NCBI GenBank assembly: GCA_030142905.1
Contig: JASJOG010000675.1
Span: 1-64,000 of the forward strand
Direction of reading: 5' to 3'
Source: Heliopora coerulea
Taxonomy: Eukaryota; Cnidaria; Anthozoa; Scleralcyonacea; Helioporidae
DNA length: 64,000 nucleotides
In this document: positions 1 to 64,000 of the stretch, piece by piece
How positions within the stretch are numbered: the stretch's first letter is position 1
Layout of the letters: each line of letters starts with the position of its first letter
The notes under the pieces: generated by a model
Told to the model about the DNA's origin: nothing
Database searches by the model: none
Seen by the model: only the letters and a program-made list of their open reading frames with translations
Position numbers and translations under genes: made by a program

Positions 1-574
1 GACAAGTGTTCAGGGCTGCCACCAGGATTTCTTGTGTGGATAACAAAATTAAAAAGAAAAATTCCTTGAAAGAAAATTTTTGTATGTTATATATGTTACA
101 CTTGTTGGAGCTTGGAGATACTGTATCACAGGTGACAGATGAATGTTCATCAAACCTATACCTCAGAATAATAACGTTTGGGTCCCAGATGGCAATCATT
201 TGGTGGAGTATGAGCTTGATGAATGTGCATAATAATGTTACGGTATGTCATCTGATGTTGGGTAGGTTAGTGGTCCAGTAACCCAAAGATGTGAGTTTGA
301 ATCCCACTCAAGTCAACTTTTCAATTTGACTTTAGCAGTGTAGGTTTATCATGAAATATTCTGTTCATTTGCAGTACTGCCTCAGTTACTTTAAATTTTA
401 ACATCAACAAGATAGTCGATATTGTAGATTTGTCTTTGTGTTATGTGAAAGTTCCTTTTCCATTGTTGCATTAACAGATGTCGATAAATGTTCCAATACT
501 GCAGTTTTTAGGGCAATACTGTTTCAATAATACATACAATGTCACTGTATCTAACACAAAGTTCTGATTTATAG

Positions 575-3500
575 TTGGAGGAATTTACACTGTCATTCGA
601 TCCAAAGCTCCTGTGACTGTGGACGAGCTGAAGAACGAATATTGCTTAGTTGGACCATACAAAGAACACAAGGTTAATCTAGAAGTGGAGATATGTGAAC
701 CACAACTGCCAGCCATCAGAGAGGCTATGGATATTTTACAAAGGGAAGGAATTAAGGTGAGCAAATTAACTCTTTCCTTCCAGATTTCTCCTTACTGGTC
801 AGCTAATTTGTCTGGCACTAAGTGAACATCAGATAATAAAATACCCATCTGGGTAGAAAATTGTGAGGGGCTTTTCTTTTTCCTGATCAGTGGTCTCTCT
901 CTCTTGAAGAATAAAATTGTCTGGCATCAGTCAGAGTAAAATACATGTAATGGAAGACTTATCCAGGCAGAAAGGAGTCAGTTCAAATGAACTTAACACC
1001 TTCTAGTCCAACATCTCCCTTTGGCAAGTAAAATTGTCTGGCATTAATGCAGTTTCAGTTATTATAATAGGATGCTTATAGTGTGCCCAGAGAAAGGAGT
1101 TCTGTTCAGCAAAAAATTGGTATTAGTCTGAAGATACTGTATGTAAAGTATACAGAATTATCAGGTCAATTATTGACCTAGTACTCTTTATATTCATTGA
1201 TATTGATTGCAATTGTTTTTGTTAGGTTGTGTTTGGGAGATGGTTAATTGATGGCTACCCACAAGTAAGTCAAATGTACCATATACTGTAAATACAGTGT
1301 ATAATTCATCTTCAGTATACAGTAGGTCAGTGTTGTCAGGTGCATATGTGATTCAAGTTTAAATGTATCATATATTACAAATAGTTCAGCCTTGAGTCAA
1401 ATAAATATCATATGGAGATCATTCTTTGACATATATCTACCTGTTTTGTCCACAAGCTTGTCATCATGGATTAGAAAGTGAAAAATTCAGTTTATAGGAA
1501 GTTTGTCTGCATTTGCTGTCAACTAATATATAAATATACTTGACATATTTCTCTAAAGCTTGTTAAAGTTTTCATAATAAAAGTTCAGGAGAATGCAGTG
1601 ATACAGAACGGAATACTACATGTTAAAATATCAGTTGTGTATTACATTTACGGCCACTGCCTTCTACTCGAGATTTGCATAGTAAATTAGATTTATTTGT
1701 ACTTGTTGTATGCTTTAGAAACTTCTACAATCTTCCAAAGATGACTTCAAGCAAATTTTGGAAGTAAATTACAAAATTTCGTGTCCGGTCTGTATCGGAA
1801 TATAAAGACATTCGACTTCGTTTTGTGTCTGTATACCACAGTAGAGAACGGCAGCTCGAGTTATAAATATTAGTGCCCAGCACAAAACACGAATTATAAC
1901 TATTAAACGGACGGATGAAAGAACATTGTATTTAATCTAACGTTTCGTTGTTTGCATCACAAATAAGTAATGATCATGTTCTCTTATCCGTGTGTTTAAT
2001 GGCTATTATCCAGTTTGTTGCTGGGCATTAGTATTTATCACTCGATTGCTTTTTCTGTCTAGGAAATCTATTGCCAATGTTCTAAACGAACGGCCACACA
2101 TTCTGTGAATAATGCGTATTTGCCGTTACCAGTGGCGTAGCGAGGGGTTAGGTTTAGTGTTCAACACCTCACGCCCATCTCTTCCATATACGAGAAAAAC
2201 GTGTGCCAGAAATCGGTAAAAAAGTTAGATAAAGTGGTATTTGGCACAAGCCTTCCGTTAACTTGATAGTTAACCGTATCCTCCCCAAAGTGGAAACTCT
2301 GCGCAGCAGACGGGACTCAAACCCCTCAACTTTCTGAATGCTAGCCAGACGATCCAACAAGTGAGCTGCTAGAACACAGATGACAGCGATTCCTTTGTAT
2401 CCCTTGATATACAAATGTGCCACTTCCCTGGTTGCGCTCTGTAGTGTGCATATTTCCCATTATATGTAGGTTTTATTATTTGATATTGGATCTGGTTCAA
2501 AACACATGGACAGCTGGAAACAGGAACTGTGGGATAAATCCCACATTGGCATACCTCACCTGGATATTGAAGCCAATGACGCGGTTATATTTGGGTACAT
2601 GGTTTGTTGGTTTATAACGGAGGTTGGTACCATTATGTCAATTCTAGTTAGGAGGTGACATTCTCATTCTAAAGTATGAAGCAAACTCCGAAAAACAACA
2701 TCATGCTAATTTAAGATTTAAGTAAAAACGAGAAAAATGTGAACGGCAATATTTCAATCTCATTTTGATTTATATTTGTCTAGTTATTACTTCATTCCTA
2801 AGTTAGCAAGACGTTTCTCGTAGCTTGCTTCTTACTTTATTTCCTAAAATTTTCGGCTGATAACGTCTTTTGGTAAAGTCATTGTAATCCATGCCAGGAG
2901 TTAGTGCACATATTAATAGACGAAGTATAACTTTTAGCTGGAGATCAGCACGTAGTTGTAGCTTGAGGGTGGAGACTCGGACGTGCAATGCAGCTCGTAG
3001 CTTAAGACATAAGACATAATGTCACTAAAATTAGGACATAATTTACCTTAATGCAACTATTTTTTGCAACAACTAATTTTAGCGAATTAAGCGATTTTTC
3101 AGCGTGTCGCCAGAATTAGTTGCCGCATGAATTTCAGCTCGCTAAATTTGTGATACTTTTCTGCAACCGTTTAAAAAAATACAATTGTTATACCTGCTCC
3201 TAAAGCCAGCCAAAACGTGGCGAGGAGAATATTCCGGTAAAAATGTTGTGCCTGAATAAAAGACTGAATTTATTTCTTTATTCATTTTTATTTATAAAAT
3301 TATAAATAAGTTAAGTAATGCTGACTTTTATCTAGATTCAGCTCATTGCTAGGATTTTGCCATGGACAGTGAATTTTGCAATACATCATCATTTATATCC
3401 TTAAAAAACCGCTTTGTTAAGTTACCTGCCAAACAGGAAAATTCAAAATCCATAAGTCTAAAGTGCCAAAAAAATAGTTGCAGTAAGGTAGCTTGTCAGT

Positions 3501-6500
3501 TGATACCTAAACATTTTTGTAGTTGAAATCTTCAGAAAGTGTTTCTGAGACCAGGCAGGTGACTGAATCCGCAATTTTCTAGCTTCCGGTTAGACTCTAT
3601 AACTACTGAACATCCGATGATCATGTACCCTTATGGAAATTTTACATGATCTCACACGCGTGAATAGATAAGCTTGTGTGGGTTTTCACATGTTTGAACT
3701 TTCGATATCATGTTTCACTGGTTACTCGATTTCCCGTGTTTTACATGTGCTGAGCATGTGATTGACACGGTTTCACATGTGAAATAATTTCGCTTATTCT
3801 GATTTCACATGTGAAATCTGGCATGTGGAACGTTGACACGGGTGAAGAGCAGAGGCTACAAATGTGTGATGGTTCGCTTGTCAACTCCAAGCTCGAATTT
3901 GCATTATTTTAATGCACTGCATTAATCACGTCAAAATTTCAACGTGCAGCTATATATGAGGCCATAATGGATCTATCCACTGGGTATCTGGACATAGTGT
4001 TGCTTATGACAATACATCAAGATATAGCGAGTATTTTAACTTGAAATTAGGCCATACTGTAAAGTTGAAAATCGTGTAACTTGAAACTGGGCATCACGAC
4101 ACAATGTGGCTTGTAACTGGAGACTGGTACAGATTGTGGCTTTTAAGTGGAGGCTAGCACACAGTGTGACTTGTAACTGGAGACTGGTTCACAGTTGGCT
4201 TGTGACTGGAGACTGAAACACAGTGTGACTTGTAACTGGAGACTGGTTCACAGTGTGACGTGTAACTGGAGACTGGTACACAATGTGGATTTTCACTTGA
4301 AATCAGATCGTCGGGTAAAGCTTTGCCTAAATGTGCAAACATTCTGTAACTTGAAACTGGAGATAGTTGTGACATAGTTTGTCTTGTTCCAAGAGACTGG
4401 TTGACTGTGTAGCTTGCAGCGTAAAATTAGGACATCAAGACATTGTGTAGCTGTTTGATGTTTAGGAAACATGAGAGCTTGGATATATTGAAGTAGATGA
4501 ACGATCTTCAAGCTCGATACTCAGAAAATGATATCTGAGCCCCAGACGGGGATCGAACCCGCAACCTTCTGATGACCGGTTAGACGCTCTAACCATTGAG
4601 CTACCGAGACTCAGATGGCGAGCTAAGTTGCAAATTCGATATATATATATATGTGCGACCTAAGCGGAAGCCACTATATATAGATATATATCGAATTTGC
4701 AACTTAGCTCGCCATCTGAGTCTCGGTAGCTCAATGGTTAGAGCGTCTAACCGGTCATCAGAAGGTTGCGGGTTCGATCCCCGTCTGGGGCTCAGATATC
4801 ATTTTCTGAGTATCGAGCTTGAAGATCGTTCATCTACTACATTGTGTAGCTGGTGGCTATATAATGGGTCATATTGTTGCTAGTGGTAAGAGATTAGATC
4901 ATAGTTTAGCTGCTGGTTCAGCTAGTAGGAATACATTAAGACATATTGTGGTTTGGAACAAGGTAGATCAGGACAGGCAGCCTTCGGCTGGAGATAGAAA
5001 TATAGTGAGGGCTAGTGGCAAGTATTTAGGGCATAAGGTATCTTGTGTCTTTAAATAAGGACTTTGTGTAGACTGCGACAAGATGATAGGACGTAGAACG
5101 GCTGGTAGCCTAAAATGGGAGTATAGTGCAACTTGTTTGTTGAGATTAGGACCTATTGCAAATGTGACTGGTTGCCGACTATTCTCGGAATGTTTTCGAC
5201 ATGCTAGAACTGTTGTTAGCCAAAATTGTCTGTCGGTTAGGTATGTGTACGGAAAAAGAAACGACTTTTGCAAATACCCACAACTACCTTCGTACGTGGA
5301 TGTCCTTCACAAAAACTCACAGTTTTTTCGCGGTTGTCTAATGCGGTCAAAACTTTTTAACATGGTCTCACACAGAACGGAATTCACTGTATAAAACGTC
5401 ATGGCCCAGTTTTCTTATTACAAGTAGTGTTGTGATTGACTAGCTAATGTCACCTTATCGATATCTCGCTAATTAATTTTTATACAATTTCAACAATGAC
5501 GGGCTCGTTTTAGGTTTCATTTTTGAAAAACTCTTTTTTAAAAAAATGATGAGAAACTCTTTCAAAACATAAGCATACAGACATTGTTGGCTGGCGTTTC
5601 CGGTTCCATTACTGTCAGAGCTTCATTAAATACATTTTGAAGATTTATTGCACCTCGATAATTATCTCCGAAGAATGTATTCATTGGCGAAGCTAGCGGT
5701 CATGCTGGTCATGCTGAACATGACCAAGAATATTCCAGAGTTAAGAATTTTTTTACATGCTTGAAAATGGATGTTTGCTTCGAAATTTTTTTTTTAAAAA
5801 TCGAATGCTGTGTTAGTGAATTATGCGGTGAGTTACGTGCATGGGTGACCTGTGGCAAGTTATGCTCATCTCAGATAGCAGGACCTAGGCGAAATTTGTG
5901 CGTCATTGGATTGGCCAATTTATCCCTTGCGCATGCGTACCTTGCCAGTTTTGGGCTTCAGGTCATACTGATTTCCAATAGCACGACTCCTGTTTTTAGC
6001 ACTGAATTTAAAATTCAGTGGCAATACTAATAGCGATCAAATAGCGAATAAAGGCGAATATATATCAAAGTCAACCATGTGGATCTTCAGAACGACTTGG
6101 ACGTCATATCTCAGCTTCTGAGGAAGTCTTTTTCTACAAGAAATGTGAGCGAGCAGAAAGTTATCGTTGGTTGAAGACCTATGCCGAAGCTCATGATCAA
6201 GACGAGGGACATGATGTTCCAAGAGGTTTGGTATACGAAGGATTGGCTATGTCCTGGTGAAGACAAGAAGCGTCTCTTTTGCTGGCCTTAGTTGCTCTTT
6301 CGACCTGGAGTTTCACAACATCTTGCTGTATAAAGTGTCAGTTTTCCCATGCCATTTCAAGTTTGTGAAGGACTTTCTGTATCATCTGAAATGTTATGAC
6401 ATTTATGCATTCAGGCAGATCATTAATTTTTGATGTGGTTTATTATTGTATGATGATGTTTGCTGAATTAATAGACAAGTTGCTCTATGAAGTGTCAGCT

Positions 6501-9500
6501 TCACTGTGGCATTTTCAAGTATGTGAAGAACTTCCTGTATCATCTGGAATATTATGACATTTATGCATTCAATCAGATCATTTTTAATGTGGTACATTAC
6601 TATGATAAATATTTTGCTGATTAAATAGACAAGTTGCTGTATGAAGTGTCAGTTTCACTATGACATTATCAAGTTTGTAAAGGACTTTCTATATCATCTG
6701 GAATATTATGACATTTATACATTCAGATTATTATTGATGTGGTTCATTATTATATGATAACCTTTTTGCTGATTATATACACAAGTTGGTGTATGAAGCA
6801 TCAGTTTCATCATGACATCAAGTTGGTGAAAGACTTTCTGTACCATCTGGAATATTATGATATTTATACATTCAGACAGATTATTATTGATGTGGTTCAT
6901 TATTATATGATGACTTTTTGCTGATTAAATAGACAAGTTGCTGTATGAAGTGTCAGAAATATTCATTCAGCGATTCTATTTCTCCATGACATTTTCAAGC
7001 TATTCATTACTGTGATGACATATTGCTGGTTAAGAATGTGCTGCCTGCCATTTGTACATCTGCATGCATGATGTGATGAATTCAGTGAAAAATCTTTACA
7101 AAGGAAAGAAAAGCCATTCACAGTGAAACTGAATGCAATGAACAAATCCATGAAAGAAGACTTGAGGTGAACTCAGTGTTAAAAGCATTGAGGACCAATT
7201 CACTTAAGTATTTTTCAAGCATAATCATGGTAAATATTTTATACTTACAGTAAGTCTCCACTTCTATGTTTAGTTAAACAGTAATGTTGGGCTAGACTTG
7301 CTCATCATTCATGGCTGTCAATGTTGGATTCACTCACAGCTTTGTCAGTGCTCCATAAGCATGGCAATAGGCTCTGACATAAGATAAAACAGCCCAAAAT
7401 ATGTTGTACTTTACTTACTTTAAACAACATTTTGTGATGCTCAGAATTCTTAAAAACTATCCTCAAAATGCAGGAAATGGCATTTCCGAGACTCCAGATT
7501 TCAAAATTTTCCGGGGGAGCATGCTCCTGAACCCCCCTAGAGGGGGCTTGCGCCTTCGGCGCTCGCATTCACTCTGAAGTCACAATAGCATGACCAGTCA
7601 TTTATGGTCAGCTTCGCCACTGAATGTATTGCTTTAAACGTTGTATTGGAAACTCAACTGAATGTTTGTTATATTTTCCCTTCAGTTTAAAAAGATTGTT
7701 GGAGACTCTCTTCCTGTTATTGCCCATTTTCATGAATGGCTCTCTGGAGTTGGTCTCATTGCTCTAAGGACCAGACGTATCAACGTTACCACAATCTTTA
7801 CAACCCACGCAACACTTTTGGGAAGACATCTTTGTGCTGCCAATTGTGACTTCTACAACAACCTTAGTAATGTGAGTCTCTTTAATAACTTAATTTACGA
7901 TCTTTTTGTGGAAATATCCTGAAATATTATATTTAAGTGTATACACGGGAATCCAGTAACCGTTACGACTGTGGCTGATCCAGACCCGTGAAAACTTGTC
8001 AGATTTTTGTTTAGTGCAAGTTTACCAAAATAAAACATCATTAAGTTGTGGGGGCAAATTCCAGTCTTGTATGACGGTTTGATTTGTGATATAATTTCAA
8101 CCTAACTACCGTATGGGCATTTTCATGAAGCAAAAAGTGATAGTCCAAAACTTTCCTTGGAATTTTACCTGCTGGGAAACGAATTTGCATCCCTCGAAAC
8201 GTTTTCTGGATCCGCCATGCTTTATGATATGCTACGTTTTCATTTAAAAATCCAAGTTCAGCAGCGCGTTTTGAAGTATGTTATCATGAAACTGATTACA
8301 AAGAAATGAAGTGGCCATCAACTCATGACTTTTGTCAGAGATTGACAAGCGAATGACTTGGGCTCACGATAACATCTTTCCTGGTTCCCTTTCCTTACTC
8401 TCACTGTACTATCACCAGGTACAGTAGATACATGATGTGGTCTTTTACGTGATACCGCTGTAAAAATTGATCTGACCTGAAGCCAAATCCAATTTAAGAG
8501 GTTGAAAAGGACTATAGCGAGTGCAAGTGAATTCAAATATTTGAAAAAGAATTGAACCAGTTCGAGGAACGTACGATTTTATCAGTGGTTAAATTTGAAT
8601 CACCAAAAATTATATGATATTATGATAAATTCAAGAAACTACTGGAAGTTATACAACCTCGTACCCAGGATGTTGTCTTCGCTTTCCGGAAGCGGAGATG
8701 AGACCCTGGGTAGGTGGATGGGAGTTACGTTGATTTTATCAGCACTATTTTTTTCCTTTGTAGTATAACTTTATTCCATCCTCTTGAGTTGCCACTAACT
8801 TGTGTAATATTTTTTCTTATTTTATTGTATATTTTGCTTACCGTTTTCAACAGTTCAATATAGATAAGGTAGGACATTTTCTACTTACATATTACTTTGT
8901 TTTAAATTGTTACTTAAAATCACATGGTACACTGTCACGGCACAGGCAGAGCAATGAGCCAACCTGCAGAGGAATGAGACAGGTGCGGGCATAACGTAGG
9001 CTTTCGCAGGCCCAGGAAACAACTTGAGAAGGGAAAAGGTATCGACGCCGAACGGGTACTGCACACTCGGAGGGATGGGCAGGGGGGTAGGCAATGGTGG
9101 ACAGGTAGAGGGGATGGGTTGGTACGGGCACAGGCACCTGTCTACTAGCTTAATCGCGGGCGCAAGTAAAGGAAGAGGTGCTGGCATATTCACAGTCGGG
9201 AAGTGATAATGATTTATTTGAAATGTTCCAAAGGTTCTGTAAGGTGTTTGGCCGTCTGTCGAAACAACTGGTGTTTTGTATCGTACGGCACTTCTTTATT
9301 CAACGTTGATGTGTTACGGGTCAAAACAAAGTGAAATAAAAGCCACAGACTGACTTTAAAGCCGGATTAATGTTAATCACCTTTTGAACAACCAAGGCCT
9401 AATTAGCTAATCCTTTCTTGTGCTTCGTTAACGTTCATTTTAGAGTACGGTGTCAGTGTTGGTTCATTATCGACCTGAACCCGTGATAAACTTTGTCGGT

Positions 9501-12500
9501 CTAAACTCTCGATCGTATTTAATTTCAGATCAGTTTTTTAATCATCTTTTAAAAAAGTAGAAGCTAACTTGTGGCTAATTCTATCATGAGAGCAGTTAAA
9601 TAGCTAGATATTTAACGCTGTTTTGACTTCGAAACTGGAAGTGCCGATGTAACCTGTGACCATTAGTTTGATGTTTAACTTAAAAGCTTTAAACCTCATA
9701 CGTGTTTTCTTACCAAATATTAGGAAGCTGGCGATCGTGGTATTTACCATCGCTATTGTCTGGAAAGGTCCGCTGTACACACCGCTCACGTGTTCACAAC
9801 TGTATCACTAATTACTGCTGATGAAGCTGAACACTTGCTAAGACGAAAACCAGGTAGTTTAATCGGACAAAAGGTTTGTTATACTTAAGCATGAACCATT
9901 TTTAAAAATTTACGTCTTTCTTCTGTAGAATGCATATTGCCGAATGGCTTAAATGTCGTGAAATACACGTAAGTATTTTAATTATTACATTTATTAAAGT
10001 AATTGAAAACCTCCAGAAATAAGGGTCGTTGACATAAATTAGGGAACAGTGAACGTCGCAGGTGTTTTTGTCTGAACGTCTTTCATAAACTAAAAAACCG
10101 GAGACGTAAACAGTGTGTAGTGAACAGCCTGTGCTGGATTTTTTGACTTCGACGTCATTTTGCCTCTGAAATTACTTTCCGCCCAGGAGCTCCAGGGACA
10201 CAACAAGTACACTTTTTGCAAATATTTTAAACCAAGAAAATGATTTCAATATGCACTGCTTGACTTTCATAATTCATTTTTTAACCCGACTATGGTTATT
10301 AGTAATACCATGACTTAGTTGAGGGATTTTTGCGGTTAAATTTCTTGGCTGGTGACAAACATTCTATAATTTTAGCTGTTAAACTGAATAATGAATAGAG
10401 TTTAGATAAAAAAAAATTTGATTAGCAAAACAGCGAAAGATTATTAGTTTATTCTGCTATTTTGTTCTGAACGAAATTTCAAATGTTTATTATTAGTAAT
10501 ACCATGACAGGAGGGAAATGAGTGATTAAATGTCCCCGAAAGCCGAGGGAGGTTTGGGGAAGTGCCGAGGGCGTTAGCCCGAGGGACTTTCACAAACCTC
10601 CCGTGGCTTAAGGGGACATTTGATCACTCATTTCCCTACATGTCATGGTGTTCGTTTGTAATACCATGATTACCGACGAAATTTACTTGGTGTTCTTTGA
10701 AGTTCTTTTTGAAATGTTAGTATTGTTCCTGGTAGGTACCAGTACTTGTACTAAATGAATTGTTCAATGTTTGAATTTGAAAGCATTATCTTTCGATGTT
10801 CGGGAAGGGAATGGCGCTGTCGCATAAAACAGTGGCCCTTTTGATGTTCGCTTATGCATGTTAATGAGAGGAAATTTCTAATTTTCCCTATCTTGAGGGA
10901 AAATTTGTAAAAGTATGCATCCTGATAAGGGAATTTAAGGATTAAATCTTCCCTTGAGAACAATAGAATCGGAGGTCGTCATGGTGTTGTAGGTATAAAT
11001 GCATGAATCTTCCAAATTATTCTCCTCCATTGATAATTTCTACTCAAATCAACTCAGTTATCCGTTTTTCCCTGGAGAAGAACCTCGTCTTAAAGGGATG
11101 TATTGCAAATCAGCCACTGTTAATAACAAGGAAAACTGACTAAATTATAAAGGCTCATTTAAACGATACGATTGTGGTATACGATGGTTCATTTTGATGT
11201 ATCCGATTAACTCATTGGGGTCTTACGGACCTATTGTTACATTAGTGAGCGAATGGAATGCAGCAATTGTTCCTTCGGGACAACATTACATTCCCCAGGA
11301 CGACCAATTGGATACGACAATCATATCGTGTAAATGAACCCCTGGAATATAATCAGTAAAAACACAAATTTCTACTTTACTCGCCCGTGGTTGTGAATGG
11401 TCATTGTTACAAGAATCCAAAGTATTCGTACCAAGACACTCCATTTAGTTGGATTCATGTTTACTGTTTCCATTTTTAATTTTTTTTTAAATTAATTTGA
11501 CGATTGAGACCGATGATTGATTATTTTTCTGGTCTCACCAAGTTCTCATTTACCAATTTCTTTCCAGTGCGCTACACGAATTTCAGAATCTTCACGCTAT
11601 CGCCAAGGACAAAATCCACAAATTTGTGCGGGGACATTTTTATGGGTAAGAAAGACAAGATTAATTCCACAGACGCTGAGTCAACCACAACAACAATGAG
11701 AAAGAAAGTAAAAACTCAGATGACACTGCAGCAAAGTGTTGAGGCTGGTCGATCGTGGGAAATGGACAGCCCTCAAGCCCAACATATCACAAACTTAATA
11801 GGTGCAATCACGTTCGTGACGCACGAACCAGATACAAATACAGGCGAACCTGACATTTACTCTCCTTTTGACTCTGAAGATGACCGCCGCTAAGGCTGTC
11901 GAAACGTCATTCACTTCCACCAACAGTCTTTCTCATGACTACACTAACCTGGAAGATCAACTTCCACAAACATGTCACGATTCTCCCAGGTTCAAACCAT
12001 TTACTTCATAGACTTCTCATGGACTGTTTGCACCTGAAATAATTATAAATCTGTATGGTTATAAAAAAGAACATAATTTTGAACTTTTGTTTACATTGCA
12101 GGCATAACTTTGACCTTGACTCGACGTTATATTTCTTCTCTGCGGGAAGGTAAGATAACATTGTACATCTACTGGAGCTAAACTAAGAATTATTAACCAT
12201 CTTGTACTAAGAATTTCAACATACATGCTGGTAAATCCTGCTAATTTATCTTAAAAGAAAAACCGTTGTTCTTCTCACGAAGGTTTTAAAGCTCTCCATA
12301 ATAAACTAGGATTGAAAGTTCCTTTTTAATGTCCTCAATAGCACTACCCCTTTCCACCTTTAGCCCGCCTCTGGCTGTTTAGGATGCACGTAGTTAGCCA
12401 GCTGGACTCAAGTTCGACAGTAAGGCGACTTGTTGTTTTTAAGCATGGTTCAGTTTTGTTTGTTTTCAAGAATTATTTCCATTTTTTCGATTAGATACGA

Positions 12501-15500
12501 ATATTTTAACAAAGGAGTAGATCTTTACATCGAAGCTTTGGCTCGACTAAACTATTTTTTGAAGGTAAGTTATTACTCACGTGACATTTTAATACATTTA
12601 CATGCACTTTTGGTGCTCACAGTTATGAAAGTGAAAATTAATTCCTCTGGAATATTGGGAAGTGTTATTTAATCGACTGTTTATGTCATAACTCAAACAG
12701 GGAAAAGGTTATCCTACCTGTACAATTTCAAAGCAACCGAGGAGCAGTTGAAAAAACGAGCTGAGATCGAGCCTTTTAACGAGCTTCGAGGTATTTTGAA
12801 ACAGGAAGAAGGGCCATTAACGAGTGTCTGAACTAGTTTCTGAAACAAACCATTAGCGTAGCCAAGGAACGAACCCCCACGACTGACTAGGTCTGTAGGT
12901 ACATCCAGTACATTTGTCAGTACATTAAGCGTGTCTGTCGCAGATTCCGTTCGCTTTGAATTATTAAAATAAATAATTGTTAAATAAGCTCCGGTGAAAG
13001 TTAAGTACTGGAAAGACGTTCAGTAGAAAATGCTCGTAAGGAATTCGGTTTTGTTTTTTCTTTACTGACAAAAATGATAGATCCAGTGAACCCTCAGCCT
13101 AGAATGGTTGTGGTATCGCCGTAATGGCTGAAAAAAAAGATATATTGGTATAAATCATAACTCACGTGATGTGCGCACTTTTGCGTTAAATCATTTTCGA
13201 AATTTAATACTGTTATACCTGCCAGAACTGACAAAGTAGAAATCATTTATTAATTTATCCAATTTCAAATTCTCCTGCCCTCGGTTTGGTTAATTATGAT
13301 TTTTCCTTAATATTTGTCGGTACGTTGCTAACATCTTGTCGGTAAATTTGTCTAACATTTCCCCTGGTGCACCCTACCACTTTCAAATTCCTGACTACGC
13401 GACTGAAACAAACCCGTAATTTCAAGAGAAAAGAGGGATAAAAGTTGGCCAAATTAATATAAAATTTTCCTCTAATTTTGAAATTTCTTTCACGGTGTTG
13501 ATTTCCTTCGTTGCTGGTTTATGAATTATCAGTGAACTTGAAAAAGATAAGAAAAACCTTGAATATTATTTGGATATGTGCTCAGTGTTTGGCAATTATG
13601 GCATAGATTTTAAAAATGCGTGATGTTGGTGTTTTTGTCTTTAAAGCCTGCCTTGTCCCTTCTAACATATAATGCGTTACTCAAACTGACTTTCGTATGC
13701 TGAAATTCTAATGTTTTTATTATATTTTACTGTAGTCGACAAACAGCAAAATGACAGTGGTAGCATTTCTAATTTTCCCGACTTCTACCAACAATTTTAA
13801 CGTAGATTCTCTGAAAGGCCAAGCTATCGCAAAACAACTGCAGTATGTATTGAATTTATCATTTCTAAAATCCATTTCCTGCCGACGACTTTACGAAGTA
13901 TAAGACACTAGGGTTCAAAGATGCTTTTTGAAGCTTGTTTCATTTTATATTATTATTTCAATCTTCATTCTTGTACGGTGGAAATGCAAGTACACGTTGC
14001 AGCTAAGTTGATGAACGGTGAAAATTCTATATTTTTGTGGAGAGTTGCAGGAAGGTTAAACTGCAAATTAAGATAATGAGTGAGCAATTTCGATAATTTC
14101 GCCTAAGACCTTCTTGAAGATGAAAATGTAGAAAAGATTGAAAAAACTAAGAAAGTTGCCGATAAAAACCTTAATAGTCTAAACTAGTTCTCTCTGTTGA
14201 GCTCAATGTTTCTCAGGATCATAGTTTTCAACTAAGTCCGATTCATACTAAGATGCCATTTAACCAGTTTCTCATGCAGTATTTCTAAAGTATGATGTTC
14301 GTGAAGTATTGTATCCAGACTATAAAGATGGCTGTCACTCGCACTGTACAGACATCATTCACCAATAACGACAACCTTTTTACCGCTCGTATTACATGAA
14401 ATGTTCATACCCAACAGACAATATTCTTGGCTTCAACCCAGAAAATAATGTTTCAACAACTGTCGTTTCATTTTTTAGAGATGTGGTGGATGAAATCCAG
14501 AATAAGATTGGCAAGAAGATATTTGAAAGTGCTCTTGGGTAAGAGATTGTTCCGAATATCATTGAGAGCTATGTCAAGTATGTTTGTTCGTTCTTCCTCG
14601 AATACAATTTCGAACCGGGTACGTAGCAGGAACTAACCATGGTGTGGTCGCTATTTGAAGACTACTGAATACAAGAAAGCGCTCGAAATGAGGTTTAGGA
14701 AAATTGTGGCGGCAATAAATTTGTAATTAATGTGCAGTTTTTAGTACAGATATCCCAGTTGGTATTAAAAGTATGAAAACGGTCAGAAGTCGAAAATAAG
14801 CATGAGTTAAATGTAATTTAAGCTTCTTGAAATTTGAGAAGTATTTGAGGAAAGCTCTAAAACCTCAAATTTTTCAACAACGTTTCCTCGTCTGCCCAGG
14901 ACCTTACGGAGGATGATCACTTACGGGAAGTGGCCGCTTATGTTCATACACTATTTGGTAGGGCAGCCATTATAATCATCATCATTATTTTCATTAGTGA
15001 TTTAAGTATCACAGTCATTGCCGTTATTATTCTTATCATTATCATAATCAGTACCATCATCATCATCAATCATAAATATATATCATTGTCATCGTCATCA
15101 ACATTGCCATATTCATCATCATCTTTAATTAAGTGTTCTAATTATTCTTTTTCAGAGGAAACATTCCCTCATCAGAGTCCTTACTCACTCCGAGTGATGT
15201 TATCAAACTTAAAAGATGTATATACTCTGGTCAGGTAAAGACTGAAACTGGCGTACTGTAAAATATGAAGCCTTCGTCAAATGCTTACAACACTACACTG
15301 TCGGTAAGATCAATATCAATGTTGAACGCAACTTGAACAAAAACTTGAAAGTGCTCAATATTCGTTCTGCATCGTTCAACGTGGGTAACCAATCGCGTTC
15401 AAAATCATTGAAGGTCGTTCAAGATCGTTCAACAACGTTTAACAACGTTCAACAATATTCAACATGGGTGAACCAACACCTTCAAGATCGTTCAAGATCG

Positions 15501-18500
15501 TTCAACGACGTTCAACAATATTGAACATGGGTGACTAAGCACGGTCAACATGTATGTTGCATGTAACAATGTTCGACAACTTGGAATGAAATGTTGAAAG
15601 TGTTTGGCCAAGGCTTTACATTTTGCTCAATCATTCAGTCACATTTCAGTTAAATATTTTAACAGTATTGTTACCAACCTTAAATTAATTAACTGGGAGA
15701 TCGATAAACTTCGTATGCCCATAATTTATTACTTCAGCTAGTGAAGTCGTTTTGATGTTTTTATCCCCCAATAATTTGAAATGGAAGCATTGTTGTTATC
15801 CCTTGTCTTGGCATGCGACGTTGTGAAGGCAACAAACATTTTCAATGGAAGTGAAAGGTAAACATCTAAAGATTATCCTGATAGTCGCCTTCCAGTTCTT
15901 GATAAAATCGTCGGAGTTTAGTTAGAATGAAAGTCTCAAGGCAATGGTGGTTGTGAAATGCTTAATCGAGGTAGTTTTTAACGCACTTACTTCCAGATGT
16001 CTCCATTTTCTTACTGCAATTGTCTGCCGTTGGCAAGAATTAAATTCTAAAGAGCTGCTTAGAAAGTGAAAGATGTCCTTACTCATTCGTCGTTCCCAGT
16101 GTCTTCTCGGATTTTTAGACATTTGGATAACACGAGCTAAAAGTCCGACCTTCTGTTTTAAACCTTTTCGTGCTTGAATTTTTTTTTATTTCATTTAGTT
16201 CTTTGTTCTCCTTTGTTTTTCCTTTTGTTTTTAATATCTCATTTTGTTCTATGTAGAGAAGTGCTCTTCCTCCAGTTGTCACCCACAATGTGATCAATGA
16301 TTCTACAGACCAAATATTGAACCACATTCGCCGTTGTCTGTTATTTAACCGTGACGAAGACAGAGTCAAGGTAATAAATTTAGAACAAATAAACTTCAGT
16401 TAAGGAATTACTTTACATTTGTTATTATACACTTTTGAGTGCATTACAGATTCGTTTGATAATAATTATGAATAAAAGACAAAAATCACTTTTATTGGGT
16501 ATATCATTTTAGCAAAAGTTATGTCAAACTTAGAAATATTCGCTCTCTCTTCATTCGCAAACAAGTCATATTTACCTTTCATTTCAATGAGCTCAACTCT
16601 CAATATGTGATACATATGAAGCGAGCAAAATGATCCCTTCCTCTCTGGTCCTCCCGTTTCCCGTTTATGCCCCTGAAGGGGACCGAGTGTCTCTAGAGTC
16701 CCACTTTCACCGATCTACCCGCTCACGCTCTTGACTTCTAGACACGTCATTTGTCTGCTGTATAGGCGTCGAAATTTCATCAGGTATAACTTTCATGTTT
16801 CCAGAGTTATAGAAACATTTGTAAAATCTGGTAAGAACTCGAAAAACCTTTGAAACCCTAGACCTTTGGATTAATGTTCCCATCGCCACATCTCTTAAAC
16901 TGCCTCCTGTGGGATGGCCCAAGAATTTTTAATAGGATGAGGCACTCTACAGGTTAGGAGACCCAGGACTTCCATGGAGGTGCGGAGTTGTTGTCCCCGG
17001 CAGTTACGTCACTGATCCTGCTTTATAATTCTTTAAGTTATAAACATCTTCATTCGTCCAATTTGCGCATCAGAAAAATGTATGTACACAAGTAATTTAT
17101 GAGATTCGAAAGATAAAAATGTTATGATTCTTAATTTTTCAAATTTAAGCATAGCATTATGTATGATATTATGGAGTGTATAGGTAGGGAGGGTACAACT
17201 AGAACGCTGTTCTTAAACGAAAATCAATGTTATGTATTTTAATAGATATTGAGCATGTTTTTGAGTAACTCTTGGAAGTTATGTCCTGTGTCATAACTAA
17301 AACTAACATCTACAAAAAAATAGTTTACAGCCTGCACTGCTCCCTGCTTTGCCCAATCAAATCGCATTCTTCTTGTAAATATTTGTGCACTATGATGAAG
17401 CGACTACTTGGCAGGGTCAGCCGAAGGGTCAGTAGGGTCAGTCAAATGGGTTGGAATGCAACGTGCAAGTTCATTCTAAAACATACTCATTTAAATTGCG
17501 GATTTGCATTTGTACTCAATTTTTGTTCATTTTGTGAATTAAGAAAACAATTTTACTTTTCAAATACTTGATGTAATATATCATGCACAAGAAGGAGTGT
17601 TTCATTTTGATGTTTGAGAAACGTGAGAGCTTGGATATATTAAGGTAGATGAACGATCTTCAAGCTCGATACTCAGATATCCAAACACCGAGAAGTGAGT
17701 TGAAAAGCGAGGCGAGTTTTTTAACCAACTTTTTAACCAATAAGCATAGTATTAACAAGAAAACAATTTGAAGAACAGAAACATTGAAACACTCAAGAAT
17801 TAGGACAGAAACTCTAAAAAAATGACACCTTCGTATTTATTTTCCTGCGAAGAAAGTCTGAACGATATAACAGCCAAAAATTTAAGGAGCTTTTTCCTTA
17901 GGTTATTTATTTTTTAATTCTATTTTCTCTTCCAGGTCGTTTTTCATCCGGAATTTTTGTCTTCTACTAATCCATTGATTGGTATGGAGTACGAGGAGTT
18001 TGTCCGGGGCTGTCACTTGGGCGTATTTCCTTCTTACTACGAACCTTGGGGCTACACACCAGGTATGGAAAATTACGAAAGGAAGACTTTATTTTGTCGG
18101 TGTGAGTGCGACAGTTAGGTAAACATCACTTTCACGGCAGAGATAACGTCAGGTTCACGTTTACCGTCCACCGTGAATACTTGAACTGTTTTTTGCGTAA
18201 GCTGTATTAAGGGCTGTTTTCACGTGTGATTCTGTGCCTTGCGATTGACATGTCGGAGTATGTGTTTAACTGACGAGAGCGTCGAGGATAAACTACAGCG
18301 AATCGTAACCGGATATCTTGCTGCATAGACTGCCTTGTGTTTATTACATACACCAGGATGACAATCGCAACGTGTAAAATAGCACACGTGTAACAGAGCC
18401 TTTACGTGAAAGCAAATTTTGGAGTGGTGATACTCCTACGTTTTGACCACCCAACCGGGACCAGTTGCGACATATACACTTCTTGGCCACTTGCTGGGTT

Positions 18501-21500
18501 TCCAACCTGCAAAACAGCGGGTTTAAGTTAGTGCTGTGCCAACTGAGCGAGAAAAGCCATTCCCAATAACATGCTTGGTCATGCCCTCTGTATTTAAAGC
18601 AATTATAATGCCGATGAAGTGGAGGGTGTATTGAAGGAATTGTGGGCATTTCCAATTGATAAGATTAAACGAGGTGTACATGTAGTAAAGGTAAGTCTCC
18701 AAATACCATCACTACCTCAACACAGAACTCGTGACCTTGCTCTCGGCAACGATCTTAGTTGCTCAATTGGCAGAGTACTTTGCTACAAGATACATTCACC
18801 GGTTGCAGGTTTCTTTGACAACTCAATTGTCCTCGGTTGAGTCTTAGAAACATAATATGGAACTCGAAAATTTTTCTTTTATTCTTAGCACAGACTCTAT
18901 TTTAGATCACAGCTGGTGTTTTTGTTTTTCATTTCCCTTTTCCCCTTTTGTTTTTTAATTCAATAATATTGTATTCCGACTACAAGTGGAGTACATGAAG
19001 GTACAAGACATGTATAAATAACTGGTGGTTTCTTGTTTTTCTTCCTATAGCAGCATCCTGTATTTTGATATGCTAGGTTCTTTTCTGGTAAAATAAAATA
19101 AATCTAAATTGCTTTTGGCTTTTAGCTGAATGTACTGTGATGGGAATTCCTTCCGTATCTACGAATTTATCAGGATTTGGTCGTTTTATGGCCGAGCACA
19201 TCGCCGACCCTTGTTCATATGGGATTTATCTCCTTGACAGGAGGTTTAAGAATGCAGAGGAGTCAATTTTGCAGTTAGCAGAGGTAGGTTGGAGATGGTT
19301 TGACAGTCCCGAAAAGCCACGTGTTCATTTGACGGAGGAATGTTTGAGGAGGTTTTATTGTTTGAAAGGGTAAAAAGTTCGTTTGACCGAGGTACATATA
19401 TGCTGGAAAATATTTGAGGATTCATGCAGTTGAGGCAATAGTACAATTGAAAGAAAGAACTGTCGTTGGCAGGTGTATATGTAAAGTTATATAACCTACA
19501 TACTGTATATGATCGTTGGTGACGTTTAGCAAAGAGTCAGTTAAACGGTCCTGAGCAATTAAGGGAAACTCTCCAATTTAGACGAAATAGACATGATACG
19601 GACCTGCGAGATAAAACGTTGTTAGATCTCCCAAAGGTTAAAAGTGCTATCAGTCAATCTACGTTCAAGTATGTCAGTGCGAAGGACTGGAACTGTTTAC
19701 CTTCTATTTTTAGAGATGACTTCTATTACTAGTTTTAAACGTTCTATTTATATGTATCTTTCAGAAAGTGATGAAGATTCACATATTCGTAGTTTATAGA
19801 ACAATTTAGGTTATCTTTTCAATTTTATTCAATTTTGTCACATAGGTAGTTATTTTATGTTTTATTAGCACTGTTCTCCCGTTATTACCATCTTCTATGC
19901 TGAAGGGATTTTTTTAACAGTATAAATAAGGAATTTATTATTATTATTATTCCAAAGAGTCTTTTACCCTTTATTGCTCGGGTTTCCCGGAGATCTTCCA
20001 TTGACGAGTAAAATCATCTGGCGTCAACCAGAGTAAAATTGATGAGTTGCCAAATGGTGACTGTAAACAATAAAAAGTTAAAATGACCAGCAAATCAGTA
20101 GAAATGGTTAAATCTTGCCAAAAGGTTCATGAATATCTTATTGAGGTCGATAAGTTATTTATCAATCTCTGAGGAGCAAAAAAATCTGCACCAACGATGA
20201 TATATTACTGCCCAGCAGCGAAGCAAAGGAGATTGGGGATGTTCAACCCCTTATTGCTTCCACAAACGTCAAAACAACTGCCCTAAAAGTCGTAAAGCAT
20301 TAGGATGTCGCAGATACTCAATCCTAAACCCGATCTTCGGAGAACTCTCTGCCTTCGCTCCAGTTCGAGGATCCTTCAGCATAAAAACCTGATTAAATTG
20401 AAATAGTTAAATCGTTGAATGGAGCGTTTTCTTATTTTATAATCTGTTGTAATTCGGACGACGAACTTTTAGAGGAAATTAAAAATGAACTTTTACACAA
20501 TTAAATTAAATGTGATTTTCTTCAAGTGTGAACCTTCCATATTTCGTTTTCAATCATTCTCAATGTTTGCGGAAAAAATGTTTGTAAACAAAATTATTTC
20601 TATAAATTGTTCTATTCGTTGAACACCTACACCCTCAAGTTGCCCTCCATCTACGTTCCATATATGGGTCCGTTTGGCATCGCTTAAAAACCACCTGTAC
20701 AAACGGTTTAACAAGTTCACTAAATTTAACTACGATTTAACAACGAAGCTGATGCAGGATTAAGCCAGACCTAAAAATTTTATACAACCGTCCCCCGATA
20801 GTTTACTAGTCCAGTGGGAACGACCGCACAGTTGACTGAGGTGTGAGAACGAAGAGTCAGACCACGAGTTTCCTCTGCTGAATAAAATCAGCCGGTATTC
20901 AGGATTTTTTGAAGATCTTTTCACTGAACTTTGCTAATTTTTCTTGCAGCACATGAAATCGTTTTGTTTATTGAGTCGTCGGCAAAGAATTATCCAGAGA
21001 AATCGAACTGAAAGGCTCAGCGAGTTACTAGACTGGAAAAGTCTTGGGAAGGTGAGGATTATTCATTGGCGAAGTGAGTAATGTCTGATTTCCAGTAGTT
21101 TGGGGATAACTGCCTTTCCATTATACAAAATCTGCGGACTTTATTCTTGATGGTTCTCAAACTTCTCGATGTCAAGAAACATGTCGTTTGGTTGGGTTAA
21201 TAATTTTGTGTTAAAATTAACTTGAATTGCGTTGGGAGAAACTTCATCCGATTTTCCGAAGGGTTTTGAATTAGAAATTTGCTTGGTGACTGAACTAATG
21301 TATAGTAGAATGATTTTAATGGTCGCCTGTTTGCTCTATGGAATGCCCTTCGATGCAAATGGCTGCGTATCTACTCTAATGACTGTCGACTGAATAAAAT
21401 GAATGTATTTTTACGTTAAGGAGTTTGAGGTTGGCGTCAGTGTTAGTATATTTTCTGGTAATGAACAGCAAAAGGTGTAATCTTAGGAAGAGTTTATGAA

Positions 21501-23683
21501 TGTTTAATGAAAAACTATCTCCCTAACTCTTTCCTATCCGTACCTGAGTTTTTAACTTTACTCTGGCAAACGCCAGACGAGTTTACTCGTCAAGGGTGCA
21601 CGTCTCAGAGAGGAAAGGGTTAAACTACATAGTGTTGCCCTTGATAAATGAAGCGTGAATGGCTAATAAATTCATTGAATAGAGTGGACTCAGTCAGAAA
21701 CTTACTGCGTGGTAACGACGTTACGGAAGTTCTTCGGACAGAATACGGGAAAGCCGACATCGGAAAATGGCTCGGGTGTTTAGCGACTTAACCGCAATGC
21801 CACTGACAATGAATCAGATGTTAGTTAACCATTGCAAATTACGTGATTGATGAAACTTATTACCTAAAAAACATTACGTACTCCTTGAATACTTCTTCCG
21901 AGTCTACAATGTCGTTCACGCTTGTGACATAACCATCAAACTGAAGAAAATATTGGTAAACAACGATAAAATGTGCTTGTCCTTTTGTTTGTGATTTTTT
22001 TAGGACATAAGTAGGACATAATCGTTGAATACGGTTTGTCATATTGTACAGCAAGTTTCTTGGCAAGAATTTTACGAAATATCGCACATTCTTTTTCCAT
22101 TGTTCCATTTGTGCCAAAAACTAGAGGTGTGAATACTCCGTGCTCTATTTCGATAACTCTTCAATTATACGCCCTCTTCTTCTCATTCTCAAGACGCAGC
22201 AAAATCTTCTCAGTGGCTTGGGATTTATTCGACACAGCATTCAAATGAGCTATTCTAATAACGAAAAATGCACATTGGCCTTGCCTGTAGAAACCCCTTG
22301 CTTGGCCGATCTCAAGTCAAACTCTTCTCCCGTAACTGGCTGTAAGTGTGGCTCTGCAGCAACGTCTTTACACACTTCAGATAATAAAGCCGCCTCCAAA
22401 TTTCTAAGATTATCGTGACGCGCGTGAATAAAGCCTCCTTGCAATCCATAGCGTGATTGGGATTGAACGATTTTCCGCGAGCACACCCACTTGGTAAATC
22501 GAGAATGTACTTGTCATATCTCAGGGCGAGGGCATCTCTGAATTCTTTATTTAAGGAAAATCCTTCATCTTCAAGAGGTGAAACATTTAACCATCCTGAA
22601 GTTCCTTTATCACATGGCAATGTGATTGTTCGAGACTGATTCGGTGTGAGTTGTTGATAAAGCGTGTCCGAAGCATTTCTTTCTCTTTGAGCTGTGATTA
22701 CGATTTAGTGAGCTCGCATTAACAATGGAACCAAGATGTGGAAGTTTGTTGAATGATTGTGAGATGAATGACTTTAGAGGATGATTGCTTACTTGGTCTT
22801 GGGGTATACATTTAACCTCTCACTTACCCTTCCACGTGTAAGCATTTTAAATCAGTGTATGCAAATTTATTTCTTCGTGTGCTATAGATTTCACAATTCC
22901 AGTAAAACATCTTTGATTGGCAGTAACGTTTTATTTTTTTTCACCTCATTTTCAGAATTACGTTAAAGCTAGATATAAGGCATTGTCCATAATTTGCCCT
23001 GAAAACTTTGAAGAACCCGACTCTGAAGATGAGGAACAGGTCTGTGCTGACTCCATATAACGTTCTTTCATAAGTTTACGAGCCAAGACAGTGCACTCTT
23101 AAACCAACAGTGATTAACCATTTTATTCAACACTTGACCTTTTAAATCTGTGGCTCCGTTCCGTTGGGTCTGGCACGAAAAGTTTGTGAGTGCTTGAGGG
23201 TGCTGTTTGAACTCTTGTTGGTTGTAATCAGTTGACAGGGAAAAAAAAAACTCCATTTGTGGGTTCGATCCGCGTCTGGGGCTCAAAAGTCGTTTTTTCT
23301 GAAGTTAGAGCTGGACAAACGTCCAACGAAGATGCATGAATACCTCTAAGCTACCACATTCAAAATATTAGTCTCATTGATCATATTTTGTGGTATAACA
23401 GATTAATGTACGACATTTTGCAAGGATTATATGACTCCTATTAGTGTGTCGAGTGACGTATTGTTGTACATTTTGGAATCCAACCTCGCATTTACTTTCT
23501 GCGAAGAAATTAAATTATGAGAGCAATTAATAGCGAGTAGTTAATGATCGTAGGTTTCATTCCTGGGATTTCTTTTAGTATTTTAGATTCCCTCGTCCTG
23601 GCTCCCTTCCTCCATCTCCTGCTCCATCCAGTTATGGCTCGGATGATGAAGAAGACGAACGACACAGATTGTTCAGTGAATAA
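575..23683 (+). CDS. GYS: Glycogen synthase, 19 exons, 5' end outside window
   Basis: GT3-family glycogen synthase, which transfers glucose from UDP-glucose to growing glycogen in the cytosol. Exons: 575-756, 1226-1264, 2470-2622, 7686-7871, 8854-8868, 9724-9853, 9929-9968, 11568-11645, 12102-12149, 12495-12564, 13736-13842, 14479-14538, 15156-15234, 16257-16370, 17936-18062, 19126-19283, 20950-21051, 22956-23039, 23579-23683. All have AG/GT borders and the phases join to one frame of 624 residues plus stop. Landmarks in order are [39 protein letters not shown], the catalytic-region [11 protein letters not shown], and the arginine cluster [15 protein letters not shown] that binds glucose-6-phosphate in animal enzymes. 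The residues before VGGIYT, about 30 in human enzymes, lie upstream of the window. The C-terminal tail is much shorter than in human GYS1. Identity is very secure; single exon borders are inferred by eye. Confidence 0.94.
880..1060. repeat. Copies of a dispersed 'GAGTAAAAT...CTGGC' coral-type repeat
   Basis: Two tandem-like copies of a short repeat whose core reads roughly ATAAAATTGTCTGGCATCAG followed by AGAGTAAAAT. The same core recurs on either strand near 19995-20040, 21555-21605, 24570-24615, 46525-46575, 51365-51420 and 52850-52880. It is noncoding, with AGTAAAAT-type ends around a CTGGC(G/A)T centre. I recognise it as a high-copy family type of coral genomes, which is an inference from memory. 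Confidence 0.55.
1854..2046. repeat. Imperfect palindrome related to the Penelope 3' end
   Basis: Two arms of about 70 bp (1854-1925 and 1977-2046) are inverted repeats of each other and share the outer motif GCTGGGCATTAGTATTT, or its complement. This is close to the 3' end of the Penelope-like element at 62535-62550. The centre, read on the minus strand, contains CGAAACGTTAG, which is also found in the ribozyme-like motif of that element. It looks like a decayed non-autonomous or solo-terminal-repeat copy. I found no target-site duplication. Confidence 0.45.
4028..4450 (+). repeat. 30-bp minisatellite, strongly diverged at its edges
   Basis: A repeated unit of about 30 bp, core CTTGTAACTGGAGACTGG followed by TTCACAGTGTGA, is clear in about seven copies at 4078-4290. 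It fades into more diverged units on both sides and resumes beyond the SINE dimer to about 5060. It lies in a glycogen synthase intron and has no coding potential I trust. Confidence 0.75.
4454..4838. mobile_element. Inverted head-to-head dimer of a tRNA-derived SINE, 14-bp TSD
   Basis: Two SINE units face each other. The left arm is on the minus strand and the right arm on the plus strand; the palindromic parts are about 4497-4643 and 4685-4837. The loop contains GCGACCTAAGCGGAAGCC. Each arm has a tRNA-like head (4538-4610 minus, 4720-4792 plus) and a shared body. The left arm keeps a tail of about 40 bp starting TTTGATGTTT that the right arm lacks. ACATTGTGTAGCTG occurs directly on both sides (4440-4453 and 4839-4852), a 14-bp target-site duplication, so the dimer entered as one unit. 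Its target was the 30-bp minisatellite. Confidence 0.85.
4720..4792 (+). other. tRNA-like cloverleaf heading the SINE
   Basis: The 73-nt segment folds as a tRNA. The acceptor strand GTCTCGG pairs with CTGGGGC using G-U pairs, the D-arm region is GCTCAATGGTTAGAGC, the anticodon stem is TCTAA/TCAGA around loop CCGGTCA, and the T-arm is GCGGGTTCGATCCCCGT. The A- and B-box-like promoter sequences are intact. The loop would give anticodon GGT but has C instead of the near-universal T33. With the repeat body that follows, this marks it as a SINE head rather than a working tRNA gene. A mirror copy lies at 4538-4610 on the minus strand. Confidence 0.75.
5673..7632. mobile_element. Non-autonomous TIR element containing a 152-bp tandem array
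   Basis: The ends are inverted: near 5675-5710 the sequence reads GTATTCATTGGCGAAGCT followed by a GGTCATGCT motif, and 7590-7632 carries the complement (TGACCAG...AGCTTCGCCACTGAATG). No transposase frame is visible inside. The right part (7495-7570) carries a GC-rich module, CCGGGGGAGCATGCTCC and then GCGCCTTCGGCGC, related to pieces at 24800-24880 and 32625-32665. The element lies in an intron of glycogen synthase. Confidence 0.55.
6312..6960 (+). repeat. About four copies of a 152-154-bp tandem repeat
   Basis: The anchor ACAAGTTG recurs at about 6475, 6629, 6781 and 6933. Each copy contains TATGAAGTGTCAG, GACATTTATGCATTCAG and TGATGTGGTTCATTA-like segments. Copies differ by scattered substitutions and small indels. 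The array sits inside the TIR element and gives only chance open frames. Confidence 0.8.
8656..8715. mobile_element. Short fold-back MITE
   Basis: An inverted pair, CCTCGTACCCAGG near the left and CCCTGGGTAGG near the right, encloses TTTCCGGAAGCGGAGATGAG. The unit is small, self-complementary and noncoding. Confidence 0.5.
8854..8868 (+). CDS. GYS: 15-nt micro-exon of glycogen synthase (FNIDK)
   Basis: This five-codon exon lies between CAG and GTAGGA and is in phase 0 on both sides. It restores the stretch matching human NFNVDKEAGE between exons 7686-7871 (ending NNLSN) and 9724-9853 (starting EAGDR). Without it the conserved protein lacks exactly five residues, so the exon is well supported although it is too short for ORF-based prediction. 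Confidence 0.9.
10495..10660. mobile_element. Palindromic MITE with AGTAATACCATGA ends
   Basis: The left arm (about 10495-10537) and right arm (about 10612-10653) are inverted copies containing GGAAATGAGTGATTAAATGT. The terminal motif AGTAATACCATGA also occurs alone near 10300 and 10657 and at 57866, so several related ends are scattered here. Noncoding. Confidence 0.65.
11151..11344. mobile_element. TIR MITE, about 194 bp
   Basis: The left end CTCATTTAAACGATACGATT and the right end ATCATATCGTGTAAATGAAC are inverted repeats. No open frame lies inside. It sits just upstream of exon 11568-11645. Confidence 0.6.
12851..13402. mobile_element. 552-bp non-autonomous transposon, copy 1, 11-bp TSD
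   Basis: The element runs from CATTAGCGTAGCC to GACTACGCGA (inverted ends) and is flanked by the direct repeat CTGAAACAAAC at 12840-12850 and 13403-13413. A second copy with the same ends and body lies at 31633-32956. Shared internal blocks include GATAGATCC and GTGCGCACTTTTGCGTTAAA. No transposase is visible. An 11-bp duplication is longer than the 8 bp typical of hAT elements, so the superfamily is open. Confidence 0.8.
14962..15120 (+). repeat. Imperfect (ATC)n tract
   Basis: Runs of ATC/ATT triplets lie just upstream of exon 15156-15234. The apparent isoleucine-rich frame through it is low-complexity translation, not a gene. Confidence 0.8.
15310..15600. repeat. GTTCAAC-type minisatellite
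   Basis: Many repeats of GTTCAACAACGTTCAACAAT and close variants, interspersed with AACATGGGTGA. The units are partly self-complementary around AATATT. It lies in a glycogen synthase intron. Confidence 0.7.
17606..17678 (-). mobile_element. SINE tail fragment
   Basis: It begins exactly at the family terminus TTTGATGTTTGAGAAAC and runs through GAACGATCTTCAAGCTC to ACTCAGA. The tRNA-like head is missing. It belongs to the same family as the dimers at 4454 and 46975. Confidence 0.8.
19560..19950 (+). mobile_element. LINE 3' fragment with reverse-transcriptase C-terminus
   Basis: The frame encodes [20 protein letters not shown], then SFKY-like and [10 protein letters not shown] segments. These match the conserved C-terminal end of CR1/L2-type LINE proteins (the 'YNTRH...LP..KT..G..SF.Y.GAK.WN.LP' pattern known from animals). 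It ends in a TTATTATTATTATT tail, as LINE 3' ends often do. The fragment is 5'-truncated and lies sense in an intron of glycogen synthase. Confidence 0.7.
21960..22712 (-). pseudogene. Decayed retroelement protein C-terminal domain
   Basis: Read on the minus strand, the region encodes [30 protein letters not shown] and [17 protein letters not shown]. After frame breaks come ENEKKRAYN and [15 protein letters not shown]. This order is typical of a C-terminal module I recall from many cnidarian and other animal retroelement proteins. Several frameshifts and stops show it is dead. It lies antisense in the glycogen synthase intron 21052-22955. The family attribution is from memory; the decay is directly visible. 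Confidence 0.65.
23255..23325 (+). mobile_element. Diverged SINE fragment (T-arm and body)
   Basis: GTGGGTTCGATCCGCGTCTG followed by GGGCTCA matches the T-arm and acceptor end of the SINE head. The next 40 bp align loosely with the SINE body. It follows a short A run and is older than the other copies. Confidence 0.55.
23579..23683 (+). CDS. GYS: Terminal exon of glycogen synthase: phospho-regulatory tail
   Basis: The exon encodes [19 protein letters not shown], then an acidic stretch and a stop after HRLFSE. Four serines are spaced exactly four apart (PGS, PPS, APS, YGS) and the last is followed by DDEE. This matches the known GSK3 relay (sites 3a, 3b, 3c, 4) primed by casein kinase 2 in vertebrate GYS1, with one step fewer. 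An AATAAA overlaps the stop codon at 23679-23684 and further AT-rich candidates follow near 23703, so the polyadenylation signal is plausible but not unique. Confidence 0.9.
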   Translation, partial: YFRFPRPGSLPPSPAPSSYGSDDEEDERHRLFSE

Positions 23684-24799
23684 ATATTTAGGGCAAACTG
23701 TAAAATAAAAAAGACTGATTTAAAATAATTTAGAATTACTGAAGAACAAAATTCTTGAACTTGTAATTGTATTTACATATAAGCTCGTGAAATTCTAAAC
23801 CAGGTCATAAAATCATTGATGATTATTGTAAAGTAAATATTAAGATAACGTTTCCTTGAGGAGACCAAGAATTAATGTTTGGCTAAACTTTTGAACCCGA
23901 AGTAAGCAGAAGTATAGATCCGATGATTAAGAAATTTAATGTATTATCTCCAATTTTTAAAGCATAATTCGACCGAATCAAAGCCCTTAGTATTCAAAAA
24001 GTGTCCTCTGGTCTATACCGTAAAATGCTTACGTCCGTTCAAAGGCTTATCAACCCTAAGAGCGGATACAGGGTGGGTGACTGTGGTTACTACTCCCCCC
24101 TTTCCTCTCCCAATTCTAACTGGCAGAGTAAGATACGCTTCGTCAATGTGTTACTTTAAGTTTTATACAAAAGACTTTTGCTTGAGGAAAAGTACATAAT
24201 CACGATGTGTTCTCAGCAGTTTCGTGTGTGAAAAATGTGCATAAATCGTAACAGTCAGCTTATTGATAAGCAAGGCTTGTCCAAATGTACTACTCTGTAA
24301 CTATAAAATGCGGTGTTTGATGCTTACGCATCTTATAGTCACCCCCCTTGAAAAAAACCAGTATCGTCCTGTACCCCCTGAATCCACTTTTTTTAAAATT
24401 CGTCGCGGAAACTTTAAGTAATTCCTAACTATCACCCTCTTGCATATTTACCGAACTGGATGTTGTCATAAAGACCTGAATGCATTTTTTATGTCGTCAG
24501 CTGTGGCATGGTGATTTTTTGACGAGAATTAGTAAGATAGCTGGGCGGTGATAAGCGATGCTTCCCCCTGACGAGTAAGACCGAACATCTGGTGTTAGCA
24601 AGAGTAAAGTACAAGGCCGGTGGTGCCGGGCCGGTTGCTCCGGCCATGGCCGGACCAACTTTCGAGAAAAATGGATTTTTTTAAAAGAATAATTCTTTCA
24701 AAAAATAAAGTTTTTTACTTCTTAAAGTTGATTTTTTGCCCTATTATGTAACAGAAATAGAATACTTTTGGTCTGAAAATGCTGTAAATCACATTTTAG

Positions 24800-24930
24800 A
24801 GGTGTGACATTTTCAAAATTTACCTTGGGAGCACCCCTCCGGCCCCCGTAGATGCTCGCGCCTTCGGAAGTCGTAGCTTCCTCCTGCTGTACTCGTAGTC
24901 TCCCACCTAGCCCGACCAACTTTTACGTGC
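24800..24930. repeat. GC-rich transposon-end module
   Basis: TTTTCAAAATTTACCTTGGG, then GAGCACCCCTCCGGCCCCCG and CTCGCGCCTTCGG resemble the right part of the TIR element at 7495-7570 and the piece at 32625-32665. It is probably a fragment of the same high-copy family. Confidence 0.5.
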
Positions 24931-26224
24931 TTCCGCCGGACCTGAAATAGTAATGATATGAACATAGGATACGGTGTAGACAGTGTTAAATAAGGTAAAA
25001 ATTTCAAAGGTTGATAACTGCCGTGACTGATTTCAAAGAATTTCAACGTTTCGAGCATATGCCAGGATAACAATGCAAGAAGAAAGTATCGTCTTTGTCT
25101 TCTTAATGCCGCTCTTGAACGTCATGTGAGAAATTTACGAAATAAAGAAGTGTTTTGTGAGGTACTAAATTTTCCAAATGAAATAACTTGATAGAAAATT
25201 AGTAGACAAAGGACCGTTTGTCTTTCAAGCATAGGTTAAGTATGGGAGTGAAAGGCATTAACTGCTGCCCACCATTGGCAGCTCGAGCTTCTCAAAGTAT
25301 CCCTTGGGGATTATAGTAATAGAAAGTGATGATACCATAACTTCAGGAAATCCGCTCACTAAAAAAGAGTAAACCAAATTAGTGCAGACGTTCTGGTGTC
25401 ATGTAACTGTCAGAACCCAGGGCAATATCTCTTGACTTTTACCCGTATGGGGAAATTAAAATGTCTGGGTACTAGTTGAAAGTCAAGTATGGTTTCAAAT
25501 TTCAGTCCGGTTTGAGCTGACAGTGCTGACATTTATACAAATAATATGAAACATCGGTCTAGGCTCAAAAACTAATGTTGGAAATACATCTTGTTGTTTT
25601 TTTCGTTTTTCGTTTTTTGTTGGTTTTTTTGGGGGGTTGTTTTGTTTTGTTTTTTGTTTTGTTTCGTTTTCAACGGGTTGCATGCAACCGCGATTTCACA
25701 TAACTTGTGTTGACAGTCCAATGGGTGGATCCAGATTAATAGTTTGATGAGGGCCAAAACGGGTCAGCAGCTCCGGGAAATTCCCCGTTTTTAGCATTTT
25801 CATACATTTTTAGCTTCTCGGAGATGCCAAAAGAACATTCTGAGGGCATCCACTTTCCATGGATAGCACCGTGGACATACTTTTTTGAATTACTAATGGT
25901 AAAATTCACGCTGCTAGTTTCGCGTGAGTTGTAACTTCTCAGTATTAATGAGACTGTTTTAACATGGCTAGGCAAAGTCAGATTCTGTCTTGACTGAAAT
26001 TCATCATGTAATCAGCCGATTAACTTTTAAATCTGTGATTTAATAATGTTGCTATACATGAATTTGATATGGTAGTTTGGACATGATAATTGTACCATTG
26101 TTTTGCTATTTGAAGTGTGAACCTGTTAACCAGAGAGGAATGTCTATATAGTAAAGGAAAATAGAAACTACTTCGTTGATCTCAGAATTACATTTGGTCA
26201 AAGGTTTAGCGATTTCATTAACAC

Positions 26225-26345
26225 TAAACCAGTCCAAATAACCCTTTCACCAACCCTGACCCCAACCTTTATTCTTAAGTTACCCCTTACCTTATCCCTT
26301 ACCCTAATCCTTATCCCTTACTCTCACCCAAATCCCAGTCCTAAA
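26225..26345. repeat. Degenerate telomere-like (CCCTAA)-type tract
   Basis: Repeated variants of CCCTTACC, CCCTAATCC and CCTGACCCC. They resemble degenerate TTAGGG repeats on the other strand. Similar tracts occur at 31563-31632 and 48355-48490. Confidence 0.55.
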
Positions 26346-26519
26346 CCTCGGTTAATTATGAATAAAAAATTCAAATTTAGATTTTCGATGAAATGTCGAT
26401 TCGAGGCCAGTGCAATAAATTTTTCCATGTAGTAATTTCAGACACTGCGTTTTGGGTTCTTCCAGCCAACAAGTTGTCTAACGGGAACTCCTTGAAATAA
26501 TTATTTAGAACTTTCGGAA

Positions 26520-26668
26520 ATGGGAACACGCAGTTTTATAAGAATGACGTAAGGCTCACGTGATACGTTTCCACTCAATTGTTCTGACATCATGGCTGCT
26601 GAGAAGTTGGTCGTTCTTCCCGGCGTTCAACACTGAAAAACCATCGTGCCTTGCGAAATATTTTCACG
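26520..26668 (+). promoter_or_regulatory. Candidate promoter and noncoding first exon (possibly of ZNF143)
   Basis: A CRE-like TGACGTAA (26545-26552) and an E-box CACGTG (26557-26562) stand close together beside a TATA-like GTTTTATAAG. An ATG opens a 14-codon frame at 26592-26636, and a strong donor CACG|GTAAGA lies at 26669. The next gene downstream has an acceptor (ACATTCAG, ending 33168) just before its ATG, so it needs an upstream 5'-UTR exon. Linking the two is an inference; RNA data would decide it. Confidence 0.35.
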
Positions 26669-27476
26669 GTAAGAGTATATTTTCAGATAGGCCAGAAGGA
26701 AGAACAACGCACATTTGTGTATGTGGGTTGACACCTTGCCTGCCTGGTCGAATATTTACTAATAATTTGCCGCCTTCGTTATTTGTGAACTATTGTGCAT
26801 GCAGCGCTTTTGAACTGACGTCGTGGTTTAAATGTTTTGTTATTTAATTGTCGATTGAATTTTTGATGTTGCAAGAAGAGACTTTAGTCGTAGTTCAGTC
26901 ATGTTCCACCGTGCGTTATATGTAATATTTTGTCGAATTTCTTAGTAATTTGGTTGTTAGGTGCATGGTAGGAACAAGATTTTTGAAACGGTGTGGGTTC
27001 CTTGTCATCAATTGCTTGTACTGAATAAAATTCCCTTTATAGAAATCGTTCTGACACTGTTTTTCCACGACAGAAAGATATAAAAATGTCAAGGAACACG
27101 AATGCCAATTGAAGAGGATGGCTAGGAAACCTGCCACGTTAATGAAATATTACAGAATGACATGAATTGTGTTTTCTAGGTAATTGTCAGGGTAGATGGG
27201 TCGAATTATCTGCTTAATATTGACAAACCAAATTTTCATCCGTCGATTGTACCGCGTTCGAAACTTAGGCAACAAGCTTAGAGCATAAATGCAGTCAAAT
27301 TACAATGAATATAGATTGAAGACAACTACTATTCAAAAGCAAGAAGAGCTGGATCCATCTTTTGATACTCTGGTTGATGAACTGAATTTTATATTGAATG
27401 AATATTGAACTGGAAAACTTGACATTGAGCTATTATTTAAAACTCTGTCGTAAAGAGCTTTTAAAAGAGTGACTTA

Positions 27477-27988
27477 GTGTGTGTGTGTGTGTGTGTGAAA
27501 ATAGACGGGAGATAGACTGTAATCGATTTTAGCTCCGGTCGGATGTGGACTGTGAGGAAATGTCAATTGAACAGACATTCTTACCTCCACATAATCTATG
27601 GACAAAGCCAGGTTGTAGCAACAATATCCATGTCGTTGTTGTGATATCAAGGTCATCCCCACCAAGGAAGTGTCTGCTTTCATTCCAAGCTTTTTTATTG
27701 ACTGGTCCTATCAAAACTGGAAAACCAAAGTTGAAATTTCATTTTTAATGGGTGTGACAAACTTCCAATTCACAGACACTGGTAAAATCCAAGAATTTTC
27801 AAGGTGTTGCAAGGCAGACACACAATGATAGCTACCCATGGCTCAGCCTATCTGTGTGGAGGCCTGAAAATTGTGCATGTGCAGGTGTTATGTTTATAAT
27901 TAATCTTTGTTAGCAAAGGAAACATGGCTTTTTGCCTATGTGAATGATGAAAATATGAGCCTAGCTCAGTGTATACAATGATGAGGAG

Positions 27989-28025
<37 letters not shown>
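27477..28025. repeat. Microsatellites (GT)n and (TA)n
   Basis: (GT)n occupies 27477-27497 and (TA)n 27991-28025. The sequence between them is noncoding. From 28025 to about 30600 I see AT-rich sequence with no recognisable gene or element. Confidence 0.85.
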
Positions 28026-28027
<2 letters not shown>

Positions 28028-30612
28028 GTGTGTATGTCATGAGCCTGCTTTTCAAAATACTCAGTAGTGTTGCAATATTTTAATATTAAGTTTAATTTAA
28101 ACCATCTAAAATGTTCAAATTAAAAACTACATTTGAGGGACAAACCTCTTCATCAGGTTCAAAATGACGAAGGAGCTGGCAAAATAGTCAATTATGCTAA
28201 AATTATTTTGATTAATTTATTTATGTAACCAAAATTTAAGACACAAGTCCTAAAAGGTTTTGTACTTGGTAATGGTTACATAATTTTATTTGGGATGCCA
28301 GTACTTTATTCATCATACATGCAATCCTACTATCAAGCTGCCATGATGGGGCAACCAATTGTATAGGAATGGCTCAAACTTTACAAATAACAACCAATGT
28401 ATTACTGGCAATTTACTTTTGTACATTGCTCAAGTTTATCTTGGGAACTCCAACCCCCTTTTCACAGTCCTGTGTTTGTGGAGTCTTGACTTAATTATTT
28501 GTCTGGTTTGCAGCCATTTTTTTGTAACAAGTTAAAAACAACACTTGAAAGGATGGCATTGTTTTCCCAGTCTGATAAACTCAGATGTTATGATCACTCA
28601 TAAGCTGTAATGTACAACTTGTTTGCAAATTTGCATGTAGAAATGGCCAGAGAAAATGATCATTGGAGATGACCTACATTTTGACCACCTCAGTGATGGT
28701 TATTTTCAATATCTATCAATTTAAGTCCATCTATTGCTTTCACTGACCATTTATTTGTCAGATATATAATAATTTGTTATAATTACCACAGGTTTAAGCC
28801 ATCTCAAGCTGAGAGAGAAACTGGGAACTGATTTGGCATTACTTTCCTCATTTCATTATGATGAGGTTTTTATTTACAACATTACCATTTCCCTGATTAT
28901 AATTTTGGGATGATTTCATTCATGAGGCTGGGAGGTTTACCCAGTATTGCCAAGAGAGGGGGGTAGGGGGGTCAAATTGATCCCAGGCCCAAAGGTAGTA
29001 AGAGGACCTGGTTGATTGGAAGCTAGTATATTGAATTCAGATCTTTCATCACTGGAATAAAGTATTATTGCTTATGTGCCATCAGTGGTTGTTAGTAAAA
29101 TAAGACTATGACCATTTTTGCATTCCAGTTTGTAACTTCTATGCTCCAGATATGAAAAGATAAATGACTGTATATTTTGTAATATTAATTGATCAATCAG
29201 TGTGCATGACTTCCTTTAAAGTAGCACTTTAGAGTACAGACAGTATGGGTTCATCATTGATGGAAAACTGAATTAACTAGGTATGGAGGAACATTTGCAA
29301 ACTCTCTATAAAATTTTGAGCTTGGTAGTACCTGTATTTATTAATTTAAATTTAGAAATACTTTACTGTTTTGTTCATTTCTGAAATCCATAAAGCGAGG
29401 CATCTGTGCATTGCCTAAAATTGGTTGGGGAACTTAGAAGGCTTGTGAAAAATAGCTAAAATTAAAGAATACAAGGCTTCATTCTGCCTGAGGTTAGTCA
29501 AACTAATTTTCAACAGGAGGGGTCTACCAACTTCTCCACCTCTCTCCTGGGACCCACTGCAACTCTTGGCAGCAGTGGGTTTATTTTTTTAAATTAACTA
29601 AATTATTTTATTGAAGTTGTATTTACCACACCAATGTGGTATAGTATGTGCTGTCCCAGTCTGCCAAATACAACCTATGCATGTGTGCAATAGTAAGGTA
29701 TGACATAGATGTGTTAAAGTATCCTCATTGTTAAAAAATCGTTGGTGTTGTTTTCAATCTGGGGTGAATCCAGGCTTAGGGTGAGAGAGGTGAACTCTGC
29801 ATGGCAAAAATTACAGTGTTTCTACCATCTACTTTATAATGGGTCAGTAGTGTTAATTATGAAAGAAATAATGTGACATTTTGAAAGAAAAAAGTGGCAT
29901 TTTAGTGGCAACCTTTCATGAATTAAATTTTCCACATCAAATGTTTGTTAAATTTTGAAATATGAGGACTAGAGCATACATTGGTTGAGAACTAAATGTT
30001 CATATCTTCTTGTAAATCTAAGTGAGGTATTTGATGATGTATCATTCTTCGGGAGTTGAAAAATAATTTTTCATGTTTGGTAGGGATGGAATATATACTG
30101 ATGTAGAGGTTTGGAAGGAAGGAAGATCACTCTCTGTGCTGTCTTTAATCAAGATTGTAAGTCTGATTTGGAGTGTTTTAGAGGTTAGTGTATCCCTTGG
30201 TGCTATATATGGTGCAAAGTTGAAACAAGGTTCAAGTAATTACTGCGATCTGCTGAGTGCTTTATAAGTCAGTACTCTAGACTGAAAGCACATTGACAGT
30301 CATATAGTGCCACTGCTTGGCTTTTAAATATTTATTGAGGCAAGCTATTGACTGGACTACATCATTTTTCTGATCAAAGTTCTGGCTTAAGATCACAAAT
30401 CCACCCTTGGTTGCACCAGGGACAAGCTAAACCATGAACTTCAGCGAAGACCTACTAATTCACTAATGTTCAATAATGTTCAAATCCGTTACTTCTATAC
30501 ATCATAAGTGAAACTACAGGGGACAATGGCCCTTAATTTCAGGTACAGTGTCGTAACCAACTGAGCAGAGTTGCCGAGGGGCCTGGGAAAAATTATATCG
30601 AACCAGTGAACG

Positions 30613-31246
30613 CAGTTTCCATATCTGGAATGCTAACTCCCAGTCATTTGTACGAGCAAAAGTCAGGCCAAGATGGCCGCCAATGGAGGGAAATTTCGGA
30701 CTTCAGTTTCAGTCCTCTTTCCGGTCTTGTACGTCAGTTCCAGTCCTTTGCACGACTTTAATCTTTAGTTTTTGTTTGGTTCGGCTTCGAAAACATTCCC
30801 AACCTTGGGAAAATCGAGTATTTAAAAGGATTTAATATTGCCGTGTGTCCTACGAAGTGTACTAAATTGTCTAAAGATGGTAAACTAACGGTAAAAAAAG
30901 GGACGTGCACTTCAGTAGTTTCTTCAAGTAATTTTTCGAGACCGTTTTATCAGGTTTCTCGTCACTTTGGTAATTTATTTTCTTGAAAATATATAACCTG
31001 TAACTCGGTTTGACGTTCTCGAAATATATTTGAAATTCTTAACTGATTTCCATCTTTTGAAGACATGTTTTGTGTGTATTTCCAAAGAAAACTCTTCAGA
31101 AAATGTAAAAAGTCGCGTGGGAGACTAAAACTGACGTACAAGCCCGCGTAGGAGACTGAAACTGACGTCCAAAGTTGGCCTCCATGGGCAGCCATCTTGG
31201 CTTCACTTTTCGTTGGCCAGTTAGCATTTAAAATATGGAAATTGTG
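30613..31246. mobile_element. TIR element of about 630 bp with long terminal inverted repeats
   Basis: About 130 bp at each end are diverged inverted copies. The left end runs from CAGTTTCCATATCTGG through AATGCTAACT and GCCAAGATGGC to GTACGTCAGT; the right end has the complements ACTGACGTAC, GCCATCTTGGC, AGTTAGCATT and AAATATGGAAATTG. No transposase frame lies inside, so the element is non-autonomous. Confidence 0.65.
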
Positions 31247-31562
31247 TGTTGTTTTCATACGACGTCGTAACATCGCATCGAATTAAATGCATAAATTATG
31301 ATAATATACGTTCTTTTTAGTCCAATGATCAAATGTTTTGTTCTACATCTGTATCTACATTTTATTGAGTCGGTAAAAATCAAGAGATTATCACATCTGT
31401 TCTTTGTCATGATCATTGATTGTTCTTATGAAGACTTGGAAAATTATTGAATTCGTCTAAATTAAATTCATCTGAATTAAATGCGAAAAACTGTGCGGCG
31501 TATGGAACGACCCTTAGTCGATGTCGTGACATCATAATTTTGGAATTACTTGAAGATTTTAT

Positions 31563-31632
31563 CAATACTTATCCCAACCCTAACCCAAACCCAAATCCTA
31601 ATCGCATACTTGTGCCTAACCCTGCCCCTAAC
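31563..31632. repeat. Telomere-like degenerate repeat, target of a transposon
   Basis: CCCAACCCTAACCCAAACCC and related units, directly followed by the second copy of the 11-bp-TSD transposon. The last unit, CTGCCCCTAAC, was duplicated by that insertion. Confidence 0.65.
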
Positions 31633-32956
31633 CATTAGCGTAGCCAAGGGGCGACAGTTGCCCCCAACTTTTCGTCCTGACTAGGTCTTTTGGTACATCC
31701 ATTACATTTGTCGGTACATTGAGCTTGTCTGTCACGGATTCCATTTGCTTTTGAAACACAAAATAAAAAATTGCTAAAAGCTCCGGCGAAGGTTAAGTAT
31801 AGAAAGGGCGTTCAATACAAAACGTTCGTTAGGAATTCTGTTCTTTTTTAACGGACAAAAATGATAGATCCGATCAACCCTCAGAACAAAGTGGTTGTGG
31901 TAGCGGTGATGACCTAAAAAGAAGATATGTTAGTAGACATCGTAGTTCACGTGTTGTGTGCACTTTTGCGTTAAATCATTTTCAAAATTTAATACTATTG
32001 TACCAGCCAGAGCTGGCAAAATATAAATAATTTATTCCTTTTTCGCAGAAAGAAGCTCCAGAAAGATGATACCGTAAACTTAGAATGTAGATAATACAGC
32101 AATGCATTTATGGTTTTGTGATCCAACTTACTTTTCTTTTTCTCTGCTGTAATGAACTCTTAGATCTTATTTAGGTAACTCATTGCTCGTTAAAAATTGT
32201 CACGGACAGATTAAGAGTTGTAATACACTGCATTTACAGTTCATTTAGAATATGAGAAAAACGAATAATTTGGGATTTTACTTTGATTTTTGTTTGTTGC
32301 ATTAATTGCTGTAGTTACTGTGGTTACAACTCTTCTTGAAATAACTAAAAAGTGCATGAATTTGGTTGCCTAGAGCTTGTAATAAAGTGCAGTAAAATGT
32401 TTTATACAGGAAATGCCAGAAAGAGTCGGGTGTTGGTTGCACTGGTTTGTAGAGAGTTATACCTTACCCTAAATTGTACATACATCAAATGTATACTTTG
32501 GGAAGTATGTGTTCAGGAAAATGACTAGTTTTCCATTGAAAAGTATCCTGATTTTGACTCATTCATGCCCTGGTAAATCACTGTCAAAAAAGCAGGAAAT
32601 AATGTTTTAGAGGTTCTAATAACTCAAAATTTTCCGGGGGTCATGCCCCCGAACCCTCCTAAATTTTAGTACTCTAGTGCCCCAGTCAGATTTTAACCTG
32701 GATCCGCCCCTGATACTTGATGTCTTGTTGATGTTGTTGATTACTTTTGGTGTTTTATTGATGAATCAGTGAAGAGAGACTTTGTGCTTGCGTTTATTAA
32801 ATTGATCTATCTGTGCCACTCGAGTTTTTTCTGCTCTCGGTTTGGTTAACTTTGATTTTTCCTTAATTATATTTCTCGGTACATTACTAACATCTTGTCG
32901 GTACATTGATCTAAAAATTTTCCCTGCCCCCCATTTTCAAATTCCTGGCTACGCGA
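31633..32956. mobile_element. 11-bp-TSD transposon, copy 2, with nested insertion
   Basis: It has the same termini and body as 12851-13402. The flanks are CTGCCCCTAAC (31622-31632) and CTGCCCCTGAC (32957-32967), matching at ten of eleven bases. About 790 bp of unrelated sequence (roughly 32035-32825) interrupts the body, including a GC-rich module at 32625-32665. The nested part has no recognisable coding region. Confidence 0.75.
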
Positions 32957-33190
32957 CTGCCCCTGACTCTAGCTTTGCAGTCGATATTTGAAGTCACCAC
33001 ATCTACCGAGTGCAATTTAATCTTTCCTGAACTTGATTAAATCAATTTCCAAGCCCCAGATCTCTGAGTACTAGTAATCTAGTTGATATGATTATTGCCC
33101 ACTTAATATAGTACTGTAACAGTACTTATTGAGTAAACATGTGTTTTTGTTACATCATTCACATTCAGGAATTTAACTTTAGACTAGGTC

Positions 33191-36100
33191 ATGGACGAAG
33201 CTGTAATTGAAACAACAGTTGAGAACCATGATAATGATATTGAAAAATCAAATGGTAAGCTTACTTAAGATTAATGATTTTTACACCTTTTGTGCATCAT
33301 TAAAGTGAAATTGGTGTTCATTAGAGCAAATCGCATCTTCGATAGCCCGTTTCAAACTTCAAATGTATTGAACATCAGTTTGATGTTTGAGAAACATGAG
33401 AGCTTGGATATATTGAGGTAGATGAACGATCTTCAAGCTCGATACTCAGAAAATGATTTCTGAGCCCCAGACGGGGATCGAACCCGCAACCTTCTGATGA
33501 CCGGTTAGACGCTCTAACCATTGAGCTACCGAGACTCAGACGGTGAGCTAAGGTGCAAATATATATCGATCAAAATTCAATAAGAAAAATTGAGCAATCA
33601 AGAAACAAAGTAATAAGTGAACTGACAATGACGCTTACGGGAAAACGTTGCACAAACAAGATGGAAACAGACAGAGAAAGATTAATACCAGCTTTCGAAG
33701 AGCCTTAAAAAAACTATAAAGTCCTGTCTTGTGATATTCTCTGTCTCCTATGTTTAGCCATTGTAGTGCTTACTGTACTGTACATATCTGAAAACAATTT
33801 TTTAATACTTTAAGGGTCAGCGTCCTGTATACAGGACATCAAGACCAAAAGAACAAATGAGAAAACAAAGCGAAAACAACGAACGAACAATGAACAAAAG
33901 AAAGCGAATTCAACCTTTAAGCAAAGAGCTGAGTCTTGTGCTACAATTCCCGGTGGACATTTTTTTTACCAATCTTTGTGCAACATTTTCCCGCAGGCGT
34001 TATCGCTAATTGATTTATTTTCTTTTGTTGATTATTCCTTTAAATTTGCATAGTATCTTCACCACTGGAGGTTTGTCCAAGAGAAGGGTGATATGAAAAA
34101 TCTAGCAAAACTGTTCAGCTTCCTTAACGGAACAATCCTCTGGAGTTACTCTGGAAGGTTAATGTTGACAGGATGCTTTTTTTTTTCATCTTCTCAGGTC
34201 AAGAAGTCATTGGATTGTTCTTAAGCCCACAGCCAGTTTTTTCTACCTCTGGTAATGAGAACAACGGGTTTGTTGATCAACCTGAGACCACTGCGGTCAC
34301 GGTATTGACAAGTGACACCCAGAATGATCAGGTAAGAATCTTAACAACTGAAACAAGAAGTAAGTCTAGTATCGCGTGGTGAAGTGTTATTATAATCACT
34401 CTATGTTGACGTGGCTCTTCATTTTACATTTTTCATCATCTTTTTTTTCTCTGTATTTATCACTCTACTCATTAATTTAGCTTTTCTCTTCTTCTCTCCC
34501 CTTGCTATCCACTCCTTTCTCTCCATTGCCCCCCACTGTCCATTCCTGCCCTCTCTTCACTTCCTTCTCTTCCCTTTCCTTCTTTCCCTTTCCACACTTC
34601 CTATCCTTCCTTTTCGTTTCATTTCCTTCCCTTCTCTGCGATTCCACTCCCTGCTCTTTCGTTTCCTCCTCTTCACTTCCCTTACCTTCTATTCAACATC
34701 CTCCCTCCTTTCTCACTTTCTCTTTTCTTCCCTTTCTTCGCTTCATCTCCTCCCTTCACTAATGATCTATTTAGTTTTCTTCTCCTACATTCCAGGCAAT
34801 GTTAGGGCTGTTGATTCAAATGAAAACCAACAAAGCAAGAAACATGTCTATTCTAAGTCGCCTTGTAGTTATTCAAATGTTTGCTTCTTGTTGAAACTTT
34901 GTAGAGCCAAAGTGATCAGGATACAGACACAAGAAACAACTCGATCTTGGACGACGAGGTTACGCAACAAAGTCACGCAGGTCAGATATGTCGTTTTGGT
35001 CGACAGCGTCCCTAAGCTGAAAAATTCAGGACATTTCATGGTTTCCCAGTTTCCGTTTCATTTGAGAATGCTAGATGATAAAATATTTTTCGATTGTTGT
35101 GTTGTTATACCCTAAGTAATGACTTACAACCAGTAATATTTGTTTTTTAGAAAATAACCAAGTCACCGAAGATTTCTCCAGCGGTCACCATGGTAACCTC
35201 AGCACCACTGACCTGGTTTCCACTGCTGTTGTCGTCAGTTCTGATCCAGGGGCAGTGTATTTAGAGCAAGGAGGGGTTCCTTTAGCGGAACTACTGCCAG
35301 GCTCTGTGAGTATTCCTACAAGTGGAACAGGAGAAGGTAATGAGGTTGATTATGTTTTGTAAGTTTACTTTGGTCAATGTCATCATTAAGTCGTCGACGT
35401 CCATGTCATCATCATTGTTATAGTCATCCTCATCTCATCAACATCAATGACATGATTAATATCAACATCATCACTGTCACCACTATCAACATCATCTTAG
35501 TCGCTATCATGAGTCATTTAATACTAGTTATGAGAGCTGTCATTTCTTAGTGTTCATTATTAGGCGTTACCATCCGTAAATAAAGTTTTGTCCATCAATA
35601 CATCATCATGGTCATCTTAATCATCATAATCACCATCAATATCATTATCATCATTATCGTCATCATAATTATCACCATCATCATAATTATCATCATTATC
35701 ATAATCATGATCTTTATTGTCATTATCATCGTCATGATCTTCATTATTATCATCGTCATTCTCCTCATCTCCATCACCATCACCATCATCATCATCATCA
35801 TCATCATTACCAATGATTACTGGCCATTTGTTCAGCTCCAGTCTATCAACCGGTTACCTTTGATGGTCGGAGAGCTGTTCTGTTGTCTCAATACTGTAAC
35901 TCTGATCAAGATGAACGTCATACTGAAGTTACTGCTCTTACGACGCATACATCATGTGCATTGATTGAACCATTACATCACAGGCTCAACAACCTTCACC
36001 AGGACTGCCTGGCTTTATCCTCGCCTGAAAGATAAAAGTATTTCCGGGAATTTGAACTTGACGAAAATTTGCCGATCGTCTGTCATAACTCTAAGTTCGC

Positions 36101-39100
36101 ATGTATACGATACTCGTTACATTAAAATGAAAACATTGCGAACCTCCTTGCCTCACCCATTTTTTTTCCTCTGCTCTGCAGTGTACGAAATCACACTTTA
36201 TCATATTACACTCAATTCTACTCTGTGGATTCTGCTGTGCTTCATTCTTGTGAACTGCATGTCACTTTACGGAACGTCACATGATGGTACATTACATGAT
36301 GATACATTATGGCACGGCTACAAACTGCACCGCACAACACCTTCCTCCCACTATCCCACTGTTCGTCCATGTTGCTCAACCCCGTGCTAAACTCGAAACT
36401 GAGCCAGACTGCGAAGTGTTGCTCCATTCTTCACTCCCCTACATTTCACCATAATTGTTTTGTTGAAATATGGCTCTACTTCATTTGTTTTCTTCATTTT
36501 TTTAATCGTCGTCTGATTTAGCCACCTATGTTCATCATGGAAATGGCAACGTTGTCATAGCAACTGAACCAGGCTCCTACGATGGTAACAGTATCTCCAT
36601 GGGAACCATATCTCACTCTTCTCCCACAATTACGACAGATCAACAGCTGGTAGCATTATCGCAATTCACTACACACATACAACATTCTGATCATGTGACA
36701 GATCACGACCAATCAACGCTCTACGTTATTAGTGAAGATCCCTCAAGCACACGACATGGTGACGCTGTGGAACATCGCCAAGTAAGAAATCTTTGTTTGC
36801 CTCTTGATGTAAACTCTTTGACATGAAGAAGTCGGGTTCTTGCCAACGCTCGCTTTGGTCTAAATTTTACGTTCAACGTCATTTTATGGTGGTATATAGT
36901 CCAAATTGTCCGTAGATTATTCTGCAAAAGGTTGGTGGCGTTTTACGTTTCACGGTTATTGCAATACTAGCCACGGGCAAATTTTACTCCCCCCCCCCCT
37001 CCCCCCCAGTGCAAAAAAAGCACTAAAAGTCCCAATTGATTGTTTTAACGCATCAGCAAATATGTCAAGATGTTCACAAAGACGTTTAAAAGTCGGCATT
37101 ATTTTTTAGGAAGGTGGCCAGTTGAAGAAGTCTTATCCTTGCGATGTGGATGGTTGTTCTAAGCAGTTCTCTACTCCGTACAGACTCAAGGCACACACTC
37201 GTAGCCACACTGGAGACATGTTCGAATGTGAAAATCAAGGCTGTGATAAATCCTTTATAACTCAAAGCGATCTTAATAAACATTCAAAAACCCATTCTGG
37301 AATGAAACCATTCCATTGTCGTCACGATGGATGTGGCAAAGTGTATACCACAGCTCATCACCTTAAGGTACGATAATGTTGAGTAAAAACAGCATTATTT
37401 TCATAATAACATGATTTACACCTCGTAATACTACATTATGAACAATGCCAAAATATTTGTGTTCTAAGCTGTGCTGTGTTGTGCAGTATTATGCTATGTT
37501 GCGCTGTACCCAGCTGTTCTGTGGTATGCTGTGCAAGTGTGGTGCAATACTGTGCTACGCAGTGCAGTTCATTCTAATAATGTTCAGTGGTGTTCTGTGC
37601 TGCGCACGTGCTGTGCAATGCTGTGCTACGTAGTGCAGTTTATTATAATAATGTTCAGTGGTAATCCGTGCTGCGCAAGCGCTGTGCTATGCTGTGCTAC
37701 GCAGTGCAGTGCATTGGAGTGATATTCAGTTGCTGTACTGAAAGATCAAAGTATTTTTTAGTAGTGACTGTATAGGTAATGGAAAAGGTAAAATAAAATA
37801 CAGTGGAGGGCCCCCACAAATTTTGACACACACACACACACACACACACGCACACCGCCCACAGTCTTAATCCGGCCCAGGTTATCCTGTCTAAATAAAA
37901 ATACTTTACATTATATTTAGGTACATGAACGTGCTCATAGCGGCGAAAAACCTTACAAATGCAACTTTGAGAACTGTGGGAAGGCATTTGCGACTGGTTA
38001 TGGTTTGAAGAGTCATTATAGAACGCACACGGGCGAGAAGCCGTACAGCTGTTCTCATCCTGATTGTGACAAGGCTTTTAAAACATCAGGAGATTTACAG
38101 AAACATATTAGAACACATACAGGTCAGTGACTATAAAGTTACCGTAAAATATTTGCAAGAAAGCTTTTAAAACATCAGGAGATTTACAAAAACAATATAA
38201 GAACATACAGGTCAGTGACAAGAAAGTTACCGTAAAATATTTGTGCCAAAGCTTTTAAACCAGGAGATTTACCAACACAATATAACAACACGTACAGGTC
38301 ATCAACAGTAAAAAGTTACCGTAAAACATTTGTGCCAAAGCTTTTAAATCAGGAGATCTACAAAAACAATATAAGAACACATACAGGTCAGTGACAGTAG
38401 AGTTACCGAAGAATAGTTCTGGCAAAGCTTTTAAAACATCAGTAGATCTACAAAAATATAAAAGAACACATACAGGTTAATGACAATATGTTGCCGTAAA
38501 ATGGTTGTGACAAAATTTTTAAAACATGAGATTTTCAAAAAGTTAACACATACAAGTCAGTTTTCAAGATGTCCTTATTTTTCGGGGTTTGTTTTATGCA
38601 CTAAGGCCCCAGTTACACTATACTGGATTGTTTTTTGTATCGGATTACCTCAACCCAATCCGATACTAAAATAGCACGTTTCAGTTCGCACTTACACTGT
38701 ACCGCTCTGCTCCTTTGCTTGGTCAAGTAAACATCACACATTTGTTGCCAAATAAATGGTGAGTAAGAACTAGACAACGAGATTGAACTTGTTCTCGAGT
38801 CAGTGAAGTCATTTGCAGAGCGATCGCATAGGATTCAGGCGGTCACACGGCAGGGGAACGTACTGGATCACTTGTCATATCACCTTCAGAGCTGAGTGAT
38901 CTTGTTCCGGATTCGCAAAGCGTTATGTCCCGGATTAACGCGGAGTAGTGTAGCTCAAACCCCGATCCGATACGATAAGTAATCCGATACGCAAGCAATC
39001 CATTATAGTGTAACTGGGGCCTTAGTTACATGCAATTTACCGTAGGTGTCAAGCTTTTGTATAATTTGAAAATTTCTATCTCTCAATTATTAATTTCTCG

Positions 39101-42100
39101 TCGGGAATTAAAAATTGGTCTAGAAGAAGAGGGAGATCCTACTTCCCATGTCTTCCCCAAGTGATCTCCTTCCCCTTGTACAAATTTGTTTAGAGATCAT
39201 GAGGTCAACGCCATTCTCTTGTCTGACGTCTAATTTTCTCTTTTTACCTAAAACATTGTTATGTTCACCAAGGCGACATTTCCACCATACGGTTGTAGTA
39301 TACCGGTTTACGATTGTTCCTTCTCACATATGTGATCAACTCGCCAGAATATTCGAGACGTGTTGTGCCCAAAGAGGTCATATAAAAGTAGAGAGGGCAT
39401 GAGGGGTGAAAATTGGGTTGAAATTGAAAGGCGCCATTTTGAGCAAGTCGGTTAGCAAATTGTTCTTTTCCAGGCCCTTTGCCGTCTGTTCGAGAGCCTC
39501 GAGGTCAAACAACTGACGTTTAGGAAGTTGTTTCGTGTTTGTTTTCATTAAATGTATAGCCGAAAAAGCTGCTTTTCTGGTTATTACTCGGCTATTGCTT
39601 TTGCCTTAATTGTTTTGCATTCTTTTTTTTAGAAAAGAAACAAAAAAAGAGACAAAAGTGAAGTGGCCTTTGACCCAGACCTTGAACTTATCATCCGGGC
39701 ATGTTCATTTTGCCTCACCAGTTTATCCAATATGGCGACAATCAATTTTTCCCGCGCGGTTGAGTGACATTTAACCAAACTGCCCCCTCTAGTTAATATA
39801 TGATCTCTATGGTTGTGCCACTGGCATAAACAGAAATTATGTCCTTGAGGCAACTTTGGATACGCCAGGGCGAGCAGTCGTATGCCACAGTTTTATGGCC
39901 GCTAATCAACACGATACGACTGTAGCATACGATTGTTCATCCTGGCGTACGTAATCAACTGTTAAGAGCACAATTTCAGCTTACCATTGATTCATAAATG
40001 TTGCTGTAATGTTCTGGACTCGTCTTTCTGAATCACATACTTCAGGATGAACAATTGTATGCGACAATTGTAACATATTAGTTTGACATGTCTTGTAGAT
40101 CAGCTTTGAGCCCAGTCTCTTTTCCCTCAGGTGAGCGACCGTTCAAGTGTCCATATGAGAACTGCAACCGTGCATTTACTACTTCAAACATTCGTAAGGT
40201 TCACATGAGGACCCACACCGGGGAACGACCGTACGTGTGTGAATATGAGGGATGTCAGAGGTCTTTTGCAAGTGCCACCAACTACAAGAACCACACTCGG
40301 ATACATACAGGTAAGCCGTGTTGCCCTGGTATGAGAATTTAAGTAACATATTAAATATCAGTGGCTGAACTATATCTTATTAAATATGAGCGACAAGACT
40401 GTATCAATGATCATGAGATATTTTCAGTCGTCAAACAATTAGGCTTCCAAATGGAAGACTATATAAGTGGGATTCTATTGTACTATTTGAGTTCATCTTT
40501 CAAGCGTGGAACAATTGACTGATGACTCATGGTCTCTGAGGTTTCATCAGAAGGTTATGACAAACCAACACGTCGAAAATGTAGGAAAATTTCATCCGAT
40601 GATGACCATTTGTCCGTGACGAATTCTGAAAATAGATAGCAGAGATCTTCCGGAGCCCTGGTAAACAGAACATAAATTGTGCGAATGTTTCTCCATGATA
40701 TTCTTTCTCTCTTGCGTTTCTCAGGAGAAAGACCATACGTGTGTCAAGTGGACGGATGTGAAAAAAGATTTACAGAATACTCCAGTCTATACAAACATCA
40801 TGTTGTACACACCCATAACAAACCATACACGTGCAATATCTGCAGCAAGACGTACAGGCAAGCGTCTACCTTAGCTATGCACAAAAGGACATCTCATGGA
40901 GACACGACAGCCCTAATATCAGATGGTAGGCGGCTATTCATCACGGTGGTCGTTGTCATCGTCATTCTTCTTGTTTTGTTTGTTTTTTGTTTTTTTATTT
41001 TCATTTTCGTCGCTGTTCTGTTTGTTGTTACTGTCATCATTTTTGTAGTTGTTAATTTTAGTAAAACTATTGTCGGCTCAATTATTATTTAATAAATCTA
41101 ACTTCTGATTGGTTGAGAAATTCATGCGTTAATTTTAAAATTCTAATAGTTAAACTTCAACGTCAGCAGTTATTTTCCAACGTCAGCTGACATCATGGAG
41201 TAAAAAAATGATGCTCTAATGTCTCGTGTCAACAGGACGAAAACTTCACTGAAAGCAAAGTTATATGGTGTGTACCACAGATAAGGGCTAGAACGATGGT
41301 TAAAAATTAACCTTCGAACCTTCTGAAAACACCTGAATTTTTCAGGTATTCTCGTCGTTGTGAAACAAAAAAAATATACTAACCCGCACTTTTCTCCCGC
41401 TTCGAAAGCCTTGAAAATTTTAAAAATAAAGCTTTATTTTTATGCAGCAGTATATACAAACAGTTGTGTGGGGACATTTCCGAATCGTTGAATAAAATTC
41501 TTGTCATACTGGTTTCGGCGCTGGGTTTTTTTTCATTTATTTTTTTTGTGACCTTTGTATAAATTCGAAACTATTTTATGTGTTGAATTTTTAAAGCATA
41601 CAGCCAACCAAGAATACCAAAATAATAACGTATGTCAAATTTTAATCCTTGGTTGACACTAATTGTCTTTTAAACAACTGGGTCCCAGTCTCTGACAAGC
41701 ATGACGTACAATGAACTCAAAGATCACATGATACTGAATCTTGGTTGTGCACAATATTCCTTTGGTTTTTAGAAACTGGTACGTATGTTTCAAGCTCCGA
41801 TGGAGAACCAGAGTTGAAACGCCAACGTGTCGAATTTGCTACGGCTGTTTCCGACGGTCATACGTATTCAGTTGTAATGTCTGATGACTCGTCAGCGGTC
41901 GCTGCCATGCAAGCCATCAATAACGGCTTAGGAGACATGACTCACCAGATCACCGACGCCGCCGGAGTTTCAGGACATATTACTATCCCGGTTACCATAA
42001 CAACCGAGAGTCAACTTCAGGTAAGTGCCATTGTGCGTCGTCATTTATAACGTGACTCTTACGTCATTAATAGTGGTGACAAACATGACTGTTACAGTGG

Positions 42101-45092
42101 TGCAACTAGACGGGGGGTGTGGGGGTTGCAACCCCTGCCCTTTTTGTGAGAAATCTTGTTAGTGCTCTTTTAGTGACAGCTTTTAGTGTTCATTTCCCAA
42201 AGCCACGTAGATCTAATTCACCAGAATTGATCAAAATGACCCCCACTGTGCCTTGATATTGCCATCCGACCTCTGCCCTTTGAAATTTTTGGTTGCGCTC
42301 CTGGGTTAATTCTCATTCTGTGTTGTTTGTGTCTTTCACTGCTCAAGTTTTTAACTGTCATTCACTGGTTACCTTGACTCGTTCATGTCCGACAGAAAAC
42401 TTTCAACTTACTTCCTTCTGTGACATTGTTCATTTGGTCTGCTCTTCGAGTTGTTCTTATCTATACACAACATGGTCTTAATGCTAATAATTTGATTGAT
42501 CTAATAATTTCGTCTTATTTAAAAAAAGAACTCTTGAGGTGGTAAAGGAAAACATTTTCCAATTTTTCCATTTATCACTTCGTTCTTCGGATAATTCAGT
42601 TTGTGACGATCTGTGACGTCATTGTACTGATACAGCGGTTTGACTGATAGGAAAATGTTACATCTCCGAGGTTATTAAACCAAATATACTTGAAACTTTA
42701 TATATTGATTCAGTTCACAAAACTAAACGTTTCAACATTAGAATATAGAAGTCATTTATTATGTGTTAACTCGCAGACCCTTTTGTCTTTGAAAGTGTGT
42801 CTTTTCCCTAACATGTCTAAAATACTGTCAAAAAATTGAAGTATCTTGAGAAAGAATTTGGAAAGCGAAAAGCTGTAGGTGTTCCTACATCATTTCAGTA
42901 GTTAGTTCAAGTCAGACAAATTTAATTTTGTGCTTCATAGTTACTTAACATTGCCGATTGCCGACTTAGCTGCCCCACCAGTATTTTTTAATTAACTCTT
43001 TTGGTCCCAGACTGTGAAATTTAAGTTTAAAATCCTATGGAAATCTGTTGGAATCTAGTTGTGTATGTAATTTGCATATGGTAAATCGTACAGCTAAGTA
43101 GGATTTGAAGCTAAAAGGTAAACTAGGACTGGTCTGCATTTCACAGTAAACGATGAACCCTTATTATATTACATTATTGCTCATCTTCCTGTTGTCCTGA
43201 GGTTTGCCTGGTTTACTTCAATTGGGTCATCTTTGTTTCCACTCGACCATACTCATACATCTGAAATTGGCATTTGCAGGGCGTGCCAGTGGTTCTGACT
43301 GAAACTCCACCAAACACGATCATGGAATCTGGAAGTGAGCACGAAATAACGACCGCTGGACAGGTTATGACGTCACAATCCAATGAGGCCGTGAGTCGTC
43401 TCGACTCTGTGAGTATTGTGTCACCAACACTGGCAAGCACTGGATATAACACTGTGTCGAGGTTCATTGCTGGCGAGAACGTTACGTATGTCTACGCCAC
43501 AATGACTTCAGAAGATGAATCAGAAAACCAACCGGAGTTGATGTCAAACAACGGGGTGGACAGTGGTTATGATGCTGCACAAACAGAGCATGCGTATGAG
43601 GAAATATCGCAGACGATTGAAAACGGAGACTCAGCTGTTCAAGTAGTGAAAAATAGGGTAGGACAATGCAACAGTCCCCAAGATATTACTGAACAAGGTA
43701 AGTGTGGGCGTTGTTTGACGTTCTTTCTCGTTCCTAGTACGAAAATCAGTAGTTAAACCTTTGGCATTTCTTTCGATGAATCTAAAGCTGAAGTTTTAAC
43801 TGGATATAAAAATGTTAGAGTGATTATTGATCAAACATTACTCCGGATGCGGCAGATTGACTGTACTGGCAAGAACATGTGAAAAGCAAATGGAATTTTA
43901 AGCCGACTCGAGCCATTTGTTAATGAAGACTGGCTGACTATACGGCATAATTCTTTGGTGTTATCTCATTTTGGTTACGGTTGATTGGTTTGGGGCAACT
44001 GTTCTGAAAACCTACGGAAAAAAATGCAGAAGTTCGAAAACAGGCCGGCTGGAACAAATCGGGTGATACGTACGAGGTTCGCTTACTCGATATATTAAAT
44101 AAATTTGGGTAGAGAAATCTTGAGCAACTCAGATAGCAACAAACAAGAAAACTTGTCTCAAAAGTGTTGCGACGTGAGTGGATTAGAAAGTATTTCTGGC
44201 ATGTTTGAGATTCTTAAAAATGACAAATTCTCGGAATTAACATTCTAATGCTGCTGCTGCCAAAACCACTACCAACCTAATGAAAATGACAATTATGTTG
44301 CTAATTTATGCAGTTGCCAAGGTGTGGCATCAACAACCCAAGAACTTATGGACGGATTTGTAATCACGTGGGAGATAGCATCGATAATTTCTTGTTCACA
44401 GTTTTTGTGATTAATACTTATTTCACTCAAACGTTTTAACTCTACTGAATAATTTTGATCTTGTGAATACAGATAAAGCTCTAACCTTCGAACTTACCGA
44501 TTTTAATCTTCTAACTAGTACATACAATGTGAGCGGCCGATCTAAATGGGATTTACAAGGCGAGTCGTAGTAAATCGCATATAGATCGGACGCGGATGTT
44601 GTATCTTTCTTAAAATACGAATAATTTTAAATGGCCATGTTTACCGGTTATTTTGAAGTTTCCGTAAATTTTAACGTCGAAAGTCGAAGGGAAAAGTTCA
44701 CCATTCTAATCATTATTCTGTACCCGATTTACAGCATTCTAATTTGGAGCCAATTTCTTTTGTGTTTTCTTTATGAATTATTAATGATTTTTTTAAACAC
44801 ATAAAATTTATTTTTTAAACATCTTTGAAAAGCAATCTTTTCAAATTATTTCTATCTTAACCATGTGATATTTGTAATTTATCTTGTTAAATCTGACTAA
44901 ATAAATAAAGAAAGAAAGAAAGAAATAGATAAATAAATAAAAAACTTTTTTTTTATCTTAGTTCTTCAAGAAGATTATGAACAAGATAAAACGGCTTCCG
45001 GCTCACCAGTGAAGCACGAGCCATTAGGTAACGTGGATGTCGTCATTACCAGGTCCTCTGAAGAACACGATCTTTCAAGAAGCTCATTTTGA
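33191..45092 (+). CDS. ZNF143: ZNF143/ZNF76 (Staf)-type C2H2 zinc-finger transcription factor
   Basis: Coding exons: 33191-33254, 34198-34331, 34905-34980, 35151-35336, 36522-36781, 37110-37367, 37921-38122, 40131-40310, 40725-40925, 41773-42020, 43280-43697, 44962-45092. They join in frame to 785 residues and stop. Fingers 3-9 follow vertebrate ZNF143 almost motif by motif: [75 protein letters not shown] and [11 protein letters not shown]. Vertebrate Staf proteins are nuclear and activate snRNA and many mRNA promoters. The fingers span about residues 251-511. Serine/threonine- and acid-rich activation-type regions flank them. Two extra fingers precede the seven. A VKHEP SUMO-type motif lies near the C terminus. 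Human ZNF143 has about 638 residues. Confidence 0.92.
33379..33570 (-). mobile_element. SINE copy, one arm plus start of the central spacer
   Basis: It starts at TTTGATGTTTGAGAAAC, carries the full tRNA-like head on the minus strand (33463-33535), and continues into GAGCTAAGGTGCAAATATAT, the beginning of the loop seen in the dimer at 4454-4838. The second arm is absent. It lies in intron 1 of the ZNF143 gene. No target-site duplication is obvious. Confidence 0.8.
33940..33953 (+). promoter_or_regulatory. Possible Staf-binding-like site in intron 1
   Basis: GCTACAATTCCCGG differs at two positions from ACTACAATTCCCAG, the start of the known Staf/ZNF143 binding site. It lies in the first coding intron of the ZNF143 gene, so self-regulation is conceivable. 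A chance match is quite possible. Confidence 0.2.
34432..34795 (+). repeat. Long pyrimidine-rich tract
   Basis: About 360 bp is almost all C and T on the plus strand (blocks such as CTTCCTTCTCTTCCCTTTCC). It precedes exon 34905-34980. The long apparent frame across it is a by-product of the composition. Confidence 0.85.
35395..35815 (+). repeat. Imperfect (ATC)n tract
   Basis: Dense ATC/ATT triplets lie in the intron after exon 35151-35336. The isoleucine- and methionine-rich translations on both strands are artefacts. Confidence 0.85.
35836..35895 (+). CDS. Possible 60-nt cassette exon of the ZNF143 gene
   Basis: An acceptor TTGTTCAG precedes an open frame reading [20 protein letters not shown], and a GTAACT donor is available at 35896. 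The exon would be phase 1 on both sides, so the downstream frame ([10 protein letters not shown]) is kept whether it is included or skipped. The frame stays open to 36033. The protein reads naturally but I cannot confirm homology, and the donor is weak. Confidence 0.35.
36989..37007 (+). repeat. Poly-C run (C tracts split by one T)
   Basis: Two C runs about a hundred bases before the first zinc-finger exon. The minus strand has G runs long enough to be a G-quadruplex candidate. Confidence 0.8.
37110..37367 (+). CDS. ZNF143: ZNF143 exon with two extra MTF1-like fingers and finger 3
   Basis: Finger 1 ([19 protein letters not shown]) and finger 2 ([19 protein letters not shown]) have no counterpart in the seven-finger vertebrate protein. 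Their key positions match MTF1 fingers 3 and 4 (YRLKAH; SDLRKH, as I recall them). Finger 3, [17 protein letters not shown], is the canonical first ZNF143 finger. The exon starts after ATTTTTTAG and ends at GTACGA, phase 0 on both sides. Confidence 0.88.
37480..37730 (+). repeat. 71-bp minisatellite rich in GCTGTGC
   Basis: The motif CTACGCAGTGCAG recurs at about 37555, 37626 and 37697, followed by AATAATGTTCAGTGG in the first two. Shorter TGCTGTGC repeats fill the rest. It lies in a ZNF143 intron. Confidence 0.75.
37826..37854 (+). repeat. (CA)n microsatellite
   Basis: A CA dinucleotide run about 70 bases upstream of exon 37921-38122. Confidence 0.9.
38072..38565 (+). repeat. 88-bp tandem array built from a zinc-finger exon end and its donor site
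   Basis: The first unit is the true 3' end of exon 37921-38122 (GCTTTTAAAACATCAGGAG through ACACATACAG) plus the GTCAGT donor and the start of the intron. The same block recurs about five more times at spacings of 86-89 bp (starts near 38163, 38251, 38340, 38427, 38513), with growing damage. Several copies keep a donor-like ACATACAGGTCAGTGACA. None has an acceptor, so they are not exons. Confidence 0.85.
38602..39024. mobile_element. TIR MITE, about 423 bp
   Basis: TAAGGCCCCAGTTACACTAT at the left and ATAGTGTAACTGGGGCCTTA at the right are perfect inverted termini; AATCCGATAC-type motifs recur near each end. Noncoding. From 39025 to 40130 I see one more MITE (39861-39949) and no exon. Confidence 0.85.
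39861..39949. mobile_element. Fold-back MITE
   Basis: TACGCCAGGGCGAGCAGTCG and CATACGATTGTTCATCCTGG are inverted partners around a short centre. A related fragment (CAGGATGAACAATTGTATGC) lies near 40044. Confidence 0.6.
43800..44400 (+). mobile_element. Dead LINE reverse-transcriptase fragment
   Basis: One frame reads [16 protein letters not shown], then (after a stop) [26 protein letters not shown], a stop, and [20 protein letters not shown]. This is the thumb-proximal pattern of CR1/L2-type LINE reverse transcriptases ('LGV.ID..L.W...I', 'G.LRR..PF', 'LVLPHFDYC..VWG'). Premature stops show decay. It lies sense in the last long intron of the ZNF143 gene. Confidence 0.75.
44895..44945 (+). 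repeat. AAAT/AAAG microsatellite
   Basis: TAAATAAATAAAGAAAGAAAG and similar units, just before the acceptor of the terminal ZNF143 exon. Confidence 0.85.
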
Positions 45093-46974
45093 CAATGGAA
45101 ATATTTCGCAGTTATTGCAAGCTATATGATGTCACTCGGCCGTTTGGCTACACAAGTTCAGTGTTTCAAACATAAAACTGGATCATTTGAGTGTAAGACA
45201 TGACTTCGTTCATCGTTGCACCAACACGAGGATGAGGAGTCGCAATGGCTTTTTACTGTGAGGTCTGGGTGAAAAATGACCCGTGTTGACGTGAATAAGA
45301 CATCTTTGTCTTGTGTGTACACGTGACGTATGCTGTTCATCTCCAAAATTTACTAAGTTATCTTAAATTGTTAACTAGATAGGAGTTAGGTTATGGCACG
45401 AATTCGACAATTTTTAAAAAGCAATCGGTCCAAACAAACCACTAAATGTTAGACTTTATACCAAGAGACACTGGGAACTTTCCAAATCTTGTGTTTTGAT
45501 TCATAGTCATGCTTCGAAATTAAGTCTAGAAATATACAGCGAATATTGAACGCACGGTTGAGCGAAGAAAGTGGGTTCTATTGATGTAAGAACGTGACGT
45601 CGTCTCAAACCCAGATCTCCAGAACGCAACCTTAGCAGGCCCCAATCAATTCTTCAACTGAGGTGGTTTGTAGTTAACTAGTCAGCTGTTGTGCCCTCTA
45701 AACAAATGAAGAAAGAGACTTCAGCTGTTTGTCTCTTCGTCTAGTCTCTTATTTATAATATTTTGCTTAATGTAAGCTTTGAGGACACTCTGATTTCAGC
45801 GGTTATTTGAAGCCAAGGTCTAAACGACATTCTCGTACTCCAAGACAACAATCAATTAAAAGTTGTTAATGTAAGAGAAATAAAACTTAATTTAAGTAAC
45901 GAAAGAGTACTTTGAAGTGCTGATTGCTTCTTTCGAAGGCCGAGGGAAATAGGGGTGGCGCCAGAGGGGGGCAGAGGTGGTTACAGCACCCCCCGTCAGG
46001 GACGTTTAGCCTCCCTTTCGAGGGGAAAATTAACAATTAGTCGAGAAATTGCCACTAATGATTGCACATTTACACATTGTACACATTACGAGTACTTGTT
46101 ATTTATTTAGAAAGTGAAAGAATCTTCTCTTTATGTCAAATCTAAAAGTAAACTGTTTCAAGTCAGTTATTTGCAATAATTCTTTGGAAAATAACATTTT
46201 TTGACCTTCAAATAAGGAAGTATAGAGAAGGCGTGGTCCATGCTTCTTCTGGTTTAGCTTCTCCTGTCGGGGACTTTAGCCATTGCATCGGGGATTGCCA
46301 CAGGCTTCATTTTACTTTTTACAATTAAAAGATCCACGCCAGGTAGACGTTCAACAATGTTCACCTATACTATGATGATTTCTTGTTTTAGCATCGTTTC
46401 AGAGGTGGATCGCAAAGAAATCTCACATAAGCGTATTGAATAACTTTATTGGCATCTCCCATTACACGGCGTGGTTTTTTATCGATCATAGCAAGTCTAT
46501 TTTACCCTTCCATTACCATATATCTCACTTTGACGAGTAAACTCGTCCCGCGTCAGTCGGCCAGAGTCAAATGGTAGAGTAGTTCACGGTAGAGAAAAGG
46601 CTAAAGAATGTTTGAGATAGCTGAATATATATTTAGATGAATTTAACAGACATATCTTGGGTATTCGGACAAGAACTTCCTCCTTAATTTCACACAGAGG
46701 TAAGTAAACCTTACCATTGAGCTGCCCTAAGTCGTTTCTTGCTTCGTTGGTTTTTTGGGGGGTTTAAACATATCACAAACGTTTACCTAAGAGCTGACAG
46801 TCTTATCTAGAGGGCTTACGTTGCACTCAATTCATCAGTACATGGAGCAGACGCAAATTTCAAAAAAAATATAGTAGAAAAGGAAATGACAAAAACTGTT
46901 TAATTTGCGGACCCACACAGATTTCTTGAAAAACGTTCGGTCTGTTTAATGTATTGTTGAACATACTTAGTATT

Positions 46975-47323
46975 GATGATTGAGAAACGTGAGAGCTTGG
47001 ATATATTAAGGTAGAAGAACGATCTTCAAGCTCGATACTCAGAAAATGATTTCTGAGCCCCAGACGGGGATCGAACCCGCAACCTTCTGATGACCAAGCT
47101 CTCATGTTTCTCAAACATTAAACCGCATCAATCATTATTAATATATAGTGGCTTCCGCTTAGGTCGCACATATATATCGAACTTGCACCCAAGCTCACCA
47201 TCTGAGTCTTGGCAGCTCAATGGTTAGAGCGTCTTACCGGTCATCAGAAGGTTGCGGGTTCGATCCCCGTCTGGGGCTCAGAAATCATTTTCTGAGTATC
47301 GAGCTTGAAGATCGTTCATCTAC
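46975..47323. mobile_element. Second inverted SINE dimer, 13-bp TSD, left arm damaged
   Basis: CATACTTAGTATT flanks the element directly (46962-46974 and 47324-47336). The left arm is minus strand (tail, body and the T-arm half of the head, to 47097). It is broken and joined to a forward tail piece (AAGCTCTCATGTTTCTCAAA). After a short AT-rich part come the spacer GGCTTCCGCTTAGGTCGC and a complete plus-strand arm ending CATCTAC. The spacer is in the opposite orientation to that of the dimer at 4454-4838. Confidence 0.8.
47206..47278 (+). other. tRNA-like head of the second SINE dimer
   Basis: Same cloverleaf as at 4720-4792 with a few changes, including TA to CA after the acceptor strand and TCTTA in the anticodon stem. 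A repeat, not a tRNA gene. Confidence 0.7.
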
Positions 47324-47339
47324 CATACTTAGTATTATC

Positions 47340-48350
47340 TTCATTGTTCAAATCTGGCAAACCAAACAAAAATAAATTCGATTTTAGGCGAATTTGACGA
47401 AAGATACCAGCTCCCACCACAAACCTGTGCCGCAGTTGAGAGTTAGGATAACCTCAGAGTAGAAGACCGAGAACATTTTCGCAAATCATCAAGTACTGTT
47501 TAACAGTTCGCACCACAAGCACACCTTGGAGATGAATTACGATTTATCTTATACAAATAATTTAAAGCAGAACAAATAAGACCCAGACGTGTATGTAAAT
47601 AAGTCATTTTGAATCCCAAAGCAAGATAAAGGACACTTTCTGTACGTTGCTTGCGCCAGATGTCGAAACCCTTTTGATCCGACAACAATCGATGACTAAA
47701 GCATTTTGATTTTAAAACATTTTTGACTTAGAGTTATTCACACCATTATTATTGACTATAAATGAGCATTGAAGCTCAGCAATTCATTCGGGTGCTTTGC
47801 ATCGTAGATTTCTTATGAAAACAGGGGGCTTCTACTAATAGTTTAGAGTAGGAGGCAAAGTGAAAACTTTATGCCTATGAACGAAAGTCAACTTCGTGAC
47901 CTTCAGGAGAATAGTTTCGATCTAAGAGCCCCTAAAACGATATAAAAATGTATTTTCTAAGGCAGATATTGTAAAACAAGACCCAATTCGTTTGGGCATT
48001 TTCGTTATTCTGGTCTCCTAAACGATAAATAATGGAGTCAGAACTACAGTAATGAACTAGGCGGTCTCTTCCAGGACACGCAAGAAGCTAAAGTCTAATT
48101 TGGAGTGGCCTAAGTAATGTTCACTAAGTGTTCCACTGTTCTAAAATTTTGACTTAAAATATATTTGTGGCTACTCTACTACGTTCTATGCTCGTAATAT
48201 AAAATACTATTCGCATATTTACTTGTGTACTTCGTCAAAGCCACCTTTATTGGTGGTTCGTACATGACATCATGTTGTAGAAATCTGGACCAAAAAATCT
48301 CATTAACTGCCGCTGACCTATATAATATGGGCGTGACTAGAAGGTATACC
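47340..48350. other. Intergenic, nothing recognised
   Basis: AT-rich sequence between the SINE dimer and the telomere-like tract. I find no exon, RNA gene or repeat that I can support. Confidence 0.5.
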
Positions 48351-48354
48351 TGAG

Positions 48355-48490
48355 GAGGAGGATTAGGGTTAGGATCAGGGTTAGGATAGGTTAGGATTAG
48401 GATTGGGTTTGGGGTTAGGATTAGGGTCAGTTCTAGCCTTGCCCTAGCTTCAACTCTAACGATAACCCTGACCCGGATCCTAATCCTTCT
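48355..48490 (+). repeat. Degenerate TTAGGG-type interstitial tract
   Basis: GATTAGGGTTAGGATCAGGG and many variants, turning into CCCTAGC/CCCTGACCC units on its right side, so both strand forms meet within the tract. Confidence 0.65.
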
Positions 48491-48639
48491 CAGGTACACC
48501 TTCGAGCCACGACCTTTACATAATACAGGTCAATTTAACTACTTTTAGTAGAAACTTTGTCGAGTACTACTGCAAATGCTGCATTCTGATTGGCTACGCT
48601 ACTTGCTATCTATTCGTCGACAGATAGCGAGTAGCGAAA

Positions 48640-48753
48640 ATGGCTTCCGCCTCTCGTTTTTGTGAAGTTTCTGAAGACGAAATAGAATGCTTACTTGAAA
48701 GTGCAATCCTAGAGAAAACGAAAAATGTTCTTTGCAAAGTTTGTTTCTACTAA
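48640..48753 (+). pseudogene. Crypton/DUF3504-like N-terminal fragment
   Basis: A 37-codon frame begins MASASRFCEVSEDEIECLL and ends KVCFY. The start resembles the 'MA.SRF..VSE..I..LLE......T' N-terminus I know from Crypton-related (DUF3504/ZMYM-like) proteins that are abundant in corals. Flanking sequences TTCTGATTGGCTACG (near 48585) and CCAATCAAAATGCTGG (near 48907) form a loose inverted pair. It is probably an internally deleted, non-autonomous derivative. Confidence 0.4.
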
Positions 48754-49001
48754 AACAATTAAATTTCATAGAAATCTCGAGCTCATAATCTAATTGTTAA
48801 ATAGGATGTAAAGCCAACATGGCTGTCGTATCACTGTCTTGAAGTAATGAAAGTCTCTAGGGGTTGATTGCAAACCATCAAAATTATAAAGGACTGCGGT
48901 ACTCGGCCAATCAAAATGCTGGGATTTCGATATTCACCTCCGATAATGCACTAAATCAAAGTATTCATCGCAGCTCATCGTTCAAAGCATTCCTTGTCGT
49001 G

Positions 49002-51449
49002 TTAACCCCGCCACTGTCTTGACTTAGTTGCGCTGTATTTTCCATTTTGTTGTGTTCGTGACCGATCACCATATTTTGCCTTTATCTCAGCCCAACCTTT
49101 TTCTCGCTCTTTTTTTCTCTTTTCACGCTCTTTCTTTGCTTGTTCACGTCTTAATCTTCGTTCTTCCCGTACTTTTTCGTCACGTACTCTAGAAATAATG
49201 AAATATAAAATCTGCAGATTAAACACATCTTGAAACTCCGGAAACATAGTTAGTCTCTGATTTAACAGCCATTTTTAGTTTATTGGGCAATGTCCGGCTG
49301 ATTGTTGAAATGACGACCTTTCCTCACCTGGGAAATTGTAAATTTTTCGCGAATAATTCCGATTTGTTGTCATGTATTGTCGATGCTAAAAAGCAAGGTC
49401 GAAATAGGTCGAAAATAAATTTTACTGTCAGACATGTTCTTTGATAAGTATAAAACATCGCGCCGATCAACTATCAAAGATCGAGCTAGAAGAACACAGA
49501 GAATTCAGTTGTTTCCAAGAAGCCCGTCTGTCTCCAAGAAATCCAGATCATCATGACAAACTGTCAAAAACTACGATAAGCCGACTGGCTTTTATAATTC
49601 ATATTAAATTAAAATCTGCAGTACAGCTACGGATTTATGTCAATCAGCAAAATCTTTCGCTTCGGCAATTATTTTGTTATGAACATTAGCAGTTGATTGG
49701 CTATTTTTTGTCACATGATTACATTGTACATAAAAAAGCTCGCTTAGTTTTGATTTCACTTTTACGTTTCATTCCGATGATGGGCCTTCATTGAAACGTT
49801 TCCCTCATATATTATATTTTGGCAGTAGACAACCCTTTTGCTGTAAATATTTGATGTACAATTGCCTCAGCAGCACTTCTTTATATTACCAGAAATTAAT
49901 AGTTCAAGTTTATATGGGGCAATCACTGAAGTCAATCATTTTAACACTGTTGTTGTGCCAGCCCATTTTTAGTTGTTTTATGAGAAATTATGAGAAAAAA
50001 GAAATAATGGACGTGTACATCAATAAATAAATGTATTTTATTTCACATGCCAGTAAAATGTTTAAAACTTTGCAACATAAAGTGAATTAAAAATACAGAG
50101 AAATAGTTTTCTGAAAACTGATCTGGAAAGGTCACACTTATTATCAATTCAGCAAAATAACAGGCCATAATAATTAAAACATTTTATGATGTCAACAGTA
50201 ATTAGAAGACACTGAAATGAAAATTAAGTAAAACTTGGGGTCATCAATGAGTGTGTAAAGTTTCATTAAGATAATTATATTCTTTATCAACAATGTTAAT
50301 AATGGAAGGTAGGATCTGCCTTCACAGTTTGAGGTTAACCCTCAAAAGAGTCCAGTCCAGATGTTGGCTAATGAAAACATTTTCATAAATTAGACCAAAC
50401 TATTTCACATGATAGCAAGGCACACCATACCACTAAATGATATATATTAAATTTTGTTCTCCAAATGAATTAACCATGCCATTTTGAATTAGTGCCTACA
50501 GTGATTGAAAAAAGTTGACCATGGTTTGATGAGATCTGGCTTGTTGAAGTGTTATTTATTACTTACGTTTGAACAAAAGGTTCTGGGTAAATTTCACTGT
50601 CAGTCTCCTTCACTTCTTTTCCAATATATTTGCCATGATCAAAGAAGCCTTCTTTTCTGCAGGGAATTAAAGTGAAATAGAATTGATAATAATAATTGCA
50701 AGATTATATCTCCTTGTATGCACATTACACACCATATGTAATGCATACATCATAGCATAGGCATAGAGTAAGGAGAGCTAAGGGGCTTCAGCCCACTCAG
50801 AAATAGCTTTGGGGGGCTTAGCCCCCCCGGATTTTACATTAAGTGATATGTGGTTCACAAGTGATGGAGTTACTGACGTGCTGGTTGGGGTAACATAAGC
50901 ATCAAAGCCTTATTATTTCTTGAAGCCAACAGTGCCCATGATGCACCTACGAAAATGAGCTAAATCCAACACTGAAATTTGAAATCTTAGCAACAAATCA
51001 TTTGCCAATTGTGGAATTAGGCATTTAAGTTTTCAGTTTTAGTTCCCCCTGGGAATAGAAAAACTCTATGCCCATGCATCATTGATAATATATATATATA
51101 TTCTTGAAAGCATGTGCAGAAGAAGGGTTCAGTAGGTGTTGGAGTCTCTGTGCTTTTACCCTGTTCACCCTAAAGTGCTCATCTAAATTGATTTTTAATG
51201 TACTGGTATGATACTTTATTACAGCAAACAGTAGTCATGTTCATGTTCACATTCATATTTATACTCATTAAGACAGTATATAAATTATTTTATATGAATT
51301 TATATTATACCTTTTTTATGTTTGTATCTATGCTATTTAACTCATTTAAGGGTCAGGGCTTATCCCTTTGATGAGTAAAAGTGTCTTGCTTTAGGCAGAG
51401 TAAAATATTAAAGTGCACCCTTAACCCTTAACAGGTAAAATGTATTTGA

Positions 51450-51486
<37 letters not shown>

Positions 51487-54110
51487 AATTTGAATCACAT
51501 TCATAATGTACATGTACATATAATTAATATGTTCATGTACATATAAATAAAAAGTGTAAATTTAAAACTGTAAAACCAGACATAATATTCTTCACTGGGA
51601 TATTCATATTTGAATTGGATCCCTTTAACTTTCTCCCCATGTTATCAGCAGTTAGGAATGTAATATTTCAAAAATAAGTGCAAGTGTTTTATCAGGAGTT
51701 AGAAACATGAGAGAACAATGAAAATCAAAAGGCTGTAAACTGTCAGACTGAGTGATTTTCATTGTTCCTGAGTGTTTGTAACTCCTGGTAATACATGAGA
51801 CACAAGTTTGTGAAATAGCTTCTCAATTGTCTATTTTGAATTAATATTATTAAGAACTGTGGTAATAAATTTCTTTGTTTGGGCTGTTTATTATCTGATT
51901 TCTTAACTATTAATTGGGTTAACACAACCTTTACTGGGTTTCAAAATGAATGCACGTGACCAACTATTTTCATCTGATTGGTAATCTTGGGTCATGAATT
52001 ATTAATGAGTTTGAGAATTTTATTTATTGATTTGCTTTGGCACTGTCACATACATTATTGAATGACATGAAACACATATATGGAGAAAAATCTATTGTAA
52101 CCTATGGAGGGCCAAGAAACTTTAAAAAATGATGTGGTTAGAACTAAAATAAAGAAGATATTAGAAATAACCATGTGATCATAAAGTGTGGAAAAATAAT
52201 TATGTACTAGCTAAGTTTTTCAAGAAATATACCAAGAAGGGTGTACTTATGATATAAATTTTTCATTTGTCTGTGATTCCTATAGAGTGTTTTATTAATT
52301 TGATAAGATACACCAAATATAGACAGACTTGAGTGGCAAGTACTAAAACATCATTTCAAAAGAGATATCATGATTATAAGAGTAGTATAATGAGTAGATC
52401 TGGTAAGAGATAAAGGGCAATAGCAAGAGAGCATTTATATGCACATCATTGTGTTGAGGCACAAGAGTTTTGAAGAAATGCAATTAAAAAAGTAATTAAT
52501 AAACCTTACAGAAGTAATCTTACTAAGAGAAAAGGTTTTCAGGCACATAAATTGGATCAGCTAATTTCTAGGGGACTTTATATGAGTGATTTATTATGGT
52601 ATAATTAAAATGCAACTGTTAGGTGTGTCATACAACTCTTCAGCATTGTGTAAACTCACACTTTGACCATGGGGATTGCCCCAAAATCTGATAATAATTT
52701 GAAAAATTAATACAGGTTTTTAAAGATTGATCCTATGTCTTTTATATGTTCTTTCAATCTCTAGACCTAGTTTGTTCCCATCAAGTGCTTACACATTAAT
52801 GAGTGGTTAACCTGTCTAAGGGCAAAGGGAACTTATGAATTTCATTCTGGCTGACACCAGATAATTTAATTCAGCAGGATAGGGTGTCTGCCCCTTACTG
52901 GATTAAATAAGGCTATGGCATAACAAAATAGAGTATAATTACAACACACTGACAACAGTGATAATAATGATATTGCTGATGTTACACACATCTACCATAA
53001 ATAACAAAACAATTCAAATATATATATATATATATTTGAATGGATATGGCATGGATATCTAGAGTGCTATATCTATATCTATATATATATATATATATAT
53101 ATACATACATACATACATATACATATATATACATATATATTTATATGTAATAACTCTCTTAAGAAAAAAAGACAAGGAAGTTTGTGGGAGAGACATTCAC
53201 ATCAACTGTTTAGATCCCAAATTTATCTAAATAAACTTTAAATTATTCAATCAATTCAAGTCTATTGAAAGCTGTTTATGCATTTAATCTGCCGACATTA
53301 AATTGTAGAATTATGTACGATTGTGGTCTGAAGGGTTAAGCCCGACGTCCGCCAGGTCCAGTCCCAGATCTCAATCGATTTGAATGAGCATTATTGTTTT
53401 CGGCGTATGATAGAAAAAAACTGAAGAAGCGCGGTCAGGTTTCAACATATTGGAATTTAATTGGAAATGCCCTCTGACCAAGAAACAATTTTTATTAAAA
53501 AAGCTCGTTTAATAAAAATTGTTTCTTGGTCAGAGAGCGCTTCCAGTTATTCCAATTATTGTTTTCGTTCAGGGCTGATGTATTTTTAAATAACGAGTCT
53601 AAAGCCTGGTTGCCATTAAATCGCAAGAATCGTAAAAATCATGTCGTAGCAGTCGTCGCGACCCTTGCGATTTAATGGAAACGTGAATCGAAGTGACTCT
53701 TGCGACTCAAGCGACTAAATCGCAAATATAGGACTACTGCGATTTTGCGATTGCGATTCTTGCGATTCTAACGATTTAATGGAAACCAGGCTTGACAAAA
53801 TGTCTTAAAATTGATTACAACCTTTGAGTGCTCATTATCATAATGACGACACTATATAACAAAAGATCAAAGCGCGAACTTACTTCTTTCCAGATGCATA
53901 TTTGTAAGTACCATATCCATGCATTAAATCATCTTTCCAACAACCTTCATATATATCACCATTTGTGAAACAGTACGATCCATATCCATGTTTTTCGCCC
54001 AGTAAATTTGTTTCGCCCTGATATCGACCAATAAATGCCGTATCGTCGTCCACCAAATCATCGTCAAATAGACATCCTAAAGGAGTTAATTTTCTCAATG
54101 CAATACCCAT
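49002..54110 (-). CDS. Small MORN-repeat protein with charged helix, 3 exons
   Basis: Exons on the minus strand: 54110-53884, 50656-50567, 49188-49002. Borders are GT-AG and the phases join to 167 residues. ATG at 54110 is the first in frame. Residues 27-51 (IGRYQGETNLLGEKHGYGSY) and 52-75 (DIYEGCWKDDLMHGYGTYKY) are MORN repeats; a weak third (EGFFDHGKYIG) follows. Residues 108-140 are a run of R, K and E (such as EQAKKEREKRKKEREK), a single charged helix or coiled coil. MORN repeats bind membranes or form scaffolds, often in cilia. I cannot name an ortholog. Confidence 0.8.
49440..50560. other. Intron of the MORN gene, little recognised
   Basis: AT-rich. Near 49773-49808 the plus strand reads CCGATGATGGGCCTTCATTG followed by AAACGTTT. 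This resembles the ribozyme-like motif of the Penelope element (CTGATGATG, stem, GAAACGTTAG), but stem II is weak. Confidence 0.35.
51451..53145. repeat. AT-rich intron with (TA)n microsatellites
   Basis: (TA)n lies at 51451-51483, with further TA, CATA and TATC runs at 53018-53040 and 53070-53145. This is the large first intron of the MORN gene. No internal gene is supported. Confidence 0.8.
53463..53544. mobile_element. Near-perfect hairpin MITE
   Basis: The left arm 53463-53499 and right arm 53508-53544 are inverted copies containing CTGACCAAGAAACAATTTTT; the loop is about 8 bases. Weaker inverted similarity extends outwards (TTGGAATTTAATTGG against CCAGTTATTCCAA). Confidence 0.8.
53603..53793. 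mobile_element. TIR MITE with AGCCTGGTT ends
   Basis: Starts AGCCTGGTTGCCATTAAATC and ends with the complement GATTTAATGGAAACCAGGCT. The interior is full of GCGATT/TCGCAA motifs. A similar GCCTGGTTTTCACTAGCGAC end lies at 60703-60722. Confidence 0.75.
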
Positions 54111-54190
54111 AACAATCAAATATCAGCAACAAATCAAAGAAAATAGCTGTGTTTGTCCCGTGATTTCAAACTTTGAAATCGCCGTCCTCG

Positions 54191-54200
54191 CATTTCCGGT
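54191..54200 (-). promoter_or_regulatory. ETS-type site upstream of the MORN gene
   Basis: ACCGGAAATG on the minus strand, about 80 bases upstream of the start codon, fits the ETS consensus CCGGAA common in compact animal promoters. No TATA box is evident. Confidence 0.35.
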
Positions 54201-54209
54201 TGTTTTTTC

Positions 54210-55900
54210 CTGGAAAATATTGTTTTTAATAAATCAGCGTCAGCGAATTGATCTTTAACTCTTTCACTGCAAGACGTCGCCTGCAGATGAATAAACTCTT
54301 CTCGTGTTGTCAAGAATAAAAATCCTTGAGCATTAGTCTAAAGCCTTCAAAAGGGTTCACCGAGACAAGTTCTTAACCCTTTCACTTTTTTAAGAGTGAA
54401 ATACTAATAGGACACCCCCGTAATAGACAAAAATAACGTCCATGAACTCAGCTGCTTTACCTGCCAGTGCACATTGGACAATTCCAGCAGTGTCGATTTC
54501 TTTTGGTCTTTAGGGGTCACGATAATTTGTCAGTTGATCTGGCAAAATTTTGTAGTTTTTGTTGGATATCGTGCTCACGTTGAAAGGATATATTCCAATA
54601 ATCTTGACTAAGAAGGAAGTATTTTACATCAGTTCCTTATCGACATTTTCTCGAAGCTCCCAATTTCGGTCAAACTAGCTCGAAAATAAAGAAAGAATAA
54701 AAAAAAAAAAAAAAAAAGAGAGAAGTTGTTTGTGAATATACTTGATAGAGACTAGCAAGCTCGCAACTTGACGTATTTGAAGAAGAGTTGACTTACAAAC
54801 ATAGACGTCGGGGAGGGGGCCCCAGGGGATGTAGCCACCGAAGGTAAATTCGGAGGACCTGGCCCCCTATTTCATACCATAAATTTCGTACATTGCCACT
54901 TTGATTAACGACTTTTGTACGGAAATTTGCACTGGATAAATTTCATCATTAAAAAGCCGTAAAACCTCAGCGTATGCCACAATTTTGCGACACCCCCGTC
55001 CCCAATAAATTAACCCATTGCCTACAGATACAGATAATTCACGTCAAAAACAAACAAATAAACGGTATTGGGCGTTCAATTCGGGCTGCGTAGAAAAAAG
55101 ATAGCATGAAAACCAAAAGTTGCCTTCTCCACCAGAAAAAATTGTGACAGACTTTAAAGTGGATTTAAGGTTGATATTGGGAATGATAATAATGGTAACA
55201 ATAATAATAATTTTAAAAATAATAACAACGACATTAACGATCGTAATAGTGATAATCTATTGAGAAAGATCATCAAGCTGTTTCTGAGCATCATTTGGGG
55301 CGGGGGTCGAACTAATAACCTTGCAATTGAGAGTGAAATGCTTCAACCTTTGATTAACATGAAGGTCATATGGTAGAGCGTACTAACGTTGTTGTGAGTT
55401 TCTGCTGCTATAAGTACTAATGGGAATTTTTTTAATTACAGAGTGTTTTCATACAACCTTTACTATTTTATCTCGATAGTTAGAGCACAGATGCCCAATT
55501 TGAAAAATATGACATAACTGGTTTATGTTCCTTTTTCTCTAATACCAACAACACGAAAAATACAAAGGAAAAGTCGAAAATTATAAATGAGCTTTCAAAT
55601 ACAGACACCGCCGATATCAATGAACTTCACACAAATGGTTTTTCCTTGACTACTGGTTAAAATATTGGCGAAGTTTTCAATGAAAACATCTGGCCAGATC
55701 AACTCGTCAAGATTGCTTCATACAATCGTTCGTCTCCATGTACATGATTCAATCATAAGAGTCTCGCCAATTTGATTTGATTTTGCACATTTGGTTTCAA
55801 ATGTTTTTAATGTTTTGAAAGTAGTCAATTTAACAAAACGTCATCTATAAAAAAAAAATCTTTCTTGAGTACGAGAGTTTGAAAAGAAGTAAAAATCGCA
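54210..55900. other. Intergenic, no supported gene
   Basis: Contains an A-rich run (54697-54720) and a GC-rich fragment near 54805-54865. From 55150 to 55260 the sequence is AAT-rich. I see no exon. Confidence 0.55.
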
Positions 55901-55905
55901 ATATA

Positions 55906-57163
55906 CAGTACCGTACAAAAGTTTTAGGTCGCTTTCTGAAATATAAATATATGCTACTTCAGTTGTTTCTGTACTCTTCTATCAGGTCCCAAAGCCTATC
56001 TTTCATCTTAGTAGGGCCTTTTTTAAATCTGGACAGCTAGGATTCATTCTACTTTTGACAGAGTTGCTGTTTTTATGAAATTTGTTCCTAAAGCTGTGTG
56101 GTAGTTAGGGAGAAATGCACAGTAATTTCATCCTCGTTGCTAGGTTTTTCTGGGTATGTGCAGTTGTTTTCATTAGAAATCACGCATGCCCAGTGTTCTC
56201 CAAATAGATATTTCACACGTGTACCGCACGTGAACTATTCATTTGTTAAAGTTGAAGTTGTTAGAGTTGAAGTTAAAGGATGCCACAGGAACCCAGGTAA
56301 GCTCCAGTACAATTAGAAGACAGCTACAAGAGTTTGGGTTGAAAGAGCTGTGTTGCAGTAAGGAAGCCTCTGCGCACACAGGCCGACAAACAGAAGAGAT
56401 TGGAGTGGTGCTGGGAGGCGAAGGATTTAACATCTGAACAGTGGGCGAAGACGTTATTTGACGACGAGTCAATTTTTGAGCTGATTTCAGGGAGGAGGAC
56501 ATTTGTTAGAAGAAGAGTAGGAAAACGGTTCCACCCATACTGTAATGTACTCACAGCTAAGAACGGAGGAGGGAAAATCCAGGTGTGGGGATGCATGGCG
56601 GCCAGTGGGGTTGGAAGCTTCAAGGTAGTCAGCGGTCAACTGGACGCAGCAGCATACGTTAGGCTGATCTGTCGCACTCCTGAGAAAGACGGGAAAAAAC
56701 TGTGAGATAGACTTTATCTTCCAACAAAATGGGGCTCCATGTCATAGAGCAAATAGGACCAAGTTCTGGCTTGAGAGGAAAAGGGTATCAGTTAGCCCAT
56801 GGCCATCACAGAGCCCTGACCTAAATCCCACTGAGTATCTTTGGGAAGTAATAAAGAAGGTAGAGACCAGATCATGCAAGAACTTGGAGGAATTAAAGGT
56901 AGCTATCTTTGAGTCATGGGACAGCATTGACGCAAGTGTAACAGAGAACGTTGTTCCATCGATACCTCGGCGTTGTGGAGTTATAATTGCTGCTCGTGGC
57001 GATAGTACCAAGTAGTAGACTTTAATACTTTTCTCTTTGCCATTGCTCCACTTGTGTAAAGCAGTTTTCCAATGTTGTGTAACCTTCATTGTATTGTAAT
57101 ATACTGAGATATAACCAAAAAGTTACAAATTGAGAGGTGACCTAAAACGTCTGCACGATACTG
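55906..57163 (+). mobile_element. Tc1-type (DD34E) transposon, inactive
   Basis: The inverted ends CAGTACCGTACAAAAGTTTT and CAGTATCGTGCAGACGTTTT (complement of the right end), each followed by AGGTC, are flanked by TA as expected for Tc1/mariner. Read across frames, the transposase shows TGTQVSSSTIRRQLQEFGL, LTSEQWAKTLFDDESIF, VWGCMAASGVGSFKVV, FQQNGAPCH and WPSQSPDLNPTEYLW. The N-terminal DNA-binding part is missing, frames shift near 56340-56400 and 56700, and the second catalytic Asp is Asn in QQNGAPCH. Thirty-four residues separate that position from the Glu. The element is a dead copy. Confidence 0.88.
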
Positions 57164-57864
57164 TATATTGTTTCAGTTGTGCTGTATTTTGACGCCTTTG
57201 TTAATTTGTTGATTTCAGGGGTGGTGCCAGAAGGGGAACAGGGGGGGCTACAGCCTCCCCTCGGGTAACTTTAGCCCGTAGAGAAGAACGTACTTTAGAA
57301 CGTACTTTAAGAAGCCACAGCACACCATTCAATGTCAAAATAATTTTCTTGATGACCAAACAAAGTGAGAATGGATGGAGGGCAGTCTCTTGGGTTACAC
57401 TGAACATCTATCTTAACTTATCCAAACCAAGTCAGGCTATTTGACTAAGATGAACGTCAGAAGATTTCTGTAGTCAGGAAAAGACCGCCAGTCTATAAAG
57501 GATTGAATCATCGATCCAACTGTCGTTAGTTTAGATCACCAAAAGTTTTTTTTGCATTTTTCACGAGCACTCGGCTTTCAAATAAATGCTACTTCATACA
57601 AATTAGTTGTACTTTTACATTCGTATATTTCAAATTTATAGTAACCCAACATATCTACATTCTACTTACAAGCAATGTGCAAAAGGGTGTACATACGGTA
57701 CATAATAAATCAGCAAGAGTTCGACGTTTAAATTTCTACAAGTCATCCTCCATCGCAATTTTGTCAGGTATAACTCGCATACTATTCAGTTGTATTAGTT
57801 CATTCTTATGTTGTATAGGTAAGTTACTGACAGTAATGTTCACTTTATTGAACAATATAATTAT

Positions 57865-57925
57865 AAGTAATACCATGAAATGAGGTGTATAATAGCTAAT
57901 GCACCGAAATTTCATGGTACTACTT
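57865..57925. mobile_element. Short MITE with AGTAATACCATGA ends
   Basis: AGTAATACCATGAAAT and ATTTCATGGTACTACTT are inverted. The end motif matches the MITE at 10495-10660. Confidence 0.6.
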
Positions 57926-57951
57926 TGTAATATCATGTTTGCCAAAATTCA

Positions 57952-58035
57952 ACTAATACTACCTCCTGTGACGTCAAACCGGGTGGTATTAGTCCTAATA
58001 CGACCCGGTTTGACGTCACTGGGGGTAGTATTAGT
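57952..58035. mobile_element. 84-bp nearly perfect palindrome
   Basis: ACTAATACTACC and GTGACGTCAAACCGGGT on the left are mirrored by ACCCGGTTTGACGTCAC and GGTAGTATTAGT on the right. Each arm contains a full CRE (TGACGTCA). Confidence 0.8.
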
Positions 58036-58598
58036 ACAAATCAATTTTTGTAAGGTAAATTAGTTATTAATGGAACCTGAAAAAACAAAAGAAATTGAGG
58101 TAAACATGATATTATTGGGGTAATTAATTCGCAAATATTCTAAGACAACTATTTGACTTGTGACAGTTTTCTGGTTCCCGATTATGAACAGATCGATAGT
58201 TAATACAAAGAACGACAAGTTCTTGACCTACTTTGGTTAACAAGATACATTTAAGTACAAAGAAATATCAGTTTGACATCCGAGTACTTTTAGCCCGCCC
58301 CCACTTTGTTAGAAGCGACTTCGCCCTTACTATGTACAGATTTTTATATTTGTAGATATCTTTAGATGTTTAGATATCTATGTGTCCATAGAAATCTATC
58401 GATAGATTAATCGCAACAGCTTTGTTCCGTTTTACAACCAGATACTACAATTAAAGCAGGTGTGTCTTATATTGGTGAGTCATACAGCGCTTTGATCTAT
58501 ACAAGTATTGTAATTGCCATCATGTAAATGCTTTATTGAATCAAGCTAAATAGTAAATTGTTCAATTGTTTGTTGAAGTCCACGGCCACGTCAACAGA

Positions 58599-59807
58599 TT
58601 AGCTTATTATAGCTTTCAGTTTAGCCTTCGTGCCATCAATAATTTTTAAAAGAGGTTCCAGATTTTCTTCAAGGCTTTTTACGACCCTTTTTAATGTTTC
58701 TAAGTCTTTTCCACATGTTTTGCTTCTATCCAAGCTGTTCTTGAACTCTTTATATAATTCATTTACTTCGTCAATCTTCGTGTGGTCGATTTCATGGTTC
58801 AAACCGACCAGTTCATCAGCCAAGAGAACGGACCAAGTAACCAAGTGTCGATCACGGGACACATTTGGTACGTAGATAAAATATTGCTTATTCATAAAGG
58901 CGATTTCAAATCTACGACCTGAAGCCCGTTTAGCAATACCACTGTCAAGAGACAGCAGTATGCCAACTCTAAAATCAGGAGCGCTGTGGACCTCACTCTC
59001 AAATTTTTCAATTGCTTGTGTGTTCACTGGCTTCTGATGCTTTTTTACCTCAATGAGATACTTGTGCATCTTTGGTGAGGTAACATGGATATCTCCTTTC
59101 CTACTCTCCCTAGCAACATTTTCAATTGTATGGGATTTAAGCTCTTTTAAAATCTCCATCACTTGTATTTCACCAACAAGGCCTTTCGTTGGTGCCTTGC
59201 TGTACATTGACTTCATGTCGTTTAATTTCGTTTCGCACCTATCGAGACCAGAAGTAATGGGAGACTGCAGTACTTGTTTAATGGCGTCTTCTGAGGTCTT
59301 TACTTTATCCGATACATTTCTTTCTACAGAATCGATTTTCCTCTCTAAAGCATTCAACGGGGGTACTTTACCGGCCACTTCTTGTACACTGGCGATGAGT
59401 TGGCCTTCCATCTTAATCATGTCAGAACTGATGTTTGTTTTAAGTCCCACAACTTTTTGGTCAATGCTCGCTATACCCGAGGACACTTTGTTCTCAAATG
59501 TAACTGCATTCTGTTTCGTTTTCTGCTCCATTTCTTCAACGTTCTTAGAAACTTTGGAGACGAGAGATTCCACTGCTTCAGACATTGGCTTAAGCTTCTC
59601 GGTGAGAAGACCATCAATGTAGTCTTCTTTAAAGCTTACATTCATGGAGACAGAATTTTTAACCAAAACGCCAATGTTAAATGCTTCTATCAGTTCCTCT
59701 TCACTCGCCGTTTCAACCCACGAAGGGAAGTTGTCCAGATTAAGCACAATTTCTCGTCGTCGAGATAATTTCTGTCTCTTTTCTACTGGTATGTATTCTT
59801 CCTCCAT
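58599..59807 (-). CDS. Intronless coiled-coil protein with PD-(D/E)XK nuclease-like core
   Basis: A 402-residue frame with ATG at 59807 and no intron, unlike the intron-rich genes around it. Residues 60-200 form a long coiled coil. Residues 205-300 carry a restriction-endonuclease-like signature: KGLVGE (Glu213), KGDIHV (Asp239), LIEVKKH (Glu253-x-Lys255) and IEKF (Lys268-Phe269), then VGILLSLDSGIA. Residues 345-402 are again coiled coil. The order recalls bacterial RmuC and nuclease-like proteins of large DNA viruses; I infer only fold-level kinship. The function is unknown: it could be a nuclease or a catalytically idle DNA-binding protein. The frame is intact, suggesting either recent arrival or selection. 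Confidence 0.75.
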   Translation of the reverse strand: MEEEYIPVEKRQKLSRRREIVLNLDNFPSWVETASEEELIEAFNIGVLVKNSVSMNVSFKEDYIDGLLTEKLKPMSEAVESLVSKVSKNVEEMEQKTKQNAVTFENKVSSGIASIDQKVVGLKTNISSDMIKMEGQLIASVQEVAGKVPPLNALERKIDSVERNVSDKVKTSEDAIKQVLQSPITSGLDRCETKLNDMKSMYSKAPTKGLVGEIQVMEILKELKSHTIENVARESRKGDIHVTSPKMHKYLIEVKKHQKPVNTQAIEKFESEVHSAPDFRVGILLSLDSGIAKRASGRRFEIAFMNKQYFIYVPNVSRDRHLVTWSVLLADELVGLNHEIDHTKIDEVNELYKEFKNSLDRSKTCGKDLETLKRVVKSLEENLEPLLKIIDGTKAKLKAIIS

Positions 59808-59809
59808 AT

Positions 59810-60750
59810 TGCTCTACCGAATCAATCGACTTTATTTCAACAGGATAGCCCTGGTGGTAAGTAAGACTTCATTAGTCACATATTACTGCCACTTATAAAG
59901 GTTAATGCTAAACAGATCTAGTCACTTCGATTAAAATGACAAGAGGGACCGATTGTACAAAAAATGGTTAGTTAGCATTAAATAACTAGTTAACTTTTTA
60001 ACTGCGGTAAACTTTAACTATTCTAACTTCAACTAGCTAACTTTAACTATTCTAATTAACATTTCCATAATATACATCTCTTTAGTTAACTACATAGTCA
60101 AAATGCCTCGTATAAAGCGTAGTTAGTCTTGTTGATAACTGACTACCCAGGCAACCGTAAGTATGCGATAGATGGTTAAGTAATGTTTTATATCTGATAA
60201 AGCACGTACTGAGTGTTTTTTTTTTGAACGGCTTAAAAAACGAAACGTTTTATACGATAATTCCTTACGTAAGTTTGGCAATCCCTGTTTTCTAAGGCGA
60301 AAAATATTGAGGAAAATTTGAAGAGAAATTCAGAATAAAGTCACACGTGTTTTTATCACATATAAAGACACGACACAGTTATGATTTTCTCTTGTATTTT
60401 CCTCATGAATTCTTAATGAGCTTTTTAAGAGGTAGTAACAGATATAAGTAATAATCAAACATTTGAAATGTGCGTTCGAAGGGAGTGTCTGCAATTAGAC
60501 TCGATAAAAATCGACGTGAGATAAAGGGAAGAGTAATAAGCGCCAACCACATTATTACATTAAGTGTCTTTAGTCGCAGGGAGTAAGGTTTGATCGAAGC
60601 GTGAAAACACACACGCTCTTGATTTGCCATGAAATGGGAATGTTTTGCTCACCTCTTTCAAAAGAGCTTCAAATTCAAATGATAGATTTAGTGATACGTT
60701 GAGCCTGGTTTTCACTAGCGACCTAACCATAAGCATAACGGCAAATGGCA
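59810..60750. other. Intergenic, low complexity, part of a MITE
   Basis: 60000-60110 repeats TTAACTA/CTAACTTTAACTATTC units. From 60703 a GCCTGGTTTTCACTAGCGAC end marks one side of a MITE; its partner end is not visible, perhaps because the Penelope dimer interrupted it. Confidence 0.5.
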
Positions 60751-60871
60751 GCACAGTTAGCACTTCAATATTGTCGCAAGCGAGGATCCAGGCGGGAATC
60801 TCAATTTCAGAACAAATATTAATGTCCAGCAAAGTACACGCAATAAGGCCATGATTTGTAAAAGAAATAAG

Positions 60872-60929
60872 TTTATTAACAGGACTAACGTTTCGTTGCG
60901 TCTCGCAACATCATCAGAGTATGAATAAA
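60872..60929 (-). ncRNA. Hammerhead-ribozyme-like motif, left arm
   Basis: Mirror of the motif at 62435-62492 and identical in its core: CTGATGA at 60917-60911, stem II GTTGCG/CGCAAC and GAAAC at 60894-60890. It sits 3' of the GIY-YIG frame, where Penelope terminal repeats are known to carry hammerheads. Confidence 0.5.
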
Positions 60930-60979
60930 TTAAACGGGTATTGTATCTACAAGGTCAGAGATATAAAGTAGGTGTTATA

Positions 60980-61735
60980 TTACAAGATGTATGGGAAACG
61001 GAAATGGATAGAGCGGTTAAAAAAGAGAGGAACAGAGCTTGGATTGGCATTCAAGGAAGGTTTAAGTTTAGAAATAATAAGACTTTCTCTTACCAAAAGT
61101 TCAGAGGCAGAAGAACAGGAGGATAGGATTTTGAAGTCGTCGAGTGATGCAGTGTGGCCAGTCTCAGTGAGATGAGTTAAAATGCTGGAAGGTGATGGGT
61201 TAAGAAGCTTTTTACCTGTCAGGGCAGAGACTCCCAGATGATCAGAGGCTCGTGTATGTAAGTGGCGGGCAGTTTGGCCCACATACAATGCGGAGCAGCA
61301 TTGACACGTGTAAGAATAAACGACACGAGACCTCAGAACTTTAGGAGTCCTGTCTTTAGAGTTGAAAATATGAGCAAGTCGCTTGCCTGGTTGAAAAACA
61401 AAACGAATTCTAATGTGAGGGTAAGCTGAAGAGCACAGTTTTAAAATTTGAATGCGGATTTGAAGAGAGTGACAACCAGTGAAGGGAAGAGAAAAGTATA
61501 AGACCTTTTTGGGGACTGTGTGAAGGACTGGTTTGGATGTGAAGGTTTTGTCCAAGAAAAGAGAAACGCATTTGTCAAATAAATGGGTAGGAAAGCCATT
61601 GATTTTAAGGATATTTTTTAACATTTCAAGTTCTTTGTGGAAATTTTCATAACCAGAGCAGATGTTGAAACAGCGATGGAGTAGTGAAAGAATAAGGCCT
61701 TGTTTGTAAGTGAAAGGTATGAAGCTGTGAAAATT
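60980..61735 (-). pseudogene. Penelope-like ORF fragment, left copy (GIY-YIG end)
   Basis: An open frame of about 250 codons, 5'-truncated. It starts in the thumb-like region (FTYKQGLILSLLHRCFN, FPTHLFDKCVSLFL), then YTCQCCSALYVGQTARHL and RASDHLG, and ends with RESLIISKLKPSLN. YVG stands for the YIG motif, with Arg and His downstream and the catalytic-type Glu in RES. Beyond 61735 the frame continues only as antisense of the other copy. It differs from the right copy at about ten residues. Confidence 0.8.
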
Positions 61736-61739
61736 TGAA

Positions 61740-62384
61740 ATGTTAAAAAATATCTTTAAAACCAATGGCTTTCCTACCCATTTATTTGACAAATGCGTTT
61801 CTCTTTTCTTGGACAAAACCTTCACATCCAAACCAGTCCTTCACACAGTCCCCAAAAAGGTCTTATACTTTTCTCTTCCCTTCACTGGTTGTCACTCTCT
61901 TCAAATCCGCATTCAAATTTTAAAACTGTGCTCCTCAGCTTACCCTCACATCAGTATTCATTTTGTTTTTCAACCAGGCAAGCGACTTGCTCATCTTTTT
62001 AACTTCAAGGACAGGACTCCTAAAGCTCTGAGGTCTCGTATTGTTTATTCTTACACGTGTCAATGCTGCTCCGCATTGTATGTGGGCCAAACGGCTCGCC
62101 ACTTACATACACGAGCCTCTGATCATCTAGGAGTCTCTGCCCTGACAGGTAAAAAGCTTCTTAACCCATCACCTTCCAGCATTTTAACTCATCTCACTGA
62201 GACTGGCCACACTGCATCACTCGACGACTTCAAAATCCTATCCTCCTGTTCTTCTGCCTCTGAACTTTTGGTAAGAGAAAATCTTATTATTTCTAAACTT
62301 GAACCTTCCTTGAATGCCAATCCAAGCTCTGTTCCTCTCTTTTTTAACCGCTCTATCCATTTCCGTTTCCCATACATCTTGTAA
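61740..62384 (+). pseudogene. Penelope-like ORF fragment, right copy (GIY-YIG end)
   Basis: 214 codons from an internal Met. It has a Cys cluster at 107-110 (TCQCC), YVG at 114-116, Arg120, His129, Glu180 (VRENLI) and Asn192 (SLN). The GIY-YIG nuclease in these elements nicks the target DNA. All visible active-site positions are present, but without the reverse-transcriptase core the copy cannot move by itself. The frame is still open. Confidence 0.8.
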
Positions 62385-62434
62385 TATAACACCTACTTTA
62401 TATCTCTGACCTTGTAAATACAATACCCGTTTAA

Positions 62435-62492
62435 TTTATTCATACTCTGATGATGTTGCGAGACGCAACGAAACGTTAGTCCTGTTAATAAA
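62435..62492 (+). ncRNA. Hammerhead-ribozyme-like motif, right arm
   Basis: Core CTGATGA (62447-62453), one extra U, stem II GTTGCG-AGA-CGCAAC (62455-62469), then GAAA (62470-62473). A two-base stem III AC/GU puts the cleavage-type position in the GTT/AGTC region. Stem I can form ACT/AGT next to the core and, beyond an internal loop, TTTATT/AATAAA. The extra U after A9 and the very short stem III are departures from the canonical form; short stem III is usual in retroelement hammerheads. Activity is untested. Confidence 0.5.
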
Positions 62493-62580
62493 CTTATTTC
62501 TTTTACAAATTATGGCCTTATTGCGTGTACTTTGCTGGGCATTAATATTTGTTCTGAAAGTTAGCACTTCACATGTCAAC

Positions 62581-63337
62581 CATAGCCGAGGAGGGGTATT
62601 ACTAAAAACAATCACACACACTTCGCCAAAAATCCGGAAAGATCCTTGAAAAAAATCCGAAGATCCTGCCATTTGGAGAAGTCCAGAAAATCTTTAAAAT
62701 CCAGTTAGAAATAAATACAGTCTGAATCTAAAATCCCAGTCTGCCAAAATTATTTGTGAAAACAAAACAAATCTTGATCGAGTTTTGATAATATGCAGAC
62801 ATTTTTGCTAAAGATTTGCTAAACCGCGTGCCATTTCAAGAAGTACTGTAGAAAGGAGTTTCTGTGGTGATTAGGCAGAGAACAATTTTTTCTCCCTGGT
62901 AACTGGACAACAGTTGGACTCGTCAGAAGTCGGCAGTTGGCTGGTAACAGTTGATAACTTGGAGTACAGTGTATTTTGAAATGTTGAAGCGATCATAGGA
63001 ATTTTAACGTACTCATAGATGAAAATCATATGAGTGACAACGCATTTGAAGGTGAACCGTCAAATTAATTTTAATCATGCAATGAGAGCCTTCTTATTGA
63101 CAAAAAATAGGACCAAGTTACTACATTTTCAATTAAAACTACCAAGTATCAACCACATCCTACCTCCAGAAGACACCAGTCACAAGTTCGCAACACTGTT
63201 TGGTTCCTACTGGGAAATCCGAAAATCCCCCCATATTTTGAGAAGGAAATCGGAAAATCCGGTAAAAAATAATTGGGATTTCCAATCCAAGAAAATCCCG
63301 TACGCTTTTTTGGGAGTAATACACCCCTCGGCCGTAG
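62581..63337. mobile_element. TIR element of about 750 bp
   Basis: CATAGCCGAGGAGGGGTATT at the left and GTAATACACCCCTCGGCCGT at the right are inverted ends. The sub-terminal parts share AATCCG/AAAATCC motifs. There is no transposase; frames running through it are chance or decayed. Confidence 0.65.
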
Positions 63338-63690
63338 CTGTACTGTTTGTACTTTCTAAAAACAGAAGATTTAAGTTACCATGAAGTGCTTCCAGGGCTT
63401 GAGTATGTCATTGAGCTTATGTTCATGTCGCTCACTAATGAAAACCAGGCTTCATTTAGACAACTCGGCCACAGATTTCAATGCAAAAAGACACAACACC
63501 ACAAAGGTAATACGATCGGCAGAACTCCGAACTTCATAACTGGAGTATTTCACAAATCTTCGACCACAATCCAAGATCGTTTGCCATCACCGCGAAATCT
63601 AGCTCCGTGTGTTATCACCTCAGTAACAGATTGAATTACATACGCACCACCGATTCGGAGGACAAACGTTGCCCCCACGTCCCCCAAGCT

Positions 63691-63904
63691 TTAATAAATT
63701 TCAGTTGTGGAGTTTCTGAAGTCTACCATGACATTAGCAAACTTACAAGCTAACTTATCTTGACAATTATAAATCCCGTACGGTTCCTTGTTTGTGCACT
63801 TTATTTGAAACGTCCGCTTTCCCTGGTCACCACGAGGACTTAGCAGTACTTGGTCACTCAGCACATGTTGTCCGGGGATGCCCTTAAAGCAAATTTGCGC
63901 AGGG
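63691..63904 (-). CDS. Probable terminal exon of a gene continuing past the right edge
   Basis: On the minus strand a pyrimidine-rich stretch with TTTAG precedes one base of a split codon and 70 codons plus stop. The protein contains AQICFKGIPGQHVLSDQV, RGDQGKRTFQIKCTNK, YGIYNCQDKLACKF and FRNSTTEIY. It has four cysteines, one N-linked glycosylation-type site (NST) and natural composition, suggesting an extracellular domain. I recognise no family. The exon border is a by-eye prediction. Confidence 0.4.
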
Positions 63905-64000
63905 CTAAACGGAAGAACAAAAAATATTCTCGATTTCCCAATGAATCACATGATTTTTTCTAAGGTCGTTCACCGTTGTAACGTTTGTGTGTGCATATAT

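What the first reader, a model, noticed from the sequence alone, without database searches (positions are those of the whole stretch)
58599..59807. Intronless coiled-coil gene with a PD-(D/E)XK core among intron-rich animal genes
Seen: one uninterrupted 402-codon frame with Glu213, Asp239 and Glu253-x-Lys255 in the order expected for a restriction-endonuclease-like fold, flanked by long coiled coils. Known: RmuC-type proteins and nuclease-like proteins of large DNA viruses combine these parts; animal housekeeping genes in this window are split into many exons. Inferred: it may have been acquired by transfer or by viral endogenisation, or be a retrocopied cellular gene, and could be a nucleic-acid defence or repair factor. 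I see no neighbouring gene that would make a multi-gene system.
Basis: partly seen in the sequence, partly recalled or inferred. Interest (0 to 1): 0.75.

Follow-up and report, generated by a model that had tools for sequence, protein, structure and literature searches.

The report
Coral gene resembling DNA-cutting enzymes
The blue coral carries an unspliced gene for a rod-like protein with the core and active-site residues of a DNA-cutting enzyme; it belongs to a diverse family seen in corals, and what it cuts, if anything, is unknown.

Summary
Window 58602-59807 (-) is one open frame of 402 codons; Glu213, Asp239, Glu253 and Lys255 are all kept in 170 of 184 scorable rows (window plus 183 homologs, many near-copies). 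Two AlphaFold2 models and structure comparison put residues 208-333 in the PD-(D/E)XK nuclease fold. The genome's size and contig count match Heliopora coerulea, an octocoral. Three queries found one locus there; the second hit is a contig overlap. Of 187 listed homologs 7 carry organism names, all anthozoan. Searches of viral, phage and prokaryote collections found no relative. In a virus-only structure library the core matches giant-virus proteins best; no library of predicted cellular structures was available, so origin stays open. It looks like an old anthozoan family, not a recent insertion or retrocopy. Best reading: a nuclear, coiled-coil-assembled, metal-dependent nuclease, more likely for genome defence than repair. 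Fold and active site are well supported; activity, target and defence are inferred.

The parts
58599..59807 (-). complete coding frame, 402 codons plus stop, no intron
   Evidence: identical DNA in the overlapping contig C540; homologs over up to 95-100% of its length
59754..59780 (-). residues 10-18, basic cluster KRQKLSRRR, resembling a nuclear localisation signal
   Evidence: a basic cluster in the first 45 residues of 42 of 52 non-redundant rows with that region (loose regular expression, no control run); nuclear role inferred
59643..59747 (-). residues 21-55, conserved N-terminal helical module
   Evidence: alignment consensus; mean column conservation 0.58 against 0.48 for residues 56-195; helices 29-33 and 36-53
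59199..59627 (-). residues 61-203, two long helices (61-147, 151-203), probable coiled coil
   Evidence: AF2 model; weak Pfam hits to helical families such as SF-assemblin and apolipoprotein; no coiled-coil predictor was run
58809..59186 (-). residues 208-333, PD-(D/E)XK (restriction-endonuclease-like) core
59169..59171 (-). Glu213, first-helix acidic residue in motif KG..GE
   Evidence: A1: at least 90%; Gln in 12 and Lys in 2 of 184 rows
59091..59093 (-). Asp239, active-site Asp in motif GD
   Evidence: invariant in A2 and A3; Arg in 2 of 184 rows
59043..59051 (-). Glu253-Val254-Lys255, the (D/E)XK motif
   Evidence: E253 and K255 invariant in A1, A2, A3; in the larger alignment K255 is Arg in 1 of 58 non-redundant rows
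58605..58784 (-). residues 342-401, C-terminal long helix with well conserved Cys365
   Evidence: AF2 model; Cys in 52, Ser in 4 non-redundant rows
56343..57012 (+). flanking transposase remnant (Tc1/mariner-like by recall), not part of the gene
   Evidence: stretch 56668-57012 matches PF13358 DDE_3, 34.2 bits, cut-off 28.6; stretch 56343-56702 had no Pfam match
60983..62381 (.). two facing ORFs with weak GIY-YIG matches (Penelope-like by recall), not part of the gene
   Evidence: PF01541 17.6 and 18.6 bits, under the cut-off of 22.6

Best explanation
It is a member of a PD-(D/E)XK protein family seen in anthozoans. Shown: the intact intronless frame, conserved active-site residues, the nuclease fold in the models, long helices on both sides, one locus found in this genome, named homologs in an octocoral and in stony corals. 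Inferred: a basic N-terminus takes the protein to the nucleus; the roughly 140-residue helical region assembles it into an oligomer so that several active sites act together; E213, D239, E253 and K255 bind Mg2+ and hydrolyse a nucleic-acid backbone, as in other enzymes of this fold. Most likely target: foreign or mobile DNA (viral or transposon), that is, a genome-defence nuclease. The defence step is the weakest: it rests on uneven family size, sequence divergence, and the company of the fold in prokaryotic defence.
For: Fold; by title and recall nearly all 50 listed VIA rows are nucleases of this superfamily or its relatives (McrC, Can2/Card1, Cdn1, Hjc, EndoMS, DdmD, restriction enzymes). 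Profiles: Mrr_cat above its cut-off in P0048, RmuC above its cut-off in P0059; DUF2130 half a bit under it in P0010; phrog_244 in 37 of 57 members at E up to 0.1. Active-site conservation. Basic N-terminus. Uneven copy number: one locus here, but 187 distinct proteins listed from other data, and 8 contig lengths over 100 kb are each shared by two or three of them, as expected if paralogs sit together (read off the tables; same contig inferred from equal length).
Against: No activity, expression or localisation data. No defence partner seen. The window protein's five PADLOC hits all start in the helical region; two run into the core (LeoA 79-255, ZorA3 72-237) and none is a nuclease match. The sequence profile finds no nuclease among the 60 PDB entries shown of 120, and the whole-model Foldseek search of the PDB has no match at E 0.001. 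Profile-profile probabilities to E. coli Mrr, DUF2130 and RmuC are low (16, 1.3 and 0.9%). In 14 of 184 rows catalytic residues are replaced. A single locus in Heliopora would suit a housekeeping role as well, many enzymes of this fold act in repair, and the PDB is rich in restriction and defence enzymes, so that argument is biased.
Confidence: 0.42

Rival explanations
1. A DNA-repair or recombination housekeeping nuclease, working like RmuC: a coiled-coil clamp with a PD-(D/E)XK domain that trims or protects DNA ends or limits recombination.
For: Same build as RmuC (coiled coil before the nuclease core); RmuC Pfam match in 20 of 57 members at E up to 0.1 and above cut-off in P0059; one locus here, and no base difference within the frame between the two overlapping contigs.
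Against: RmuC is not among the window protein's own Pfam hits at E 0.1; hhalign to E. coli RmuC alone gives P 0.06-0.07, probability under 1%; some matched stretches are mostly coiled coil; the family is diverse and numerous in stony-coral data, unusual for a core repair factor.
Confidence: 0.25
2. A gene captured by an early anthozoan from a giant DNA virus (or shared with one), kept and multiplied; function possibly domesticated.
For: The best matches of the isolated core in the viral structure library are HaV01 (TM on query 0.77, 2.9 A, 139 columns, 23% identity), CroV (0.70, 22%) and a Megaviridae sample (0.70, 19%), E 1.2e-10 to 7.5e-8, with two unnamed proteins at 2.3e-8 and 1.8e-6; the first named phage row is at 1.7e-3.
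Against: The library holds viral proteins only and no predicted cellular structures were on hand, so the ranking is one-sided. With the whole model the same matches run over 266-389 columns but with rmsd 11-24 A and TM 0.31-0.39, so a shared full-length shape is not shown. No tblastn relative in viral contigs; motif-pattern scans gave no full-core relative in the rows examined. Direction could be host to virus.
Confidence: 0.2
3. A coiled-coil scaffold whose nuclease fold no longer cuts (pseudo-nuclease).
For: 14 of 184 rows have replaced one or two of the four residues; the helical arm is the longest part.
Against: 170 of 184 rows, the window protein among them, keep all four residues; the core is the most conserved region (0.62 against 0.48 for residues 56-195).
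Confidence: 0.08
4. The coding part of a mobile element.
For: Intronless and flanked by transposon remnants.
Against: One locus in 430 Mb by three protein queries; no credible terminal inverted repeats: the only listed pair that brackets the whole frame is 14 nt at 86%.
Confidence: 0.05

Closest known systems
Giant-virus Mrr-like proteins (HaV01 A0A1C9C4X3, CroV E3T5I3, Megaviridae A0A5J6VIU6)
   Same: core fold at 23, 22 and 19% identity over 139-155 columns, in proteins of 385-542 residues
   Different: found by structure only; whole-length superposition poor (rmsd 11-24 A); two are listed as uncharacterised, CroV's as Mrr-domain; sequences not available here, so no tree or residue check
RmuC family (PF02646)
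   Same: coiled coil then PD-(D/E)XK core; the P0059 match of 26.8 bits reaches the cut-off of 26
   Different: window protein shows no RmuC hit at E 0.1; basic N-terminus here, membrane anchor in RmuC (recalled)
Mrr_cat (PF04471), type IV restriction
   Same: core motif order; P0048 24.6 bits over the cut-off of 21
   Different: window protein 16.3 bits, under the cut-off; EcoKMrr reads QAK where this family has EVK
DUF2130 (PF09903), bacterial, unknown function
   Same: long N-terminal part, GD...E-x-K core, C-terminal part; P0010 match spans 39-234 of 255 profile positions
   Different: 26.2 bits against 26.7; hhalign to five bacterial members P 0.04, probability 1.3%; the five bacterial proteins start with a CPHC motif not seen in the coral proteins read
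McrC
   Different: 11% identity; partner GTPase not searched. A paper passage (PMC11090510) says animal McrB-like GTPases are described but no associated McrC homologs reported

Membership tests
PD-(D/E)XK superfamily | ordered acidic residues and (D/E)XK motif on the core strands | tested here: met
   E213 in helix 210-220, D239 just before strand 240-243, E253-x-K255 at the end of strand 249-255; conserved
PD-(D/E)XK superfamily | restriction-endonuclease-like fold | tested here: met
PD-(D/E)XK superfamily | metal-dependent phosphodiester cleavage | not testable with these tools
   needs purified protein
RmuC (PF02646) | reaches Pfam gathering score | tested here: not met
   window protein: not among its 13 hits at E 0.1. 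P0059 does reach it
Mrr_cat (PF04471) | reaches Pfam gathering score | tested here: not met
   window protein 16.3 bits, cut-off 21. P0048 reaches it
DUF2130 (PF09903) | reaches Pfam gathering score | tested here: not met
   window protein: not among its 13 hits at E 0.1; P0010 26.2 against 26.7
DUF2130 (PF09903) | profile-profile similarity to bacterial members | tested here: inconclusive
   P 0.04, probability 1.3%, motifs in register, five narrow sequences only; five column-shuffled controls P 0.20-0.62
McrC | fold of the McrC nuclease domain, with McrB partner | tested here: inconclusive
Nucleocytoplasmic giant-virus homolog | sequence-level kinship to viral proteins | tested here: inconclusive
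   structure match only; no tblastn relative in viral contigs
Retrocopy of a cellular gene | intron-bearing parent in the same genome | tested here: not met
   three protein queries find only this locus; candidates scored 13, 3 and 32; the tool calls counts lower bounds
DNA transposon | terminal inverted repeats and several copies | tested here: not met

The most novel reading that the evidence does not exclude
Anthozoans carry a restriction-like immune nuclease shared with giant DNA viruses: an oligomeric nuclear nuclease that cuts invading viral or transposon DNA, held at one locus in the blue coral and multiplied in stony corals in an arms race with large DNA viruses of the reef.
Probability: 0.17. 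Interest if true: 0.8.

Novelty: new variant of a known kind. Interest (0 to 1): 0.45.

Why it matters
If the defence reading holds, corals would have a restriction-type nuclease arm that could be assayed at once, with candidate genes in many genomes. If the giant-virus kinship holds, it would be a traceable gene exchange between animals and giant viruses. Even on the modest reading, a numerous family of probable nucleases in reef corals has no fitting entry in the Pfam copy used here.

Tried and rejected
Rejected: recent insertion, retrocopy, transposon (see tests). The second genomic copy is not a duplication: contig C540 1-13136 overlaps the right end of C640 at 98.7-99.6%.

Led nowhere: the search for related loci in viral contigs with A1 and A2 and in genome contigs with A1, no relative; tblastn in phages, no match. 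In the first set the best 30 rows shown are phage-size ORFs that match the motif part of the profile, as the pattern itself selects for; two of them (L007, L119) also match model positions 120-139. In the 124 loci of the other two sets the best E was 0.034 with the core profile and 0.012 with the core plus C-terminal helix (ORFs of 80 codons or more; the default filters passed nothing). A pattern scan of genome contigs gave two stretches, neither with a match to the profile. hhalign: E. coli Mrr alone P 0.0016, RmuC 0.06-0.07, DUF2130 0.04; the 97% match to phage ORFs is circular because a motif pattern had picked them. hmmsearch of five DUF2130 proteins and Mrr with the family profile found nothing. 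The PDB sequence search with the window protein gave one hit at E 1, and with A1 the 60 of 120 shown are apolipoproteins and other helical proteins. Apolipoprotein, ZorA, LeoA and tail-protein hits I read mainly as coiled-coil similarity.

Not done: 161 of the 281 proteins were not listed and not seen; dN/dS (no DNA of homologs); RNA-seq; gene structures in other species; McrB-like partner search. Paper searches showed no description of this family in the rows listed; one search held 2,209 papers at two of five terms, of which 10 were listed. Two coral papers were looked at by passages only: PMC13044578 on dark gene families (no word beginning with nuclease in the main text) and PMC12383311, which lists a PDDEXK_1 protein (A0A3M6TW03) lowered in bleached hydrocoral; I could not compare it with this family.

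Full report
What is there. Window 58602-59807 (-) holds one open frame of 402 codons, stop at 58599-58601. The longest stop-to-stop run in 100 mononucleotide shuffles of 32 kb of the window was 202 codons, against 404. The frame is flanked by transposon remnants (a DDE_3 match at 56668-57012 above cut-off, GIY-YIG matches at 60983-62381 below cut-off) and lies in a window with glycogen-synthase and zinc-finger matches, so it sits in an animal chromosome.

Where it is. The genome has 429,824,877 bases in 769 contigs. The Heliopora coerulea paper (PMC10267220, passages seen) reports 429.9 Mb, 769 contigs and 37.4% G+C; the window has 37.6%. I take the host to be the blue coral, an octocoral; this is inferred from matching statistics. 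Three protein queries (the window protein, P0006, P0058; 13, 3 and 32 candidates scored) found this locus and its image on contig C540 only. C540 1-13136 aligns to the right end of C640 at 98.7-99.6%, with 45 differing alignment columns over 10.9 kb and none in the frame: a contig-end overlap, not a duplication.

The family. Three searches reported 66, 97 and 281 proteins, 187 distinct ones listed; 161 of the 281 were not listed and I have not seen them, and one search scored only the 7,998 candidates that share most words, so more distant kin may have been missed. Seven of 187 carry an organism name, all anthozoan: Porites lobata, P. evermanni, Stylophora pistillata, Desmophyllum pertusum, Oculina patagonica (two), Paramuricea clavata. 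P0001 is 98% identical, the next about 50%. For a tree I kept 56 of 188 rows (others were over 80% identical to a kept row or too short in the core). The six named stony-coral rows form one side of a branch against the other named rows (100/97); at the midpoint root the window and the octocoral Paramuricea fall among 20 rows and the stony corals among 36 (each 100/95); 47 rows have no name. This fits a gene of the anthozoan ancestor, but the unnamed rows and the drawn root leave that open. Intronlessness is shown for this gene; for homologs I could not check gene structures.

Relatives outside corals. In the viral structure library the isolated core matches HaV01 A0A1C9C4X3 (E 1.2e-10, TM on query 0.77, 23% identity), CroV E3T5I3 (3.8e-8, 0.70, 22%) and a Megaviridae protein (7.5e-8, 0.70, 19%), with two unnamed proteins at 2.3e-8 and 1.8e-6; the first named phage row is at 1.7e-3. 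With the whole model the same three are on top, over 266-389 columns, but with rmsd 11-24 A and TM on query 0.31-0.39, so only the core match carries weight. No predicted cellular structures could be searched, so bacterial or protist kin as close as these may exist. Sequence searches of viral contigs, phages and genome contigs found no relative; pattern scans found phage-size ORFs that share the motif and nothing closer in the rows examined.

How it may work. Shown: fold in the models, conserved active site, helical arms, a basic N-terminus in 42 of 52 rows with that region (no control). Inferred: nuclear entry, oligomer formation through the helices, metal-dependent cleavage. The target is not known. 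I favour foreign or mobile DNA because family size is very uneven (one locus here, many diverged versions elsewhere) and because the fold's nearest solved relatives include many prokaryotic defence enzymes; both arguments are indirect, the second is biased by what has been solved, and repair enzymes (Hjc, EndoMS) stand in the same list. Repair, as for RmuC, is the main rival. A paper on other gene families (PMC8195603, passages seen) notes expansions of immune proteins in sessile marine animals and raises lateral transfer among them; the passages seen do not mention this family. A census of McrBC systems (PMC11090510, passages seen) says that animal McrB-like GTPases are described without any associated McrC homolog; since McrC is the best solved-structure match of this core, a link would be worth testing, but nothing here shows one.

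Verdict. Not a misreading, and no named family fits it by its cut-off, but the fold is a known kind. New variant of a known kind; interest 0.45.

Noticed in passing
60805-61000 and 62364-62559: 98.5% identical inverted arms around two facing ORFs with weak GIY-YIG matches; C540 matches the window inverted over about 830 bases at 96.5-97.6%. Looks like two Penelope-like ends head to head (label recalled).
   Followed up: partly
57952-58035: near-perfect palindrome, arms of 41 nt, 93% complementary, 2 nt apart, about 560 bases beyond the stop codon; may be a small transposon or a hairpin.
   Followed up: no
57117-60684: no difference between the two overlapping contigs over 3.5 kb around the gene, while all 45 lie in the other 7.4 kb; chance, gene conversion or constraint not tested.
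   Followed up: no
P0027-P0037, P0017, P0040, P0065: 14 rows with Gln or Lys for Glu213, two of them also Arg for Asp239: possible loss of activity in part of the family.
   Followed up: no
L131 (Citrobacter plasmid) and L127 (Lactococcus plasmid): 2 of 5 bacterial DUF2130 genes fetched lie in defence-like company: beside an ATP-dependent endonuclease and a DNA methyltransferase, or beside a TrlF-family ATPase; the other 3 do not.
   Followed up: no
G000 contigs C540 and C640: unmerged overlap of about 13 kb between two contig ends of the assembly.
   Followed up: yes
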